The notes below the pieces were generated by a model, which saw only the letters and a program-made list of their open reading frames with translations, was not told the origin of the DNA and searched no databases. A DNA stretch of 64,000 bases. Origin: Pyrenula massariospora (taxonomy: Eukaryota; Ascomycota; Eurotiomycetes; Pyrenulales; Pyrenulaceae). Below, piece by piece: positions 1 to 64,000 of this stretch. The stretch spans positions 174,017 to 238,016 of the forward strand of contig JAGFMI010000030.1 of the NCBI GenBank assembly GCA_021030905.1, in the 5' to 3' direction. Numbering within the stretch: the first letter of the stretch is position 1; every line of letters starts with the position of its first letter. The translations under genes and the position numbers were made by a program.

Positions 1-358
1 TGGGTGTGTTTGAAGGAGAGGAATCGGATTGCGACGACATCGCTGGAGAGAGACAGGGTGATGGCAGGGTATGGGGAATTTGAGTCGAATAATCGAGATA
101 AGACAGTATGTTACCAGTGACGGTCTTGAGTATTGATGTGAGGATAGCTAGCTAATATTTGCTTCCTTCCAGATCAAGAAAACTCAGATGGAGATTCGCC
201 GTGTACTGGCCAATCGCTGGCATAGCTGGAACAGAGCAAGAGACCTATGGCAGAAAGGCTACCGAGCTGAAGAATATGGTGAAGAGAAGGGTGCAGGATC
301 TTCGAAAATAGACCTTCCGGCGCCGTCAGTCCCACGTCATGCGCCATCAAGGCAGTAA
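1..358 (+). CDS. MRPL4: Mitochondrial large ribosomal subunit protein uL29m, 3' end only
   Basis: This is the C-terminal part of a gene that begins outside the window. Exon 1-105 is followed by an intron at 106-172 (GTATGT donor, GCTAAT branch-like motif, TTCCAG acceptor) and a last exon at 173-358 ending in TAA; both junctions keep phase 0. The 97 visible residues start WVCLKERNRIATT and continue with a basic helix, IKKTQMEIRRVLANRW. The combination of a Trp-rich stretch, KERN and the final basic helix matches my recollection of the uL29m (yeast Mrpl4) family, a structural protein near the exit of the mitochondrial ribosome tunnel. No catalytic residues are expected. The identification rests on this C-terminal stretch alone, so it is probable rather than certain. 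Two further mitoribosomal genes lie at 54-57 kb. Confidence 0.7.
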
Positions 359-1694
359 TAAATGGGTATATTTCATTCCATCGATGGGTTAGAGGTTTGA
401 GAGGGAATTTTGTGAGGAAAGAGACAAACAGCCGCGTTGGACCGAGCCACAGATGGTGAAGATGGTACATGTGAACATGAAAGGTCCTCAACTAGATCGA
501 GGGCTGTAAAGAGAGAGCGCCGTAGCCTCTACTAAGCAAAAGGGCAAAGACATAGAAGCAGAAGGAATCAACGCATTAGCAACGAGGTTCAAAGAAAGTG
601 TATGTGGTAGTCTCCATATGATATGTTGAAGAAGCGCTGTAGAAAGTCTTCACAGAACGCAAAGCGATATATTGACAGTGAAACTCGTCAGAAAGGAGCA
701 GAAAAAGAGACGCTACACCTGTTTTTTGTACAACAGCCTGATAAGGACTAGGATATACTGTTCCGATGAAAGAATGTATTGTCGTTGACAAAGCGTAGGA
801 TGATGCTGCAAGATCCATCTTGACAGGTCTAGCAGATTAACTTGCGTATAAAGTATGGTCACGCGTTTCCTATTTTGGAGCATATTGCCTGTGTATGGAC
901 CTTCATAGCGTTCACAACCATTTCTTATTGATGTCTGACGATAGCAAGCTTGCTTCTTGGCGAATAATATATTCACACTAAATCTTGTAGAAGATACATG
1001 GTCATACGTTGAATCTTTGCTGCAAATAGATAGTTCATATCAGCCCGACTGAGAGTATCCCTCGCAGTTGCCTGCAATCATGGCTCGGCCGTTTCCACGC
1101 ATCACTTGATGGAGCCTATCTTTCTATGGCGTTCATTCATAGTGTTTCCATTGTCCCGAATAGCCCCTCATCGAAAAATTGGAGGAGGTTAATCTAACAC
1201 CAAGTTGTGATACAGAGTCTAAAGTGCCGCATCGGGTCACATCGAGCTCTAAGAGAGGTGTAAGCAAGAGAGTGGGAGAGTGTGTTGCACCAGCCCTACC
1301 TTGTTTCGATGTCAGGTGAAATTGTTTAACCCAGAGAGCAGGTGCCACAATGTGATCAAGACGTTCATGGCAGAAAGCCTGGCTGACGTGAATCTGTCCT
1401 TGAGGTCTGAAGATCGCTATTTCTGAGAGACTCGGAGAGAGAGTGTGTGGCTAAGGTTCCGGACCTTGAAGCATGGCTGGGATTAAAGCATAATTTCAAG
1501 ACACTTGAATTTCTCCTAAGCTCATGCCAAGGGTTTGCCATAGTGTTGTATCAAATAGGAGGGCGATCGCAATCTTCTCTTGCGCTATCAGCCAAGAGTT
1601 CGGAAAGCTGATACTGAAAGAATATCAGTCACAACATAGGTCAAAGGACGTCGAGAATTTGTACATTGTTCAATAATTCACGGCCCTGAATGAG
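359..1694. other. Intergenic region, no supported gene
   Basis: About 1.3 kb between the uL29m stop and the 3' end of the next gene. Open frames here are short and unspliced, and their translations have no recognisable domains or compositional coherence. I see no RNA gene or repeat. Confidence 0.5.
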
Positions 1695-2282
1695 TCAGCA
1701 TCTAGCCACTCCTTGGTAGCATTTGACATTGGGCACCTTAGATTGTGTAGATCGGACTTCAGCATTTCCGATGTGACTTGCTAGATCTCTCTTCAGGACA
1801 ACAGTATTAATGCCCTTCTTAGGTATGAAGAACTCCTCTTTGTACCTATGACTTCGTTTCCCAAGCTGTACCGGTGTTTGCATATCGATCCCGGAGTCTT
1901 CCGGACTCTCGTGTAAATCTTGTACAACGAGTTGAAGTTTTTGTTCTCGGATCAGTAATGCCTTCTCTGTATCAGCCAAGACCTTTTCTTTGGCTGCTAC
2001 TGCTTGCTCTCTCTGCACTAGCAGCCGTTCTCTGAGCACCAAGTCTCTCTCTTTCTCTGTTATTGAGCGGTCTCTCCTCCCTCCGAAGGAACTCAAGCGA
2101 CAATCCTCCCCTTGCTTTTCTGTATGGTGATCTCGACGTGCGTCATCGTCGACAGGATTATATTGACTTGTATCATAATCATATGAGTTTTCGTCGTCGT
2201 CGTATCCACTTCTTATCCAATGTATTAACCCATCTTTTGACTCATAGTAGTCCTCGTCGTCAGAGAAAGATCTGGAACACAT
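1695..2282 (-). CDS. Hypothetical coiled-coil protein
   Basis: An uninterrupted frame runs from a Met at 2282 to a stop at 1695 (195 residues). The frame stays open a little further upstream, to a GTG at 2378, so an upstream exon is possible. The N-terminal third is rich in Asp, Glu and Tyr (SFSDDEDYYESKDG, YDDDENSYDYD). The centre is a charged heptad-like segment of about 55 residues (EKERDLVLRERLLVQREQ) that should form a coiled coil, followed by a basic tail. I recognise no family. The ordered acidic, coiled-coil and basic layout looks like a real lineage-specific protein. The start codon is uncertain, and a non-coding origin is not excluded. Confidence 0.4.
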   Translation of the reverse strand: MCSRSFSDDEDYYESKDGLIHWIRSGYDDDENSYDYDTSQYNPVDDDARRDHHTEKQGEDCRLSSFGGRRDRSITEKERDLVLRERLLVQREQAVAAKEKVLADTEKALLIREQKLQLVVQDLHESPEDSGIDMQTPVQLGKRSHRYKEEFFIPKKGINTVVLKRDLASHIGNAEVRSTQSKVPNVKCYQGVARC

Positions 2283-3184
2283 ACTTTGGCCTGTTCGTTG
2301 CAAGCTAAAGGAAGAGAATTTTGAGACACTGGTAAGAAAGGTATGGTGTCCGAATGCACCAAAGCGTGCGTTTGACACTTATGAAATTAGCTTTGGTAGG
2401 TAATTCCACCTAAACATTGGGTCCTTGGGATGTATTTTCGAGGTATGATGATTCTCGTCTTGCGTAAGAAAATTGATCACACTGAAATGGTCATTTTCGT
2501 AAGAGAGGAGTCTGGATATTGAGTTGCTACGATTGTCTACTTCCAGAATTCCCCTCACCACACCGCTGACGGCTGGCTGTAGAAAATCGGCGTCTGGCGC
2601 GGTGTAGGAGCCGCTTCAAAAGCTGTTGTCAGGAAGCCCAGTGTGTGCCTCGCGGTTAGCGTTCGACGCCCCCCGATGCCGCTGCCACAGCGTAATTGGC
2701 GGCCCCCCCTCCCTTCGAAATTCAGCGTTATACAGCCCTCGCATAATCTGCTGCTCCCTCAATGTTGACAGGGTTCCTAGCAAAATTGGCCAGCCATAGG
2801 GTCTTTTTGAGGAGCAGGATACTTTGGTAGCTGTTGGCCTCCTGCCCTTCTACATGGAAAGCCTGTGGTAATCGAAGTCGGCGGCCGGAGTTGTTCACCA
2901 CGCGAGGAGCGCTCTGACGACACGGTCAGTAAGCTTTACGCGTTGCTGCAAGTAAGTCAACATTTGCTGATCAGCTGCGTGTAAAAGCGCGGGAGCTTGG
3001 TGTCTTGCGCTTCGAGGAAACGTGTTTCGTCTGTTTCTGCCTTGTTTCTGTCCTCTCACATGCGAGCCTTCTCATTGTGATCGTCCCATCAAATTAACAT
3101 CTCAATTTAACTCGTTAAGTTTTGGAGCAAAGAGCGCTACATTCACTGTATCAGAAACATCTCAAACTTATTTCTAATTCAACA
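2283..3184. other. Intergenic region between two divergently read genes
   Basis: About 900 bp with several short homopolymer C runs near 2701-2712 and no convincing open frame. It presumably carries the promoters of the hypothetical gene on the left and the membrane protein gene on the right. Confidence 0.4.
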
Positions 3185-5250
3185 ATGAGCTTCAGTCAGG
3201 GCGTAAAGGTAGGGTTCTGGACGGACCACAATCAAGGCTTTCTCATTAGTCAGTATTGTCCTTTTTCAAGAACTATAGGCCGTCTTATAGATAGTGGTGC
3301 TGACGCCAGCACCAGGGTTTCAGCTACAAGTACCATCATCGCTATCCCGCGCGTTAGAGGTTATTGTTGCCTTTATTCTAGGCCTCATAACACCTTATCT
3401 TACGGCAAGTTTCGAGAATTTATTCACACGCTGTCGAGACTTTGTAAGCTCTCGAGCTCCGCACGATGAGGACCATGCCGATGAAGAGATCGCTCCACTA
3501 GCAAGTCCACCGAATGACGCTGACGCAAACCACGGCCAGCCAACTTATCAAACAATCTCTAACGGCGTAAGTCCTGGGCAGCTACGAACTGATCCAAACG
3601 CTGAATCTAGGCGGTTGATTCACCCGTCGTCAGGAGATGTGACGAGCCATGCAACTCTGCGCCACGAGACTGCCCCTGAGCGCCGAGTTCCCATAGTGAC
3701 TGAGATTAGATGGCTCGGAAGCAGCACAATTAGTTTCATCGTCCTTCTTGCTCTCTCAGTTTGCAGCGTCTTCTCGGCTGATATCACCAAACATAAAGCC
3801 GGTCTCTCTTCAGCGAATCAGTGTGGCTTATGGGACCTAGACAGCGCTGCAGGGCCACAGGAGGAAGATGCTGATGACTTGTATCAAGCTCGAAAGGAAT
3901 TGAGAGCAGGTAACTATGCAAGAGAATGCTATGGTGACCCACAAGTAGGCCATCCAGATCGTTGCAATTTTTTCTACAACCAAAGTATCACCTATATGGT
4001 TCAGAAGGAACAGAAATGTCCATTCAAAGATCTCAGTGTTTGCATTCGCCCTCTATCAGCCATAGTTTTCGATACCGGAATAGTGGATGCAAGCGTTCTT
4101 GGCCTGAATCATGCTGATAATCCTAAATTCCGCTGGATTACGACATGTAGCCCTCTGAGTCTCGATCCGCCCTTTGTGAAAGAGGTCGATTCTGGTGGTT
4201 CTGATGGCATTGAATACCACTACTATTACGGTAGGAAACCCTACGGTAAGGCAGAGGAGAATCTCACGTTCTCCATCTCGGAGAACACTTTTGGCTGGGA
4301 AATACCATCATATGCAGTGACGTGAGCCTAAGCTTCCTGAAGCTCGAGTCTATGTTAATCGTCCAGCTAGCACTCACATATCTCGCCCTGGTGACCATGA
4401 CGAAGGCGCATGGATACCTATCCCCCAGCTGGACCGCCCACCCAACACATTCTTGACGATTATCTTCATTTCGCCTTGTCATATCTACTACACTGGACCG
4501 TCTACCGACGACATTTTCGCAGCGACAACAGAATGTCCCCTTGCGGCTGACTCGAAAATGACATGGTGTTCATCCGATCGGAGAGCTCGCCCGCTGGCTT
4601 GCGTTGATACCATAGAGGTTTGTGCTCCTAACGGATCGCCGTGCTGGCCATTCACTGAAGACAAAGTTTACGAACTGCCTTCCACTTCCTTGGTAGGGTG
4701 GTCATTACGAACATCCCGAATCTGGGACTCGCTTAAATTCCAGCTTGGGTCGGCGCTTGTGGCTCAAACTGGCATCGATCAATTCATATCACCTCAGCTG
4801 GGCAACAGGCATTGGGAAGATGAAGTCGAGGCTCTCTTCCGCACCTCACTTGCGCGCACACAGTATAATGCCTTTGACATCGCCACTGGGGCGGACAAGG
4901 ATCAGGACGGGTATGTGTTCAAGGACCCGGAATGGGCTGGGGGGCGGTATTGCGGTAACTACAAGTTCAAAGTTCAGAGTGGGTATAGGAACTACAATGT
5001 TCTTGCGTTGTCGATCTTGGTGTTCTGGACAGTGGTTGTCTGTGTATTCGGGCACCGTACGGGTAAGAGGCGTAAAGAGTCGGATGCAGAAGGAATGCTT
5101 ATCTATGAGGTCTTATGGGAAAAATTGAAATGGGCGGCTCCGAAGGTCCCAGAGATATTGAAATGGACTTCTTCTAGAATATGGAAAGGCGCTAGATGGA
5201 CCTTCAAGAAGGCAGGAGAGGTTTGGTCAAGATCTGCCCGCAGGGGATAA
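3185..5250 (+). CDS. Fungal multipass membrane protein, uncharacterised family
   Basis: Three exons, 3185-3248, 3295-4321 and 4371-5250, join in phase into 656 residues. The two introns are only 46 nt (GTCAGT...ATAG) and 49 nt (GTGAGC, TTAATC branch, CTAG). The start at 3185 gives MSFSQGVKVGFWTDHNQG, which fits the short N-terminal motif ending in VGFW(x)D that I remember from a large Pezizomycotina family of unknown function. Hydrophobic segments lie at about residues 40-60 (EVIVAFILGLITPYL), 155-178 (SFIVLLALSVCSVF) and near the C-terminus (VLALSILVFWTVVVCVFG). The region between the last two is rich in Cys and aromatic residues and probably faces the lumen or cell exterior. Function is unknown. 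If the second intron is wrong, the gene carries a frameshift near 4322. Confidence 0.65.
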
Positions 5251-5751
5251 GGGGCCTCCGAGACGACGGTGAAAGGCCATGTTTTGAACACCTGCCTCAT
5301 AGCTCGCAGGAGAAGTCCTGCCTGAGTCACGCCAATTCCGCCCGTGTAAGAGTCTACTTCAAGACTTTCGCCAAGCCATACCCTTGCTAACTTAGTTGGA
5401 GGCTTGAAGGTAGCGAGACTGCAGTTAGAAGGACCGGCTTTTTGGAATTTACGTGAACTTAAGAAGATTGCTTATCATCTAGTGGCATTCAGAGACCCAA
5501 CATTGCCGCTTCGTGGTAATTGTCCAACAATGGCTTTCCAAGAAGTGCGCTTGGGGGCCCGCGTGTGAGTGAAATATCTTCGAATCTCTGAACAGGACCT
5601 TATGAAAAGAAGATTATCGATCATATTTGCTCCTTTCGCCAGTTTTGCAAGTATCTAATTACTTCATCAGATTGCTCCAAGAACTGTCATTGACACTCGC
5701 AGTTCGCTGCGTTCTCTGACGCCATTTTCATAATCATGCTCATCTGCGCGC
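5251..5751. other. Convergent intergenic region
   Basis: Five hundred bases between the membrane protein stop and the Rab GDI stop. The two genes converge, so this holds both 3' untranslated regions. I see no gene or repeat. Confidence 0.4.
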
Positions 5752-7414
5752 CTACTCCTCCGCCAACGTCTGTCCCTCTCTCAAACCCTCCACAACAAGC
5801 TCCTCCCTCATCGCCCTCCGATAAATATCCTTGACATCATCAGTTGTCGTCTCGAAATGGCTCGTCGCGTCGTAACTCTTGGAAATAAACACCTTGTCAT
5901 TCAGTCCACTCTCCAACGGCTCGTATAGAGGGATCGGCGCCCCGAGGAACTTCTCCTCGATCCTGCCTAGTCGCTCGAAGCCCGGCTGGAGCTCTAGATG
6001 GTGGTTCGCAGAGCCTTCGGCGATGGTGGAAACGATGGCGATATAGTACCCTTTCGGACAGACGTTATGCGCGCTGGACACCATGGCAATGTAAATGTCG
6101 TTTTTGCGGCCGACTTGGCTCTGTGGGATGATGAGTTGCACCGAGTCCGCGTTGTCTGTCTTGTCAATGGGGTGGTTGAGGATGCAGATAGCCTTGAGCA
6201 GATGGCCGACGACTTGGACCTTGCCTGGGAAATATGATGGGTCGCCCAAAATCATACTAGTCTTTGTTGTGAACTTCATCCCTTCTCCTTGATCTTTCAT
6301 TGTCGCCTTAATACCGCTGACTTTCCCACCTTCATAGAGAACCTCGTCTATGTGGGTGTTCAGCATATACGTGCCGCCATAGATGGCAGATAGGCGGGCG
6401 AAGCCTTGGGGCAGCTCGCCGAGACCGTAGAGCGGATAGATGTATGGGGACTTGCCGTAGCGAGCCATGGAATTAACGTAGAGCCGAATGCGGATGACAG
6501 TTTCTTGAGCTTGGCCTTTGGTGGTGATGTAGTCGTCGGTTGTGTAGAGGGCCATGCTATGGCCGATAAAGTCGCGGGTTGTAGGTTCGAGGCCAAATTT
6601 ATCGTATACTTCTCTCATGGTGCATTGAACCAGGTTCATTCCTAGTGAGGTATCAGCAGGGGTGTTGAGAAGAACGGTGGCAGGCAAACCATTATGTGTT
6701 GCTGGATTGTTCTCATCATATGCGCCAACCCACTCTAAAAACTTCTTTGCCCGTCTCTTCTCGAACATGCCCATCAGTGGTGACCTCAAGGCCTCAACAG
6801 CATCAGACGGTACTTTGGCAACTGTGGCCCTCGCACCACTCCCTTGTTGTACATAGCTGCCGGCTATCTGCTTGAATTCGAGGTATCTTGTGACGTCTGT
6901 CGAGACGAGGATATTGGTTAATTCGCCATTGGACATGAGAAGCTTCGGCACTAGGTCGATATTCCAGTCGTTGATTCTGCCGTACTTTTTCCATGGTTCC
7001 TCGCCCTTGTTGTAATTACCATACTTCTTGAAGAGCTGCTGGATGGTCAATGAAACGTGATTTGTGTGACCCAAAGTCCGAAGAATATACTGACAGCTTC
7101 GATATTGACGGAAGCAGCCTCGCTGTGCATGTATCAGCTCATGATTCTTCTCAGAGAGAGGAGGTGTTTGGCGCACCCGCCGTAGTGGTCATTTCGGTCT
7201 ATATGCAGGACCTTTTTGCCCTTGACGCTGAGCACACTAATAGCCACAGGTATCAGTATGTAGCCCAGGCTTTCCAAATAAGTCGACTGACCCTGATAAC
7301 ACGCATTCCGTCAGGCCTGCAAGCTGTCAGTTTCATGGCGGGGGGAGATGGAGGGGTTGAAACCTAACCTGTGCCCATAACCACAACATCGTAAGAATCC
7401 GCAATTTCGTCCAT
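5752..7414 (-). CDS. GDI1: Rab GDP-dissociation inhibitor
   Basis: Five exons read 7414-7369, 7316-7292, 7236-7177, 7122-7095 and 7038-5752, giving 481 residues. Every junction follows GT-AG and keeps phase. GDI extracts prenylated GDP-bound Rab GTPases from membranes and returns them to donor compartments, so it acts in the cytosol on the whole secretory and endocytic pathway. The N-terminus MDEIADSYDVVVMGTGLTE carries the dinucleotide-binding-like GxG fold motif typical of GDI and Rab escort protein, followed by SVKGKKVLHIDRNDHYGG. Later landmarks are KLLMSNGELTNILVSTDVTR and the Rab-binding segment with LYPLYGLGELPQ. The length is a little above the 450 residues of yeast Gdi1. The clustering of four small exons at the 5' end is common for this gene in filamentous fungi. 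Identification is firm. Confidence 0.95.
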
Positions 7415-8126
7415 GGTGTTGGAGCGGCTTCACCAATGGTATTGTACTTTGCTTGATTAAGAGAAGAAAAAGTGCCCTGTATTGACCGCCAGCAGCTTGC
7501 AGTGAAGTCGAGACAGGTCTGATGCATGGCCTCGATGATGGCCCGCTTTTAGTGTGGGCCGGACCTCGAAAGGAGCCTGCCAACAGGATCTGTTCCATCT
7601 CGGAATTTAACGAGATGCCTACGTACTAACGAAGTCCCTTTGCATGGGACGCACGATTACGACTTCGCCACCTTTGCCCAATGGATGATAGCCAAATCAC
7701 CAACCGTTTGCATTCGACCTTAGGAAAATATGCTGCACACACGGCATCGCAACCCTCACAAGACGGGTTGTCAACATTTCATACTTTATGATGGACGTTC
7801 AAGCCCACGGACATTCCAAAGAAGGCCAGGTGCCAATTGACTCCTATATAGATGCTTTACACAGCATCAAGCTGTCAGCGAAATGTGGTCTGGAAACACC
7901 AGGCCTCAGACTCCGCCTATCCTAAGACTGTTCTCTCATCCTCCCAAGGTCATGACGAATATGTACAATGCCTGGTACATCTGTGATAATCATTGAATTA
8001 AGATCTGTGCCGCCGAGATTGCAAGAAAAGTAGGGACAGAATGCCAGGAAAGAGAAAGCGATCACGGTCACTGCTGATCAAAACTTATAACGCAAACTTA
8101 AACGATGGATGGGTATCATTGCAGCT
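7415..8126. other. GDI1 promoter region
   Basis: About 700 bp upstream of GDI1 and downstream of the tea4/BUD14 stop; both genes read leftwards. No convincing open frame. It should contain the GDI1 promoter and the tea4 terminator. Confidence 0.4.
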
Positions 8127-11100
8127 TCATGCGGGTATCGCGTTCCGATTTTTTCGTGCCAGCCAACCTGTCAGCATGTTATCGAGGTTCGTCTGCATCT
8201 CAGCCAGCCTTCCTTTTTCGGCGCTGAACAGATTCCCTGTGATCGGATGATCTGGGCCAGCTGGGGTAACATTCGACTTGTCGTGCACGATGATGAGTAG
8301 GTCGCGAATGTCCTCATCATTGTCCATATAATGCCGGAGAGAAGCATCTGACCAAGACGATATAGACCTAGCGGTAGAAGGAGTAGCCGCGTCGGCATGA
8401 GGAGATGTCGTGGGGTCTGTGGGGCGATCATTCTCACGTGGCGTTCCGGCCGCGACGAGGGAACCGGAAGAAGAAGATCGAGTAGGAGACTGCGGCTGAG
8501 GTCCAGGGGACGTGTCAACCACCAGCGGTGGTGATTTTGACTTGTAAGGCTGATTTGGAACTTGCTTTTCAATTGGCGAAACTTCTACGGGAGATTCAGA
8601 GAGACGGTCTTTGTCTTCTCTTGGTCGAGGGGTGTCTTCATCCGCAGAGGTTTCTGACTCATCTGTATTGAACGGATTTTGCGCCTGCTGTTGCGGCGTG
8701 GATCTAACAAGAGGCTCTACGGATCTTTGAAGGGGGGATTCGGGACGCGCTGGGCGCGATGGAGGGCTATACACAGGTCGTTTTTCACTTGTTGGAGAAG
8801 CTATGCGGTCTCTTGGTGCTTCAGATGGCCGGATGTTCAAAGGTGCTGGTTGGCTCAATGAGCTTTCGGAGGTCACTTGTCGTAATGTCGAGGAGACATT
8901 GGAGGGGGTCGTCGACTTTGTCTCATCGGCTAATAGTGGCGGAGAAACCGTTTGTTGCGCATCTTTCGTTGGCGATACTTTGGGTGAAATGCCAGTAGGG
9001 GGTGCTTTCTGCAGCTTGCTGGACTGCCGTTGGGGAGATCTGTCTGATTTGAAACCAGTCTTCTCCTGTCCAAGAGAGTCCGAAGAGTCTTTCGGCGGCG
9101 GTGACATCCTTGAAGGTTCTTCTGATGCAATTTTCTCGATCTCGTCGGTCTCTGAATCTTGCCTGCCCTTCTTGTCTTTCCTTTTGAATAGCCCGCTTAG
9201 CATGCCTGGTTTCTTCTCGCCCTGTTTCTTGTCCTTTTTCTTCTTCTCTTCCCGTGATCGCTCAGCCTCAGAGTTGATTTTCTCAAGCGTGTCAAAGCTA
9301 GAGCGAGATTTGAGTGATGCGTCCTGGATATCATTCTGTGTCTCCGTCTCGGAATTGCCGCGAAGCAATCGCGGTGTCAGAGATATCTTCTTTGTTTCTG
9401 CAGTGTCATCTTTGAAGAAAGAATCGGTATTTCTAACAGTACCATTTCGAGACCGAGATTCTTCTAACAATGTGTCAGCATTGGAATCTGGCGATTTTGA
9501 TGGGACCCACCTCGCTTCTCGAACATTTCATCGCTAGTCCGTGCCCTGTCAGGATCAACTACAGCGCCATTTATGCCTTGGTCCTGGGCATCGGCTGCCT
9601 GTGCACCATTTACAGGCGCGGGTTTTTGTGAGGATTTCAGTCGAAGCGGTTTGACCACTGCCGGATCATTTTGGTTGTCTTTTTGAACTTCTTGAGGTTC
9701 ACCGTCGTTCTTCTCTTCTACTGGCTCCTCTTCGCCTTCTGAATCCCCTTCTTCTTCATCCGAATAGTCTACTTCTGCAGGTTCAAAATATTGTGGAGCA
9801 GAAAATTGAACAGTCTTTGCGTTACGGCGTCTCATTGCCTTTTTCAAAGGGTTTTTGGACTTCTCTGGGTTGTCACCTAGCATGGTCGCGGACAACTTGG
9901 TGTAATGTTAGTAGATGTACGATCGAAAGTAAATGCAAACCCATACGTCTATGTTCCTGTGCTTATTCAGACGCGCTAGTCTTTCTGTCGGGGTTTCAAT
10001 ATGCTCCGCTGGAAGATAACCTAACGTCTGATGAGCATAGCGGACCTACAGGTATGCACGAGCTTACCAATACTACCATCCTTGACTACCCGAACGAGCC
10101 ACCAATAACTGTTACTGTCGTCCAGCAAAACCATCGTGTCGCCTTTGGTAGCGTTCGCCTGTCCTTCGACGGTGGCTACGAATGTATGCAGAGCGTATAC
10201 GAATTCAAAGTCAATATCCTCTGTGTCTCGTAAGCATTCGCCTCCCCATCCTGAATCAAGAAAACGTGGATCGCCCGTAAATTGAAAGTCCTGGGTATCA
10301 TCATCGGATTCCGATTCCTCCTCTGATCCGGTCTCATCAACGTCTTCCCAAGAGCCATCGGAGCCATGGTCCGGGTATTCGTCTTTTGGATACTTGTAGG
10401 CATCATCAAAGGTATTGTCAAGAAGCGGGTCATCAACAGGGAGGAGAAATTGTTGGATATCTTCCAACTCTGAATCTGTCAGAAAGATACCCTTGTCCTT
10501 CAGGTCTTCTTTGTGGCCGCTCAGCCGGTCGTCTTTGCTTCTATCTATACCTATGGAGGCTAGTTCGACCGGTTCATTGGATAAAAGGTTCGTTTCGCAA
10601 GAAAAATCGACAATCGGACTTGGACTCGCGGAGATCGTAGGCTCATGTTCGTATTCCTCATACCCACCTTGATGATGATTGACCGACTCACTTTGGGCCT
10701 CCAGCTTGTTTGACAACAAAGGGAAATGCTCTGGAGGGGAGGTGAAGGGAGAGGAAGATGAGACTTCTTCGTTCCTATGTGGGGGTGTAGACAAAAGAGA
10801 GGTAGCGTCCAGGGAGTCTCTGCGCAGGGGCCAAACAGGAAGGGTATTCCTACCATCGTCTATAGAAGGAGAGCTTGAAATCTTGTCCATCATGTCATCA
10901 TCCAGGTCATCCTCTGCATCCTGATCTCCATATTCACCCTCGTCGCTAAGAATTCCTTCTGGATTTCCATCCTCGGCGGCGTCGTCGTTGTCGATATCGT
11001 CAAAGAAATCTGGTTCGTGGCCGTACTGGCCTCTGCCATGGACTCCGTTTCTTGCATTGGGATGCTGGTCGCTATTCGCATCTTCCTCTGCGCGGCGAAG

Positions 11101-11300
11101 GGTCTGGTTTTGGTGCGGCGCGGCAGAACCGACTCCCAGGGGGGCTGGATGGACTGGTTGTCTTGAGTGGTCTTTTGCGGAAGGGGAGGTGGGCTCCTGG
11201 AGGTCGAGCGTGTCTGTAGAGGATAGTTAGCTACAAATTATCGTAAGATAGTACAAATTGTACCTGCGCGTATAAGGTGCGGCTTGAGAGACGTGGTCAT
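8127..11300 (-). CDS. tea4: SH3-domain cell-polarity protein, Tea4/Bud14 family
   Basis: Exons 11300-11264, 11213-10068, 10020-9947, 9895-9511 and 9463-8127 give 992 residues, all junctions in phase. In yeasts, Bud14 and Tea4 recruit type 1 protein phosphatase to polarity sites and control formins and microtubule-guided growth at cell tips. An SH3 domain lies at about residues 350-407, starting DIDFEFVYALHTFVATVEGQ and containing SNSYWWLVRVVKD. It is followed by the family-specific segment RLARLNKHRNIDLSATMLGD. At about 446-450 sits KTVQF, a match to the RVxF docking motif for PP1 and in the same place after the SH3 as in Bud14. Flanking regions are acidic, Ser/Pro-rich and probably disordered. 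The C-terminus has a short conserved block (DIRDLLIIVHDKSNVTPAGP). Identification is firm. Confidence 0.93.
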
Positions 11301-11995
11301 CGTGCTTTCGCAGGGCTATCCCCTCCACCTTTCACGATGTTTCAGTAGGTGGGGGCTAAGATGGACCTGCGCACGAGACGCGAAGGGATCTCGCATTTGA
11401 AAGCGTGAGAAAGCGGTGCAGATGCTCTCATCAATCTATTAAGCGAATGTGACGAGGTTGGGCGACTGTCGACCGGATTGCTTGCGAGAATGTTAGAGGA
11501 TCCTGCTGTTGTTGTGGGCGGCAGTGGAGGTGTGCTGAGGACCTGTGAATGAATGCCCACAACTGCGAAGCTTTGGCGAGTAGGATAGGACACTACCAAG
11601 AAAGGAGAGAAGAAGTGCTTGAAAATGAATGCGTGCAGCGAAAGGAAACAAGTGCGTCGGTTCAGTCAACTCGAAGCTCGCTCGCTGTTCAAAAAAGTTG
11701 TTCTGTCGCTGGGCGGGTCGAGGAGTATCAGGAGGAGGCTAGGAGCTGCCGCAGCGGCTAGCGCTTGTTTGATCGTTTTGTAACTAGCGCTTAGTCCACT
11801 GCCCAGAAAATCCACGGTTCGCCGTGACGATCTTTGTCACGTCGCAATCACGACACGGGCGCTTGATCTGGCTCTCTCTCGACTCCCGACCGGGAAAGCT
11901 TCTACAGTGTGGTCTTCGTTCGGTCACAACACGGGTATGACGCCTTGAAACGCGTCGAATCTCGCTAGATCACAAAGAAATTGCTATCTCGACCG
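11301..11995. other. Divergent promoter region between tea4 and RAD18
   Basis: Seven hundred bases shared by two divergently transcribed genes. Short open frames are present on both strands, but none has domain content. A small palindrome near 11823-11841 is listed separately. Confidence 0.45.
11823..11841. promoter_or_regulatory. Palindrome CGTGAC-N7-GTCACG upstream of RAD18
   Basis: Perfect 6-bp arms separated by 7 bp lie about 155 bp before the RAD18 start codon. The half-site GTCAC(G) resembles the cores recognised by bZIP factors. A regulatory role is inference only; one such palindrome can occur by chance. Confidence 0.2.
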
Positions 11996-13270
11996 ATGCC
12001 TCCAGCTCCAGACATCCATGACTCCACCGATTGGCTCCCCACGCCTCTCGCTCCCTTGACCTCCCTGGATGCCGCTCTCCGCTGTCAGATTTGCAAGGAC
12101 TTCTTTGACACTCCCGTCATTACATCGTGCTGCCACACATTCTGTTCATTGTGTATACGGCGATGCCTGAGCAACGAAGGGAAATGTCCTGCGTGTCGAA
12201 GCAACGATCAGGCGTTGAAGCTACGGCGTAACTGGGCAGTCGAGGAACTCGTGGTAGCCTTTTCAAGAGGAAGGGAAGAATTGCTAAACTTTGGTCGTCA
12301 GGCTGCAGAACAACGAGCGGAATTCGATGAGCCGCCTCAAAAGCGCAGGAAGTTGAAGGCGGATCCCGAACGCCATGAACATCCACCGAACGCCAATGGC
12401 CGAACCACACGCTCGCAAAGCAGGCGCAGTGTGAACACCAGCAATGATGACGAAGAGTACGTCGTGGAAGACAGTGAAGATGAGTCGGTAGAGGAACCGC
12501 AAAGAGCGCCTCTGGCTGAACCAGATGATGGCTTAGTTGCATGTCCGGGATGTTCCAAACGCATGAAGGCCGAAGAAGTCTTTGCGCATCTCGACCGGTG
12601 CACCAGCGCAAGCAGCCTCTCGGATCTAAACGAGAATCGCCCGCACAACGGTGCATTCGAATCGATGTCAATTGCCTCCGTGATTACACCGGTGCAGCAG
12701 AACCGGGAACGATTACCGACTATAAGCTACTCGTTACTCAAAGAGAGCGCCTTGAGGAAGAAGATGCGAGAGCTTGGCATATCGGACGCGGGCTCTCGAC
12801 AGCTCCTACAAAAGCGACATACTGAATGGGTGAACCTATGGAACGCGGATTGTGACTCCTGGCATCCAAAATCAAAGCGGGAGCTGCTACGTGATCTAGA
12901 CACATGGGAACGAACGCAAGGCGGTAAAGCCCCTGACCAGTCGATGTCGAGGGATGGGCAAGTCGTTATGAGTAAGGACTTCGACGGAGCAGGTTGGTCG
13001 AAAGGGCATGACAATGATTTCAAACGTCTGATTGAAGACGCACGTAGAAAAAGAGTGACAAAGAGCGCTGAAGCAAGTCCAGCGCAAGTTGATAGGCAGT
13101 CAGTAGGAATTCCGGCGAAGGACGACTCTGAACACGCTGCAGAGTTGGATCGAAATGAGCCCGCGCCATCAGACACCGCTAATCTACATAAGCCTTACCT
13201 TATCGACATGTCCCGAGAAAACGATCTTACACCCAGTCAAAGGGCGAATACTGAGGATGTGGCGGCCTAG
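11996..13270 (+). CDS. RAD18: Postreplication repair E3 ubiquitin ligase RAD18
   Basis: A single exon encodes 424 residues. The start is the ATG at 11996; the frame is open slightly further upstream, but without another ATG. Rad18 works with the E2 Rad6 to monoubiquitinate PCNA at stalled replication forks, opening translesion synthesis and error-free bypass. A C3HC4 RING occupies residues 30-67 (CQIC, CCHTFC, CIRRC, CPAC). A UBZ4-type zinc finger follows at about 175-200 (CPGCSKRMKAEEVFAHLDRC). A SAP-like DNA-binding helix pair lies at about 238-285 (LLKESALRKKMRELGI, LWNADCDSW). The ordering and length match the fungal orthologue (Neurospora UVS-2). Acidic and basic linkers separate the domains. 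The gene converges on CHM7. Confidence 0.95.
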   Translation: MPPAPDIHDSTDWLPTPLAPLTSLDAALRCQICKDFFDTPVITSCCHTFCSLCIRRCLSNEGKCPACRSNDQALKLRRNWAVEELVVAFSRGREELLNFGRQAAEQRAEFDEPPQKRRKLKADPERHEHPPNANGRTTRSQSRRSVNTSNDDEEYVVEDSEDESVEEPQRAPLAEPDDGLVACPGCSKRMKAEEVFAHLDRCTSASSLSDLNENRPHNGAFESMSIASVITPVQQNRERLPTISYSLLKESALRKKMRELGISDAGSRQLLQKRHTEWVNLWNADCDSWHPKSKRELLRDLDTWERTQGGKAPDQSMSRDGQVVMSKDFDGAGWSKGHDNDFKRLIEDARRKRVTKSAEASPAQVDRQSVGIPAKDDSEHAAELDRNEPAPSDTANLHKPYLIDMSRENDLTPSQRANTEDVAA

Positions 13271-13351
13271 CTGTATGCTACATCAAACACAAAGCATAGC
13301 TTTACAGGCTCGTAAATATCATTCATCGTTCAAATAACAAATTTAGTTCTT

Positions 13352-14880
13352 TTATCCTTTCTCCGGTTCTGCCTGCTTTTTGGCGTCCAAATCCATTCTT
13401 TCGAGTTTCTCTATACTCTCAGTAAGAACATTACTGGTTTCTTCCTCCGAAACAGGCTTGTGCTGATCTAACTCTTCCAATCGTCTCCTCGTCTTCTCTG
13501 CCTCCTTTTCCTCCGCCTTCCGTCTCGCCTCCTTCTCCCGCTCCTCTCTCTCTCTCTTTTGCTCCCTTTCCAACCCTTCCAACTCCTCGTCGATCTGGTC
13601 TTCGTCGACCTGATTCGTTATTGTACCTTCGTTGATGATTTGCGTAACTTCACTCGTCTTTGTCATTTCCTCGCGAAGATCTTCAACGACGTCCTCCACA
13701 CGCTCGGCGCCGCCAATCTGCTTGTTGAGGCCCTTTAGCACTCCTGCGCTGGCTTCCATCGCTCGGACGATCTCGACCTGGTCGGCTGCTTGCTCGATCT
13801 TACTGAAGACTTCTTCTAGCTGATGCAGGCTGTCTGATCGTTGTTGAAGAGTTTTTTCTGCTAATTTTTTCGATTTCAGGGCCGAGAGCGCAGAGGTCTT
13901 GTTTCCATCTATGATAGCCATGGAGGCAGTGGAACGTAGATTGGAAATGCGAGTATCCATTGCGGTACACTGGGACGTGAGCCGTGAGATGAGTGTTTTG
14001 AGGGAGGCGATCGTGGTGTCTTGCTTGGTGATTGGTTCAGGTTTCGTAAATGTTGGATCTTTGAATTTAACTGTCTATCCGCTATGAATATGACATCGTG
14101 CGGAAGCGCTGGTGAGCTAGGAAACTTACCTTTCCATCGCAAGAAAGCACTCCTCTGTCTCTCTCTAGATATCTTAGTAGGACTCTCATATCAAGATCTG
14201 AGACTGGAGTTTGCAAATTCAGGATACACGAGATCTCAGCTCGGAATGTCTCTATGTCCATGACACGATCAGTAGCCTTGTTGGAGTGTGCCTCAACACT
14301 TCGAGTCACTAGGCTTCCAACATCATCTAGATTGGCAAGCACTGCGAGGCTACCTGCTTTTAACGTTGGTTCATTACCTTCATAGCCTGTTCCAGCCAGA
14401 CCGATCTGACGAAGCCCCCAATTCAGTATCTGCCAGGGACTCAGCAGCCATCGCCTACTGTATATACTTTCTTTTAAGTCGATGAAGTCTTGTACAGGTA
14501 GCATAGCGCCTTTGCGCATCGTCTCGTCCAAGACGGCGTTCAAGCCCAGAGGGCGGCCGAGCTTAGAGTCATTCAGAGCTCTTGCCAACTCCTCTCCGGT
14601 CTGGAGGACGAAGAGATTGTTGCCTGTTTGGGTCGAGGGTGAAGGAACAAGACCAGCTCGTGTAGCATGTGTGAGAGCCGCTTCCCAGGCAGATATGTTG
14701 GCTGCGTAGCCATCTGGGTTTGTGGTACGCTGTATCCTGAGATCCGAATACAGGGATGGTAAGCGGGATCTGTAGCACTCGTTAGCTGCCGTTGATCTGG
14801 GTCAAAGGTGTACAGTATGGGTCTACCAGCCTTCGGAATGAATCTTCATGCTCAAGGATGTAGGTCAGGAGATCAGACAT
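13352..14880 (-). CDS. CHM7: ESCRT-III-like nuclear envelope protein CHM7 (CHMP7)
   Basis: Exons 14880-14831, 14769-14130 and 14074-13352 give 470 residues. Chm7/CHMP7 recruits the ESCRT machinery to the inner nuclear membrane for pore surveillance and envelope sealing. The N-terminal half (SLYSDLRIQRTTNPDGY, ANISAWEAALTHATRAG) is the winged-helix region of CHMP7. The C-terminal half is a Snf7 fold, with long charged helices from about residue 250 (ISNLRSTASMAIIDGNKTSA, QLEEVFSKIEQAADQVEIV). The second intron is a clear GTAAGT-AG intron. The first junction keeps phase only if the donor is GC (AAG/GCTGGT) rather than GT. An in-frame GT at 14826 would put the next exon out of frame. The start is 292 bp from that of POL32, head to head. 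Confidence 0.85.
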
Positions 14881-15172
14881 GATCAAAATGCTAACAGCTT
14901 GTAAATCGTTTCCGCATCACTCCGAATTCAAAATTGCGTTTCCCACCTCTCTGGCAGCATTCTTCGGTGGTAGATGAAGCCTTGGTGTTCATCCGCAACA
15001 ACGCGTAGACCCTGGCGCGGATGCCTCTTATCGATAGCATCCCGGTCAATTTCTTATCGATAACAAGCGTCCGCGGCAATTAACGCGTCGTTTGGTATCG
15101 CGCGTTTGGGTCCAGAGAAGAATGATTTGGCAACGTCCCGACTTCTAGGCTTTGCAAGTACCGACCCACGAA
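14881..15172. promoter_or_regulatory. Shared CHM7-POL32 bidirectional promoter
   Basis: Only 292 bp separate two opposite start codons, so both promoters must fit here. The tract contains a short palindromic stretch, TTATCGATAA, near 15053-15062. No TATA box is obvious. The promoter role follows from geometry, not from a recognised element. Confidence 0.6.
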
Positions 15173-16895
15173 ATGGCAGTTGACTACATCTCTCATCTAG
15201 CCGCAGCAGTCTTAAGTGACCAACGCACGGTATGTCAGGCTCGATTCCAAGTTCATGATTAACTAACATTGACCCCAGGTTACCTACCGGACCTTGGCGA
15301 GATCTCTGAAATGCCACAGCAATGCTGCTAAGAGAATGCTTTTTGATTTTTACCAGCGAGAAAATTCAAAGAATTCCGCGTCTGTCCATGCGACATACTT
15401 GATATGCGGTCAGAGACGTCTACCTGAACAAGCCACAGTACTTCCAAGCCAGAATGGAACCAGCGGAGATGTTAGCATGGACCCGCCCCCCAGCAGTCCT
15501 CCCTTTAGCAGCTCCATGCCAGCAGGTACTCAGGAGAACGGTTCAAATGTGGCAGAGATCCCATGTCGCACCATCACTTTGGTCAGAGAAGAAGATCTTG
15601 AAGGTTTGAATTTCGAGGATGTAACATAATACAGATTTACCTAATTGCCGTTGTAGACGTGAAGCAAAGTTACTCAGTTATCTCATCAATACACATATAC
15701 AGCCTGGAGCCTGCTCCTATTGCAGACTTGCGTCTTCTCAATGACTGCAACCGCGAAATTTTCAATAACTTCTTCGTCAATGAAGATCCTCAAAGTCAGA
15801 ATCAAATTTACGGAGTAATTCACAACAAGAATGTCAAGGTATGAACATGCAGATTCTCCAATGGTGGAACACGAATTGACATCAATTCCAGAGACGTACA
15901 GGTCAACTACCACCTCCGCCTCCGGCAGCAGCGGCAACTACCCAATTGAAGGCATCGAAATTTTTGGCGAATACGCCGGCATCAAACCCAACACAAGCAA
16001 CGTCCAAACCAGCTCTCAAACGTAACGACTCACAGACCTCTTTATCTCGACCAGGCTCCTCGACCAGCAAATCCGATACTAAGCCAACGCAGCCTTCAAA
16101 GCCCAGTACCCTCAAAAGGGACAGCTCAGACATCTTCAAGTCTTTCTCGAAGGCTAAAGATAAGCCTAAACCTCAGAGTAAGGCGGCTGACACAGGCTCG
16201 AGCACCACAACGCCTGTAGATTCGGCAGCCGAAGATAGTAAGCTGCTTCCTACATCATGCTTACCTTTACTGACGTACAAATAACAGCTCCCATGAAAGA
16301 CACCGCTTCCGACGAAGGCTCTGATGACGAATCTGCCTTCCTTGGTTCTACAAACAAGAGATCTAGCTCTAGTCGCCCGTCGCGACAGGAACGCGAAGCT
16401 AAGCTCCGGAAGATGATGGATGATAGTGAGGACGACGAACCCATGCCGAGCGCTCAGGCTACTGCAGCTCGCCATAAGAACAAGACAGAGCATACTCCTG
16501 CTTCTGCCTCCCGACCCTCCACCGCATCCACAAACCCGCCAGCAGTTGTCAGCAATGATGATGAACCAGCCGAATGGTCCGCTTCGGATGACGAGGATGC
16601 TCCAAAAGCGCAACCTGCAGAGGCTCCTGTAGCGACCGGGCCGCCAAGACGTCGACGGGGCCGCCGGCAGGTGATGAAGAAGCGTACCACAAAGGATGAG
16701 CATGGCTATCTCGTAACCAAAGAAGAGCCCGTGTGGGAAAGTTTCTCCGAAGACGAACCAGTGCCAGCACCCTCGCTCAGGGCGAAGCCAGTAGCTGCGA
16801 GTAACGAGCTGAAGACAAAGAAGGAGACGAAGCTAACAGCAGGGCCCAAGAAAGGGGGTGGTGGGAATATCATGAGCTTTTTTTCGAAAAAGTAG
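15173..16895 (+). CDS. POL32: DNA polymerase delta subunit 3 (Pol32/Cdc27)
   Basis: Exons 15173-15229, 15279-15603, 15657-15838, 15892-16237 and 16288-16895 give 505 residues, with all junctions in phase. Pol32 links DNA polymerase delta, and also Pol zeta, to PCNA. It is needed for processive lagging-strand synthesis, translesion synthesis and break-induced replication. The N-terminus (MAVDYISHLAAAVLSDQRTV) and the winged-helix segment through residue 190 (DLRLLNDCNREIFNNFF) bind the small polymerase subunit. The rest is low-complexity and charged, with KRRTG just after the globular part. The last nine residues, NIMSFFSKK, form a PCNA-interacting peptide with Ile and two Phe in register but without the usual Gln. 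Its neighbour RAD18 ubiquitinates the same clamp, PCNA. Confidence 0.93.
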
Positions 16896-17512
16896 GAGGT
16901 CCAGGGGCTAATCAAGATACGAAGATGAGGCGTCCACTGGGGATTCTTGGTGATGTTCTCGAAGCTGATTTCCGGTTCGGTATCATCATTTTAGAGAGCT
17001 ACATGTCTGGCCGTGGTGTTAGAATACTTTTTACACTTCGTGGCCAGTCTCAATGCTTCTTCGTGTGAAACAATTTCTCCGACCCGCATACTAGCCATGG
17101 CGTGGTATGGAATAATCTGTGCCCAAGTCATCAGCCTTGAGGCCTTCATTGGTAGGACATGTGCCATTGTAGAAAGGGTTCATAAAGGTCTTGAGTTTCG
17201 ACTTGGGCGTGGATTAGCTTCGGAGAGGTCTATTTCGAGGGTTTGTTGGAGGCCCCGCAGATGCACTGCGTCCCTTTGGTGCCTCCCGCGCCTCCGCCGA
17301 TCGCTGATCTTCACGTGCAAGAAATCCACTTCTCTCTCTCGAACTCGCAAAACGTCTCCGGCTGCCCTTTCGAACACATGCAAGCTGAATACCGGTGATT
17401 GTGGCCCAGACCGGCTCCCCACTCGAGCGGCTTCGGGTGCGCTGCGACGCAGATCCTGGTCCTCAGACTGTCTGTCGAGCTCTTTCGGATTTCCTTTTCG
17501 CCCTTCTCCACC
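16896..17512. other. SNF4 upstream region
   Basis: About 600 bp between the POL32 stop and the SNF4 start, pyrimidine-rich over the last 150 bp as expected for a fungal 5' leader. A long opposite-strand frame crosses this tract and the first SNF4 exons, but its translation has no domain content. Confidence 0.45.
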
Positions 17513-18965
17513 ATGGCCGACGGCATCAGGCATATGACGCCGACTCCAACAAATAGTCTGCCTCCAGGTACCGGTCACGAGGGCAGATTTGTACAGCCGT
17601 CTTCCTATCTTCGCCGGCCTCGAACAAAGTCGCGTCCAATGACACCCGCCCAGCCTGAAAGACCAATTGACCGCGATGAGCGACAGGGTTTGGTGAGCTT
17701 GCTTGCTTTTTCCACGCTGATACCCCCACGAGCTTCGTACGAGCTGCGTGGTTCGGCCTGCCGACCCAGGACTAGCTGTGAATATAGTCTTAATGGTCTG
17801 ATCGCTGATCCTGAATGTGTGTAGAAAGCCATTCGAGATTTCCTCAAGGTCCGCACCAGCCATGATGTCCTCCCGCTCAGTTTTCGGTTGATCATCTTCG
17901 ATACCGGCCTGACCGTGAAGGAGAGCCTGAACTTGATGGTACAAAATGGTACGGCAGGACAACTTCAGAACGCAGCAGGCCACGTTCACGATTCATGCTA
18001 ATATTTCTGTCGGGCAGGGATTGTATCGGCACCTCTATGGGACTCGCACACGTCCACCTTTGCGGGCCTCCTTACGACTTCCGACTACATGAATGTTGTA
18101 CAATATTATTGGCAACATCCGGCCGCCTTGTCTCAGATAGACAATTTTTTGTTGAGCAATCTGAGAGGTAGGTCAAGAGCTCGAGCAAGGAATACGGCTG
18201 ATAGCTGAGGTCAGATGTTGAGCGAGCAATTGGAGTGGTTCCACCAGAGACCGTCGCTGTCGACCCTGAGAAGCCGCTCTATCAGGCGTGCCGCAAGATG
18301 CTTCTCTCTAGGGCTCGCCGAATACCTTTAATTTCTACAGACAGCCAGACGGGTCGTCCCTACGTAGTCAGCGTTGTTACCCAGTATCGTATCCTCAAGT
18401 TTATTGCCGTGAATCTTGATATAACATCAAAACTACGAAAGCCGCTCCGGGAGATTCGTCTTGGAACGTTCGAAAAGCTGTCATCTGCCTCGATGGAGAC
18501 TCCGGTCATCGACGTGATTAACGAAATGGTCTACCGAAGCATCAGTAGCGTTCCCATTGTCACAGCTGAAGGTGTGTGAAATGCTGTCTAGTCGGGGGTT
18601 TGTCCAGCTCACTTTTATAGGCGTTGTCATGAATGTCTTTGAGGCTGTTGATGTGATTATGCTAATCAAGGGTGGAAATTATGCTGATCTAGAGCTGACT
18701 GTTGGAGAAGCCCTTCTCAAGCGCCCTCCTGTATATATCTTTGCCCAAGTCTTGAATTGACCTAACATCGGTACAGGACTATCCAGGTATCTACACCTGC
18801 TCTCTTGAGGACGGGCTGGATACTATATTTGAAACTATACGGCGGTCTCGGGTTCACAGGCTAGTGGTCATTGATGACCATTACATGCTTAGAGGTGTCC
18901 TTTCTCTGAGCGACATTCTCGAGTATCTTCTACTGGAAGGTGAACACGATCACGAGGATACATGA
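17513..18965 (+). CDS. SNF4: AMPK/Snf1 kinase gamma subunit
   Basis: Six exons, 17513-17692, 17825-17948, 18018-18167, 18215-18571, 18621-18730 and 18777-18965, give 369 residues in phase. Snf4 is the nucleotide-sensing regulatory subunit of the Snf1/AMPK complex and activates the kinase when energy or glucose is low. After a Pro/Ser-rich N-terminal extension of about 60 residues, four CBS motifs follow. Landmarks are IRDFLKVRTSHDVLPLSFRL, GIVSAPLWDSHTSTFAGLLT, ACRKMLLSRARRIPLIS, MVYRSISSVPIV and HRLVVIDDHYMLRGVLSLSD. The length is slightly above yeast Snf4 (322) because of the extension. The gene is intact, and the assignment is secure. Confidence 0.95.
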
Positions 18966-19499
18966 AGCAATGACCTGCATATCTTGCGTTTGAGCGCTGT
19001 TGCTCTAGAATTTTATGCGGCAGCGGACCGACCAGAATAAGGTAGTATGGTGCCGTCTAAGGTTGCATTTGATTGTTGATCGGACTCTAAAGGAACATTG
19101 TATACACCGGTTCTTGCAGCTGGTAGGAGGAGACCATGGAGTGCTCATGCATCTTGGCAGAGCTTGAAGACCTCACGGTACTTAAAGATCACTTGTCCAG
19201 GTTCTGCGTAGAAATGAGATTTTCCCGAGCTGGAATTTCGAGCTGTTCTGCTGACACATATCCACATGGGTAGCGACTTGCTTTCGGACACCAACTGTGC
19301 AACCTTCAAGAGTCGGAGACAACTTAACAGTCATGGTGAGTAGAAGGCGCAATCATGGAGCGAGCCTTCCCCAGGGCATCTCAGAATCATGTCAAAGTTT
19401 GCGCGCTTCGATAATACTTGAAGTTCAATGTCTGGCGACTTTTATCGGGTACTCTTTATCAAACCTCTCTGCATTTATTGTTCTTCGGTCTTGTCCACG
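18966..19499. other. Intergenic region
   Basis: About 530 bp between SNF4 and the Ser-rich hypothetical gene. It contains only short frames and no recognisable motif. Confidence 0.4.
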
Positions 19500-20234
19500 A
19501 TGCATTCTAAAATAAAGGTAGCTGTTAGAGCGCTCATGCTAAAGAAACTGAGTGAGTCATTCACGAGGCGATCATCAGAAACCTGCCAGCAGGTTATGAG
19601 TCTCGCGGATCCCTCTCAAACAGGGACACCGGAATCTGCATCTCCATCAATCACATCTAAGCTACCATGGTCATCCATAAGATCCTCCTCCGACGATATA
19701 TCACAATGCTTCACCTCTGGGGTATCGAACACGGCATCTTCGTTGGGCACGAGACTACCATTACGAGTCTATCCAACCACTCCAATTTCCAAAAATCCTT
19801 CTGAGCCGGACTCGCTAAGCATGGCCTCGCCATCGATGAATCTTCGGTCCCCAAGCCTTCACGATCCGGTGATGACAGCACAGTCAGGTGGAAGCACACC
19901 TTTCGACTTGTCACCACAAATTTCAAGGCTGGGAGATACACCAGTGCTTGAAGAATTGATCATTCCGGATCACTCAAGAGTCCCGTCCTGGGACGAACCA
20001 CGTCCTTCAGCCGACGATTATCAAATAGCACTAAACCTTCTACGTGCTGGGCCTCCACGTTTATGCACGCCAAAGTCCATGCGAAGCAGACCTCAATCCC
20101 ACAACTTCCTCACTCTTAGAGTGTCACGCTCATCCGCAACCTCTGTGAGGACTTTGGTCGATCCCGCTTTTAGAGGACTTCGTCATTTGAGGCCCTCGAA
20201 GAGAGCTGTGTCCTCAAGTAAGCATGCTGTCTAG
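19500..20234 (+). CDS. Ser/Pro-rich hypothetical protein
   Basis: A single open frame of 244 residues from the ATG at 19500; the frame extends 72 bp further upstream without another clear start. The composition is Ser, Pro and Thr rich with regular SP/TP sites (PSLHDPVMTAQSGGSTPF, LSPQISRLGDTPVLEELIIP), suggesting a disordered phosphoprotein. There is no signal peptide, membrane segment or known domain. It lies on the same strand as SNF4, 535 bp downstream. The long unbroken frame with coherent composition supports coding. Absence of any family match leaves it as a lineage-specific candidate. Confidence 0.4.
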   Translation: MHSKIKVAVRALMLKKLSESFTRRSSETCQQVMSLADPSQTGTPESASPSITSKLPWSSIRSSSDDISQCFTSGVSNTASSLGTRLPLRVYPTTPISKNPSEPDSLSMASPSMNLRSPSLHDPVMTAQSGGSTPFDLSPQISRLGDTPVLEELIIPDHSRVPSWDEPRPSADDYQIALNLLRAGPPRLCTPKSMRSRPQSHNFLTLRVSRSSATSVRTLVDPAFRGLRHLRPSKRAVSSSKHAV

Positions 20235-21135
20235 TATAATCCAAATCTCTCTGTTAATTCTTTTTCAGCCTGATCTCTGTAACGCTCGCAACAAGTACAC
20301 CAACAGGCTCACAATTCCCTCAGAGACCAACGCTCCTTCAATAACCTAAGAATTGCTTGGCCCTCTTGTCGCGTATATGAAGGCTGATCTGTTTACGACC
20401 TCCGCTCCTCTGAATCGTGAGCCCAGGTGGTGTCAATCATACAGCTCAATTCTGACACTGGTGACTGGAGATCTTCACATTGTTGAACCTATGCCTAGGA
20501 TTGAATAGTGAGCGCAGCGGGCGGCGCAGAGAAGAACTGTGTTGGGCTAGCAAATGGGTGGTTAGAATTCCGGTTGTTCTATCGCTAGCTGTAGAGATAT
20601 TAGTTCAAATCACATGCCATAAGACGTCGATGATCTCTTCTGTAACCTGAAAAATACTTCACTCTTATTGTTCATCACCGTCTTGCTTAATTGTTACGAT
20701 TTGATCTAGCCGTAAGCGCTTGCTTTTCGGCTTCTATCATGATCAGATAGCCATGTTGGCTTTAACGTGGAGTAGATATCTACAGCCCGATCGCGGCAAC
20801 TTACCTCCGTATTTCCTTGTTGGCTAGCGCCACATGTTAGGCTTAACATGCTACAAAAGAGCAGCAAAGCTCTCGTAAGATGGTTGACAACACGTCATAT
20901 TGTTTGGGTGCGAAACGTAAATTTGTCAGTATGAATCTCATTTCAGTAACGGAGCAGGCGAACATCGGCCTCAGGTTCTCAGAGTTGGCTCGCTCGATGG
21001 AGACGCCTCCTGCTCACTCGGGGATAGTTCAGCCTCGTTGATTTCAGCTTTTGTGCAACGTAGAGGTGCTCATGATGGATTCTTCACCTCGGGCGGAATT
21101 CATCTTTTTCTTGTTTAGGACTATCAACTTGTCGC
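20235..21135. other. Intergenic region without recognised content
   Basis: Nine hundred bases with stops in all frames at short spacing. I see no gene, repeat or RNA element. Confidence 0.45.
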
Positions 21136-22900
21136 ATGATTTTGAGTATGGACGACGTATGGGAGGCTCGGATATGTGAAGGTTGCTCGTTACCAGCCGA
21201 ATTCCGGAACGAGCTTTATCTCCCAACCATTTTCATAGCTGAGGTCCTTGATCAAGAGGATAATGGCTTGATAACACATACGTTTGGTGTGGATCGAAGC
21301 TCGCTGGAACGGCATTCTGTGCTCCTACGAAGAGGTAGAGGAAGACATGTTGTCACATCACGAGTGATATTCATTTCGAATATTTCTTTGCTTGACTCCT
21401 CGAAATCTTCGCCTGTCTTGTCGCAGCGATCTGACATTCGGATATCTTCTTTGAAAGAAGTCGAAAATTATTTGGATCTTCCGCCGGAGCTTTGGGGCTA
21501 TTGGAGATGGCGTCAGAACGGACGGGTACGACAGGGCATCGACGATGGGAGATTCTCGTCGCTTTGGTGGCAAACTCAGCTCAGTACTGGCGATCGAGCT
21601 CATTCTACGCTTTCGAAGCTTCAGTACTCTGCGCAATCATCCCCACAGTTCTGTGCCTTGACAATCCCAGTAACAGCATTGTCGGACTGGGAACATGGTA
21701 AACCGGTAACTTTCTTCCCACGATTTTCTTACCACGACGACACACCGTATTCGCCCTTGAGTCTTATTAGTCGCCGCCAATACTGGCTGGATGCATGTGA
21801 AGACCTGGTTGTCCATGAGCTTAAACCGTCGGAAGACTCTCAGGTGCATTCTAGTTTGATAGGTTCTAGCCGTCGTTTACAAACTTACGGGCTAATGAGC
21901 TATAGTTGTTGTCTTCCGGAACATTGAGACAATTTTCGACAACTCATGTAGTCTGATGTCGGACGTTTGGGGGAAAAAATTCCTCAATGTCAACCGTACG
22001 GAGTCATGGAGCTCCACTCAACTTCAAGGACCATCGCGCACAAGTACGGCAGATCTTTTCGACAACATTGTGGGCTTTCTGGCTGCGAAAGAGGCTGTTA
22101 AATATAATGTCAACATTGTGCTTATTCTGTGGCTCCTGAATCGCGTCGTACCGTATCTCCAAGCTATGCTTTCATTTGAGATATGGATCATGTCAGCTGA
22201 AGTGTCGATACCGAAGGTAGAACGCGAGAACGAGCTAATCAAAATGCGAGGACACTTGGGAAGATTCGAAGAGAAACTCTACAGCATGAAGGGCTGCATT
22301 ACTTCGGCTAGCAGCCAAGTTGACCAAATTTTAAATTCTTTGCATGAGACCGACGGCGCTGAGGATCTGCATGCCAACGCAAACGAGCTCAGGGAATTAA
22401 TCAGCCGATTTGAAATAGAATGGGCTAAATCGCAAGAACTTGTCAAGCAATACAAGGCTAATCTGAATAATGAACTTCAGGTGGAACTTACTAATCTCCA
22501 AATACAGGAGAGTCGACAAGCAATGGCTCAAGCAGACACGATGGCAAAGCTTACAGTTCTGGCCTTCATCTTCATTCCTATTAGCGCCGTCGCTGGCATA
22601 TTTGGCATGAATGTAAAAGAGATTCAAGACTCTCGCTTGTGGATGTTTGGCGCAACAGCCGGTGCAGTGGTTGGTGGGACTCTCTTTTTGGCGTCCTGGG
22701 GGACTGTTCTGTCCTTTTTGACAGTCTTTCTCCATCGGATAGGCCTAGAGCATCGGCTTTTCAGGGATTTTTGGTTCTTTCGGTACGTTCTTGTTTCCCT
22801 GCTTTTCGTTTGGGTTCAAATGGCGCGGTTGAAATTACGCCTTCTGGATTGGAAGAGAGAAGGAGAGAATTTGCGGAAGTCGGATCGGGGAAGTACATAA
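21136..22900 (+). CDS. CorA-like Mg2+ transporter family membrane protein
   Basis: Two exons, 21136-21862 and 21906-22900, give 573 residues. The 43-nt intron has a GTTCTA donor, a GGCTAAT branch site and a CTATAG acceptor, and restores the frame exactly. CorA proteins are pentameric divalent-cation channels with a large cytosolic N-terminus and two C-terminal membrane helices. Here the second half has long amphipathic helices (ENELIKMRGHLGRFEEKLYS, EIEWAKSQELVKQYKANL). The first membrane helix is LTVLAFIFIPISAVAGIF, followed directly by the signature GMN at the pore mouth, then VKEIQD and a second helix (MFGATAGAVVGGTLFLASWG). The family is greatly expanded in filamentous ascomycetes, and many members are not shown to carry Mg2+. 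The start could also be the ATG at 21148. Confidence 0.8.
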
Positions 22901-23410
22901 CGGAGTTTTAAGCACAACGTGTGAGGTATCTTAGGAGCTGCGAGGTACAAATTAGGAAGGAGCTCGCTTTGCTGTCCTCAGCCAGTGCAAAATTCCGAAC
23001 CATCATCCTATGGAAGCTTTGGAACTATTGATAGACTGCGGCTCTAATGTAAATTTCTACCCGATAACTCTCCAGCAGTATATGGGGGGACCCAGCCTAC
23101 GTGCTCACCCTGTGGTCGATTAGCGCTCTGAGATAGAGCCTCGGTCCTTACAGCATCTAGAACTCGATTACAGCATTCTTCCGAAGTTGTTCTCTTTTAG
23201 CAAGCGGCGTCCACTGCCTTACTTTAGGAGTGCAGAGATTGACAAAGTAATGTTTCATACAGGCTGGATTAGCTAGCTGTCGCACAACGGTCTTCGGAAA
23301 GTATTTTTCATCTTGTGTTCACCGTAAAAAACACAACCGCATTCGATAAGTGTTCTTCTCTGTACGAGAGAAACGCATTCTTCACCGTCGAACCACTTTT
23401 ACCCAGCCTC
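22901..23410. other. Convergent intergenic region
   Basis: About 500 bp between the CorA-like stop and the isochorismatase stop, which converge. No additional feature is evident. Confidence 0.4.
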
Positions 23411-23956
23411 TCACCATTCAAACCCCTTTCCCTCTCCTTCCCATTTCACAACCTTCGCCCCCTTCCCCTTGAGATGCTCCTCAACCCACTCCTCAATCTC
23501 CCCCGCCCCCTTCCCCCCACTATCCCACGTCCGATGCCCCCCACCGCCCAAGAGCACAACCTCAAACCCCTCCGCCAGCCCACTCTCCGCTGCCGCCCCG
23601 ACACAATTCTCACTCTGCATCCCCGCCAACACCAACCTCGTCACCCCCTTCCCCCGCAACTCCCCCGCCAACCCGCCATTCGCCTCAAACACGCTCCCCA
23701 CGCTCTTGCGCAGCACCGGCACCTCTTCCGGCGGCGCGATGCACAGCTGCCACCCCTCGCTGCCGTACTGCATGTCCGGGTCCTCGTCGTCGTGCTGCAC
23801 AAAGTAGATGTGCGGCTTGCTCGGGGCGGACTGGGCGGAGGAGAGGATGGCGCGCCAGAGGTCGAGGGAGGCGGGCTTGGGGTAGGGGAAGTCCGGGCCG
23901 TTGACGAGTGCGTTTTGGACGTCGATGAAGAGGAATGCTGTGGTTGAGGGGGCCAT
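23411..23956 (-). CDS. Isochorismatase-like cysteine hydrolase
   Basis: A single exon of 181 residues. The fold is that of the isochorismatase/nicotinamidase superfamily, which hydrolyses vinyl-ether or amide bonds through an Asp-Lys-Cys triad. The candidate residues are Asp12 (FLFIDVQNALV), Lys84 (VLRKSVGSVFEAN) and Cys118 (AGMQSENCVGAAAESG), all spaced as in the family. The short length agrees with stand-alone cytosolic members; there is no targeting signal. The C-terminus is rich in Gly, Lys and Glu. The gene is strikingly rich in C and G at third codon positions compared with its neighbours, and a long C-rich opposite-strand frame overlaps it. The substrate cannot be inferred. Confidence 0.85.
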   Translation of the reverse strand: MAPSTTAFLFIDVQNALVNGPDFPYPKPASLDLWRAILSSAQSAPSKPHIYFVQHDDEDPDMQYGSEGWQLCIAPPEEVPVLRKSVGSVFEANGGLAGELRGKGVTRLVLAGMQSENCVGAAAESGLAEGFEVVLLGGGGHRTWDSGGKGAGEIEEWVEEHLKGKGAKVVKWEGEGKGFEW

Positions 23957-24772
23957 CTTTTTGGTGGTCTGGTTTGGATGGACTGTGGATGGGGGATTGG
24001 TTGGGGTTTCCTATTTGGGAAATGCGGTGCTGCGCTGACTTGGATCTGAGGAGTTTAGAGCGTGATGATGGATGTAAGAGTAGAGAACATGAAGAAGAAA
24101 GCGAGGAGGTTGATGTCCCAGAAAAACTTGTCAACGATTCAATAGAGAAGGAGAAGGAGATTTTGGACCTCAGAATTAGATTAATTCTAGATAATGATTG
24201 TTCTCAGAATTGACGCGTAGAATGTAGCCAAGACGCGTCTGGAGGTAAGATGTGTTGATGTCGATCAGTGTGAGTCATAGGCGTAGCCGTATTTTCGTAT
24301 TTGCTTCGAGAGGGGTAGATTTACCGTTCCTTTTCCAAACGAGCGGGAATTAGTTTGCACCGAGTTCATCTGGCCTCCGGTGGCTGGATCTTGGATCGCA
24401 CGCTAAACGCTTAAAAGGGTTGCAGTATTTAGCGGGACCGGCCAGATGAGTCTCCATCATTCAGTGTAGCCTACAAAAATTAAGTATTTGCCGCCGGTCT
24501 CAGTTCAATAGAATCTAAGAATAATGTCAATTTCCTGAGTATCTCGGGAAAGCCATGAGATTAGTCTGACTACCACAAATCGCCTACATTCAGACAGCCC
24601 GATTGACTGGCATCGCTGAAGCGGGAAATGAAAATATAATTTGCTGTCTTTCATCACGAACAGAGCATCGCTGAACATTTAGTTGATTCAATCTTCCCTA
24701 CCAGCCAGTCTATTTGGACGGGCGAATACCCAACTAAGAGTTCCTGCGAAAATGGCCAATACCATAGGCTGC
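23957..24772. other. Intergenic region
   Basis: About 800 bp between the isochorismatase start and the AAA ATPase stop. It is somewhat AT-richer than the flanks, with no supported gene. Confidence 0.4.
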
Positions 24773-27700
24773 TCATCGTCTGTTGGCGGTCTTGGCCGCC
24801 CATCCACTAGCTGACTGTGCAGGAGGGTCCTTCCCAAACGCGTCGTCTCGGAGACTACGTTGAATAGCAATGGTTGCATCATCGCGTCCTCTTGTGCTCT
24901 TCATGTAGTCCTTAAATTTCTTCGACATGGCGACGACTTGTTCAAAATGCTCCTCTTTGATCATAGGCATCTCGCCCTTCGCTTCGTACACAGCAAGCGC
25001 AACTGCCGTTTGAAACGCTAAAACGGGTGTCAGTATATTCGATGCCGCACTCATTTCTGTTACAGTTTTCATGTTCTGCGGACGTGGTTAATACAGTCAG
25101 GTCGAGACTTACCATTTCGTATCTCTCGCCCATTCCATTCGAGCTCTCTTACATCGTTTGATCCGCAAACATACTGCTCCGCGCGATACTCGTATCGTAT
25201 CTCTTGGCCATTTTCTTCGCGATCCTCTTCGAGCTTCTTGAATGTGTTCTTCCAGATCTTAATACGAGAATCCTGATTCAATGGCTCGTAGGCGATCTGA
25301 ATATGAATTCGTGATAGAATGGCTTCGTCGAAGGAGCCAACCCGATTGGTGGTGAGAAACATGATGCCTTGAAAATATTCGATTGTGCGTAAGAAGACTT
25401 GGTGTTTGAATGATTAGAACAACACATGTGCAACGACCTCGCGGTGTGACCGAAGCATACCTGAAACAGTACCATTGCGCTCTATTTCCCTCTTTTCCCT
25501 TGATTCTAGGTAAACATCTGCCTCATCCAAGAGTACTATTGCATCCCAATCCTGTGCATTGGCAAAAAAGGTTAGAAGATTTTCCTCAAGCTTCATGGGA
25601 TTGTGGCCAAGGTCAGCGGCTGTTATGCTGAGCAAGGGTCTACGAGTGAATTCCGCCACAGACTCTACGTTGGTTAGTAAAGATGAGCCGAGGTGCAGGT
25701 TGAAGGAGTTCTCTGACCAGCAGTCATTGTCTTCCCAGTGCCAGGGGGTCCATGCAGTAAAATGATCTGTCCTTCACCCTTTCCGCGGATGGCATCGGCA
25801 AAGAAAGGTTTGATCCCAGAGCTGGCATTCATGTATGCCTCGCAAATGGCTTTGATCATGAATTTGCTGCTCTCTGGATTAATCACCAACTTGTCAATGG
25901 CCTTCACATTGATTCGAGGATCTGAAATGTCATCGATATCGAGAAGATCTGGGAATACAAGTCAGCTCTCTTAGCGAGTAAAGGCAGTTTGAATTACCGT
26001 AATTTCGGTCCTTTAGTATGTAGGCTGTTACCGTTCCAGCACAGAGTTTATATTGATGGTCGCTCAATTCTTCTTTTTCCGATGGGCGAATCCTGTCATA
26101 AGAGGCAAAAGTCACAGGTGCATAATGTGACTGAGTAGCATAATGCTGCTCACATGTCTCGCACTGGCAGGCTGCGGCTCGCGCGTGTAATCCAGGTTGT
26201 ATCTTATGATCTGGTTCCATAGATTCCCAAGAATCAAGGAAATACCTTGCGTCCGCCATGATTTTCTCTTTGTCCGCGACTACGACGATCCTTTGACGCT
26301 CATGCTAAGCTGGTGGTGAGGACATGACTCTAAAAGATTTAGGATAACGGTAGAAGGGTGATCGACTTACTTTGCGGGCTCGCCTCAGGGACCATCCTGT
26401 AAATTCTTGGTATGTCGACTTTTTGGTAAACCTGAAATATTTCTTGCCTCGCTGTATTAGACCTCTTTCTATGCCCGATGATCCGTCCTTATCCCGGTGC
26501 ACGTACGCAGGGTAAATGGGTAAAGTCTGGAGATCGCGGGCGCCTTCCCATGGCGGGATTTGTAAGACGCGCAACTTCCGACCGATATATTGGCCGTCGA
26601 ATCGTAGGTTCCATACGTGTATTGTGTAGGCTATGGCTCGCTTGTCAATGACGCCGCCCGTGACTGACTCGACAACGTAGAGCCCAAGTTTACCATTCTC
26701 ACGGATGAACACGTCAGATCCTGGCTTTAAAATTTGCCAAAATGAGTTGAAAGTGATCGTTGGGGCATTGCCGCCGATAGGCCCCTCAGCATCTTCAGTG
26801 TGCAATCTTTCCTTCTCCGTAAGCCACTCTAACAAGTAATCAATGTGAAGGTCGCATTTGACATTATATTCGGTGCTGTGTCTTTTTCGTGACTCATTTG
26901 CTTCGTCTTTGAGCTGACTCAATTCGTCGCGATGAAGATATAAGTCCTCAAAGGGGGCTGGAAAAATACCTTGAACCAAACAGTCATTCCCGCTTGCTGG
27001 CGATTGCGAAGTGTATTTCACCACGCTTCTCAGAGCATTCAATAGCTCAGGCGAGTTGATTGTAAGAGTTTTCCTCCTAATTTTGTCAGCGGGATCAAGC
27101 GTTTCAGGTTTCGGATCCATTTTCTCTGCTCCATCTTCGTCTTCCAGGTCGTTAGGCCGAATAGCCCCAAAGCGAACAATTTCAGTGGTCTCTTGAAGCA
27201 CTGGACGTATTTGCCACATTCTCGGTATAAATACATTTGGGTGAGTGTAAAATTTTTGGTAGCGGAAGGACTCAAGATTAGAATCAAAGTAATGTTTTTC
27301 AAATACTTGAACGCTGTATCCGATCTTCACCTCAGCGGGAGGCTCTGCGTTCTTCTGATCCGACAGATCTTTGGATTCGTTCTTTCGCGGTGGCTTACCC
27401 ACAACATCTTCTGGAGGTTCTGCGGCCCATGGGACGGTAAAGGAAATCGAGACTTCCCAGTTCGGTTTGGCAAGGTCCTCCCAAGCCGTTGAGCTAACGA
27501 TGCAACCATCTTCATCCTTCAACTCGAAATCGCCTGCTTCGATAATTATCGTCGCAGCTGGATGATGTGCAAAGGCTCCTTTTATCTGACTTTGCATTCC
27601 CTAAGGCATATCAGCAGCTCGACTTTAGTGCAGAGATCGCAGTAACCAACCTTCCAAGTCTTGCAAAGTTTCCACGGAAAAGACCATTTCTTCTCTGGCG

Positions 27701-28088
27701 GATTAGAGTTTCTAAACCAGGCAACAAGCGTGAGGGTATCTTCGTCATTTCGCTTGCTTTCCACTTTATCTGAAGGGCTGATAGTAGCCTCAGCTGCTTC
27801 GTCTTCATCTTGGCGTGGGCTCGAGAGTAAGTTCTCGTCAGGAGTCGAAATTCGCATCGGATCTAGAACTTCTATTTGCTTCTGTACCTTTTCATTGAGG
27901 TCGTCATCCTTACTAGGCGTAGATTCAGAAATCAGAGCGTGGTCGTTATTCTTAACTTGGGAAACGAGACTCTGGGACTGAGCAAGAGCGGGTTCGCTAG
28001 AGGAAGCTTCGAAGCCCCTCCCGGGAAAGTTCTCTTCACCATCGTTCCATGTGATTATTGGGCCGCTTTCTTTGTCAGGAGCTGCCAT
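24773..28088 (-). CDS. AAA+ ATPase with N-terminal DUF7025
   Basis: Seven exons, 28088-27651, 27600-26371, 26304-25998, 25948-25718, 25664-25461, 25397-25113 and 25017-24773, give 979 residues in phase throughout. The first 140 residues are acidic and disordered. The middle (about 180-600) is the fungal DUF7025 region (FNSFWQILKPGSDVFIR, KRAIAYTIHVWNLRFDGQYI, GRKLRVLQIPPWEGARDL). The C-terminal third is an AAA module with Walker A GPPGTGKT at 725-732, Walker B LLDEAD at 780-785, sensor-1 FLTTNRV and an arginine-finger region (FDEAILSRIHIQI). The catalytic set is complete, so ATP hydrolysis is expected. This architecture is common in Pezizomycotina, often in many copies, and the substrates are unknown. 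The intact splice sites and motifs argue against decay. Confidence 0.88.
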
Positions 28089-29255
28089 TATCGTGGCCTT
28101 GTGTCCAAGTGAACCGCTAAATGGTATTGGCGTCAAATACAGTCACTACCCGGTGCCAGTTGGACAAGCTTCAAGGCCAGATCAGGACTTTTGAGATACA
28201 GACAAGTGTCACCCTACATGAGCAAGGCTCTGGATGTCTTGGATTTTCAATATGCTTGCGGCTCTGCTAATGATCTTTGACCGGAGCAAGCTTCCCGTGC
28301 TCACCTATTCCGCAGGGAGGTAAGGTTAGTTCTCGTCATGAAAGCCCACTGGAACATGTCTGTAGCGAATCATGCCTGCTTGTGTTACGGGGAAGGAAGA
28401 GTCGAAATGCCAAAATCTGCCTTTAAATAGACGTGAAGATCATGAATGGGGCTGTCTTTTAGACGAAGACTGGAACCGTAGCCTAGAATTGGTTTCCGAT
28501 GGGCGGTAACCTGCTTTGATCCTACATATGATGTGCAGAATCGGGGCCAATGGGACAGAGGAGCCCCCACAAAGCGCCATTTGGAGGTGGCATGGTTGAA
28601 TCGACAGAGCTACACGACATCAAATAAATCAAGGCATTTTCACAAAGGATAGGCTCAAGGCAGAGGGGGGAATGCTTATCGGAATCAAGCACGCACATCG
28701 TATCACAAACTTGAATAGTTTCTGGCTTACCAGCTTGTCAGAATTCGATCACGATCAGTGGTATTGATCTTTCAAAGGCGAACCGCAGCTGGAGTCAGAT
28801 CCTTTCGCACCAACATCTTTTAGGAAATACGCAAGGCTGGCCCCATTTGAGAGACACGCAGAGATTCAGAAGGATTTCGTTCTCGCACCAGACTTCAAAT
28901 CTGGTAAAGGAAGACGCTGCGTCTTCATGTGCGATTCCGTCATCGAGCCCATTGACGTCCCTTGTCTTATCACGTTCCCATCTCTAGGGTGTCTACGTAG
29001 TACTACTTTACTACTGGCCTCCTCCAGTTCTCAACGACAGCACTCTACGCTTGCCACCCAACGCTTGCCACTCATGTTACAAACCTTGTCGGCTTAGCGA
29101 AGACCTTATGCGCACAAGGAGGGTCACTAAACGCACTCACCTGAAAACTACGACGCAGACCAATGATCAAGAGCAGGCCGCCGTTGTAGTAGCTTCCAAG
29201 GCAAGGCTATGTCGCCTGGGTATGCCAAAATTGTCACCAATGCACTGATTGGTTA
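28089..29255. other. Intergenic region with two adjacent hairpins
   Basis: About 1.2 kb upstream of the AAA gene. No supported coding sequence. The only clear structure is a pair of perfect hairpins at 28887-28926, listed separately. Confidence 0.4.
28887..28926 (+). repeat. Two adjacent perfect hairpins, tRNA-arm-like
   Basis: The first hairpin has 6-bp arms (ACCAGA/TCTGGT) around the 7-nt loop CTTCAAA. Four bases later comes a perfect 8-bp inverted repeat (GAAGACGC/GCGTCTTC) with a single base between the arms. The loop sequence and its position resemble an anticodon arm followed by a long variable arm, as in serine or selenocysteine tRNAs, with UCA in the anticodon position. I could not find a matching T arm or acceptor stem, so this is not called as a tRNA. 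Confidence 0.3.
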
Positions 29256-29475
29256 TCCCTTACTAGTCGGTAATGGGCCACTTATCCGCAGGGGCGAAAG
29301 TTCTAGGCGTGTGCGGGGTATCTTTTAGAGGTTTTAAGCTTCTACGAACCCTCAATGTCAGCCTTGTCAGGGCTGAAAGCTTATTATTTAGGGGCTGTTA
29401 GTCTATGTTCTGCCCCGCACACGCCTAGAACTTTCGCCCCTGCGGATAAGTGGCCCATTACCGACTAGTAAGGGA
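29256..29475. mobile_element. Non-autonomous Tc1/mariner-type element (MITE)
   Basis: A 220-bp element bounded by perfect 63-bp terminal inverted repeats at 29256-29318 and 29413-29475, each beginning TCCCTTACTAGTCGGTAATG when read inwards. Both ends are flanked by TA, at 29254-29255 and 29476-29477, the target duplication made by Tc1/mariner/pogo transposases. The 94-bp interior has no open frame, so the element must rely on a transposase elsewhere. Perfect arm identity suggests recent insertion, or selection on hairpin symmetry. It sits about 290 bp before the start of the STAND-like gene. I see no second copy in the window. Confidence 0.9.
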
Positions 29476-29766
29476 TAGTCTTGGCAAACCAGCTGCCTAG
29501 ATCAAGCTTTTATTTCGCCCTGGCCAAGTTGAGGCGTCTCTCTCTCTGGCAGTACCCTCACACAAGAGATCACATTCCATGTCGCTCAGTGTAAGACATC
29601 GTGCTTTGATCACTGTCGTCTGCCATGACAGAGTTAGAGGACGTGCTTTTGAAATTCGACATTGCAGGGTCATCGCATCATTACGACGGGTCGCACTTTG
29701 TTACCTCCCACAACTTAACCTTTGATTGTACATCCAGCAGAGGCTAAATTTTACCGTAGAGCAATA

Positions 29767-31945
29767 ATGGACATTGCTACCGTTCGACGTACTGACGAAT
29801 TAGAAGGACAATCCATCGTTCGTAGGTTCACTGATGAGCTTGAGCCGACAAGCGATGTCGAGCATGCTACCAAGGAGGCTCAGGCTCAACAAGACGAGGA
29901 TGAAGAGGACATACATAGAGCTCGCGTAGCCACTTTGCAGAGAAGGGTGACAGAAAATCGACGAGGCAGCGACACAACTTCCGAAAAGATTGATCGTAAA
30001 TATCAGGCCCAGAGTGTCTGGGATGAGCTCGACCATGAGCGGCGTCGGCTGGAAGAAACGCTCGATAAATTCCCGGCTGCGACCGAAGACTTGGCTACAC
30101 AGCCAAAATCTCGAATATTGGGCTCGTCTACGAAACATAAAGCAAATCAACACAGGAAGCGTGACAAGGCCTATGACTTCTCGGACATCACTAAGGTGGT
30201 CGCAAGCCTGGATAAAGACTTCCAAGAGAAACACTCAAAGGTAACCCAAAAGATTCGATGACACATTTTCATATGAGCTAGACAAATCCTGATTATTCTG
30301 CTTTTACCGATAGGCGTTCAAAAATTTCGAGAAAATGTGCTCCATGCTCAACTCGCACAGAGCTTTACTAGCTATCCTACCTTCGCAGAGTATCTACGCT
30401 TCCGTTTTCTGTGGCAGCATTTCGACTTTGATAAAGGTAAGTTGTACCTATGGCCGATGAAATGTCTTCATTGGTCTAAGTGACGGGAAATATTAGGCTG
30501 CTGCCAACCATAAAGAAACTTCGGAGACACTATCTAGGGCACTCGCAGATATTTCGGACAAAACCACCATCTGCGAGCGGCTGGTGAGGATTTTTGGCAC
30601 AGAAGAAATGAAGTGGAGACTAGCCGGGGTATATTCCAAGGTCTTTGGCTTCTTTCGAGAGAGCATGGAGTGGTATCTGGGTTCTCGCCTATCGCGATTC
30701 AGGAAAAGCTTCGATGAAAGTGTCAGTCAAAAGTTTAAAGACGTGGCATCAGAGATTAAGGACAAGATTGAAAACATGCATAAGGTGGGCAGTGTAGAGG
30801 ACATTGCGGTGAATCGTGCAACGCTTGAGGAAGTGTCTTCTCTCAAGGCGCAATTCTCATTGTTCGGTGCCGAGCTTTCCGATCTTCGGAATCTCGTGTC
30901 GCAGACACGTCAACAACGACTCTTCCCAACAGAATTGCGGATCGACGTTGGCCAGAATATGATGCGAATGTTGATGTCTGATTACAGTGAAGCCCGATCG
31001 CGCCTGAGATGCGGCACCTTGGAAACCCTATATGCTAACGAGCTACAAGCGATAGCTGAATCATCGTCGAATTGGGCCTATGACGAAGGCCAAGTCGAAG
31101 ATTCCAGTGGCAGAAGCAGTCCGAGAAGCCAGGTCCAGCAGCTTCGGTTCCTGAATAAGAAGCTACTAAATAGATCAGAAGCTCTAAACCAAATCGGGCG
31201 CCTGAAAGACACCATCGTCGGCACTGACGGATTGGAGTTTCTCAGTGATCCCAGCAACAGGCTCGCAGACGCTGAAGTGATATTTGCATTACAGCGTTGG
31301 GTGAGCGATCCCGACTTCCAAGTATTGTGGATTTCGACCCCCTTGGAGTTGCGACCGGATGACAGCGCGAGAGCAGCGGCTTTAGGACCAATTGCAGCAG
31401 CAATCGAGCTAGGAGTGCCATTTATTGCTCACTTCTGTGACAAGCCGCGGAGTTCCACAACATTGGGTGTCGACAGAGATCGATATGGATTGCTCGACCT
31501 ATGTCATAACCTGATATTGCAGCTGTTGCAATTCAACGTTCCAGATGACAAAGCTGAACTCGATCAGCAACAATTAGACAGATTAGATGGAAGCGAAGAA
31601 TCATGGGATATGGTACTCTACCTTCTTTACGACCTTTTGCACACCACCCCTTCTTGTCTGTACTGTATCATTCACAACTTGAATAATTTAGAAGGTGGAG
31701 AGGGAACTTCATGGTGCAGAGAGCTCGCCGAAATGCTCATTCATCATCAGAGAGAATCAGATGGTGGCTTTAGGATTTTGTTCACCACATCAGGTTCCTC
31801 ACGGATATTAATGGATTTGGTTTCGCATAAAAACCATGTCAACTCTTCAGAATCCACTCGAGAACTTGAGCGTCATGGGGAAATCGTCGATCTCCATCTG
31901 CCGGACAATGGCGAGCATGGGATCGACCAGAACTCAAGGTTCTAA
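29767..31945 (+). CDS. DUF7708 STAND-like protein with degenerate NTPase
   Basis: Exons 29767-30240, 30314-30436 and 30497-31945 give 681 residues in phase. The N-terminal 150 residues are charged. A DUF7708-type helical domain follows at about 150-290 (MCSMLNSHRALLAILPSQSI, VYSKVFGFFRESMEWYL). The domain is common at the N-terminus of fungal NLR-like STAND proteins, which act in non-self recognition and regulated cell death. Then comes a NACHT-like segment (about 400-660) with family landmarks ALQRWVSDPDFQVLWISTP, IPFIAHFCDKPRSS-like text, LDGSEESWDMVLYLLYDLL and FRILFTTSGSSRILMD. Where Walker A should follow VLWIST there is PLELRPDDS, with no GxxxxGK[ST]. The protein also stops soon after this segment, with no repeat domain. 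The coding sequence itself shows no frameshift, so it looks like a maintained non-ATP-binding relative. Confidence 0.72.
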
Positions 31946-32936
31946 TTTGCAAATTGCGTTCGCTTGCAATAACCCCACGGCCATCCAGAAGGTCCATTCA
32001 GAAAATGAGATCATCGGAAAGAAATACATCTGAGGAGAAGAATCTTGAGCTTCGAGATCTCTAAATGCTTCCAAGCTCTTGCCGTCGGTGGTGCTATGGT
32101 AGCCATTCCCGACCAGCGGACGGAACTCTTCTTGAAGACGGGTACTTATTCGCATCTGGCTGCTGGCCGGCGTCGCAGATGAAAAGTGCTAAAGTAGATA
32201 CGTATATACCGAAAGATCAAGAGTAGAGGGCTATTATCGGCTCCACAGAACGGCGACAGAAGACTTCAACGTCTGAATCTGTTAGCGCTTGATCCGGATG
32301 CAAACAGTCTTTTTGCTCGTCCGAGGGGAGATCTGAGCACCATGGATGATGCGAATAAACACTTCACGAACGGGGACCACAAAAGAGCACACCAAAAAAG
32401 AGTACACAATGGACTTCCTCGATTTGTGGCGGTCAACGCTCGGAAAGCTTCAATAAAAGGATTGAAGGAAGGTCAATCAGCCCTATCGCCTCCCTGTCTA
32501 CATGGAAATGGTAGGCGGTACGGTAGAAGCCTTGATCATCTTTTACAGAGACGCGATAGGATGAACAGGTATTTCAGACCAGTCATTACTAAAATCAAAG
32601 CTTTGATTTACTGCTGGCCAGCCTCCAAGTCGTCTTTTATTTGCAAGTCACCGTTTCGAGAAGTGGCTTGGCAGCGAAGTTGCTACGCCAACAAGATGAT
32701 TGTCCCAACTAGGGAATATGTTATGGTCCCACAACTCGCTGCCACATCACTCCACTCCACTCCACTCCACTCCACTCCACCCCACGCGGCGGTCACACTG
32801 TCCAAGACCAACCATGCCCGTGCACCCACTAGGGTCGCCATGACCTAGGCGCCAACAAGCTCTGGGTCTCATGTACAACTTCCTTCGCTATCGCTACCTG
32901 ATCGCACTTGCTGAGTGTCGCGACTTACTCGAGGAA
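31946..32936. other. Kinesin upstream region with pentanucleotide repeat
   Basis: About 1 kb between the STAND-like stop and the kinesin start. It contains the CCACT microsatellite listed separately. An open frame at 32342-32848 spans the repeat, but its translation looks like non-coding sequence. Confidence 0.45.
32750..32779 (+). repeat. (CCACT)n microsatellite
   Basis: Five to six tandem copies of CCACT (read also as CTCCA) about 160-190 bp before the kinesin start codon. The array is short and nearly perfect, and its length is probably variable between strains. Confidence 0.8.
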
Positions 32937-34931
32937 ATGGCGCCTGCCACGGCGCATATGCTCAGAGACCACGTTGGAGATGGTGTCTACGGCCTGCGAT
33001 CAAGAACCAACTCTCCTTTACCGAGTTCAGCAAGCAGTCCCAGCCTGAGGAGCAAAGAGAGCGTTATTGTGAGGCCGATGACGCCAACAATGGGAGGCGG
33101 AGGAGGGAACGTGAAGGTGGTGGTTAGGGTGAGAGGGTTCTTACCGAGAGGTAAGCCAAAGACCCAAACCTCGAAAGACGATCACTGAATCCACTGTCTT
33201 CTAGAGACCGATCGTGGAGCGCAATGTCTTATCGAAATGAACCCTCACACCCAATCGACTAAACTGCTAATTCCTCCATCGACGGACACTGCAAACGCTA
33301 AAGCGCAAAGTCGCAAGGTCATCGAAGAGAAAAACTTCACATTTGACAATTCCTTCTGGTCGCATCGGACCGATGATGATCATTATGCCCATCAAGAGGA
33401 TATATACAATTCTCTGGGAGAAGAATTTCTCGACCACAACTTTGAGGGTTATCATACTTGCATCTTTGCCTACGGTCAGACGGGATCTGGCAAAAGCTAC
33501 ACCATGATGGGCACCCCGGAAGCTCCAGGACTAATACCGCGAACATGTGAGGATCTATTTCAGCGCATCGAATCCCATAAATCTCCCAATGTCAGCTACT
33601 CGGTCCGAGTCTCCTACTTCGAAGTCTACAATGAACACGTCCGCGACCTCTTCCTCCCTAGAACAAACCCGCCTCACTATTTGAAAGTCCGGGAGAATCC
33701 TGCAGAAGGCGCCTACGTCGAGAATTTGACAGAGATGCAAGTCAAGACTTATATGGAGATCCTCAAACATATGCGCATGGGAGACCGTAACCGCACAACC
33801 GCTTCCACCAAGATGAATGATACATCATCCCGCTCTCATTCCGTCTTCACGATCGTCCTCAAACAAATCCATCACGACTACCATACTGACGAGACGACCG
33901 AACGCATGGCACGGATACGCCTAGTAGATCTCGCAGGTTCTGAACGCGCAAAGGCAACAGAAGCTACCGGCGCTCGCCTTCGGGAAGGCTCAAGCATAAA
34001 TCGTTCCCTGACTACCCTCGGCCGCGTCATCGCTGCGCTCGCCACAGATGAACGCCGTACCTCCCCTCGAAAAGTCAACAAAGATGTCGTTCCCTACCGT
34101 GATAGTGTGCTAACATGGCTCTTGAAAGACTCCCTTGGCGGCAACTCGAAAACCGCAATGATCGCATGTATTGCGCCATCTGACTACGATGAAACTTTAT
34201 CTACACTTCGCTATGCTGACCAGGCGAAACGGATACGCACAAAAGCCATCGTCAACCAAGACCATGTTTCTAGCGCCGAGAAGGATGCTCAAATTGCCGA
34301 GATGAAGGAGACGATTCGCAATCTCCAACTCACTCTCAACCAGCAGCAACAAGCCTCGTCCCGCCCGTCTACGCCAACGCTGTCCTCAAATGCAGTCACC
34401 GAAGCGCTAGAGAAGCAAGCAGAACGGCACAACGAGCGCCTGGGCCAGTACACAGCGAAGTACGAGGACATGCTCCGGATGATGGAAGAGAAACTCGCCA
34501 TTAGCGAGAGCCGGGTCGCACAGCTGAGAGAAGAGAAGGAAAGCTCGCAAAGGCATTTGGGATTGGTGATTGGAGAGATGAAGGACTTGAGAGTCGAGAA
34601 CGAGATGCTTAAGGCGAGGGAAACAAATGAGAAGAGTAGACCGGAGACGCCGGAGCGCATGGTGGACATACACGTTGATGAAGGGTTTGAGAGCGATGAG
34701 GGGCGAAGGGAGGAGAGGACGCCTGAGTTGGAGAGTGATGGTGGGGAAGAGGATGAGGAGCCGGATGAAGAGGACGAGGAGATTCAAGAGTTGAGGGAGA
34801 GGCACGCAAGGGAGATGCAGGAACAGATGCAGACACTGATGAATGATATAGGGTTGTTCAGGAAGAAAGTGAGAGGAGATCGGGGACCGTGGGGTGGTGC
34901 GATGGGAGATGGGATAGCGGCGGATGGATAA
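32937..34931 (+). CDS. Short kinesin-3 motor protein
   Basis: Two exons, 32937-33150 and 33205-34931, give 646 residues; an upstream in-frame Met at 32871 would add 22. The motor carries the P-loop GQTGSGKS at 162-169, switch I NDTSSRSHS at 276-284, switch II DLAGSE at 313-318 and PYRDSVLTWLLKDSLGGNSK. The sequence is closest in character to kinesin-3 (Unc-104/KIF1), plus-end motors for vesicle transport. An 85-residue low-complexity stretch precedes the motor. After it come only about 250 residues of coiled coil and acidic text (KAEEDEEPDEEDEEI-like). The FHA and PH domains of full-length Unc-104 are absent. The ORF ends at a normal stop in a charged tail, so this resembles the short kinesin-3 known from Neurospora rather than a truncation. 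Confidence 0.88.
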
Positions 34932-35428
34932 ATTTGCTTCTGTTATGGAGAGATTCGACGGCTGACGGTTGAACATAGTCGCCAGGCATATCCTTTTTAG
35001 AAATTGATGAATTGGTGATTGCGGGACTGCACACAGCTCGGATTGGTCACCTATTGACATCATGCCAGGAAAGAAGCAAGGCGTGTGGTGTTTTATGCCA
35101 GTTTTTAGACAGTATTCTTTAGGATTTTATATAACAATCACATAAGCTTAATTGCCTTGTTTCATGCGGCGCGGAGAGAGAGGGAGAGAAAGTAGCGAAG
35201 GTGGGCGGCGGCTATTTATTAAAGTAAGCTTAAAGTGTTAGTCGAATATTATCCAGGATTGGTTGTCATAGCTAGCTGAATGTCTATCTATACAAAGGGG
35301 TCTTCGCATCTCTATAAAACAACGAAACCCCAACAATCTTGTCTATCTCTAAATATTTCAGTCAAAGAGCAACCCGAAACCAAGAATCTATCCGCCCTAT
35401 CCCAACCAATGCCCATCCTTTCATCCAA
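34932..35428. other. Convergent intergenic region
   Basis: About 500 bp between the kinesin stop and the secreted-protein stop. No gene is supported. Confidence 0.4.
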
Positions 35429-35928
35429 TCACGCCGTAAAACCAATCTCCCTCTTCCCCTCCGCCAGCGCCCGGCAGTCCGCAACCGGCAAGTTCACCAC
35501 ATGCGGCGGGCTGGTCGAGTACGAGAGGTACCCGTGATCCTGGCAGATCGAGCTGTAGTACACGGAGGCGTAGGACTGGTCGCGCGCGTCGCACGTCGAG
35601 ATGCAGCGGGTGATGGCGGCGCTGCCGGCGTCGGTGCAGAGGATGCAGTCGCCGCCGGCGGAGGTCATGCATTGGTTCTGGGAGAAGAGGTGTTAGTTGG
35701 GTGATGGGGCTTGCGATCGGAGACGGGATATAAAGGGTGAATGCACTACGCGGTAAGAACTAGGATGATATTTTGAAGGGAGCGGTGTGCGTGTGCGCAA
35801 GGGATCGGAGACTTTAGAATACTCACTAGACATAGAGGAGGCGGGACTTGGTGTGAAAGGCCTTGAGCGGCGACTGAGGTGGCAAGAGAGAAGAGGGTAG
35901 TGATAAGGACGGAGACGGTGGACTTCAT
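35429..35928 (-). CDS. Small secreted cysteine-rich protein
   Basis: Exons 35928-35827 and 35677-35429 give 116 residues in phase (GTGAGT donor, CTCCCAG acceptor). The N-terminus MKSTVSVLITTLFSLATSVA is a classical signal peptide, probably cut after Ala21. The mature protein of about 95 residues has eight cysteines, at 33, 37, 45, 48, 59, 63, 79 and 102, an even number consistent with four disulfides. I recognise no family and no GPI signal. Size, secretion signal and Cys content fit the loose definition of a candidate effector or surface protein. Expression data would be needed to say more. It has about 1.5 kb of non-coding DNA upstream, an unusually long gap for this window. Confidence 0.7.
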
Positions 35929-37431
35929 CTTGAATTGAAGGTTTGTTGGGAAGAAAAGATTGGTAGAGGGAGGAGGTTTGAACGTTGCCGAAGAATTTGA
36001 AGCTAGCAGGACGAGTAAAGGACTACTTATATGATCCAAACTCTGAAGTTGATAAAACGTGGCTGACGAAAATCAAAACAGTCAACAGGAGAGAAGTGCA
36101 GAGCTATATATTTTTTCTATTGAGAGGCGATGGTCTAAGCAGAGGAACGGAAAAATAAGCATGTTACCTGCGTACTTCACAGCTACCATGGTTACATTGT
36201 CGAAACGAGGGATTAAAGCTCCACCAACCAGACAGTCTTCGACCGTGACAAGCACATGAGCTCCCGAGAGCTGGGATATCATATAGACCCCAGGGAGACT
36301 TTGTAATTCATGGGCATCTGGAAGCACGCGCTGAGGCTGTGTGGGAGGCGTCAACAGGCTGCAGCCGCGTCCACAGGTGGTCAATAGACGAAGGAAGCAA
36401 GCAGACTCAAAGATTGGTTCATCAAATCAGTCAGCCTGACCAACATTGTCGGAGCGGGATGAAGCATAACTATGATTCTCATTAGGCGAACAAGCTAGCC
36501 CTATCGTCGAAATCATTGGTAGGGTCTCGTATGCGGCGAAGATAAGATCCCGATTAGGTAGACTTCAGCTTGCTCTGGCTCGACGCGATTTGCACAAGCC
36601 GATGGATCTGGTAGAGCCTTGTCGCACAATTGACAGGTTGGCAATGTTACGCTGACATTCGACTAGAATCTAAAGTGGACTCTGTTGCTTGGAAAGCGTC
36701 TCAAAAAAATTTTTTGAAAAAAAGAAGTGGAACGTTTGGCAGCCCCAACAGCGAGGTTGAACCGTTGGAAAGCTTGGACGGAGGCCAACGAAGGCGTGGA
36801 TTCCGATTGGCCCATTGGCGGATCCAGCCGAGCGCCACAGGCTGGAAATCTGACATGAGGCTGTCGGCGGGAACCCACAGAACCTCCATACAGCCGCATC
36901 TACAGCACAGCGTTGTCCGGGATGTGCACAGGTAGTAAGGCAGGTGGGAGATGGGAGGTACGAGACACGACAGGGTATTGAACAATTGACAGTACAGCGT
37001 TGTTGCTGCATCCTCCTGTCAGCCACAACACTGAGGCGCAGGGTCGGGCTCCGCTACTACGTACAGTGACCGGTTGCGGTTTGGTCAGGAACAAGCGAGC
37101 GGGCGGCGGAGATCGGCGGAGCGCAAGCGTTCCGAAAGAGGAAGGGCTAGCAGGGCCGGTTTTCTCGCGTCGTGGGGACGAGCAGGATGCATGGATCCGC
37201 TGCAGTCCCCAGAAATAGGAACACGAGAGTTTTCTACTGTTGCCATGTGAGAGCTTGGGAAGGCCTTGGTGACAAACGTATGTTACACCGCAAAGGGAAA
37301 TTTTCCAATATCAGCACAGACGCAATAAAGTCCAACGTCCTGGAAATGTTGCAGCGCAATAGCGTGCATAATTAGTATCATCGAAGTCTCTAATGCAAGG
37401 ATGCTGAAGAAGTCGAAAGTACGTTAATCCC
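35929..37431. other. Long intergenic region
   Basis: About 1.5 kb with overlapping short frames on both strands, none with domain content or a credible start. A poly-A/T tract lies near 36703-36724. No repeat or RNA gene recognised. Confidence 0.45.
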
Positions 37432-39922
37432 TCACTCAAAATCGTCGTCACGCCCCAATGGCTCTTCTCTCGTCGTTCGCAGCGGACTCAAGGGCACAGC
37501 TCCCAATGGATCTGTCGAACCAAGAATACTTCTCCGTCGCGTGTGGACTCGATAGTCTAACATCTCGCTGGTCTCCTCTATCACCGGCGGTTCTGTATCG
37601 ATGTTGTCGCTGCTAGAATTGTCTCCCTTGCCAGCTGTCTTCATCCTCACAGCTAGGCGCAACTGATCGAGAAATTCTTGCATTTCCGGGAAGGGTCCTA
37701 GAGGCTCTGCTTCCAACGATTTGCCATAATGCGAGTCGGCTGTGGAAAGGCAGGATGAAGCTTGATCAGCCTGACCCAGTTGGAGCCAGTCCTCTGCAGC
37801 AAATACAAACCAGAGGGCGGCTTTACGATTCCTATTTCCCCAGCCGCCACTTCCCAGGCCGATTTCCGCAGCGAAACATGTTGCGATCCTTTCCAAAACA
37901 AGGGCGCGTCCCACGGGGCCAACTAATCCCAGCTCTAGTAACCGCGTAGCCCATTTCGCCGCAGACTCTGCCGCAGACTTTCCCCGAACCCGGAGGAGCT
38001 CGACACCGAGGACAATACATCGTAGGGTGTCAAGCGGATCAGAGCATCTGGTGAGATAGCTATACGTTGCTGTCTCAAGCATCTGGTCGAGGCTATCGAC
38101 TTTCATCTTCGCGGCTGTTGCGAGCGGGTTTAAAAGGTTGCTGACAACGCACATCTCGTTCGCACCGGCTTGGTACTTCCAAGCTTTATCGCTCAGGTAG
38201 TCGGATCTGAGTAAGTCATACGTGCTTGCTGCAAGCTTGAAGTCACGGAGCATCACAGAATAGTCTGCCATCTTTCGCATGATAGCTTCTGGAGAATCGA
38301 AGCGGTAAAAGCCCTGCAGCGCATCATAATGGCTACCAGAGCCTCCACCCAAATTTATGACAGGGTTGGAAGATCCTTTCGAATTGGAGCCAAAACCTGT
38401 CCATCTTTTTGACATGGACATGAAACGCCCACTGATTCCCTTTCGTCGGGAGACAATTTGGTCGTTCCAAATGGCTATTCGGCTTTCCATATGCGGCACA
38501 ATCGATTGCTGGACGAGCTCGCGAACTAGAGATCTGATAGCAGTGACATCTGATCCAAATAAGTAGGTCATTGAAGGCTCGACATCGATCAAATTGCCTA
38601 GAACAGGGTCAGTTGTATATTGCGTGTGGTACACGGGTGACCATGCCTTCACCTGCAGGATCTCTCATTTCCTCCTGTGGAGATAACCATTCGGGCTTCT
38701 CAACTTCAACGCTATCATCGTCCGTAGGCAGTGCCTGAGAGCCTCGTATGCGTAATAGATGGCAATGAAGACCAAAATGGCGCTTCATAAGATCGAAAAA
38801 ATGTGTGGATCTGGAGAAATCATCGCGGTCGTCGTCATGAACAAGTACGTAGTATCTAAGGTATTCCGGATGGACCCATGGTGGTAGGCTCCTGCTTCCC
38901 GTGTTTGTATGAGTGTACATATTCCGTAGTGTGTCTACTGGGTCTGGATGACTAGCATTAACCGCCATCACACAAGAGACAGGATGGAGAAATGTTTCGT
39001 GAGGAGAAAAGGTCGAAGAGGACAGCAGCCGGCTCAAGAAGACCGTATATAACGAGGACGGTCGAATCTGATCCGGTCCCGAGCCGTTCGTGCTTAAAGG
39101 TATCTGAGGTGTCTCGTCTGAGGTTTCAAGGTAGCTTGCTAGGAGCTCTTCAATCTTGTGGAAAGGAGTAGTGGTGCCAGATTTTGGTGTGTTTGCATGC
39201 ATTGCAGGATCCCAGAGATCCACGAAACGAACCCCGAAATCTTCCCACGTTCGGCTTGCACCGGTGCTATCTCTGACAACCACTTTGCCAGATACTCTTT
39301 CTCCGAACGGTCTAATAAGCTCCCGAAAACCCTGCAGAAATCCTTTCCCACGAATTAGGTCGTCCAATTCCGGTGATGAGAACACAGCAACAGCCGGAGA
39401 GAATGCGCGCACGATGAGCGATCTCGTGTCATCGGGAATGTCGGTAAAGGTGCCCAGTATTGATGCAGCGGTAGATCTTGCGCCTAGCCGAGAAAGCGAC
39501 CTCCGTCCTGACGGTGATTGTGATCTTGAAATTCTCTCCTGCGCCAAGGAAGACAATGGTGTGGACAGCGGAGGGCTGGATGTGGTTCGTAGGCCAGGGC
39601 TGGAGATGTTGCTCTGGACGTCATCATGGTCCGGTGATCTTGTTTTTGGGAGCGTAAAGGGGGCGTCGGAGGAAAAGGACGAGAGAGATGGCGGTGGCTT
39701 AACCGGTCCCGCATCTTCTGGCGATGTCATGGACTTTTGCGAGTGGGTGAACGTATGGCTCGACAAAGACGAGGCGTGCTGAAGGAGATCATCTAGTGCG
39801 CCGAGGCAAGCAGAGGTTGGAGGAGTTGGATTTAAGACTCTTAAGGTGGGTGCTGACTGACGACGCTGTTCTTGCAGATGCAACAGCGAGATCCCATTCG
39901 CATGTACCTTGCTGTGCACCAA
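37432..39922 (-). CDS. TRS85: TRAPPIII complex subunit Trs85/TRAPPC8 (5' end unresolved)
   Basis: Two well-supported exons, up to 38653 and 38597-37432, join in phase across a 55-nt intron (GTGAAG donor, TTCTAG acceptor) and encode about 810 residues. Trs85 is the TRAPPIII-specific subunit that directs the Rab1 exchange factor to autophagy and Golgi membranes. Landmarks include FLHPVSCVMAVNASHPDPV, LRYYVLVHDDDRDDFSRST, LMKRHFGLHCHLLRIRGSQ, ESRIAIWNDQIVSRRKGIS and FMSMSKRWTGFGS. The C-terminal half is helical repeats. The first coding exon is not certain: the frame is open to 39922 without a good ATG, and the family usually starts a little upstream. A splice from 39924 region sequences (GTACAT donor, TCAG acceptor) into an upstream exon would keep phase. 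The first ATG may lie near 40089. Confidence 0.85.
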
Positions 39923-40395
39923 TCACAAAGGGCTGGCAGTATTGACACCCAACTGTGAGGTGCATCAGTGTGGATGATGATGACTTGGAGATAAGGCCCT
40001 GTCGTAAATCCGAAAAAAGTGCACTCTTGGCACTCGAAACTGCTCCCAGCTCGCTTGACTCCGTCACTCGAGTCCTTACTCGACTCCATTCATGACTATC
40101 TCCTATCGGCGTCAGGCTGGACCGTGTGACCTAGCCTTGACTCGCGCTGGCTGAGAATTCAACTTCATTTTGGATACGGTTTAACCTTTAGCGCTTCCTA
40201 CGGAGGGAAAGATGCTTCCCCTACTGCAGCTACAAGACACGAGCAGGCTCAGCTAAAAAGAGCGTGTTTCTCACTATCACCTATATACGTTCAAGCATTT
40301 AGACTGATCATTCAACTTTTATGTTGTGAAACGGTGCAGTTCTGGCAACATGAGTACGCGCAACAAGAGAATCTTATCAACGTCACTCTCCGCCA
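39923..40395. other. TRS85 5' region and BBE 3' flank
   Basis: This tract should contain the missing TRS85 first exon and promoter as well as the terminator of the neighbouring oxidoreductase gene. Nothing else is seen. Confidence 0.4.
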
Positions 40396-42153
40396 TTAGA
40401 GTGTATGTCCCTGGAGAATAGCTTTGCGAATCGCCGAGTCTTTCTTGTAAACCTCTTCTTCCGTCCGTGGTGATCCCAGCACTTCCGGCGTGACGAGTGG
40501 AGCATACGAATCCCACCACTGTTCCACTTGTTTAGCTTGTGGCATTTCCAAGATCTCTTTCTTGCTCGGAACAGGAAGGGTATCATGTATGTATCGGGCC
40601 TTCTTGCGATCCTCAAGCGGCTGGATGGACTGCCAGTTCCAGAAGAAATTCTCCGGGTCCCATTCCGTTTTGACCTTTTGAAGGCGCGGGTAGTTGTGCC
40701 CATAGTATGCCTCTTGCCAGTTGGGGACAGTGCGGTCGATATAATTGATATATGCGGCCTTCTGCTCGATCGCATACGGCAACAGCACGGTTTTGCACTT
40801 AGCGATGAAATCCATCATTTTCGGTCCACTGTTGGGATCTACCCACTGCACTTTGACCGTAGAAACGTATTCACCTTGCCGCCAGAAAAATGCGGTGTCG
40901 TGAGGGCGGACTCGAGCCGTTGCAGCACCAATGTGGTCCCACAGAATGTGACATTTTGGATCGTTTGGCCCGTTCTCGTTTGTAATCCCCAGCAGCTCTA
41001 CCGCTTCGGCCACAAGATTCGAAATCTTCGCCGTGAGTTCTGGCGTGATGGCGCCCTCTGCAAAAATGAATGATGCGTGGTGGTGGTACACCTGGCTGAA
41101 TGGATCCCACCCTTCGGATTGATGTACCCACTCAGTCCATTTCATAGCTTTCAATGAGTTTGTTACCGGTTCAAACGCTAGCAGCGGCGCCAATGCCTTT
41201 TGCGCGTCGTCCCAGCCGCCGTTGTAAATGACGGTCATGCCTCCAGTAAGCTGTTTATTTTTCCCATGTGTCCACAGGGCGTCAATTGTGAGCTCATCAG
41301 GGCACTTAGTGGTATTGAAAACGTTCATCATTTTGCGGAAGGAATTCTTTTGCTGTGGGAGATTCCAAGCAAGTTGGCCGCAAACAACAGTGCCAGCCAC
41401 GTCACTGAGCTTGTGTAGCTTGCAAGTCATATCGACCGTGACTCCCAAATTGCCGCCGCCACCGCCCGTTAAAGCCCAGAATAGATCGCGTTTGCACTCG
41501 TCTTGATCATCTGGAGACACGGTCACAACCTTTCCCTCATAGGTAACAACCGTCATCTGCAGTAGGTTATCGCACGCTAGTCCGTAGCTGCGAGAGAAAG
41601 GGCTTAGGCCGCCTCCAAGAGTGAATCCACTAACACCGACGGTAGGACACTGTCCGCCGATAATGATGTCTCGAGGATCCTTAAGGTACTTGTAATAAGC
41701 ATCTTTCCAGACCATGCCGCTTCTCAACTTGATGGTCATGTTCTTGGAATCGATGTAGCACCCCTTCATAGGACTCAGGTCGAGGACTATTCCTCCTTCA
41801 TTTAAGCAATAGCCCATATAGGAATGACCTCCGTTCTTCACGGTAAGGCGGATTTCGTTTTGCCACGCAAAATTGACCGTGGCTTGTACATCCTCAACAC
41901 ATTTTGCTTGCACAACGACCGCAGGTATTGTCATTCGATAGTTCAAGTTTCCAATGAAGACTGCGACCACTTGTGAGCCATTTTCTTTACGGAGATAAGT
42001 CTAGCGGCGGCTGCATTGAATAGAGGGACAGCACAAGAAAAGAAGGGTTCTGAACATGAATGTAGTCCTACCAGCTTCTGAATATGCCTCTGTACCGGGC
42101 TCTAAGACTTGATCGGTAGAGAGCAACTGCTTGAGGATGTTGAAATCCACCAT
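40396..42153 (-). CDS. Berberine-bridge-type FAD-linked oxidoreductase
   Basis: Exons 42153-42072 and 41984-40396 give 556 residues in phase. The protein is a PCMH-fold flavoenzyme of the BBE family, which oxidises carbohydrates or specialised metabolites and uses O2 as acceptor. The FAD domain shows His81 in KNGGHSYMGY and Cys140 in GGQCPTVGVSG, the pair that binds FAD bicovalently through 8-alpha-histidyl and 6-S-cysteinyl bonds. The C-terminal BBE motif YGHNYPRLQKVKTEWDPENF is intact. Unlike most fungal members it has no signal peptide; the N-terminus is MVDFNILKQLLSTDQVLEPG, so a cytosolic location is likely. No other biosynthetic genes flank it, so a role in a metabolite cluster is not supported here. 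Confidence 0.9.
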
Positions 42154-42959
42154 GATGACGTCTGGTAGTTTCAGGTATTTCTATGACAACGAGAACAGGT
42201 ATAGAATGGGTTCAGAGATTCCCAACAAAGTGCTCAGCCAGCGATCATATACTGATGGAATACGCCTTTACAAAAGAAAAAGGGATTTAATCAACAGAAG
42301 GCCTGGGTTACTTATCAGATCGCCCTTACGACTCTTAGGTAGGATTTCAAGTCCAAATTAAGGGGAGACAATCCATCCATTTGTAGCTCAGCTAGCCACA
42401 TTTCTTTAGCGCTTTCCGGAAGCGGTGATCTCAGAGACATCTCGGGATCCACTAATGCCACCAAATTATAGTCTGATTGGTCTTCAAATCAAGACGTTGG
42501 ACAGACGGGTTGTGTGCATACGGGAGCACTTCCGGCAAAAACACTGCGTAACCTTGGCAGGACCGACATGACCAAAGGGCAATAGTAGACTGTACAGGAG
42601 AACATGCATAATTAGTTCGTGCATGATGAATTGTGGATAAGGCTTTTCTAGCCGCGTCTTTGTCGTTATTGATAGATTTGGTCAGGGCCTTTAGTGCTCG
42701 GCCTAATGTGCTCTGCTCAACTGTGCCTCTGTCCATGCGTGCTGATTCTTTTTAGTCACAGCTCTGAAGAATGTGGCGGCTTCGTGGCTAGCTGAAAACC
42801 CTGACAGAACTATACAATTTGTAGCCGAGTCGCCATGGCTGAAGTGGTGCGGACATGCTGGCGACCACAATGACTCGCGCGACTTTGAATCGGTGGCCAC
42901 CCTAGACCCTAAGAAGGGGATCTTCTGGAACATCTCAACATTTTTGCCGTCTTGGCATT
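42154..42959. other. Intergenic region
   Basis: About 800 bp upstream of the oxidoreductase with no supported gene. Confidence 0.4.
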
Positions 42960-43840
42960 ATCAATGAGGTCTGGGACGAAAAAGTCGTTTCACCGTGCGC
43001 GCCTGTCACTCCATCCATGGAGTTCTGAGGTTTGGCTAAGTTGCGTTTTCTACATTCTTTCATAATATACGGGCATTCCTTAGACAATCTCACAGCTACA
43101 CCGCCTAATTTTGATGCAATTTTACTTTCTGCGTTCCCTTTTTGATGTTCAATGTCTAGAACTTTGGCGTTGTTCGACAGCTATCATACTGGCTTGGGTA
43201 TTGCTCGTATAAGGTGGCATAGACGGCTGTACATACCTTTTTGCTACGTTCGTTCTCTGGGAGAGTCGGCTTAAAGAAGCAGTAAAAGCAACCCTCAACA
43301 ACGATCAATTTCCTTGAATCATGCAGCATATCGCTATCGATTTCGAAGACTGCGCACTCTTCATTCAAAGCCGCTGGGGTACCGAACTTTTAAATTCGGC
43401 TGCTTGATTTACTTCGGGGCATGTGCACTTGAATGTCTGGTTCAGACCGCGCAGCCCAATAGCAAGAATCACCTGAAAGCTAGGATGAGCGTCAGCTTGT
43501 CCCAGGTTTGAGTGATGAAAGGCAGATATGGAAAAGCTTGATTTGAATCGCACCAGCGCTTTCGCTCGCTGGACGCTAAATGGCATGCTCTCTGAATCTT
43601 CATGTATGTTTTAAGTGTCCTCGCACACACGTCAAGGTCCTCAATCACATGCTTCACCACACGCACTTGCCTCAAATGCGGTGAAAATATGTCAGAAACA
43701 CAAGAAGACCGAAAAGGGCAATCCATCTGTCTACCCTGGCCGCCTGTGACATGTGTTGCAGTAAAGTAGAGTAACTTCAGATCACATGGGACATGACTTC
43801 GCTCTGTCGGAATGAAATTTGACTTTCCCATCTCCACTCC
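42960..43840 (-). other. Possible multi-exon hypothetical gene, undefined
   Basis: Three adjacent minus-strand frames read like coding fragments: near 43830-43470 (RQVRVVKHVIEDLDVCARTL), near 43500-43370 (GLRGLNQTFKCTCPEVNQAA) and near 43360-43225 (ECAVFEIDSDMLHDSRKLIV). The last ends in KK followed by a strong GTATGT donor. A further frame after a TTCTAG acceptor at about 43160 reads IASKLGGVAVRLSKECPYIM. I could not join all of them into one phase-consistent gene and recognise no family. It may be an intact gene with introns I missed, or a remnant. Confidence 0.3.
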
Positions 43841-43947
43841 TTTTCTCTTCTAGAATTTCAGCGCCTCCAAACTCTTCTCCCAGGATATCCTTTCCTATTC
43901 CACCTCTTCAGAGTTCGTTTCGCGATCATCGCTTGTCCTATTTAACG

Positions 43948-45516
43948 ATGAATGCCTGCTTTCTCGTGCTCCTACTCGGGGGCGCGATATTAGCCGTGTT
44001 TTGCATGGTCCCCCAAAACTCTCTTTTGAGTGATTGGCAGAAGCTTAGTGATGGCTCTATCATCGTTCCCAACCCGGAAATCGAGAAGAAGCTCAACGCT
44101 GGAGTCAATGGGACCGTTGGCTCTCACTCGCTGTCTCGGAGATGGGAAGTCATGGAAGAGGACTTCATGCTATGGAATGTTCGAATGGTTGCGTCTAACA
44201 ATCTAATCAGCATTAAGGATTACGATGTGGGGAGGACTATGTCTCTGGGTGGAAAGGGCGTTGATGTCTACGTTGTCGACACCGGGATTAGAATGACTCA
44301 CAATTTCTTCAAGGGAAGGGTAAAGGAAAGATGATGAACTTCAAAAACTTCCTACGTTCTCTGTGGACTGATACCGACAATGAAGATTGGGAGGAGCACA
44401 GAACTGAAGTAAGGATCGAGCTTTCACAGACCATTACCATCTCCAATGTACGCCAGGTAGCGGGTGTGGTGAGGCCCAATGCACGACATGCCACAATAGT
44501 GAATTGCAAGGCTATCGCTCACCCCGAATATCTTCTTGAAGACCTCACAGAAGGCTAGCCGTGTCGTATTAAAACTCTTCGCATTTCGCTCACCTACACT
44601 CTAAAGCTATCAAAGACATTACAGAAGAGCATGAGAAGAATATGAAGCGCAAGGTGTGCCAGCATCTACGGTGATTGAATCTCTCCAAAAGCATTATTTG
44701 AATATTACCGACAGAGTATGTTCGGTGCTAATAAGTCGGTAGCGAAAGGGTGGCAAGGTTCCGTGATCAATTTATCCTTGGGAGCAGACTTATGATCAAG
44801 AAGTTAAACGACCCGGTGCGGGATGCCTATAATGCTGGTATCCCTGTTGTAATGGCGGTTGATAACCATGGGCGCGTTGTTCAACAACCTTGTCAGTACG
44901 TACATACCTCAGTCCTAGGTCTCCTCCCAAAGCACATAAGGTCGTGACGTTTTGTTGCGTATATACTCAACTTTTCCGTAAATAAATCTTTCGTCCTTGC
45001 TGACTTCGTCCCGTCCTAGGCTGAGACCTGCAATCATCTGTGTTAGCTCCGTCATTCGTAACTCCCGCTTCCATCAAAAGACCGATCATGGTAACTTAGT
45101 CACGATTCTTGCACCGAGAGTTGAAATCTACATGCCCTACAATGCTGCCGACAACGCTTATAAAATCGATACTGGAACAAGCTTCGCCGCTCCGCATGTT
45201 TCTGGAATCCTTGCAAATTTCATCAGCTACGAGGCTTTGACAGGGAACCCGGGTCGCGCCCTACATCTTATGCTGGGTAACACTCTCTTTGGTAGGGTTG
45301 CGGATCTCCCGGCGGGCACACCAAACCCTATAGTCAACCTGGGAATTTGAGAGTCCGCTCAAAGACCCGAGCGTTCCCTATACAGAGGCACCCTCGGGAG
45401 AGCTGGAGTATATGGGTGCCCAGCCGCCAAGGTCCACACTTGGCGTGCCGATGATATCGTCGACCATGAATGAAGACTTCCCTCATACGACACCGGGGCC
45501 GGATGCTCAAGTCTGA
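43948..45516 (+). pseudogene. Degenerate subtilisin-like serine protease
   Basis: Pieces of an S8 subtilase lie in order but in different frames. The start at 43948 (MNACFLVLLLGGAILAVFC) gives a hydrophobic N-terminus. The Asp motif VDVYVVDTGIRMTHNFF is clear. The His region is altered, with DWEEHRTEV in place of the usual D-x-x-GHGT-x-V, and is one frame off. GWQGSVINLSLGADL (near 44750-44790) is followed by a stop, and the continuation NDPVRDAYNAGIPVVMAVDN is in another frame with no intron that fits. The Ser motif GTSFAAPHVSGILANF is intact at about 45180. Some breaks can be introns, for example AAG/GTGTGC near 44656 and CA/GTACGT near 44897. At least the jump near 44785 needs an indel. 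A further open tail to 45516 in another frame suggests a second indel near 45348. Confidence 0.7.
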
Positions 45517-47473
45517 AGTGCTGTTGCCTGCTTTGAGCTGATGGTACGTTGATCGCCTATAGAAGTGTCAACAGAGTCATTCGGCGTTTTCCATAAGGGG
45601 ATTGTGACAGGGAGGTGGCAACAATGAAAGACTGTTGATACCTCGGGAATTTGTTGGACATAGTATTATCACAGCAGTAACGTGGTCATTACAAGCGCAC
45701 GGTAACGCCTCTCTCCAACAACTCAAAATATGAGCAGTCACATTTTGTGCTCACTCACCATTGACAACACTAATTACTCCCCTCGCTATGCTTTTGTCCA
45801 GCTTTTCACCCCTACCTTAGGATACCGAAATCCTTCAATCTGCTCACAGAAAGCTCTCCACTTCAACGCTCTGCACCTGCCCGCTTGGGTTATCGCTCAC
45901 CGGCGCGATTCCAACCTGGAGTGGACGGTCTCCCTTGAAGATTAGGCTAGAGTGCCATTTGTATGACCCACCGAACACTAGGGTCCTGCGATGTCTGAGC
46001 TGGTGGGAAGCTTCTGTAGAGAGCCGACCGCCGCATAGAATCCCCTAGGACAACAAGCTCAAGCCTCTACTACCACTTGGGAATAGCCCGGTACTGTTAA
46101 ACGTTCTACCATAGCACGTGGATGGGATGGCTATATCGATGATCATATGCTCAGACCCCAAAAAGATCTACCAAAGCTTTCAAAGGTTGAAAGAGGTATT
46201 GGGGATTGGGGAAAATCAAATTTACACTGTAACCTAAAATGCCCAGGCCCTGGTCTTCGCTAATAGAATAAATGGTAGAAAAGAAGGAGGACTAAGTTTT
46301 GGATGTAGCAGGCGGAATTGCAGTTGCATGAGGGACCCTATATACCCTTTTGACACGATGGGGTCGAGTGTTTCTGTTATTAAGCGTTCCTCTTAAAACC
46401 TCTAGAAGACGATCAATATGCTGCAAGTACTTAGATTGGGAAACCGAAAACAGAGCGATTCAAAATTCTACATATCGCAGGGCTCATGAATAGCCGGACT
46501 GAATTGTCACCACAGCTAAACCTTCATATGGAGACGTTTAGGGTAGGGGTTTGAGGACACTGCTTTGGTTGTGATTACAAGCGCATGAATGAAACTTGTT
46601 AGTAACAACATGAGACCAACTTACCCACGACCTTTAGAGATATGAGGTTAGTGTAATAACGACTCGAAACATACCTGGGAAAGACACCTGCGAGGCGCGA
46701 AAGAGGGGTTGCTCTTAATGGCAAGCATCATGCGTTGTGTGGTGGTCGAAGGTAGGGATTGTCTGTACTGACTCAGGTAGTAGGTTTGACTTGGAGAAAT
46801 CTGACGGAAAATACCAGTTGCTGGAAATCTGTTACTCTTTATCGCAACGAAACATGAACCGTTTGTCGAAATCGTTGTTGATATTCCAAAAATCCTGTCC
46901 CTGGTCACATAAAATTGCCTTTTATCTCTGCTACTGCTCGTCTGCACCCTTGTGCCCTAAGATTGACGCGATCTGCTGGCTCTTTGTAGATTTTTCACTA
47001 GTCTCTGACTGAGGGACTGAAATTTGAACAAGTATCTAGTCTGGCGCTGACAGGTCTCCTGACCTTCCATATCCTCAGAACGCTGAACGAGTTGGCAGGG
47101 AGGATTCCTCAAGTAAATTCGAGCCGTCCATGTTCAGTCTCGTATGCCGAACTAGCTCCCCACCAAAAGGTGTCAAAACATACCTGGGTGTAATAAACAC
47201 TCTCTTCATTGATCGACTAATTGTCGATTGGGCGAAATGTGACATATAATCTTCCCGAAATAGGTAATGCACTCTGAAGCTTTCAGCTAAAGCTTCTCAC
47301 TCATGAACGTCGCTTCCGGAGATTCAGATAAGTAAAGTACCTGCAGAGTTTCTCGACCAATTCATGTTCATAAGAGCCGGCTTCCGTGCGCATTATAGGT
47401 CTTCGAGTTCATCGAATTGGAAGGTGGGAAAGCCTCCTCACGCTGTTGCAAGTATCACGAACAGACCAGAGGA
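45517..47473. other. Long intergenic region
   Basis: Nearly 2 kb without a supported gene. One plus-strand frame at 45730-45945 (71 residues, Pro/His rich) has an ATG, but no domain and no supporting structure. No repeat recognised by eye. Confidence 0.45.
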
Positions 47474-49260
47474 TTAATCTGATTGTGCGAGAGACGCAAA
47501 CACAGAGAACTGGCCCCCAGCCCCGGCCCATGTGAGTCTCTGTTCACGAACAGCAGAGGCGTTGATCAGCTTAGCAACTTCGACATCATCTGAGCCGCCA
47601 GTTCCTGTCTGAGAACTTACGTTGAATCCCCACGCCCAGGCTTTCCCTTCATTTGTGACGGCAATGCAGTGTTCGGAACCCGCTGCTGCCCAAACAACGC
47701 CGTTCAAGTTTGGATTTGGCATGGGTCTTGAGAGTATCCGGGGTTTGCCCCTCTCATCCTTTATCAAAGCATCGCTTGGTAATGCATCAAGACTAATGCC
47801 TGCTTGGAATCCGTCGAGCCGACCCCATACAAGGCATTCGCCATTCTCTGTAACAGCAATAGAATGGTGGGACCCTCCGGTCACGCAGGTAATCTTTTTG
47901 TCAAGCAGGGACTGGATTACATGAGGGTTCCAAATAATTGGATCCTTATCGTGCTGAACCTGCAGTCGAGTTTGATCTTCAAGACCTGTCTCACCGTAGT
48001 TGTTGAGTCCGAATGAGAAGACCTTGTTATCTTTGCCAACGGCGAATGAATGATATGAGCCGCAGCCAATGAATTCGATGTCTCTGGGGAGACCACACTC
48101 TCGAGGGACAAGACCGTTCTTGCTTAAACGCTCAATGATACGCCTACCAAGCTGGCCTTGTTGCCCGGAACCCCAGGTATACACACGGCCGTCGATGTCA
48201 AGAGCCAGGACGTGATTATCGCCGCACGCTATGTGCATTATTTTATTTAAGCCATGGACGAGAGACGGCTTGTACTGGATTTTTGTGTCGGCGTCGAATG
48301 CCCAAACTCCTTCGTTGTTCTAGAACTTGAGCCTTAATGATCCTAGCAAATGATCTTGGACTGTGAACTTACCCGGAAAGTTCCCCATCCGTACACCAAG
48401 CCTTTGTTTGTTAAGGCGAAGGTGCTGCTATCTCCAGCTGCTAATTCGACGAAGACAGTTCCAGGAGGAAATGAGCTTTCTGCAATAGCGGTCGGGACAG
48501 CTTCCCGAGGGTTCATGGTGTCGTCTATATCACTGTCTGTATCAGAGCCACCTACTTTGTTCGACCCGCCGATGTCTTTCATTCCTCCCTCCCAAGTTGT
48601 ATCACGCCCCAACGCACCTTGGTCGTTGACGCCCCATGTGAAGATTCGGTTGTCTCGTGTTAGAGCAGCACAGTGCATGCCACCAACTGCTATATGTGTA
48701 ACCCCAACTGTCGTCGAGCCAAGGTTTGTGTTAAGTCGAGGCCGCTCCACCTCTATGGCATCAATCCTATTTCCCAAACCAAGTTCGCCGGCGCTGCCAG
48801 TGCCACAGACGTAAACATTGAGGCGCCTCGTAGGCGCCTCATTGAGAATCAAGTTTGGCGTTGACGGTGATGCCTTTTGCTTCTTGCGCTTGGAGCGCTC
48901 CGATTCTCTTTGGCCGCCTTCAAGCAAATCCCTTTCTATACGCTTCCTAGATGTGTCGGACTTCATAACCGGGTGGTTACCTGATCCCTCTGCAGCCACA
49001 GATGTCTTAGCCCGTGCAAGCCTTTTTCCAGTATTATTTGTCTTTGGGTTCCGCGTCTGCGAACGCGTAGGATTTGAGATTTGAGTACCAACGCTGGCAT
49101 TGACCGTTGTGGATTTGCTTCTCGGAGGAGATATCGTGGTAGTTAAGTCTTTAGGCCTATGAGGTCTTCTTTTCGTCTTGGAGCTCTGCACTGCATTTCT
49201 AGAGGTAGCGGGCTTGCTTATCGCAGGTTTAGAGAGCCTAGAGGCTTGACCAGGAGGCAT
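47474..49260 (-). CDS. RCC1: RCC1-family Ran guanine nucleotide exchange factor
   Basis: Exons 49260-48373 and 48319-47474 give 577 residues; the 53-nt intron (GTAAGT donor, TTCTAG acceptor) is in phase. RCC1 (Pim1, Srm1) is the chromatin-bound exchange factor that generates Ran-GTP for nuclear transport and spindle assembly. About 145 basic, Ser/Thr-rich residues with clusters such as RKRIERDLLEGGQRESERSK precede the propeller and probably act in nuclear import and chromatin binding. Seven-bladed RCC1 repeats follow. Recognisable blade motifs are VYVCGTGSAGELGLG, CAALTRDNRIFTWGVNDQGA, VLALDIDGRVYTWGSGQQGQ, SFAVGKDNKVFSFGLNNYGE, SIAVTENGECLVWGRLDGFQ and CIAVTNEGKAWAWGFN. The length and repeat order match fungal orthologues. 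Confidence 0.93.
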
Positions 49261-50113
49261 GCTGATGACAAATGCACATCGACTCGGTGTGTCACTGATT
49301 ATTTGAATTTTGTGAGGCCGCCTTGCCGCTATTTTCCTTTAGGTCGGGAACTTGGTGTGGGGAACGCGTCGCGTTTGGCAGACGCTACTCGAAGGTTTCT
49401 CAGAGAGCGTCTGATTCGGCGAGACAGACCCTGCCGTAACGATTTGGAGCAGAGTATTTACGGCTTCACATTATCTGGCCGAGACCCAATTATATCTCAG
49501 CTTTCTCCTTCGATCTATTCAATGTATCATTGGTGAGATTACTCGCTCAAATTTCACAACCTTCAGTTCCGTTCAAAGGCTTTCACTTTTTCAGCGACTA
49601 CCTTAGCTACCTATGGTGGTGTATTCGGTATTTCCACAGCGAGCTAATTTCTGCGGCTGAATAACTGGCTGAATAAACCAAGCTCAAGCTCTTCAACAGC
49701 TTCTGAGATTAATACGATCTCGTCTTTCAAAGCCCCTCGTGGCAAAAACAAAACCACAGGCAAGTTTCCTTCGTCATTAATCATTTACTATCGTTATGTA
49801 TACAACTTTTCTGCCATACCAGTTCCTTAAAATCTAATTATGGTTGGCTTCATTGTTACGAGATCCCATCGACACGCATGTTTCTTGCTGTTTCACCTTT
49901 CTAAGTTTTCCTCGTTGCGCCTGTATCTATTGTAACTCTGCTCGGCGAGCTGGAAACTAAGTAGACGGCGTGAATCGCTACTATCGACTTATTCTCTCAG
50001 GGGAGAATAAGGAGTGAACAAGGGTTCGTATTCGTGGACGACTACTCGCAAGGCGTAGGCTCAAATTGTTACTGAGTTCTAGTGTGGAGCACGCCAGGGT
50101 TAGTGTGGCAACC
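49261..50113. other. Intergenic region
   Basis: About 850 bp of divergent upstream DNA between RCC1 and the NLR locus. No supported gene. Confidence 0.4.
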
Positions 50114-53100
50114 ATGGACGGTCTAAGCACCGCTCTCACCATCTGGAATGTGATTCAAACCACAAAAATCGTGATCAACTTTCTCAAGGGGATCAAAGAT
50201 GCAGATGAAGACCGGCCGAAACTCATTCGTGAGCTTGAAACAACATCAAAATTACTTGAGAATATCCGTGGTGTCGCAAACAGATATCCAGGTATTCTGC
50301 AGGATCTTGAGAACAGCTCGTTCGACGAGTACCAACACCTTGTATCCGAACTTCGTGGCAAAGCTGAAAGTTCACGTGGCATTCGAGACCTTGCAAAGAA
50401 GCTTCGATTTGTTTCAGGAAAGTCCGATGTCCAAGAGCTCTTTGGCGTTCTCGAGCGCTATAAGAGCAACTTCGCCCTCTGCCTTACCACGGAAAGTCTG
50501 CAAGTGCACCAACTTAAATTTCAAGTCTTTAATGCATGTCATAATTGCTTATCAACTACAGTCAGGTTTTGCTAGAGAACAAAACAACGTTGGAAGACAT
50601 GAGCTCCAAATTTAAATCTGTCAAACTTGACGCCAGTCAGATGGACGAACTTAGAAGCTTGCTATCGACATCCCTGCGAACCAGCCGACCAGCGCAAGAA
50701 CCATCTGCGCCTATGATGGTACCTTTTGACAGAGATCTTGAAGACCTTGTGAACGGAAATACGTATCTCGACCGCATTTCCCATCTGTTCGACAAGTGTA
50801 AGAGAGTTGCTCTGTTCGGTTTAGGTGGAATTGGGTAAGTAACTTTGTAGATGTCTTGAACAACTAACCAACTTTAGAAAGAAAATCATGACTTGCCGTT
50901 GACGTCAACATTGATATTCTGGATCTACGCTGCAGACGAGTCACATTGCTTTGGCGCTTACAGAAAGATCTTACCGATCATACCGAAGGATTTTCAGACG
51001 ACATATGCGACTGGTGTGCAGAATTACAGAGGTCAACGAACTCAACACCTGTTATTGATCAAAGAGTGGCTTGAATCCGAGGAGAGTGGCAGCTGGCTGC
51101 TGATCGTCGATAATGCTGATGACTACGAAACGTTCGTCCGCAATAAGAGTGTGATAGAGCTCTTATCAACAAGAGGTAACGGACGATTGTTGATGACTTC
51201 TCGTAGCAAAGAGGTTGCACTGAGGCTCGTTGGATCTGAAAGGAACTTGATCCAGGTAGGGTTCTTCTCTAGGGAAGAGGCTATCTCGCTTTTTCGCAAG
51301 CTCCTACTAGGCGACGATGCATCTGATAAGCTGCTTGAAGAGCTTATTCAAGCTCTTGACTTCCTTCCCCTTGCAATTAAACAAGCTGCGGCCTAAATCT
51401 CTGCCACTTCAATATCCGTGACAGAATATCTGCGAATGTTCCGTGACGAAAGCAATCAACAAAAGCTCCTATCCGAAGACTTCACCGATCCGTCACGTGA
51501 TAACTCAGACGCTCGAAACGCAGTCATTTTAACATGGCAAGTGTCACTCCAGCAGTTTCAATTACGGAGCCTGTCAGCAGCAGATTTGATGGCCTTAATG
51601 TCAGTATTGAGCCGAGAATCTATCCACAAATCCCTTTTGAGAGCTTTCTGGACCAATGACTCGGGACTGAAAAGAGATATTGGAATTTTGAGGTCCTTCT
51701 CTTTGATCTCCCCAAGTGGTATTGGAAAAGATGATTTCACAATGCATCGGCTAGTTCAGATGACCATTCGTGTATGGCTGCAGAAGCATGATCAGCTTGA
51801 TCAATGGGAGACAAAAGCACTCCAAATACTGAACCTTCTGTTTAGAAGAGCCTTTCAGACCGAGGATTGGACCAATTGTCAAATCATATATCCACACGCT
51901 CGACTACTCTCCAAAGGTAATTATGCAAATGCCGTTACAAAAACATCATGCGAAGAATTGGCAAAATCTATCCACTCGTACGATAATCCTCCCGTAGACC
52001 GACTTGCTTCGCAGACGAGTACCTCGATATACGAATCCACTCAGGCCCTGAAGATTGCACCTTCGTCTACAGACTGGCTACTGTCCCACCCTACGTTCCA
52101 GAGGTGGTCCCAAAATGAGTTCAATGTACTTCTTCTGGTAGGACGACCTGGATCAGGCAAGACTGTCTTATGGTAAGCGTAGTAACTTCTTGCAGCACTG
52201 AGGATATGCTCAATTCTCGTTACAGCACTCACTTGACAGCTTCTTTGATACCTGAAGATAGCTTAACAGTAAGCTTCTTCTTCTCATTCCGCAACAATTC
52301 CAGCAATCCGATGGCTGACATACTGCGACACTTGATTTTCCAAGCAAGCTCCGTAAAAGATAGCTTGACCGGCTCTGTTCGGCAAATTACCCTCGCGAAA
52401 AGAAAGGACGTCGTTAGCTATTCTCAGCTCATTTCAACTCTCAAGGACACGATAGACAAGCTCGACAAACCTGTCTATGTCATTGTTGATGCAGTCGACG
52501 AATGCTCCCAATCTGCACAACAAAACGTCTACGATGCGCTATTACAGCTTTCGGAAGAATTTAGAGACAAGCGCTGCCGCTGTTCTATTACTAGCCGGCC
52601 CGATGCATGTTTCTTGGCAGTTCATAACAGAGATAAGAGGACATCTATCGATTTGAACGTGGAGAACATCTCGGCACTGAACCAATTTATGGAAGACGGA
52701 CTTGATAGCGGCAGGCTGGCGAGCCTTCCACAGGAGACGAAGCAAGAATCGACTAAGACAATAATCGAGAGTGGAAGGTAGGGAAACATCCTACGAAGCT
52801 CATTGGCAGAAATTGTTACTGAAATCTGATGCGGCAGCCGCCGGATTTATTTCTATAGCAAAATCTGTCACTGAGCCTCACCATGTTTCGAGATGCTTCG
52901 ACTAACATTTTGTGCAAGCTTCTTCTCAGCCCGCCTTATGATTGAAGGCAACATAGAGCATCGGGCTGCTGAGGTTATTGATGCCATGTTCAAGCGAGAC
53001 GCGTCCCTAGAAACCTTAAAATCAGGTTACTTGCAAGCTTTGGAACACATCGTGGAGCCTTGGGGGATATCTGTCTTACGATGGACTCTGTTCTCTCTCC

Positions 53101-53990
53101 GCCCGTTGATGCTGAAAGAGATGACCGAGGCAGCGGAACTTACTGAAATGGCAAGGATAGCGAATCTCAGAGAGAAGTCAGTTGTACTAGAAATACGTGG
53201 AAGGGGGTCAGATGTTTCGAAAGCAACGTCCAATCTTGTAAATGCTGACCCGAATGACGAGAACTCGGCTGTGCGCTTCCTCCATCCTTCAGTCAAAGAG
53301 CTCTTCGAGACATGCCAGGCCGAAATTCCTGAGAAGCTCCGCTTTGATCTGAACGAATATCATCAAATGATATTTGTGTGCTGTCTGGACGTGTTGTTGA
53401 GTGCGGCAACCTCAAAGCCTGATGTCAGCAAAGTTGAGGCTCAGGGAAAGAAACCATTACGGGATCTCAGCGAGGAGGGTGCTGAGAGTAGGCTGGTAAC
53501 GAACGATGTCGCTGAGACTCGCCTCATATCCTCGCTCCTGACTTATGCTACTGAGTACTCGATGGCATATTTGAAGGAATACATGAAGACAAAAGTGCCG
53601 TCCCCAGCGATGGTGTCGCTCTTGGAGAAATTCTTCGACCCCCGGAGTGCGGGAGCTTTCCACAACTGGTTACAGATTTTTGACCCTGCACATGCGGAAA
53701 ATAAGACGCTGGCAGAGTTCAACGGGGATTTGGACAAGATGAGATACTATATCAAGCTCCTTGGCTTACCTCTTGATATAGGAAATTTCCTGGAGAGCCC
53801 ATGCTATGGCTCAGATATTAAACTACGAGGTATTGACGCCCCTGAAAGCCCTCAAACAATGCTGCAAGAGAGACATGTCGACGAAAATACTGGCTTACGT
53901 CCTCCCCAAGAAAGGAGAAGGAGCAGGTCTATTGACAAAATGCTTTCGAAAATTACAGGTAAAATGAAAGGCAGGTTCATGGATTCTTAA
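50114..53990 (+). pseudogene. Decayed NLR-type STAND gene, NB-ARC joined to NACHT
   Basis: The first exon (50114-50503) encodes a helical N-terminal domain starting MDGLSTALTIWNVIQTTKIV. A second exon (50566-50834) leads to VALFGLGGIG, the start of an NB-ARC P-loop. After the expected intron the rest of the P-loop helix is missing, and the frame is wrong until LPLTSTLIFWIYAADES. Later NB-ARC landmarks survive: LLIVDNADDYETF, GRLLMTSRSKEV and LDFLPLAIKQAAA. A TAA stop at 51394-51396 follows in the same frame that continues ISATSISVTEYLRMF. From about 51950 the protein changes to a second NTPase with an intact Walker A (VGRPGSGKTVL), an intron at about 52173-52229, a Walker B-like VYVIVDAVDECS, then CRCSITSRPDA. 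A stop at about 52781 and a frame change precede the helical C-terminus ending at 53990. Such proteins mediate fungal non-self recognition, but this copy cannot make one full product. Confidence 0.75.
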
Positions 53991-54164
53991 TCGAGCCAGG
54001 AATAGTTTAGAGAATACTGTTGTCTCTCTCAGGACCGTACCAGACGCGGTTCTAAGTAGAAGCTTGTCATTTACTACATACTAGTAAACAGTATCAAACG
54101 GAGCTTCATGTCTGCCGTTAGTGTCTTAAAATAAAGCCTAGACAAGTCATACTTAATGCATGTG

Positions 54165-55186
54165 CTATGTGTAAACGAGAGCATTCTCTTGCCTCCAAGA
54201 TCTTTCTGCCGGCGTCAAGTCACTCGCATGCCTTGCCAATAGCATATCCAAAGCCGCCTTCTCAATCACGATCCTCCCTGTCTCCAGCAAATCTTTAACA
54301 TCGACCTCCTCCACATCCCTCAACATCCCACTATCCCCAACCTCCTCCATCACTCTCCTTAGCGCCCTCCTCTCTTGCTTCACCTTTATATCCTCTCCAC
54401 GTAAATTCCCAGTCGTAACAAGCGTGCTCCTTCCCGAATTCTTACCCCACCCATTCTCCTTAAAAACGTTCCACAACCACCTTGCCCCAACTTGCTTCTC
54501 AACTCCCATATAACCATCGATCACCACTAGCTCACCCTTCTTAAACCTATAACTCAGCGCCGTCCTCCACGCCAAATCATAAATCTTCTTTGGCAGGCCA
54601 GTCGAAAAGTCTCTTGGATGGGGCCCATGAGCTACACCCCCGCCTCTGCGAATTGGAGATTTTTTGTCCCCTACCCGTGCCCTTCCTAGTCCTTTTTGTG
54701 GCCCGAGCTTTCTACCCGAGCCGTGAACTTCGGATCGCCATTTTGTGGATGCAGTGCCCTGTCGCGCCATGTCGCCTTCGTAGATGACAGCTCGGTGTAG
54801 GATGTCACGGCGGAGCGGGAGAGACAGGTGGCTGGTAGGGTACTTGGCGTAGCGAAGAGGCTCGAGGACAGGCCAAGAATAGACGGTTGTCGTGACACGC
54901 GGAGGGGACCACTTGACGACTGGGGTAGAAGTTGGGGGATGTGTTAGAGAGAGAACGCTGCGAAGGTCTGAGGGAGATGAGGAACGAGATGGTAGGTCAG
55001 AAACCGTGGCTAAGGAGCGAGAGAGGCGTGGCGCAAGACATTGCTGGCAAAGACAGTCAGATGGTATACAACAAGCTGGTTGAGTGGGAATGAATTGAGC
55101 TTTACCGTGAGTAGGTCTGTGATCTGCAGCTGGCTAGAGCTTCTTACAAGCCTCCTTAAAGAGCTAGGAGAGGATGTGCCAACCAT
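54165..55186 (-). CDS. YML6: Mitochondrial large ribosomal subunit protein uL4m
   Basis: Exons 55186-55106 and 55043-54165 give 319 residues in phase (GTAAAG donor, TGCCAG acceptor). uL4m is a core structural protein of the mitochondrial large ribosomal subunit that contacts 23S-like rRNA and lines the exit tunnel. The N-terminal 80 residues (MVGTSSPSSLRRLVRSSSQL) are basic and Ser-rich, as expected for a mitochondrial presequence. The conserved body follows: LPLRRDILHRAVIYEGD, ARQGTASTKWRSEVHGSGRK, PQKGLGRARVGDKKSPIRRG and GGVAHGPHPRDFS. Neither exon has a break. It is transcribed away from mL38, another large-subunit protein, with only 189 bp between the start codons. Confidence 0.93.
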
Positions 55187-55375
55187 TATGATGAGGACTG
55201 CAGAGAGCAGTCACATTATATAGCCAAATGTGAATGGGCGATATTGGTTTGGTTAGCAGAAAAGCTTCCTTGCGGAGAAACATGCGCTAGCGTGGACCCC
55301 AGTCAATGGAGCTCTTCGAAGTTACCAAAGAAATTTTTTGAGGTTCACGACTACTCGAACTAGACCAACGCCATC
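55187..55375. promoter_or_regulatory. Shared uL4m-mL38 bidirectional promoter
   Basis: The 189-bp gap between two opposite start codons must hold both promoters. A CCAAT box in reverse orientation (ATTGG) lies at 55243-55247, and TTATATAG at about 55216-55223 resembles a TATA element. CACAT and ATGTG flank that element as a small inverted repeat. Coupled expression of the two ribosomal genes is a reasonable inference. Confidence 0.55.
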
Positions 55376-56851
55376 ATGTCGAGGGCCGGAGTGCCAGCAA
55401 ATCTCTTTCTGCATCGTTCTAGATTAAAGCTGTACCAATACTGTATTGAAGATGGCTCACACCGCCGGAAATTTTCTTCGACGCCTCCTAGTTCCGAAGT
55501 TCAACTTGAATCACATTCGGGGCCTCCTAGAGAACTCGACCCTCTCACAACCTTTAAACCAAAGAATGAACGAAAGCTAATGGAACTTGGAAAACAGCCA
55601 ATCGCTTCACGCAGACGGCGTGCGTTGCTGGCTGGGAAAGCGGAGGGTATTCCGTTCGAGCAGCTTCCATACCAATGCTTTCAAGAAGCTCGGAAGATTC
55701 TTTTGGCAGACCGAGAAGAGAAGCTCCAAAAGATACAGATCATGCGAGAAAGAATAGTGCGGCTGAAAGAGCAGGATCCTGCAATCTCAGGAGGCGAGAT
55801 TCGCAAGAAACACCGGCTTGATAGCATGCGGCGCGAGCTAGAGGACCTGAAAATCAAAGCGGACGTCAATGATCCAATCGTAAAGAAGAAGTTCGAAGAT
55901 GGACAAGGTGAAGATACACTCTAAATCATTGCGACAGCCGACTGATCTATCCCAGGAAATATGAACAAGCCAATATACAGATACCTTGCCAATCGAAAAT
56001 GGAGAGAATATAGACGGCCTGTCCTGATGCAAAGGATACAGCAAATGAATGTGGACCCTGACGTTCTGCCCGGGATTGACCCAATCATGGATATTACACT
56101 CTTCTTTGGCAAAAAGAGCACCACTCCTGGTGACTTTGTGACATCGACCGTGAGCGAGAAAGCACCTCGACTACAAGCTCAGCTCTTCGAGCAAGGCGAA
56201 AAGCTCTGCACAATTGCGGTCGTCGATTCAGATGTTCCAGACGTAGAAACAGATGGATTCAAGTATAGATGCCATTTCTTAGCCTGCAACATACCGATAT
56301 CTCCATTAAATCCACATCTGGACCTCCAGAAACTGTCTGCTTTGGGAGTTGCAAGCGATTCGTCCATCTCCACCACTCCTATTCCAAGCGAATTTGCTGC
56401 TTCATCGGCTCATTCGATGAACGATGCCCCTTCCTCGTCGGCGTCAACAGAGGTAAAACAAAGTCTCGAAGACCACGCTCCTGAAACTCCGTCCTCAACA
56501 ACATCTTCACCGTTTGACCCGGCAACGCTTCTACCATGGTTACCACCTTATGCCCAGAAAGGCTCTCCATACCATCGCCTCTCCATCTTCATTCTCCAGC
56601 AAAAAGATAATACGCCCATGGACGCCAACGTCGTCAAGAAGCGAATCGGCCGTGAGGGGTTCAAATTGGTGTCTTTCCGTGACAGACACCTTCTTAAGGC
56701 CATTGGCGTGCATTTGTTTCGAACGAAATTTGACGAGGGCATGGACAGAGTGATGGAGAGGATCGGTGCGCCGGGATCAGATATAGAGTTTAGGCGGAAG
56801 AAGGTTGAACCACTGCCGTACAAGAGAAGGAACCCTTCCACATTCAGATAG
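55376..56851 (+). CDS. MRPL35: Mitochondrial large ribosomal subunit protein mL38
   Basis: Exons 55376-55907 and 55956-56851 give 475 residues in phase. mL38 (yeast Mrpl35) is a mitochondrion-specific subunit in the central protuberance and carries a PEBP fold. The N-terminus MSRAGVPANLFLHRSRLKLY is a plausible presequence, followed by KFSSTPPSS at the likely cleavage region. Conserved segments are KPIYRYLANRKWREYRRPVL, MQRIQQMNVDPDVLPGIDP, CHFLACNIPISPLNP and the PEBP-type HRLSIFILQQ. A Ser-rich linker of about 70 residues splits the fold between residues 330 and 400, an insertion typical of filamentous fungi. The gene converges on the IMP1-type protease, with 169 bp between the two stops. 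Confidence 0.9.
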
Positions 56852-57020
56852 ACACTGAGTCTAGGCAGCGGTGGAGTAATGGTCGAACGGGTTATGGCAG
56901 AGATAAACCCCGATGCGTAAAGGGACGCACTCTGCTCCTGAACGACGTGAAATGCGTGCTTCGATCCGGCCATCCTTGTGGATCATCTTCTCGTTTGGAA
57001 GCATTACACTTTTCAAGATC

Positions 57021-57667
57021 TCAATTTCTTGTAAGCTCCTCGACCGTAGCACTAGCCCTGTTGAAGCCTCTTCCAATGCTGCGAGAACCCTGCCCCCAAT
57101 GGTGATAGCCCACCAGCCTTCCCCCAATTAAACCCATCGGCACCGCTCCAAACCATCTACTATCCCGACTCAATCCCAAATTGTCTCCAACACACCACAC
57201 ATGTCCCTCGGGTACTCTCAACATCTCCCCCTCTTCACCGACATCAACGCTAAACGCCTCGTCCTTACAAACGTAGTCCCCTGGCAATCCAATCACACGC
57301 TTGCAGCCCTGATAGCCTGGAACGCTCGGGTGTTTGAAGACAACGACGTCGCCTACTAGAACATTGCGGCCGAGACGGACGCGACGATTAATGAAAGCGG
57401 TGCCTACTTTAGCCGGAATGGTAGGGTACATAGAAGGGCCGCCAACGGACTGCGTAGTAGGAAAGATTAGTCTCTGGTCCATAAGGTCGAGAGATAGGTG
57501 GAGTGGCAGGAGCATACGGCGACATCAAAGACGTATTCCTTAAAGAGCCAGACACTGCATACGACACAGGCAACGGGCTTGATCAGGCCGACGAAATCTT
57601 GGGGGAAAGTGGAGTTAAAGCGGTGGAGGATTGAGGGTAATATTCCGCGACCTTTGGGGAAGCTCAT
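57021..57667 (-). CDS. IMP1: Mitochondrial inner membrane protease subunit, IMP1/IMP2 type
   Basis: Exons 57667-57518 and 57449-57021 give 192 residues in phase. The protein is an S26 signal peptidase of the mitochondrial inner membrane protease, which removes bipartite sorting signals from intermembrane-space proteins. A single membrane segment lies at about residues 28-48 (FVGLIKPVACVVCSVWLFKE). The Ser-Lys dyad is Ser56 in GPSMYPTI and Lys100 in GCKRVIGLPGDY. The box E-like segment VPEGHVWCVGDNLGLSRDSR is complete. The motif KRVIGLPGDY and the length suit the Imp1 branch, but Imp2 cannot be excluded without a tree. No frameshift is seen. A Ser/Arg-rich tail of about 20 residues follows the catalytic fold. 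Confidence 0.88.
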
Positions 57668-59447
57668 GTTGGTACATGAACGCAACGAGTAGAGCCCGAG
57701 CTGCGTAGCGAGTGCTTCCAGCTCCTCAAGTCTTGTTATTGCTCCATGACTGAAGTAATGTGAAGTACCTAGATGGTCTGAAGCCATTCGAAAAAGCTCG
57801 ATGGGCTCGGTGGCAGAATGGACGGAATTGATTCCGCCCTAAATACTTACCCTTTTTGAAAACGCAAAATTTGAGTCGAGGACATGCACGTTGCACCCCG
57901 GTGCTTCAAGGTGGAACTTGATCACCCCAAAGAAATGTCTTCAAGAATGCCTGCTATGGCAAGTATCATTCCTTGGACTATTTATTTGGATGGAAGAACC
58001 GCTTGCTCTGCGTCTATCATGCTCATACTCTAGTCTATTTTCATTATCGTGTCTTTTACTCCGAGGACATTCTGGATTTTCCCTTTAATAGAGGCGTCAA
58101 TAGTCATTATCACATGGTGTCGTATCTGGTTCCCAAATTGTCACGATTTCAGATCCGCGAAATGCTTCTATCTATGCTAGAGCTTGCCGTCTCCATGCCC
58201 AAGGACGAGTAAGTGTGGACAGGGAAGCAATATTGATAGGAGCTCTGTAGCACGAAGCTACCTGAGTGGTCCCCCAAGACAGCTAAGTTAGTCTTTTATG
58301 TCTAGCCGAGTTGTAAGCCGGGGATAAATTTCGGTGCAAGTCACGTCGCGGCAGATATTCCACCACTTGCCATGATTCATCCAGTGCTGGGGACAGATAT
58401 CCGAGATGATGGGTAGTTTCCGCCCGAACTATTCAAGATAAAATCCAAGCCTATTATGTAGGCTTGTTCTTGGCGCTCTTAATTCTTTTCATGCTGCTGG
58501 TGGACTTCTTTTTTGACCCGCGCATTCGAATAATCTCCTCAAGATCATGTGCATTAAGGCTCTGTGTCCAGCTGAGCGTCTGTGGCTATCTTTCCTATGA
58601 TTCAATCACATATAGTCTATATTCTAAGGTGAAACACATCAACGAGTCTAGTTTCAGTTTTGTACCCGTAACTATTGATCAAGCACCTTGGGTCTTTTCT
58701 CAAGAGTTAACCCTCTACCATATCTCTCACAAGACTATTCTAGTGTCTACCCCGAGGATAATATCGTGAAGATGCAGGTACCGTAAGGGGCAGACTATTA
58801 TAAGTTTTTTTGCGTGGCTAAATTCAGGGCCGTTGAACGGCGGTTGCCCGGCACGACAAGCCGAAGAATGCGGGATTCTATTATGCGAGCATACGTCAAA
58901 AGGTAGAGGCTCGTGGCTATAGACGCTAAATTATCGAAGCTATGCCGTCAACAAATCCCGGAACACCTGAAAGCAGGAACATCTCCAAGATCGCTCTCTG
59001 ACATGAACTGGTAACAGAACGCCTGTGAAACGCGCCTGACAAAGCTCGGACGATTGGTCGGAGAAGCACAGCATAGGAACAGCAGAGAAAGTATCTTTCT
59101 TGGTAAAATTTTTGTGACCTATCGCTCTTTTTCTCATGGTAGTGTCTGAGTGGATAACTCCTGGATTCTGGCGATTGCGGGATTTGTGATTGCGACAATC
59201 TGTTCATTGAGGGACTATTCCGATGTCAATCCTTGACAGTATTATGGAATTACGAATTTTAAGATGCACGGGCTTCTTACTACAGCTCTCCTCAATGCCA
59301 GTCGCTTCTCGCTCCAAGTCTATTCTACAAGTCTATCATGCTATCCAAAACCACACCCATGTCAACCGTTAATGCTCATCATTCTACCTTTCTGTATAAC
59401 TTTCAATGAGACAGCCAAATCACATCGCAGAATGATCCACGATCCAA
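57668..59447. other. Long intergenic region
   Basis: About 1.8 kb without a supported gene. One plus-strand frame at 58464-58769 (101 residues) begins with a hydrophobic stretch (FLALLILFMLLVDFFF) but has no other support. The stretch is moderately AT-rich. Confidence 0.45.
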
Positions 59448-61282
59448 CTAGGCCCCAAGCTTCCGCGCCATTTTTGCCACTTCATCCACCAATCTCTCCC
59501 GTTCAAAAACTTTCTTCTTGCCCTTTTCTCGAATCACGTCCGAAGTCTCCACCACTCGCAATACCTGCACCACTTCTCCGCTCGGTTGCACCAAGTATAC
59601 TAGCATACCCAGCGCTCTTAGCATCCCGTTCAGTCCCTCAGCACTCTCCTCTTCGTTCTTGATCGCTTCCACCAGTGCAGCAACGAGCTCGACCTGCTCC
59701 GCTTCGGGCAAAGCTTCGGAATTGGAGTTGATCCGAGCTTTGTGATTGTAGAGAGCAAGGTTGTAAATGAGAGCTGCGGCGAGGTGGCGGATGGTGGATT
59801 TGGTACCTAGGAGAGATGATTTGGCTAGCGTGAGAATTCTGTCATTGAGTGGCCCGGCTGCAACAAGTAATGGAGGATATAATGGCGACGCGAACGTGTT
59901 GCAAAGCAATTGAAGGGTAACAACGTGGAGATTGTGTGGTATTGCCGTAGTTGTGGGTATTAGTTTCATAACCAGAGAGTGATGTGGCTGAGATGCGAAG
60001 AAGCCGCTGATGCGAGGGTCTGCAAAAGCAGCCCGTAGGAGATCAACGATCGCAAATGTTGCGGCAGAGTCAGACGAAAGGTCAATAGAGTGGATCATAT
60101 CACTGAATGCTTGTAAATTAGGGACATGCGCCTCGGCTGCCGACGACTTGGTCCGGGTTTGGATGAAATCCACTAAGGACTTGAAAGATGGATTTGACTG
60201 AATGGTCTCGGGAACTTTGGCAAAAAGCTTATCCAGTGGAGGCGACTTGGCGAACAAAGCATATTCCGAATTTGGATGGGAGAACGTTGGCAGATACATG
60301 TTCTTGTGCGGATGTTCTGGCCACGCCATTTGGATCAACAACTTTACATTGCCGTTTAACTTTGAGGGATCTGCTCCACTCCATTCATTCTCCTTCTCAC
60401 CCTTCAGGAACGTCATGAATGTGGGCGTAACATGGACGTTGTAAGCTGCAATAAGATCTCGCTCTGCGTAATTGAGGTCAATTTTTATGAGCGTACACTT
60501 CGCACCAGCTTCCTCAGCAAGAGAGTCAAAGGTGGGATAGACAATCTTGCATGGGCCACAGGTGGACGAAGTAAAGAAGATGACAGCGCAGGAGGAGAGC
60601 GCCCCTTCGAGGAGGTTGCTCGCTTCGGCAAGCGTGGTAATGTTGTGAACTTTCCCCAGCTCCATGGCATGCCCGTTTGTATATTTATTAGCATTCCCAG
60701 CAGGCCCCACATTTTGGTTTGGGGGCTTGCCATTGATAGGCAAAACGTTGGACTTGGCTGGTGTAACATCATCACCACCTTGAGTTATACCGCGCATCGC
60801 CTGGTCTATATGCGGTCTAAGCATCTTTCCGAATGGCGTATCTAGAACCTTTTGCGGCAAGTCGCGAATATGGACTGGTATTTCTTTGCCCGTCAGGAAC
60901 ATCGATAGATCTTGAGTGAAGTTGTTGCAATTATGGAGGAAGAGATCGTACGACTCTGCTGTGTAAATCTCCGCCAGAGACTCCATGTACTCTTCTATGA
61001 TCTGCTGAGGAATCTGTGTCTCGCCTTGCTTGATAACCTGCATCGGTCGGCCATGATGCGTTGTTCCGGGAACTTTGCGCTGGACCCCGGATCCGAAGAA
61101 GTATTCAACACCACCAAAGACCAAAGAGGTATGGTAGATTGCGTCCAGCTGAATGCCTGTCAGAGGTAGAGACCACTGTCGAGCAAGACCCTAAAAATTC
61201 AATCAGGTTGAGGAACATTCGTCTGGAGGACTGATAGCAATAATACCTGAGAAAGATCGTAAACGTAGAGCTCAACTTCCAT
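59448..61282 (-). CDS. PPPDE peptidase-thioredoxin-PUL domain protein
   Basis: Exons 61282-61247 and 61190-59448 give 592 residues in phase. Residues 1-140 form a PPPDE (DeSI-type) peptidase, a papain-like fold that cleaves SUMO or ubiquitin conjugates. Its catalytic pair is His32 in IYHTSLVFGG and Cys100 in FLHNCNNFTQD. A thioredoxin domain follows at about 190-300 with the redox motif CGPC at 223-226. From about 340 to the end is a PUL-type armadillo domain (AFADPRISGFFASQPHHSLV, HLAAALIYNLALYNH), which in Ufd3/PLAA binds Cdc48. The combination suggests a Cdc48-linked deconjugating enzyme with redox sensitivity; that reading is inference. The three-domain layout is, from memory, a recurring fungal architecture. 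The gene is intact and starts 363 bp from the divergent EF-hand gene. Confidence 0.9.
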
Positions 61283-61645
61283 CGGCTGCATCTGTAGCTG
61301 GCTGCGGCTGCCAAGATAATGTACAAGAAAATCTTTGAATGTGATGATTTTTTCCGCTCGAAATTTCCTAGTAAGCCTCAGGAAGTGTAGAGATGCTCTA
61401 CAGGCAAGTAGATATGCTCCCAACAGCACGCATGTGACAGGGTACGCGACGCCGACATCGTCACCACAAGGCTGATCGACGCCAACTACAAGGCTAGTTA
61501 TGCAGGCACTAATGCGCGGCTGAACCCAGATCCTTGGCACCGGCTCTACTGAGTCTAGGGAGACTTTTCAAGGTCGCCAGATGCCTGTAGGCGGTACAAC
61601 TTTCCTAGTGAGCCCATTCGCAACACAGAGGTGCTTCGAGACTAA
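61283..61645. promoter_or_regulatory. Divergent promoter between PPPDE-Trx-PUL and EF-hand genes
   Basis: A gap of 363 bp separates opposite start codons. The left gene's frame stays open upstream of its ATG to about 61540, but that extension is not supported by family length. No defined element is recognised. Confidence 0.45.
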
Positions 61646-62343
61646 ATGGTAGTCCTAGTTCTCATAACTTTTCCTTCAGTCTGCTGACTACGCTCCTTTC
61701 TAGCCACCTAAGCGCAAAACTGGAGCTTCCGCTGCGTCAAAAGACAAGGGCAAACAGCCAGCTTCGAAACAGCGCTCTAAGCTTGCCCGGGAAAACAACA
61801 TCTCCGCAGACGATGAATCTGAAATAAAGGAAGCTTTCAGGCTATTCGCTGAGCATAATGTCGAAGATTATGAGTACGAGAAGGAAGGGGTATTGAAGAC
61901 GCAGGATGTGAGAAGGGCAATGGTGTTCGTGTGGCCCTGTCAATTGTACGATCGAGACTGACAAAGAATACTTCAGCGCGCTGAATCTTGCACCATCATC
62001 TGGCTCAGAACTCACTCAGATAATCGATTTCCTAGATACTGACTCAACGGGCTACGTCACCTATGCGCATTTCCTCCCCGTATGTGCGATAAAGCTCCGA
62101 GATCGGCCCTCTGAAGAAGAAGCCTCCGAAGTGGAAGGTGCTTACAAACTCTTCACACGCGGAGGTAATGGCCCGATCACGGTGGCGCACCTGAAAAGGA
62201 TAGCGAGGGAGCTAAACCAAGACGTATCAGAAGACATGCTAAGGGCAATGGTTCTGGAAGCAAATGGTGGGGCAGGAGTAGGCAGAGGCGTGGGGATGGA
62301 TGATTTTAACAATATCATGAGGAGGGCAGGAGTATTCAGTTGA
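61646..62343 (+). CDS. EF-hand calcium-binding protein, calmodulin/centrin-like
   Basis: Exons 61646-61648, 61704-61924 and 61977-62343 give 196 residues. The first exon is the start codon alone: ATG is followed at once by a GTAGTC donor, and the next exon starts PPKRKTGASAASKDKGKQPA after a TTCTAG acceptor. A basic disordered N-terminus of about 45 residues leads into EF-hand-like pairs (EIKEAFRLFAEHNVEDYEYE, TQIIDFLDTDSTGYVTYAHF, EGAYKLFTRGGNGPITVAHL, MVLEANGGAGVGRGVGMDDF). Only the second loop (DTDSTGYVTYAHF) keeps a near-canonical calcium ligand set; the others are degenerate. The closest relatives by pattern are fungal centrin/Cdc31-like and calmodulin-like proteins. The second donor (GT/GTTCGT) is chosen for phase and is less certain. 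Confidence 0.75.
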
Positions 62344-62489
62344 CCGTTATCTGTCCTGCTTTGATTGTCTTTGGTAAGCGCGGCGTTCCGGGACCAAGAA
62401 TTCTATCTACTTCACGAACTTTTAGCTCTCCTTTACCATGATATTCTCCTTTGTATCCACCGCCACCAATTTTGCCTCTAATGACTAGT

Positions 62490-63420
62490 TTAGACTGAGA
62501 GCTCACTCATCCCTTTCGCTTCTAACTCTCTCAGCTTTTCTAGTCGCTTGGTTATGTTGTTGATTTCGACGTTGATATCCTGGATTTCTGTGCCCGGTCC
62601 CCGATACTTTGTGCCTTCTCCATAGTTGAGACAAGCATCTGCATGACATCCACACTTCACTTGGTGTCCAATAAGTTTTGCAAGCAGGTTCTGAATTTCT
62701 AAATCTGCCTCTGCGATGAAGATTCGGACAACATTGAGGAACGCTGGAGTGTTCTTCTCAGTGCGTCCGCTGATGATTGCTTTACCACAGTTAGCACGTC
62801 TGCCAAGCAGCACGCTGCCCTACAAAGAACAACGAGAACTTCTATCTGAAATCTTTACTTATGTACAAGTCTTTGTAATTGACTGTATGTTCATCCTAGC
62901 TATGTCACAAATAAGTGAGAAGATGTACCAAAAGTGGACATCTCTAATATTTGATATTCAGTCAATCCTCTCTGTCTTCTGAAAGTCCTCATAGGACATC
63001 TTCAATGAAGAAATTTTCATGTCTGAAGTGAATGGTAAACCAGCTTCAACCTTTGATCTCTCACTTGCCCACTGCAGGAGAACGTCCCCTTATTGTATTC
63101 CTAGATCACAACTCCGCTGTCTATGCTTGCTCCTTCAAGGCATCCTATCTTTCAATTCGCTTGTTGAGGTCCGCAATCCATGCTTCAAGTAGTTCGTCTC
63201 GGCGGCCAAACCCGTATTGGAGATTTAAGCGGGAAGAGAGAGCTTGGAATAAGGTAATAGTGACAAAATTTTGAGAACATCCATATGTAAGCTCGTGTTC
63301 AATGACAATCTCTAGAGCGTTCTGGATGGATTTTTGGTGCTTTGCAATTTGGTCGCGGACTGCTTTGAGACTGACAGCAGGATTCTTTTTGATCGATTTA
63401 CTTAAAGGAGTCTGTTGAAG
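62490..63420 (-). pseudogene. Remnant of an unknown fungal gene with C-to-T-type stops
   Basis: The 107-codon 3' end is open (LLGRRANCGKAIISGRTEKN, ADLEIQNLLAKLIGHQVKCG, TKRLEKLRELEAKGMSEL). Upstream the same frame is interrupted by TAG, TAA and TGA in places where CAG, CAA or CGA would restore coding text, for example between RSSRCSL and GSVLLG and between ITKTCT and VKIS. Further upstream a coding-like stretch (HQKSIQNALEIVIEHELTYG, QALSSRLNLQYGFGRRDELL) is followed by ER-stop-DALKEQA-stop-TAEL, again TAG each time. The 5' end is lost in the AT-rich tail. I do not recognise the family. The pattern fits an old gene copy damaged by RIP-type C-to-T change. Confidence 0.55.
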
Positions 63421-63927
63421 CTGCTTAAAATTTAAGTGACAGGATACACATCATCGTGAATAAAGGTTTTCTTCTTATCAAACAGAGATAGTAAACGCGA
63501 GGGGTTGTATATTATTTTTTATTATTCTATCTATTTTGGCGAGCAGATGAATTTTACTCATAAATTTAAAAATGATATTTATTTAAATTTAGCGCGCTTT
63601 TATTTTATTATATAAATAATAATAAATATATCGCTTAATATATTTTTTAATTATTTAAAATTTTATAAAACGTTCACTAATTCGTAATTTAATAAAATAA
63701 GTTTAAATTTTATAAATATAAAATTCTAATAATAAATAACGAGTTTTAAAAAATAAAAAATAATAAAATAAATATTAAATGGCTGCTTTCGAGCTTTTCT
63801 ATTATTATTTAAAATTTATAATAAGTTTAAAAAAAATTCGATAACTAAATTATTTTTTTAGCTATTATTTTAAAATGATAATATTTTTTTATTTTATTTT
63901 TTTTATTTTTTATTTTTTTAAACTTTA

Positions 63928-63929
<2 letters not shown>
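63421..63929. other. AT-rich tract (RIP-like)
   Basis: From about 63480 the sequence is almost pure A and T with very few G or C and many TA steps, unlike anything to its left. This composition is typical of AT-rich blocks produced by RIP on repeats in Pezizomycotina, or of a subtelomeric or centromere-proximal edge. No gene can be read in it. Confidence 0.75.

Positions 63930-63930
<1 letters not shown>

Positions 63931-64000
<70 letters not shown>
63931..64000 (+). repeat. (TTA)n microsatellite at window edge
   Basis: About 23 uninterrupted TTA units reach the last base of the window. The true length is unknown because the array continues past the edge, or the assembly stops here. Confidence 0.95.

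Follow-up and report, generated by a model that had tools for sequence, protein, structure and literature searches.

Domain content and gene model of the locus

The window, by which we mean the whole stretch of 64,000 nucleotides analysed (G000:C23:174017-238016, from a 37.8-Mb genome of 33 contigs), carries on its forward strand at 50114-53990 a region whose domain order is HeLo-like/PigL_N, NB-ARC, DUF7779-type winged helix, NPHP3_N/NACHT and a tail (Table 1). Its coding requires four introns, whose splice sites were inferred from the sequence, and the gene model is set out in comparison with P0001, the best-matching protein, from Pyrenula ochraceoflavens.

Table 1. Features of the NLR region and its neighbours in window coordinates
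Feature	Position	Strand	Remarks
Exon 1, most of HeLo-like/PigL_N domain; MDG start as in P0001	50114..50499	+	PF17111
Intron 1, GC-AG, inferred	50500..50561	+	GCAAGT...CTACAG; spliced frame tracks P0001 ungapped
Exon 2, HeLo-like end and NB-ARC start up to GLGGIG	50562..50834	+	
Intron 2, inside NB-ARC Walker A, inferred	50835..50881	+	GTAAGT...CTAAC...AAAG
Exon 3, remainder of NB-ARC with winged helix, connector and NACHT Walker A; bears the lesions	50882..52172	+	
Lesion, in-frame TGA right after GLGGIGKS	50889..50891	+	
Lesion, net frame-breaking loss of about 29 nt relative to P0001, somewhere within the stretch	50892..50913	+	GKS-to-IFW distance compared with P0001
Lesion, in-frame TAA in NB-ARC domain	51394..51396	+	
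NB-ARC winged-helix region (DUF7779, under cut-off), MHRLVQ motif	51556..51786	+	
Connector between the two NTPases	51925..52071	+	Ungapped, 23/49 identical to P0001 584-632
NACHT Walker A, GRPGSGKT	52141..52164	+	
Intron 3, inferred	52173..52225	+	GTAAGC...TTACAG; frame kept
Exon 4, NPHP3_N/NACHT core	52226..52777	+	PF24883, 56.4 bits on frame 52119-52778
NACHT Walker B, VYVIVDAVDE	52473..52502	+	
Intron 4, inferred	52778..52918	+	GTAGGG...CTAAC...GCAAG; frame kept
Exon 5, helical region after NACHT, then C-terminus; no repeats found	52919..53990	+	
Ribosomal_L4 gene, presumably mitochondrial ribosomal protein uL4m	54165..55133	-	PF00573, 144.1 bits
mL38 gene, spliced over inferred intron 55908-55955	55376..56851	+	Best match Q9227_005530

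An N-terminal effector domain is present, as PF17111, a family named HeLo-like in a passage of PMC9815663, matched the frame 50018-50572 at 31 bits (cut-off 27.2). The NB-ARC profile, run on window piece 50878-51393 by itself, reached 22.8 bits, just under its cut-off of 23.5, and PF25000 (DUF7779) reached 21.5 bits on the piece 51397-51921, under its cut-off of 27. PF24883 (NPHP3_N; cut-off 24.8 bits) matched two pieces, at 30.9 bits on 51397-52172 and again on the frame covering exon 4. The tail (52875-53987) matched no Pfam family above cut-off and no TPR, ankyrin, WD40 or HEAT repeats; likewise, no TPR, ankyrin or WD40 repeats were found by Pfam behind either NTPase, in the window or among the 25 of 35 families listed for P0001.

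The stretch 51397-52172 is a single open frame that leads from the NB-ARC tail and winged helix, carrying WQVSLQQF and MHRLVQMTIRVWLQKHD, to the start of the second NTPase with its P-loop VGRPGSGKTVL, and none of 20,000 composition-keeping shuffles left its 258 codons open. The earlier note had reported just this passage from an NB-ARC tail into a second NTPase with an intact P-loop, and the profile match within the frame bears it out. Its description of one unbroken frame holds for 51397-52172, which starts right after the TAA, but not for 50114-53990 with its four introns and three lesions. Once spliced, 51397-53990 is open down to its stop (799 residues), and we dropped a reading in which the NACHT half was frameshifted after 52172 and 52778, as two introns yield one open frame that tracks P0001. 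A reading with a deleted NB-ARC Walker A was dropped as well, since comparison with the paralogue L024 suggests that the acceptor lies four bases downstream, where GKS is retained and the TGA comes next. In the NB-ARC relatives L023 and L024 of the same genome, GG|K is apparently likewise interrupted by an intron.

Elsewhere in the window, a single ORF at 59451-61190 on the reverse strand combines PPPDE peptidase, thioredoxin and PUL domains, and another at 26308-27600 (also reverse) combines ULD_2 and DUF7025, with no AAA domain matched inside it. On the forward strand, an ORF without an NTPase match at 30497-31942 contains DUF7708 (PF24809, 64 bits), a family that is also listed for the fungal NACHT relative P0044; this ORF may be a further NLR remnant or may encode a domain that stands alone.

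An intact relative and an apparently shared locus

P0001 (Q9227_005532) is a hypothetical protein of 1123 residues from a metagenome-assembled genome (MAG) of the lichen fungus P. ochraceoflavens (Eurotiomycetes, Pyrenulales), and is intact as predicted, with the order HeLo-like region, NB-ARC, winged helix, connector and NACHT. It was the best of the 12 proteins found in a read-through search, with the query 94% covered at 44% identity (E 1e-288); the remaining 11 covered just 10-32% of it. Its Pfam matches include NB-ARC (50.2 bits against a cut-off of 23.5, best stretch 213-411), NPHP3_N (108.3 bits, 630-799) and NACHT (56.6 bits); the 25 families listed for P0001, out of 35, do not include PF17111, although it was matched in the window. 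The NB-ARC Walker A GLGGIGKS is found in both P0001 and the spliced window copy, the NACHT Walker A of P0001 is GAPGSGKTT, and its Walker B, VFVLVDALDE, fits the pattern hhhhD[GAS]hDE given in a passage of PMC12258605, as does that of the window copy. Walker A and B are retained in the NACHT half of both proteins and in the NB-ARC of P0001.

Over their whole length the two are identical at 527 of 1085 aligned residues (49%), with 92 of 174 residues shared in the HeLo-like region (P0001 1-176), 99 of 153 against P0001 407-560, and, in exon 5, 71 of 180 (P0001 806-990) and 54 of 131 (991-1123). Across the connector the alignment is ungapped at 47% identity, with a score of 117 compared to at most 45 in 2000 shuffles. 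Among 87 relatives P0001 alone matched both halves, and its connector (561-632) had no match at E 1e-3 among the other 86. In these protein searches the candidates scored were the 7992, 7993 and 7995 with the most words in common, and more proteins of this kind, which we call twins, may lie beyond them. The sole intact member known is a predicted gene of a MAG. In a second Pyrenula MAG (P0130, seen in the mL38 search) the read-through search gave no twin match, which is consistent with absence, an incomplete MAG or a split gene model. Searching the genome of the window for the twin gave at least 29 matches (38 of 62 candidates scored), four of which are the gene itself while the other 25 lie to one side of the join; within that scope no second twin copy was found.

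Structure prediction for P0001 alone gave a mean pLDDT of 37.6. One alignment (A1) placed NACHT-only relatives onto the NB-ARC half; with an alignment made without them (A2; P0001, four window pieces and eight NB-ARC relatives) the mean rose to 54.2, residues 607-1123 (the NACHT half) remaining almost all under 50. For the first half the prediction shows a complete NB-ARC core of NB-HD-WHD fold, like that of CED-4, Apaf-1 and the plant resistosomes. The PDB, searched by sequence, returned weak matches (E 0.0017 to 0.23) to AfsR and NRC1 only, all on the NB-ARC part.

The neighbourhood of the gene also appears to be shared. The best match to the mL38 of the window is P0088 (Q9227_005530), from the same MAG as P0001, with 60% identity over 100% among the best 120 of 720 matches listed. 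The locus tags of the two P. ochraceoflavens proteins are two apart and both are listed on a contig of 251381 bases, on which basis the window NLR and P0001 apparently share one locus near mL38. In the window uL4m sits between mL38 and the NLR, and the intervening tag, 005531, would fit as a uL4m orthologue. In an mL38 tree of 17 rows, the window, P0092 and P0088 cluster at 99/97, and the window and P0088 proteins agree at 61% of 466 aligned positions; judged by these sequences, the window fungus is related to P. ochraceoflavens and is a different species. Taken together with the 49% identity of the NLRs, this value indicates that the receptor diverged just somewhat faster than the mitoribosomal protein. 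P0092 (ENA, contig of 29649 bases) comes from a close relative, its mL38 being 79% identical to that of the window over 268 aligned positions, and its contig could hold the same NLR locus.

Age of the join and state of the window copy

We are confident that what lies here is an orthologue, now decaying, of a twin-STAND NLR gene that was joined already in the common ancestor with P. ochraceoflavens and kept near mL38, a confidence that covers identity and decay and excludes mechanism. Because P0001 shares the order, the ungapped connector and the apparent neighbourhood, the join is neither local nor an artefact; it must be ancestral, the fusion or insertion having happened once, before the two lineages parted. 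As to which of the two it was, an NB-ARC/winged-helix block may have been inserted into a HeLo-like-NACHT NLR in place of an end-to-end fusion, an origin compatible with our explanation that we regard as conceivable without favouring it. The NACHT relatives P0014 and P0018 do carry PF17111 in a precomputed list, but the HeLo-like part of P0001 matched just P0013 among 87 proteins, and weakly (28%), with no match to P0014 or P0018.

The window copy lacks the one intact coding frame of a functional NLR, being interrupted by the TGA, the frame-breaking loss and the TAA. All three lesions are confined to the NB-ARC part, and the 3' NACHT part is open after splicing of two inferred introns. We infer that the damage to the NB-ARC part is recent, because the NB half is still the better conserved one relative to P0001 (318 of 561 residues identical, against 209 of 524 in the NACHT half). 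With this part broken in the window genome, production of the whole protein is no longer possible.

The gene might be split instead of dead, 50114-50891 still being used for a HeLo-like protein of 222 residues and 51436-53990, from its first ATG at 51436, for a separate NACHT protein of at most 786. The two stretches are open after splicing and flank lesions that fall within about 0.5 kb of NB-ARC, and a separate HeLo-like protein partnering an NLR has a precedent in HELLP with PNT1 (in a passage of PMC12881547); with so few lesions (three), their clustering is nonetheless weak evidence, and we consider such a split improbable. Somewhat less probable again is that the living strain has an intact gene and that sequencing or haplotype errors account for the lesions. 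These do number just three, with the remainder, including the whole 3' part, open once the inferred introns are removed, yet errors would not typically produce two in-frame stops together with a loss of about 29 nt, and a second copy was not found in the assembly (match counts being lower bounds). Further NLR-like matches with internal stops occur in the genome, at L017/L029 (G000:C1:541127-541648; three stops), G000:C6:54962-55339 (two) and L019/L027 (G000:C2:711383-712021; two), and NLR relics may be frequent in it, the stops having been counted on unspliced sequence.

The earlier note was right that NB-ARC is followed by NACHT in one chain, and P0001 has the same order. It made no mention of the damage to this copy. 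It had ascribed the arrangement to two NLR genes having been joined illegitimately near 51920-52060, and had named beforehand, as what would speak against this, that both halves prove to be parts of one conserved NLR family of that order; P0001 of P. ochraceoflavens supplies this. The halves do match different NTPase families and a second twin copy was not found in this genome, but given the connector identity an independent fusion at the identical residue is very unlikely, and with order, connector and apparently a neighbouring gene in common we find a local joining scarcely credible. A misassembly linking two loci, in favour of which stands nothing except that the window ends at the end of contig C23, can be set aside, as the join lies inside one open exon and recurs in P0001, from another genome.

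A putative twin-STAND receptor and its known relatives

Our best reading is of the relic of a rare, vertically retained twin-STAND NLR with a NACHT module in the usual place of repeats. According to part of PMC12881547, HeLo and HeLo-like domains act in membrane targeting and cell death in fungi. We tentatively propose, at rather less than even confidence, a mechanism with a HeLo-like output, an NB-ARC switch and a NACHT sensor or lock: the HeLo-like four-helix domain would be a membrane-acting output, NB-ARC would oligomerise as in CED-4 and the resistosomes, and the NACHT module, in the usual TPR position, would serve as a built-in sensor or lock, so that the twin chain might amount to a sensor-plus-executor pair fused into one protein. 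A bolder and more doubtful proposal is that of a distinct fungal receptor lineage with two complete, unlike STAND switches, in which NACHT would stand in for the repeat sensor and act as the gate of a HeLo-like/NB-ARC executor; contrary to the birth-and-death rule the gene would long have stayed at one locus, and in the window fungus it would be splitting into HeLo-like and NACHT pieces. A conserved complete NB-ARC with a complete NACHT and no repeats would lend itself naturally to testing whether one STAND module can sense for another, and retention near a housekeeping gene speaks against fast NLR turnover.

Published surveys provide the background. Fungal NLRs are described, in a passage of PMC4986451, as having one NOD and swappable ends and as following birth-and-death evolution, and 4 of 5,616 fungal sequences were matched there by both queries. 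In the portion of PMC12258605 on Sordariales, 97% of HeLo-like NLRs have T-NACHT, and 55 of 4,613 NLRs were flagged as both, each with a single ambiguous NACHT domain. In the accessible portions of the open-licence literature we found no description of a twin NB-ARC and NACHT fungal protein, and the passages of papers with the phrase 'NACHT and NB-ARC domains' describe none. As far as these portions go, two-NBS receptors are known in plants, and the fungal surveys speak of one NB domain per protein.

The nearest relative, P0001, is like the window copy in domain order, connector, MDG start and apparent locus, the window copy differing in its three lesions. The fungal NB-ARC-TPR NLRs (L023, L024, P0005, P0006 and P0008) share the NB-ARC and, in four of the five, the DUF7779-type winged helix (the 25 families listed for P0006, out of 40, do not include DUF7779); a scan of L024 gave TPR and DUF7779 with no NB-ARC family at 1e-3, its BLAST match notwithstanding. 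These proteins go on into TPRs, whereas the twin goes on into NACHT, and L023 and L024, which read from NB-ARC/DUF7779 into TPRs in this very genome, agree with the expectation of the earlier note that TPRs should follow NB-ARC. The fungal NACHT-ankyrin NLRs (L025 and L026, NACHT relatives in this genome that read into ankyrins, and most of P0013-P0087) share NPHP3_N/NACHT and the post-NACHT region; they have a single NTPase, mostly followed by ankyrin and in some by WD40 repeats, whereas the twin has NB-ARC ahead and no repeats. The plant two-NBS NLRs BPH18, BPH26 and Pib likewise have two nucleotide-binding domains per chain, both of plant type, the first partial and without most of the ARC (in a passage of PMC5041133). 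In contrast, the twin combines a complete NB-ARC with a NACHT of another STAND family and has no LRR among the families listed, and so does not belong to the plant CC-NBS-NBS-LRR class. A possible division of labour between the NTPase modules is reminiscent, by analogy only, of the plant sensor/helper NLR pairs described in part of PMC12258605, which are two genes, whereas the twin is one chain.
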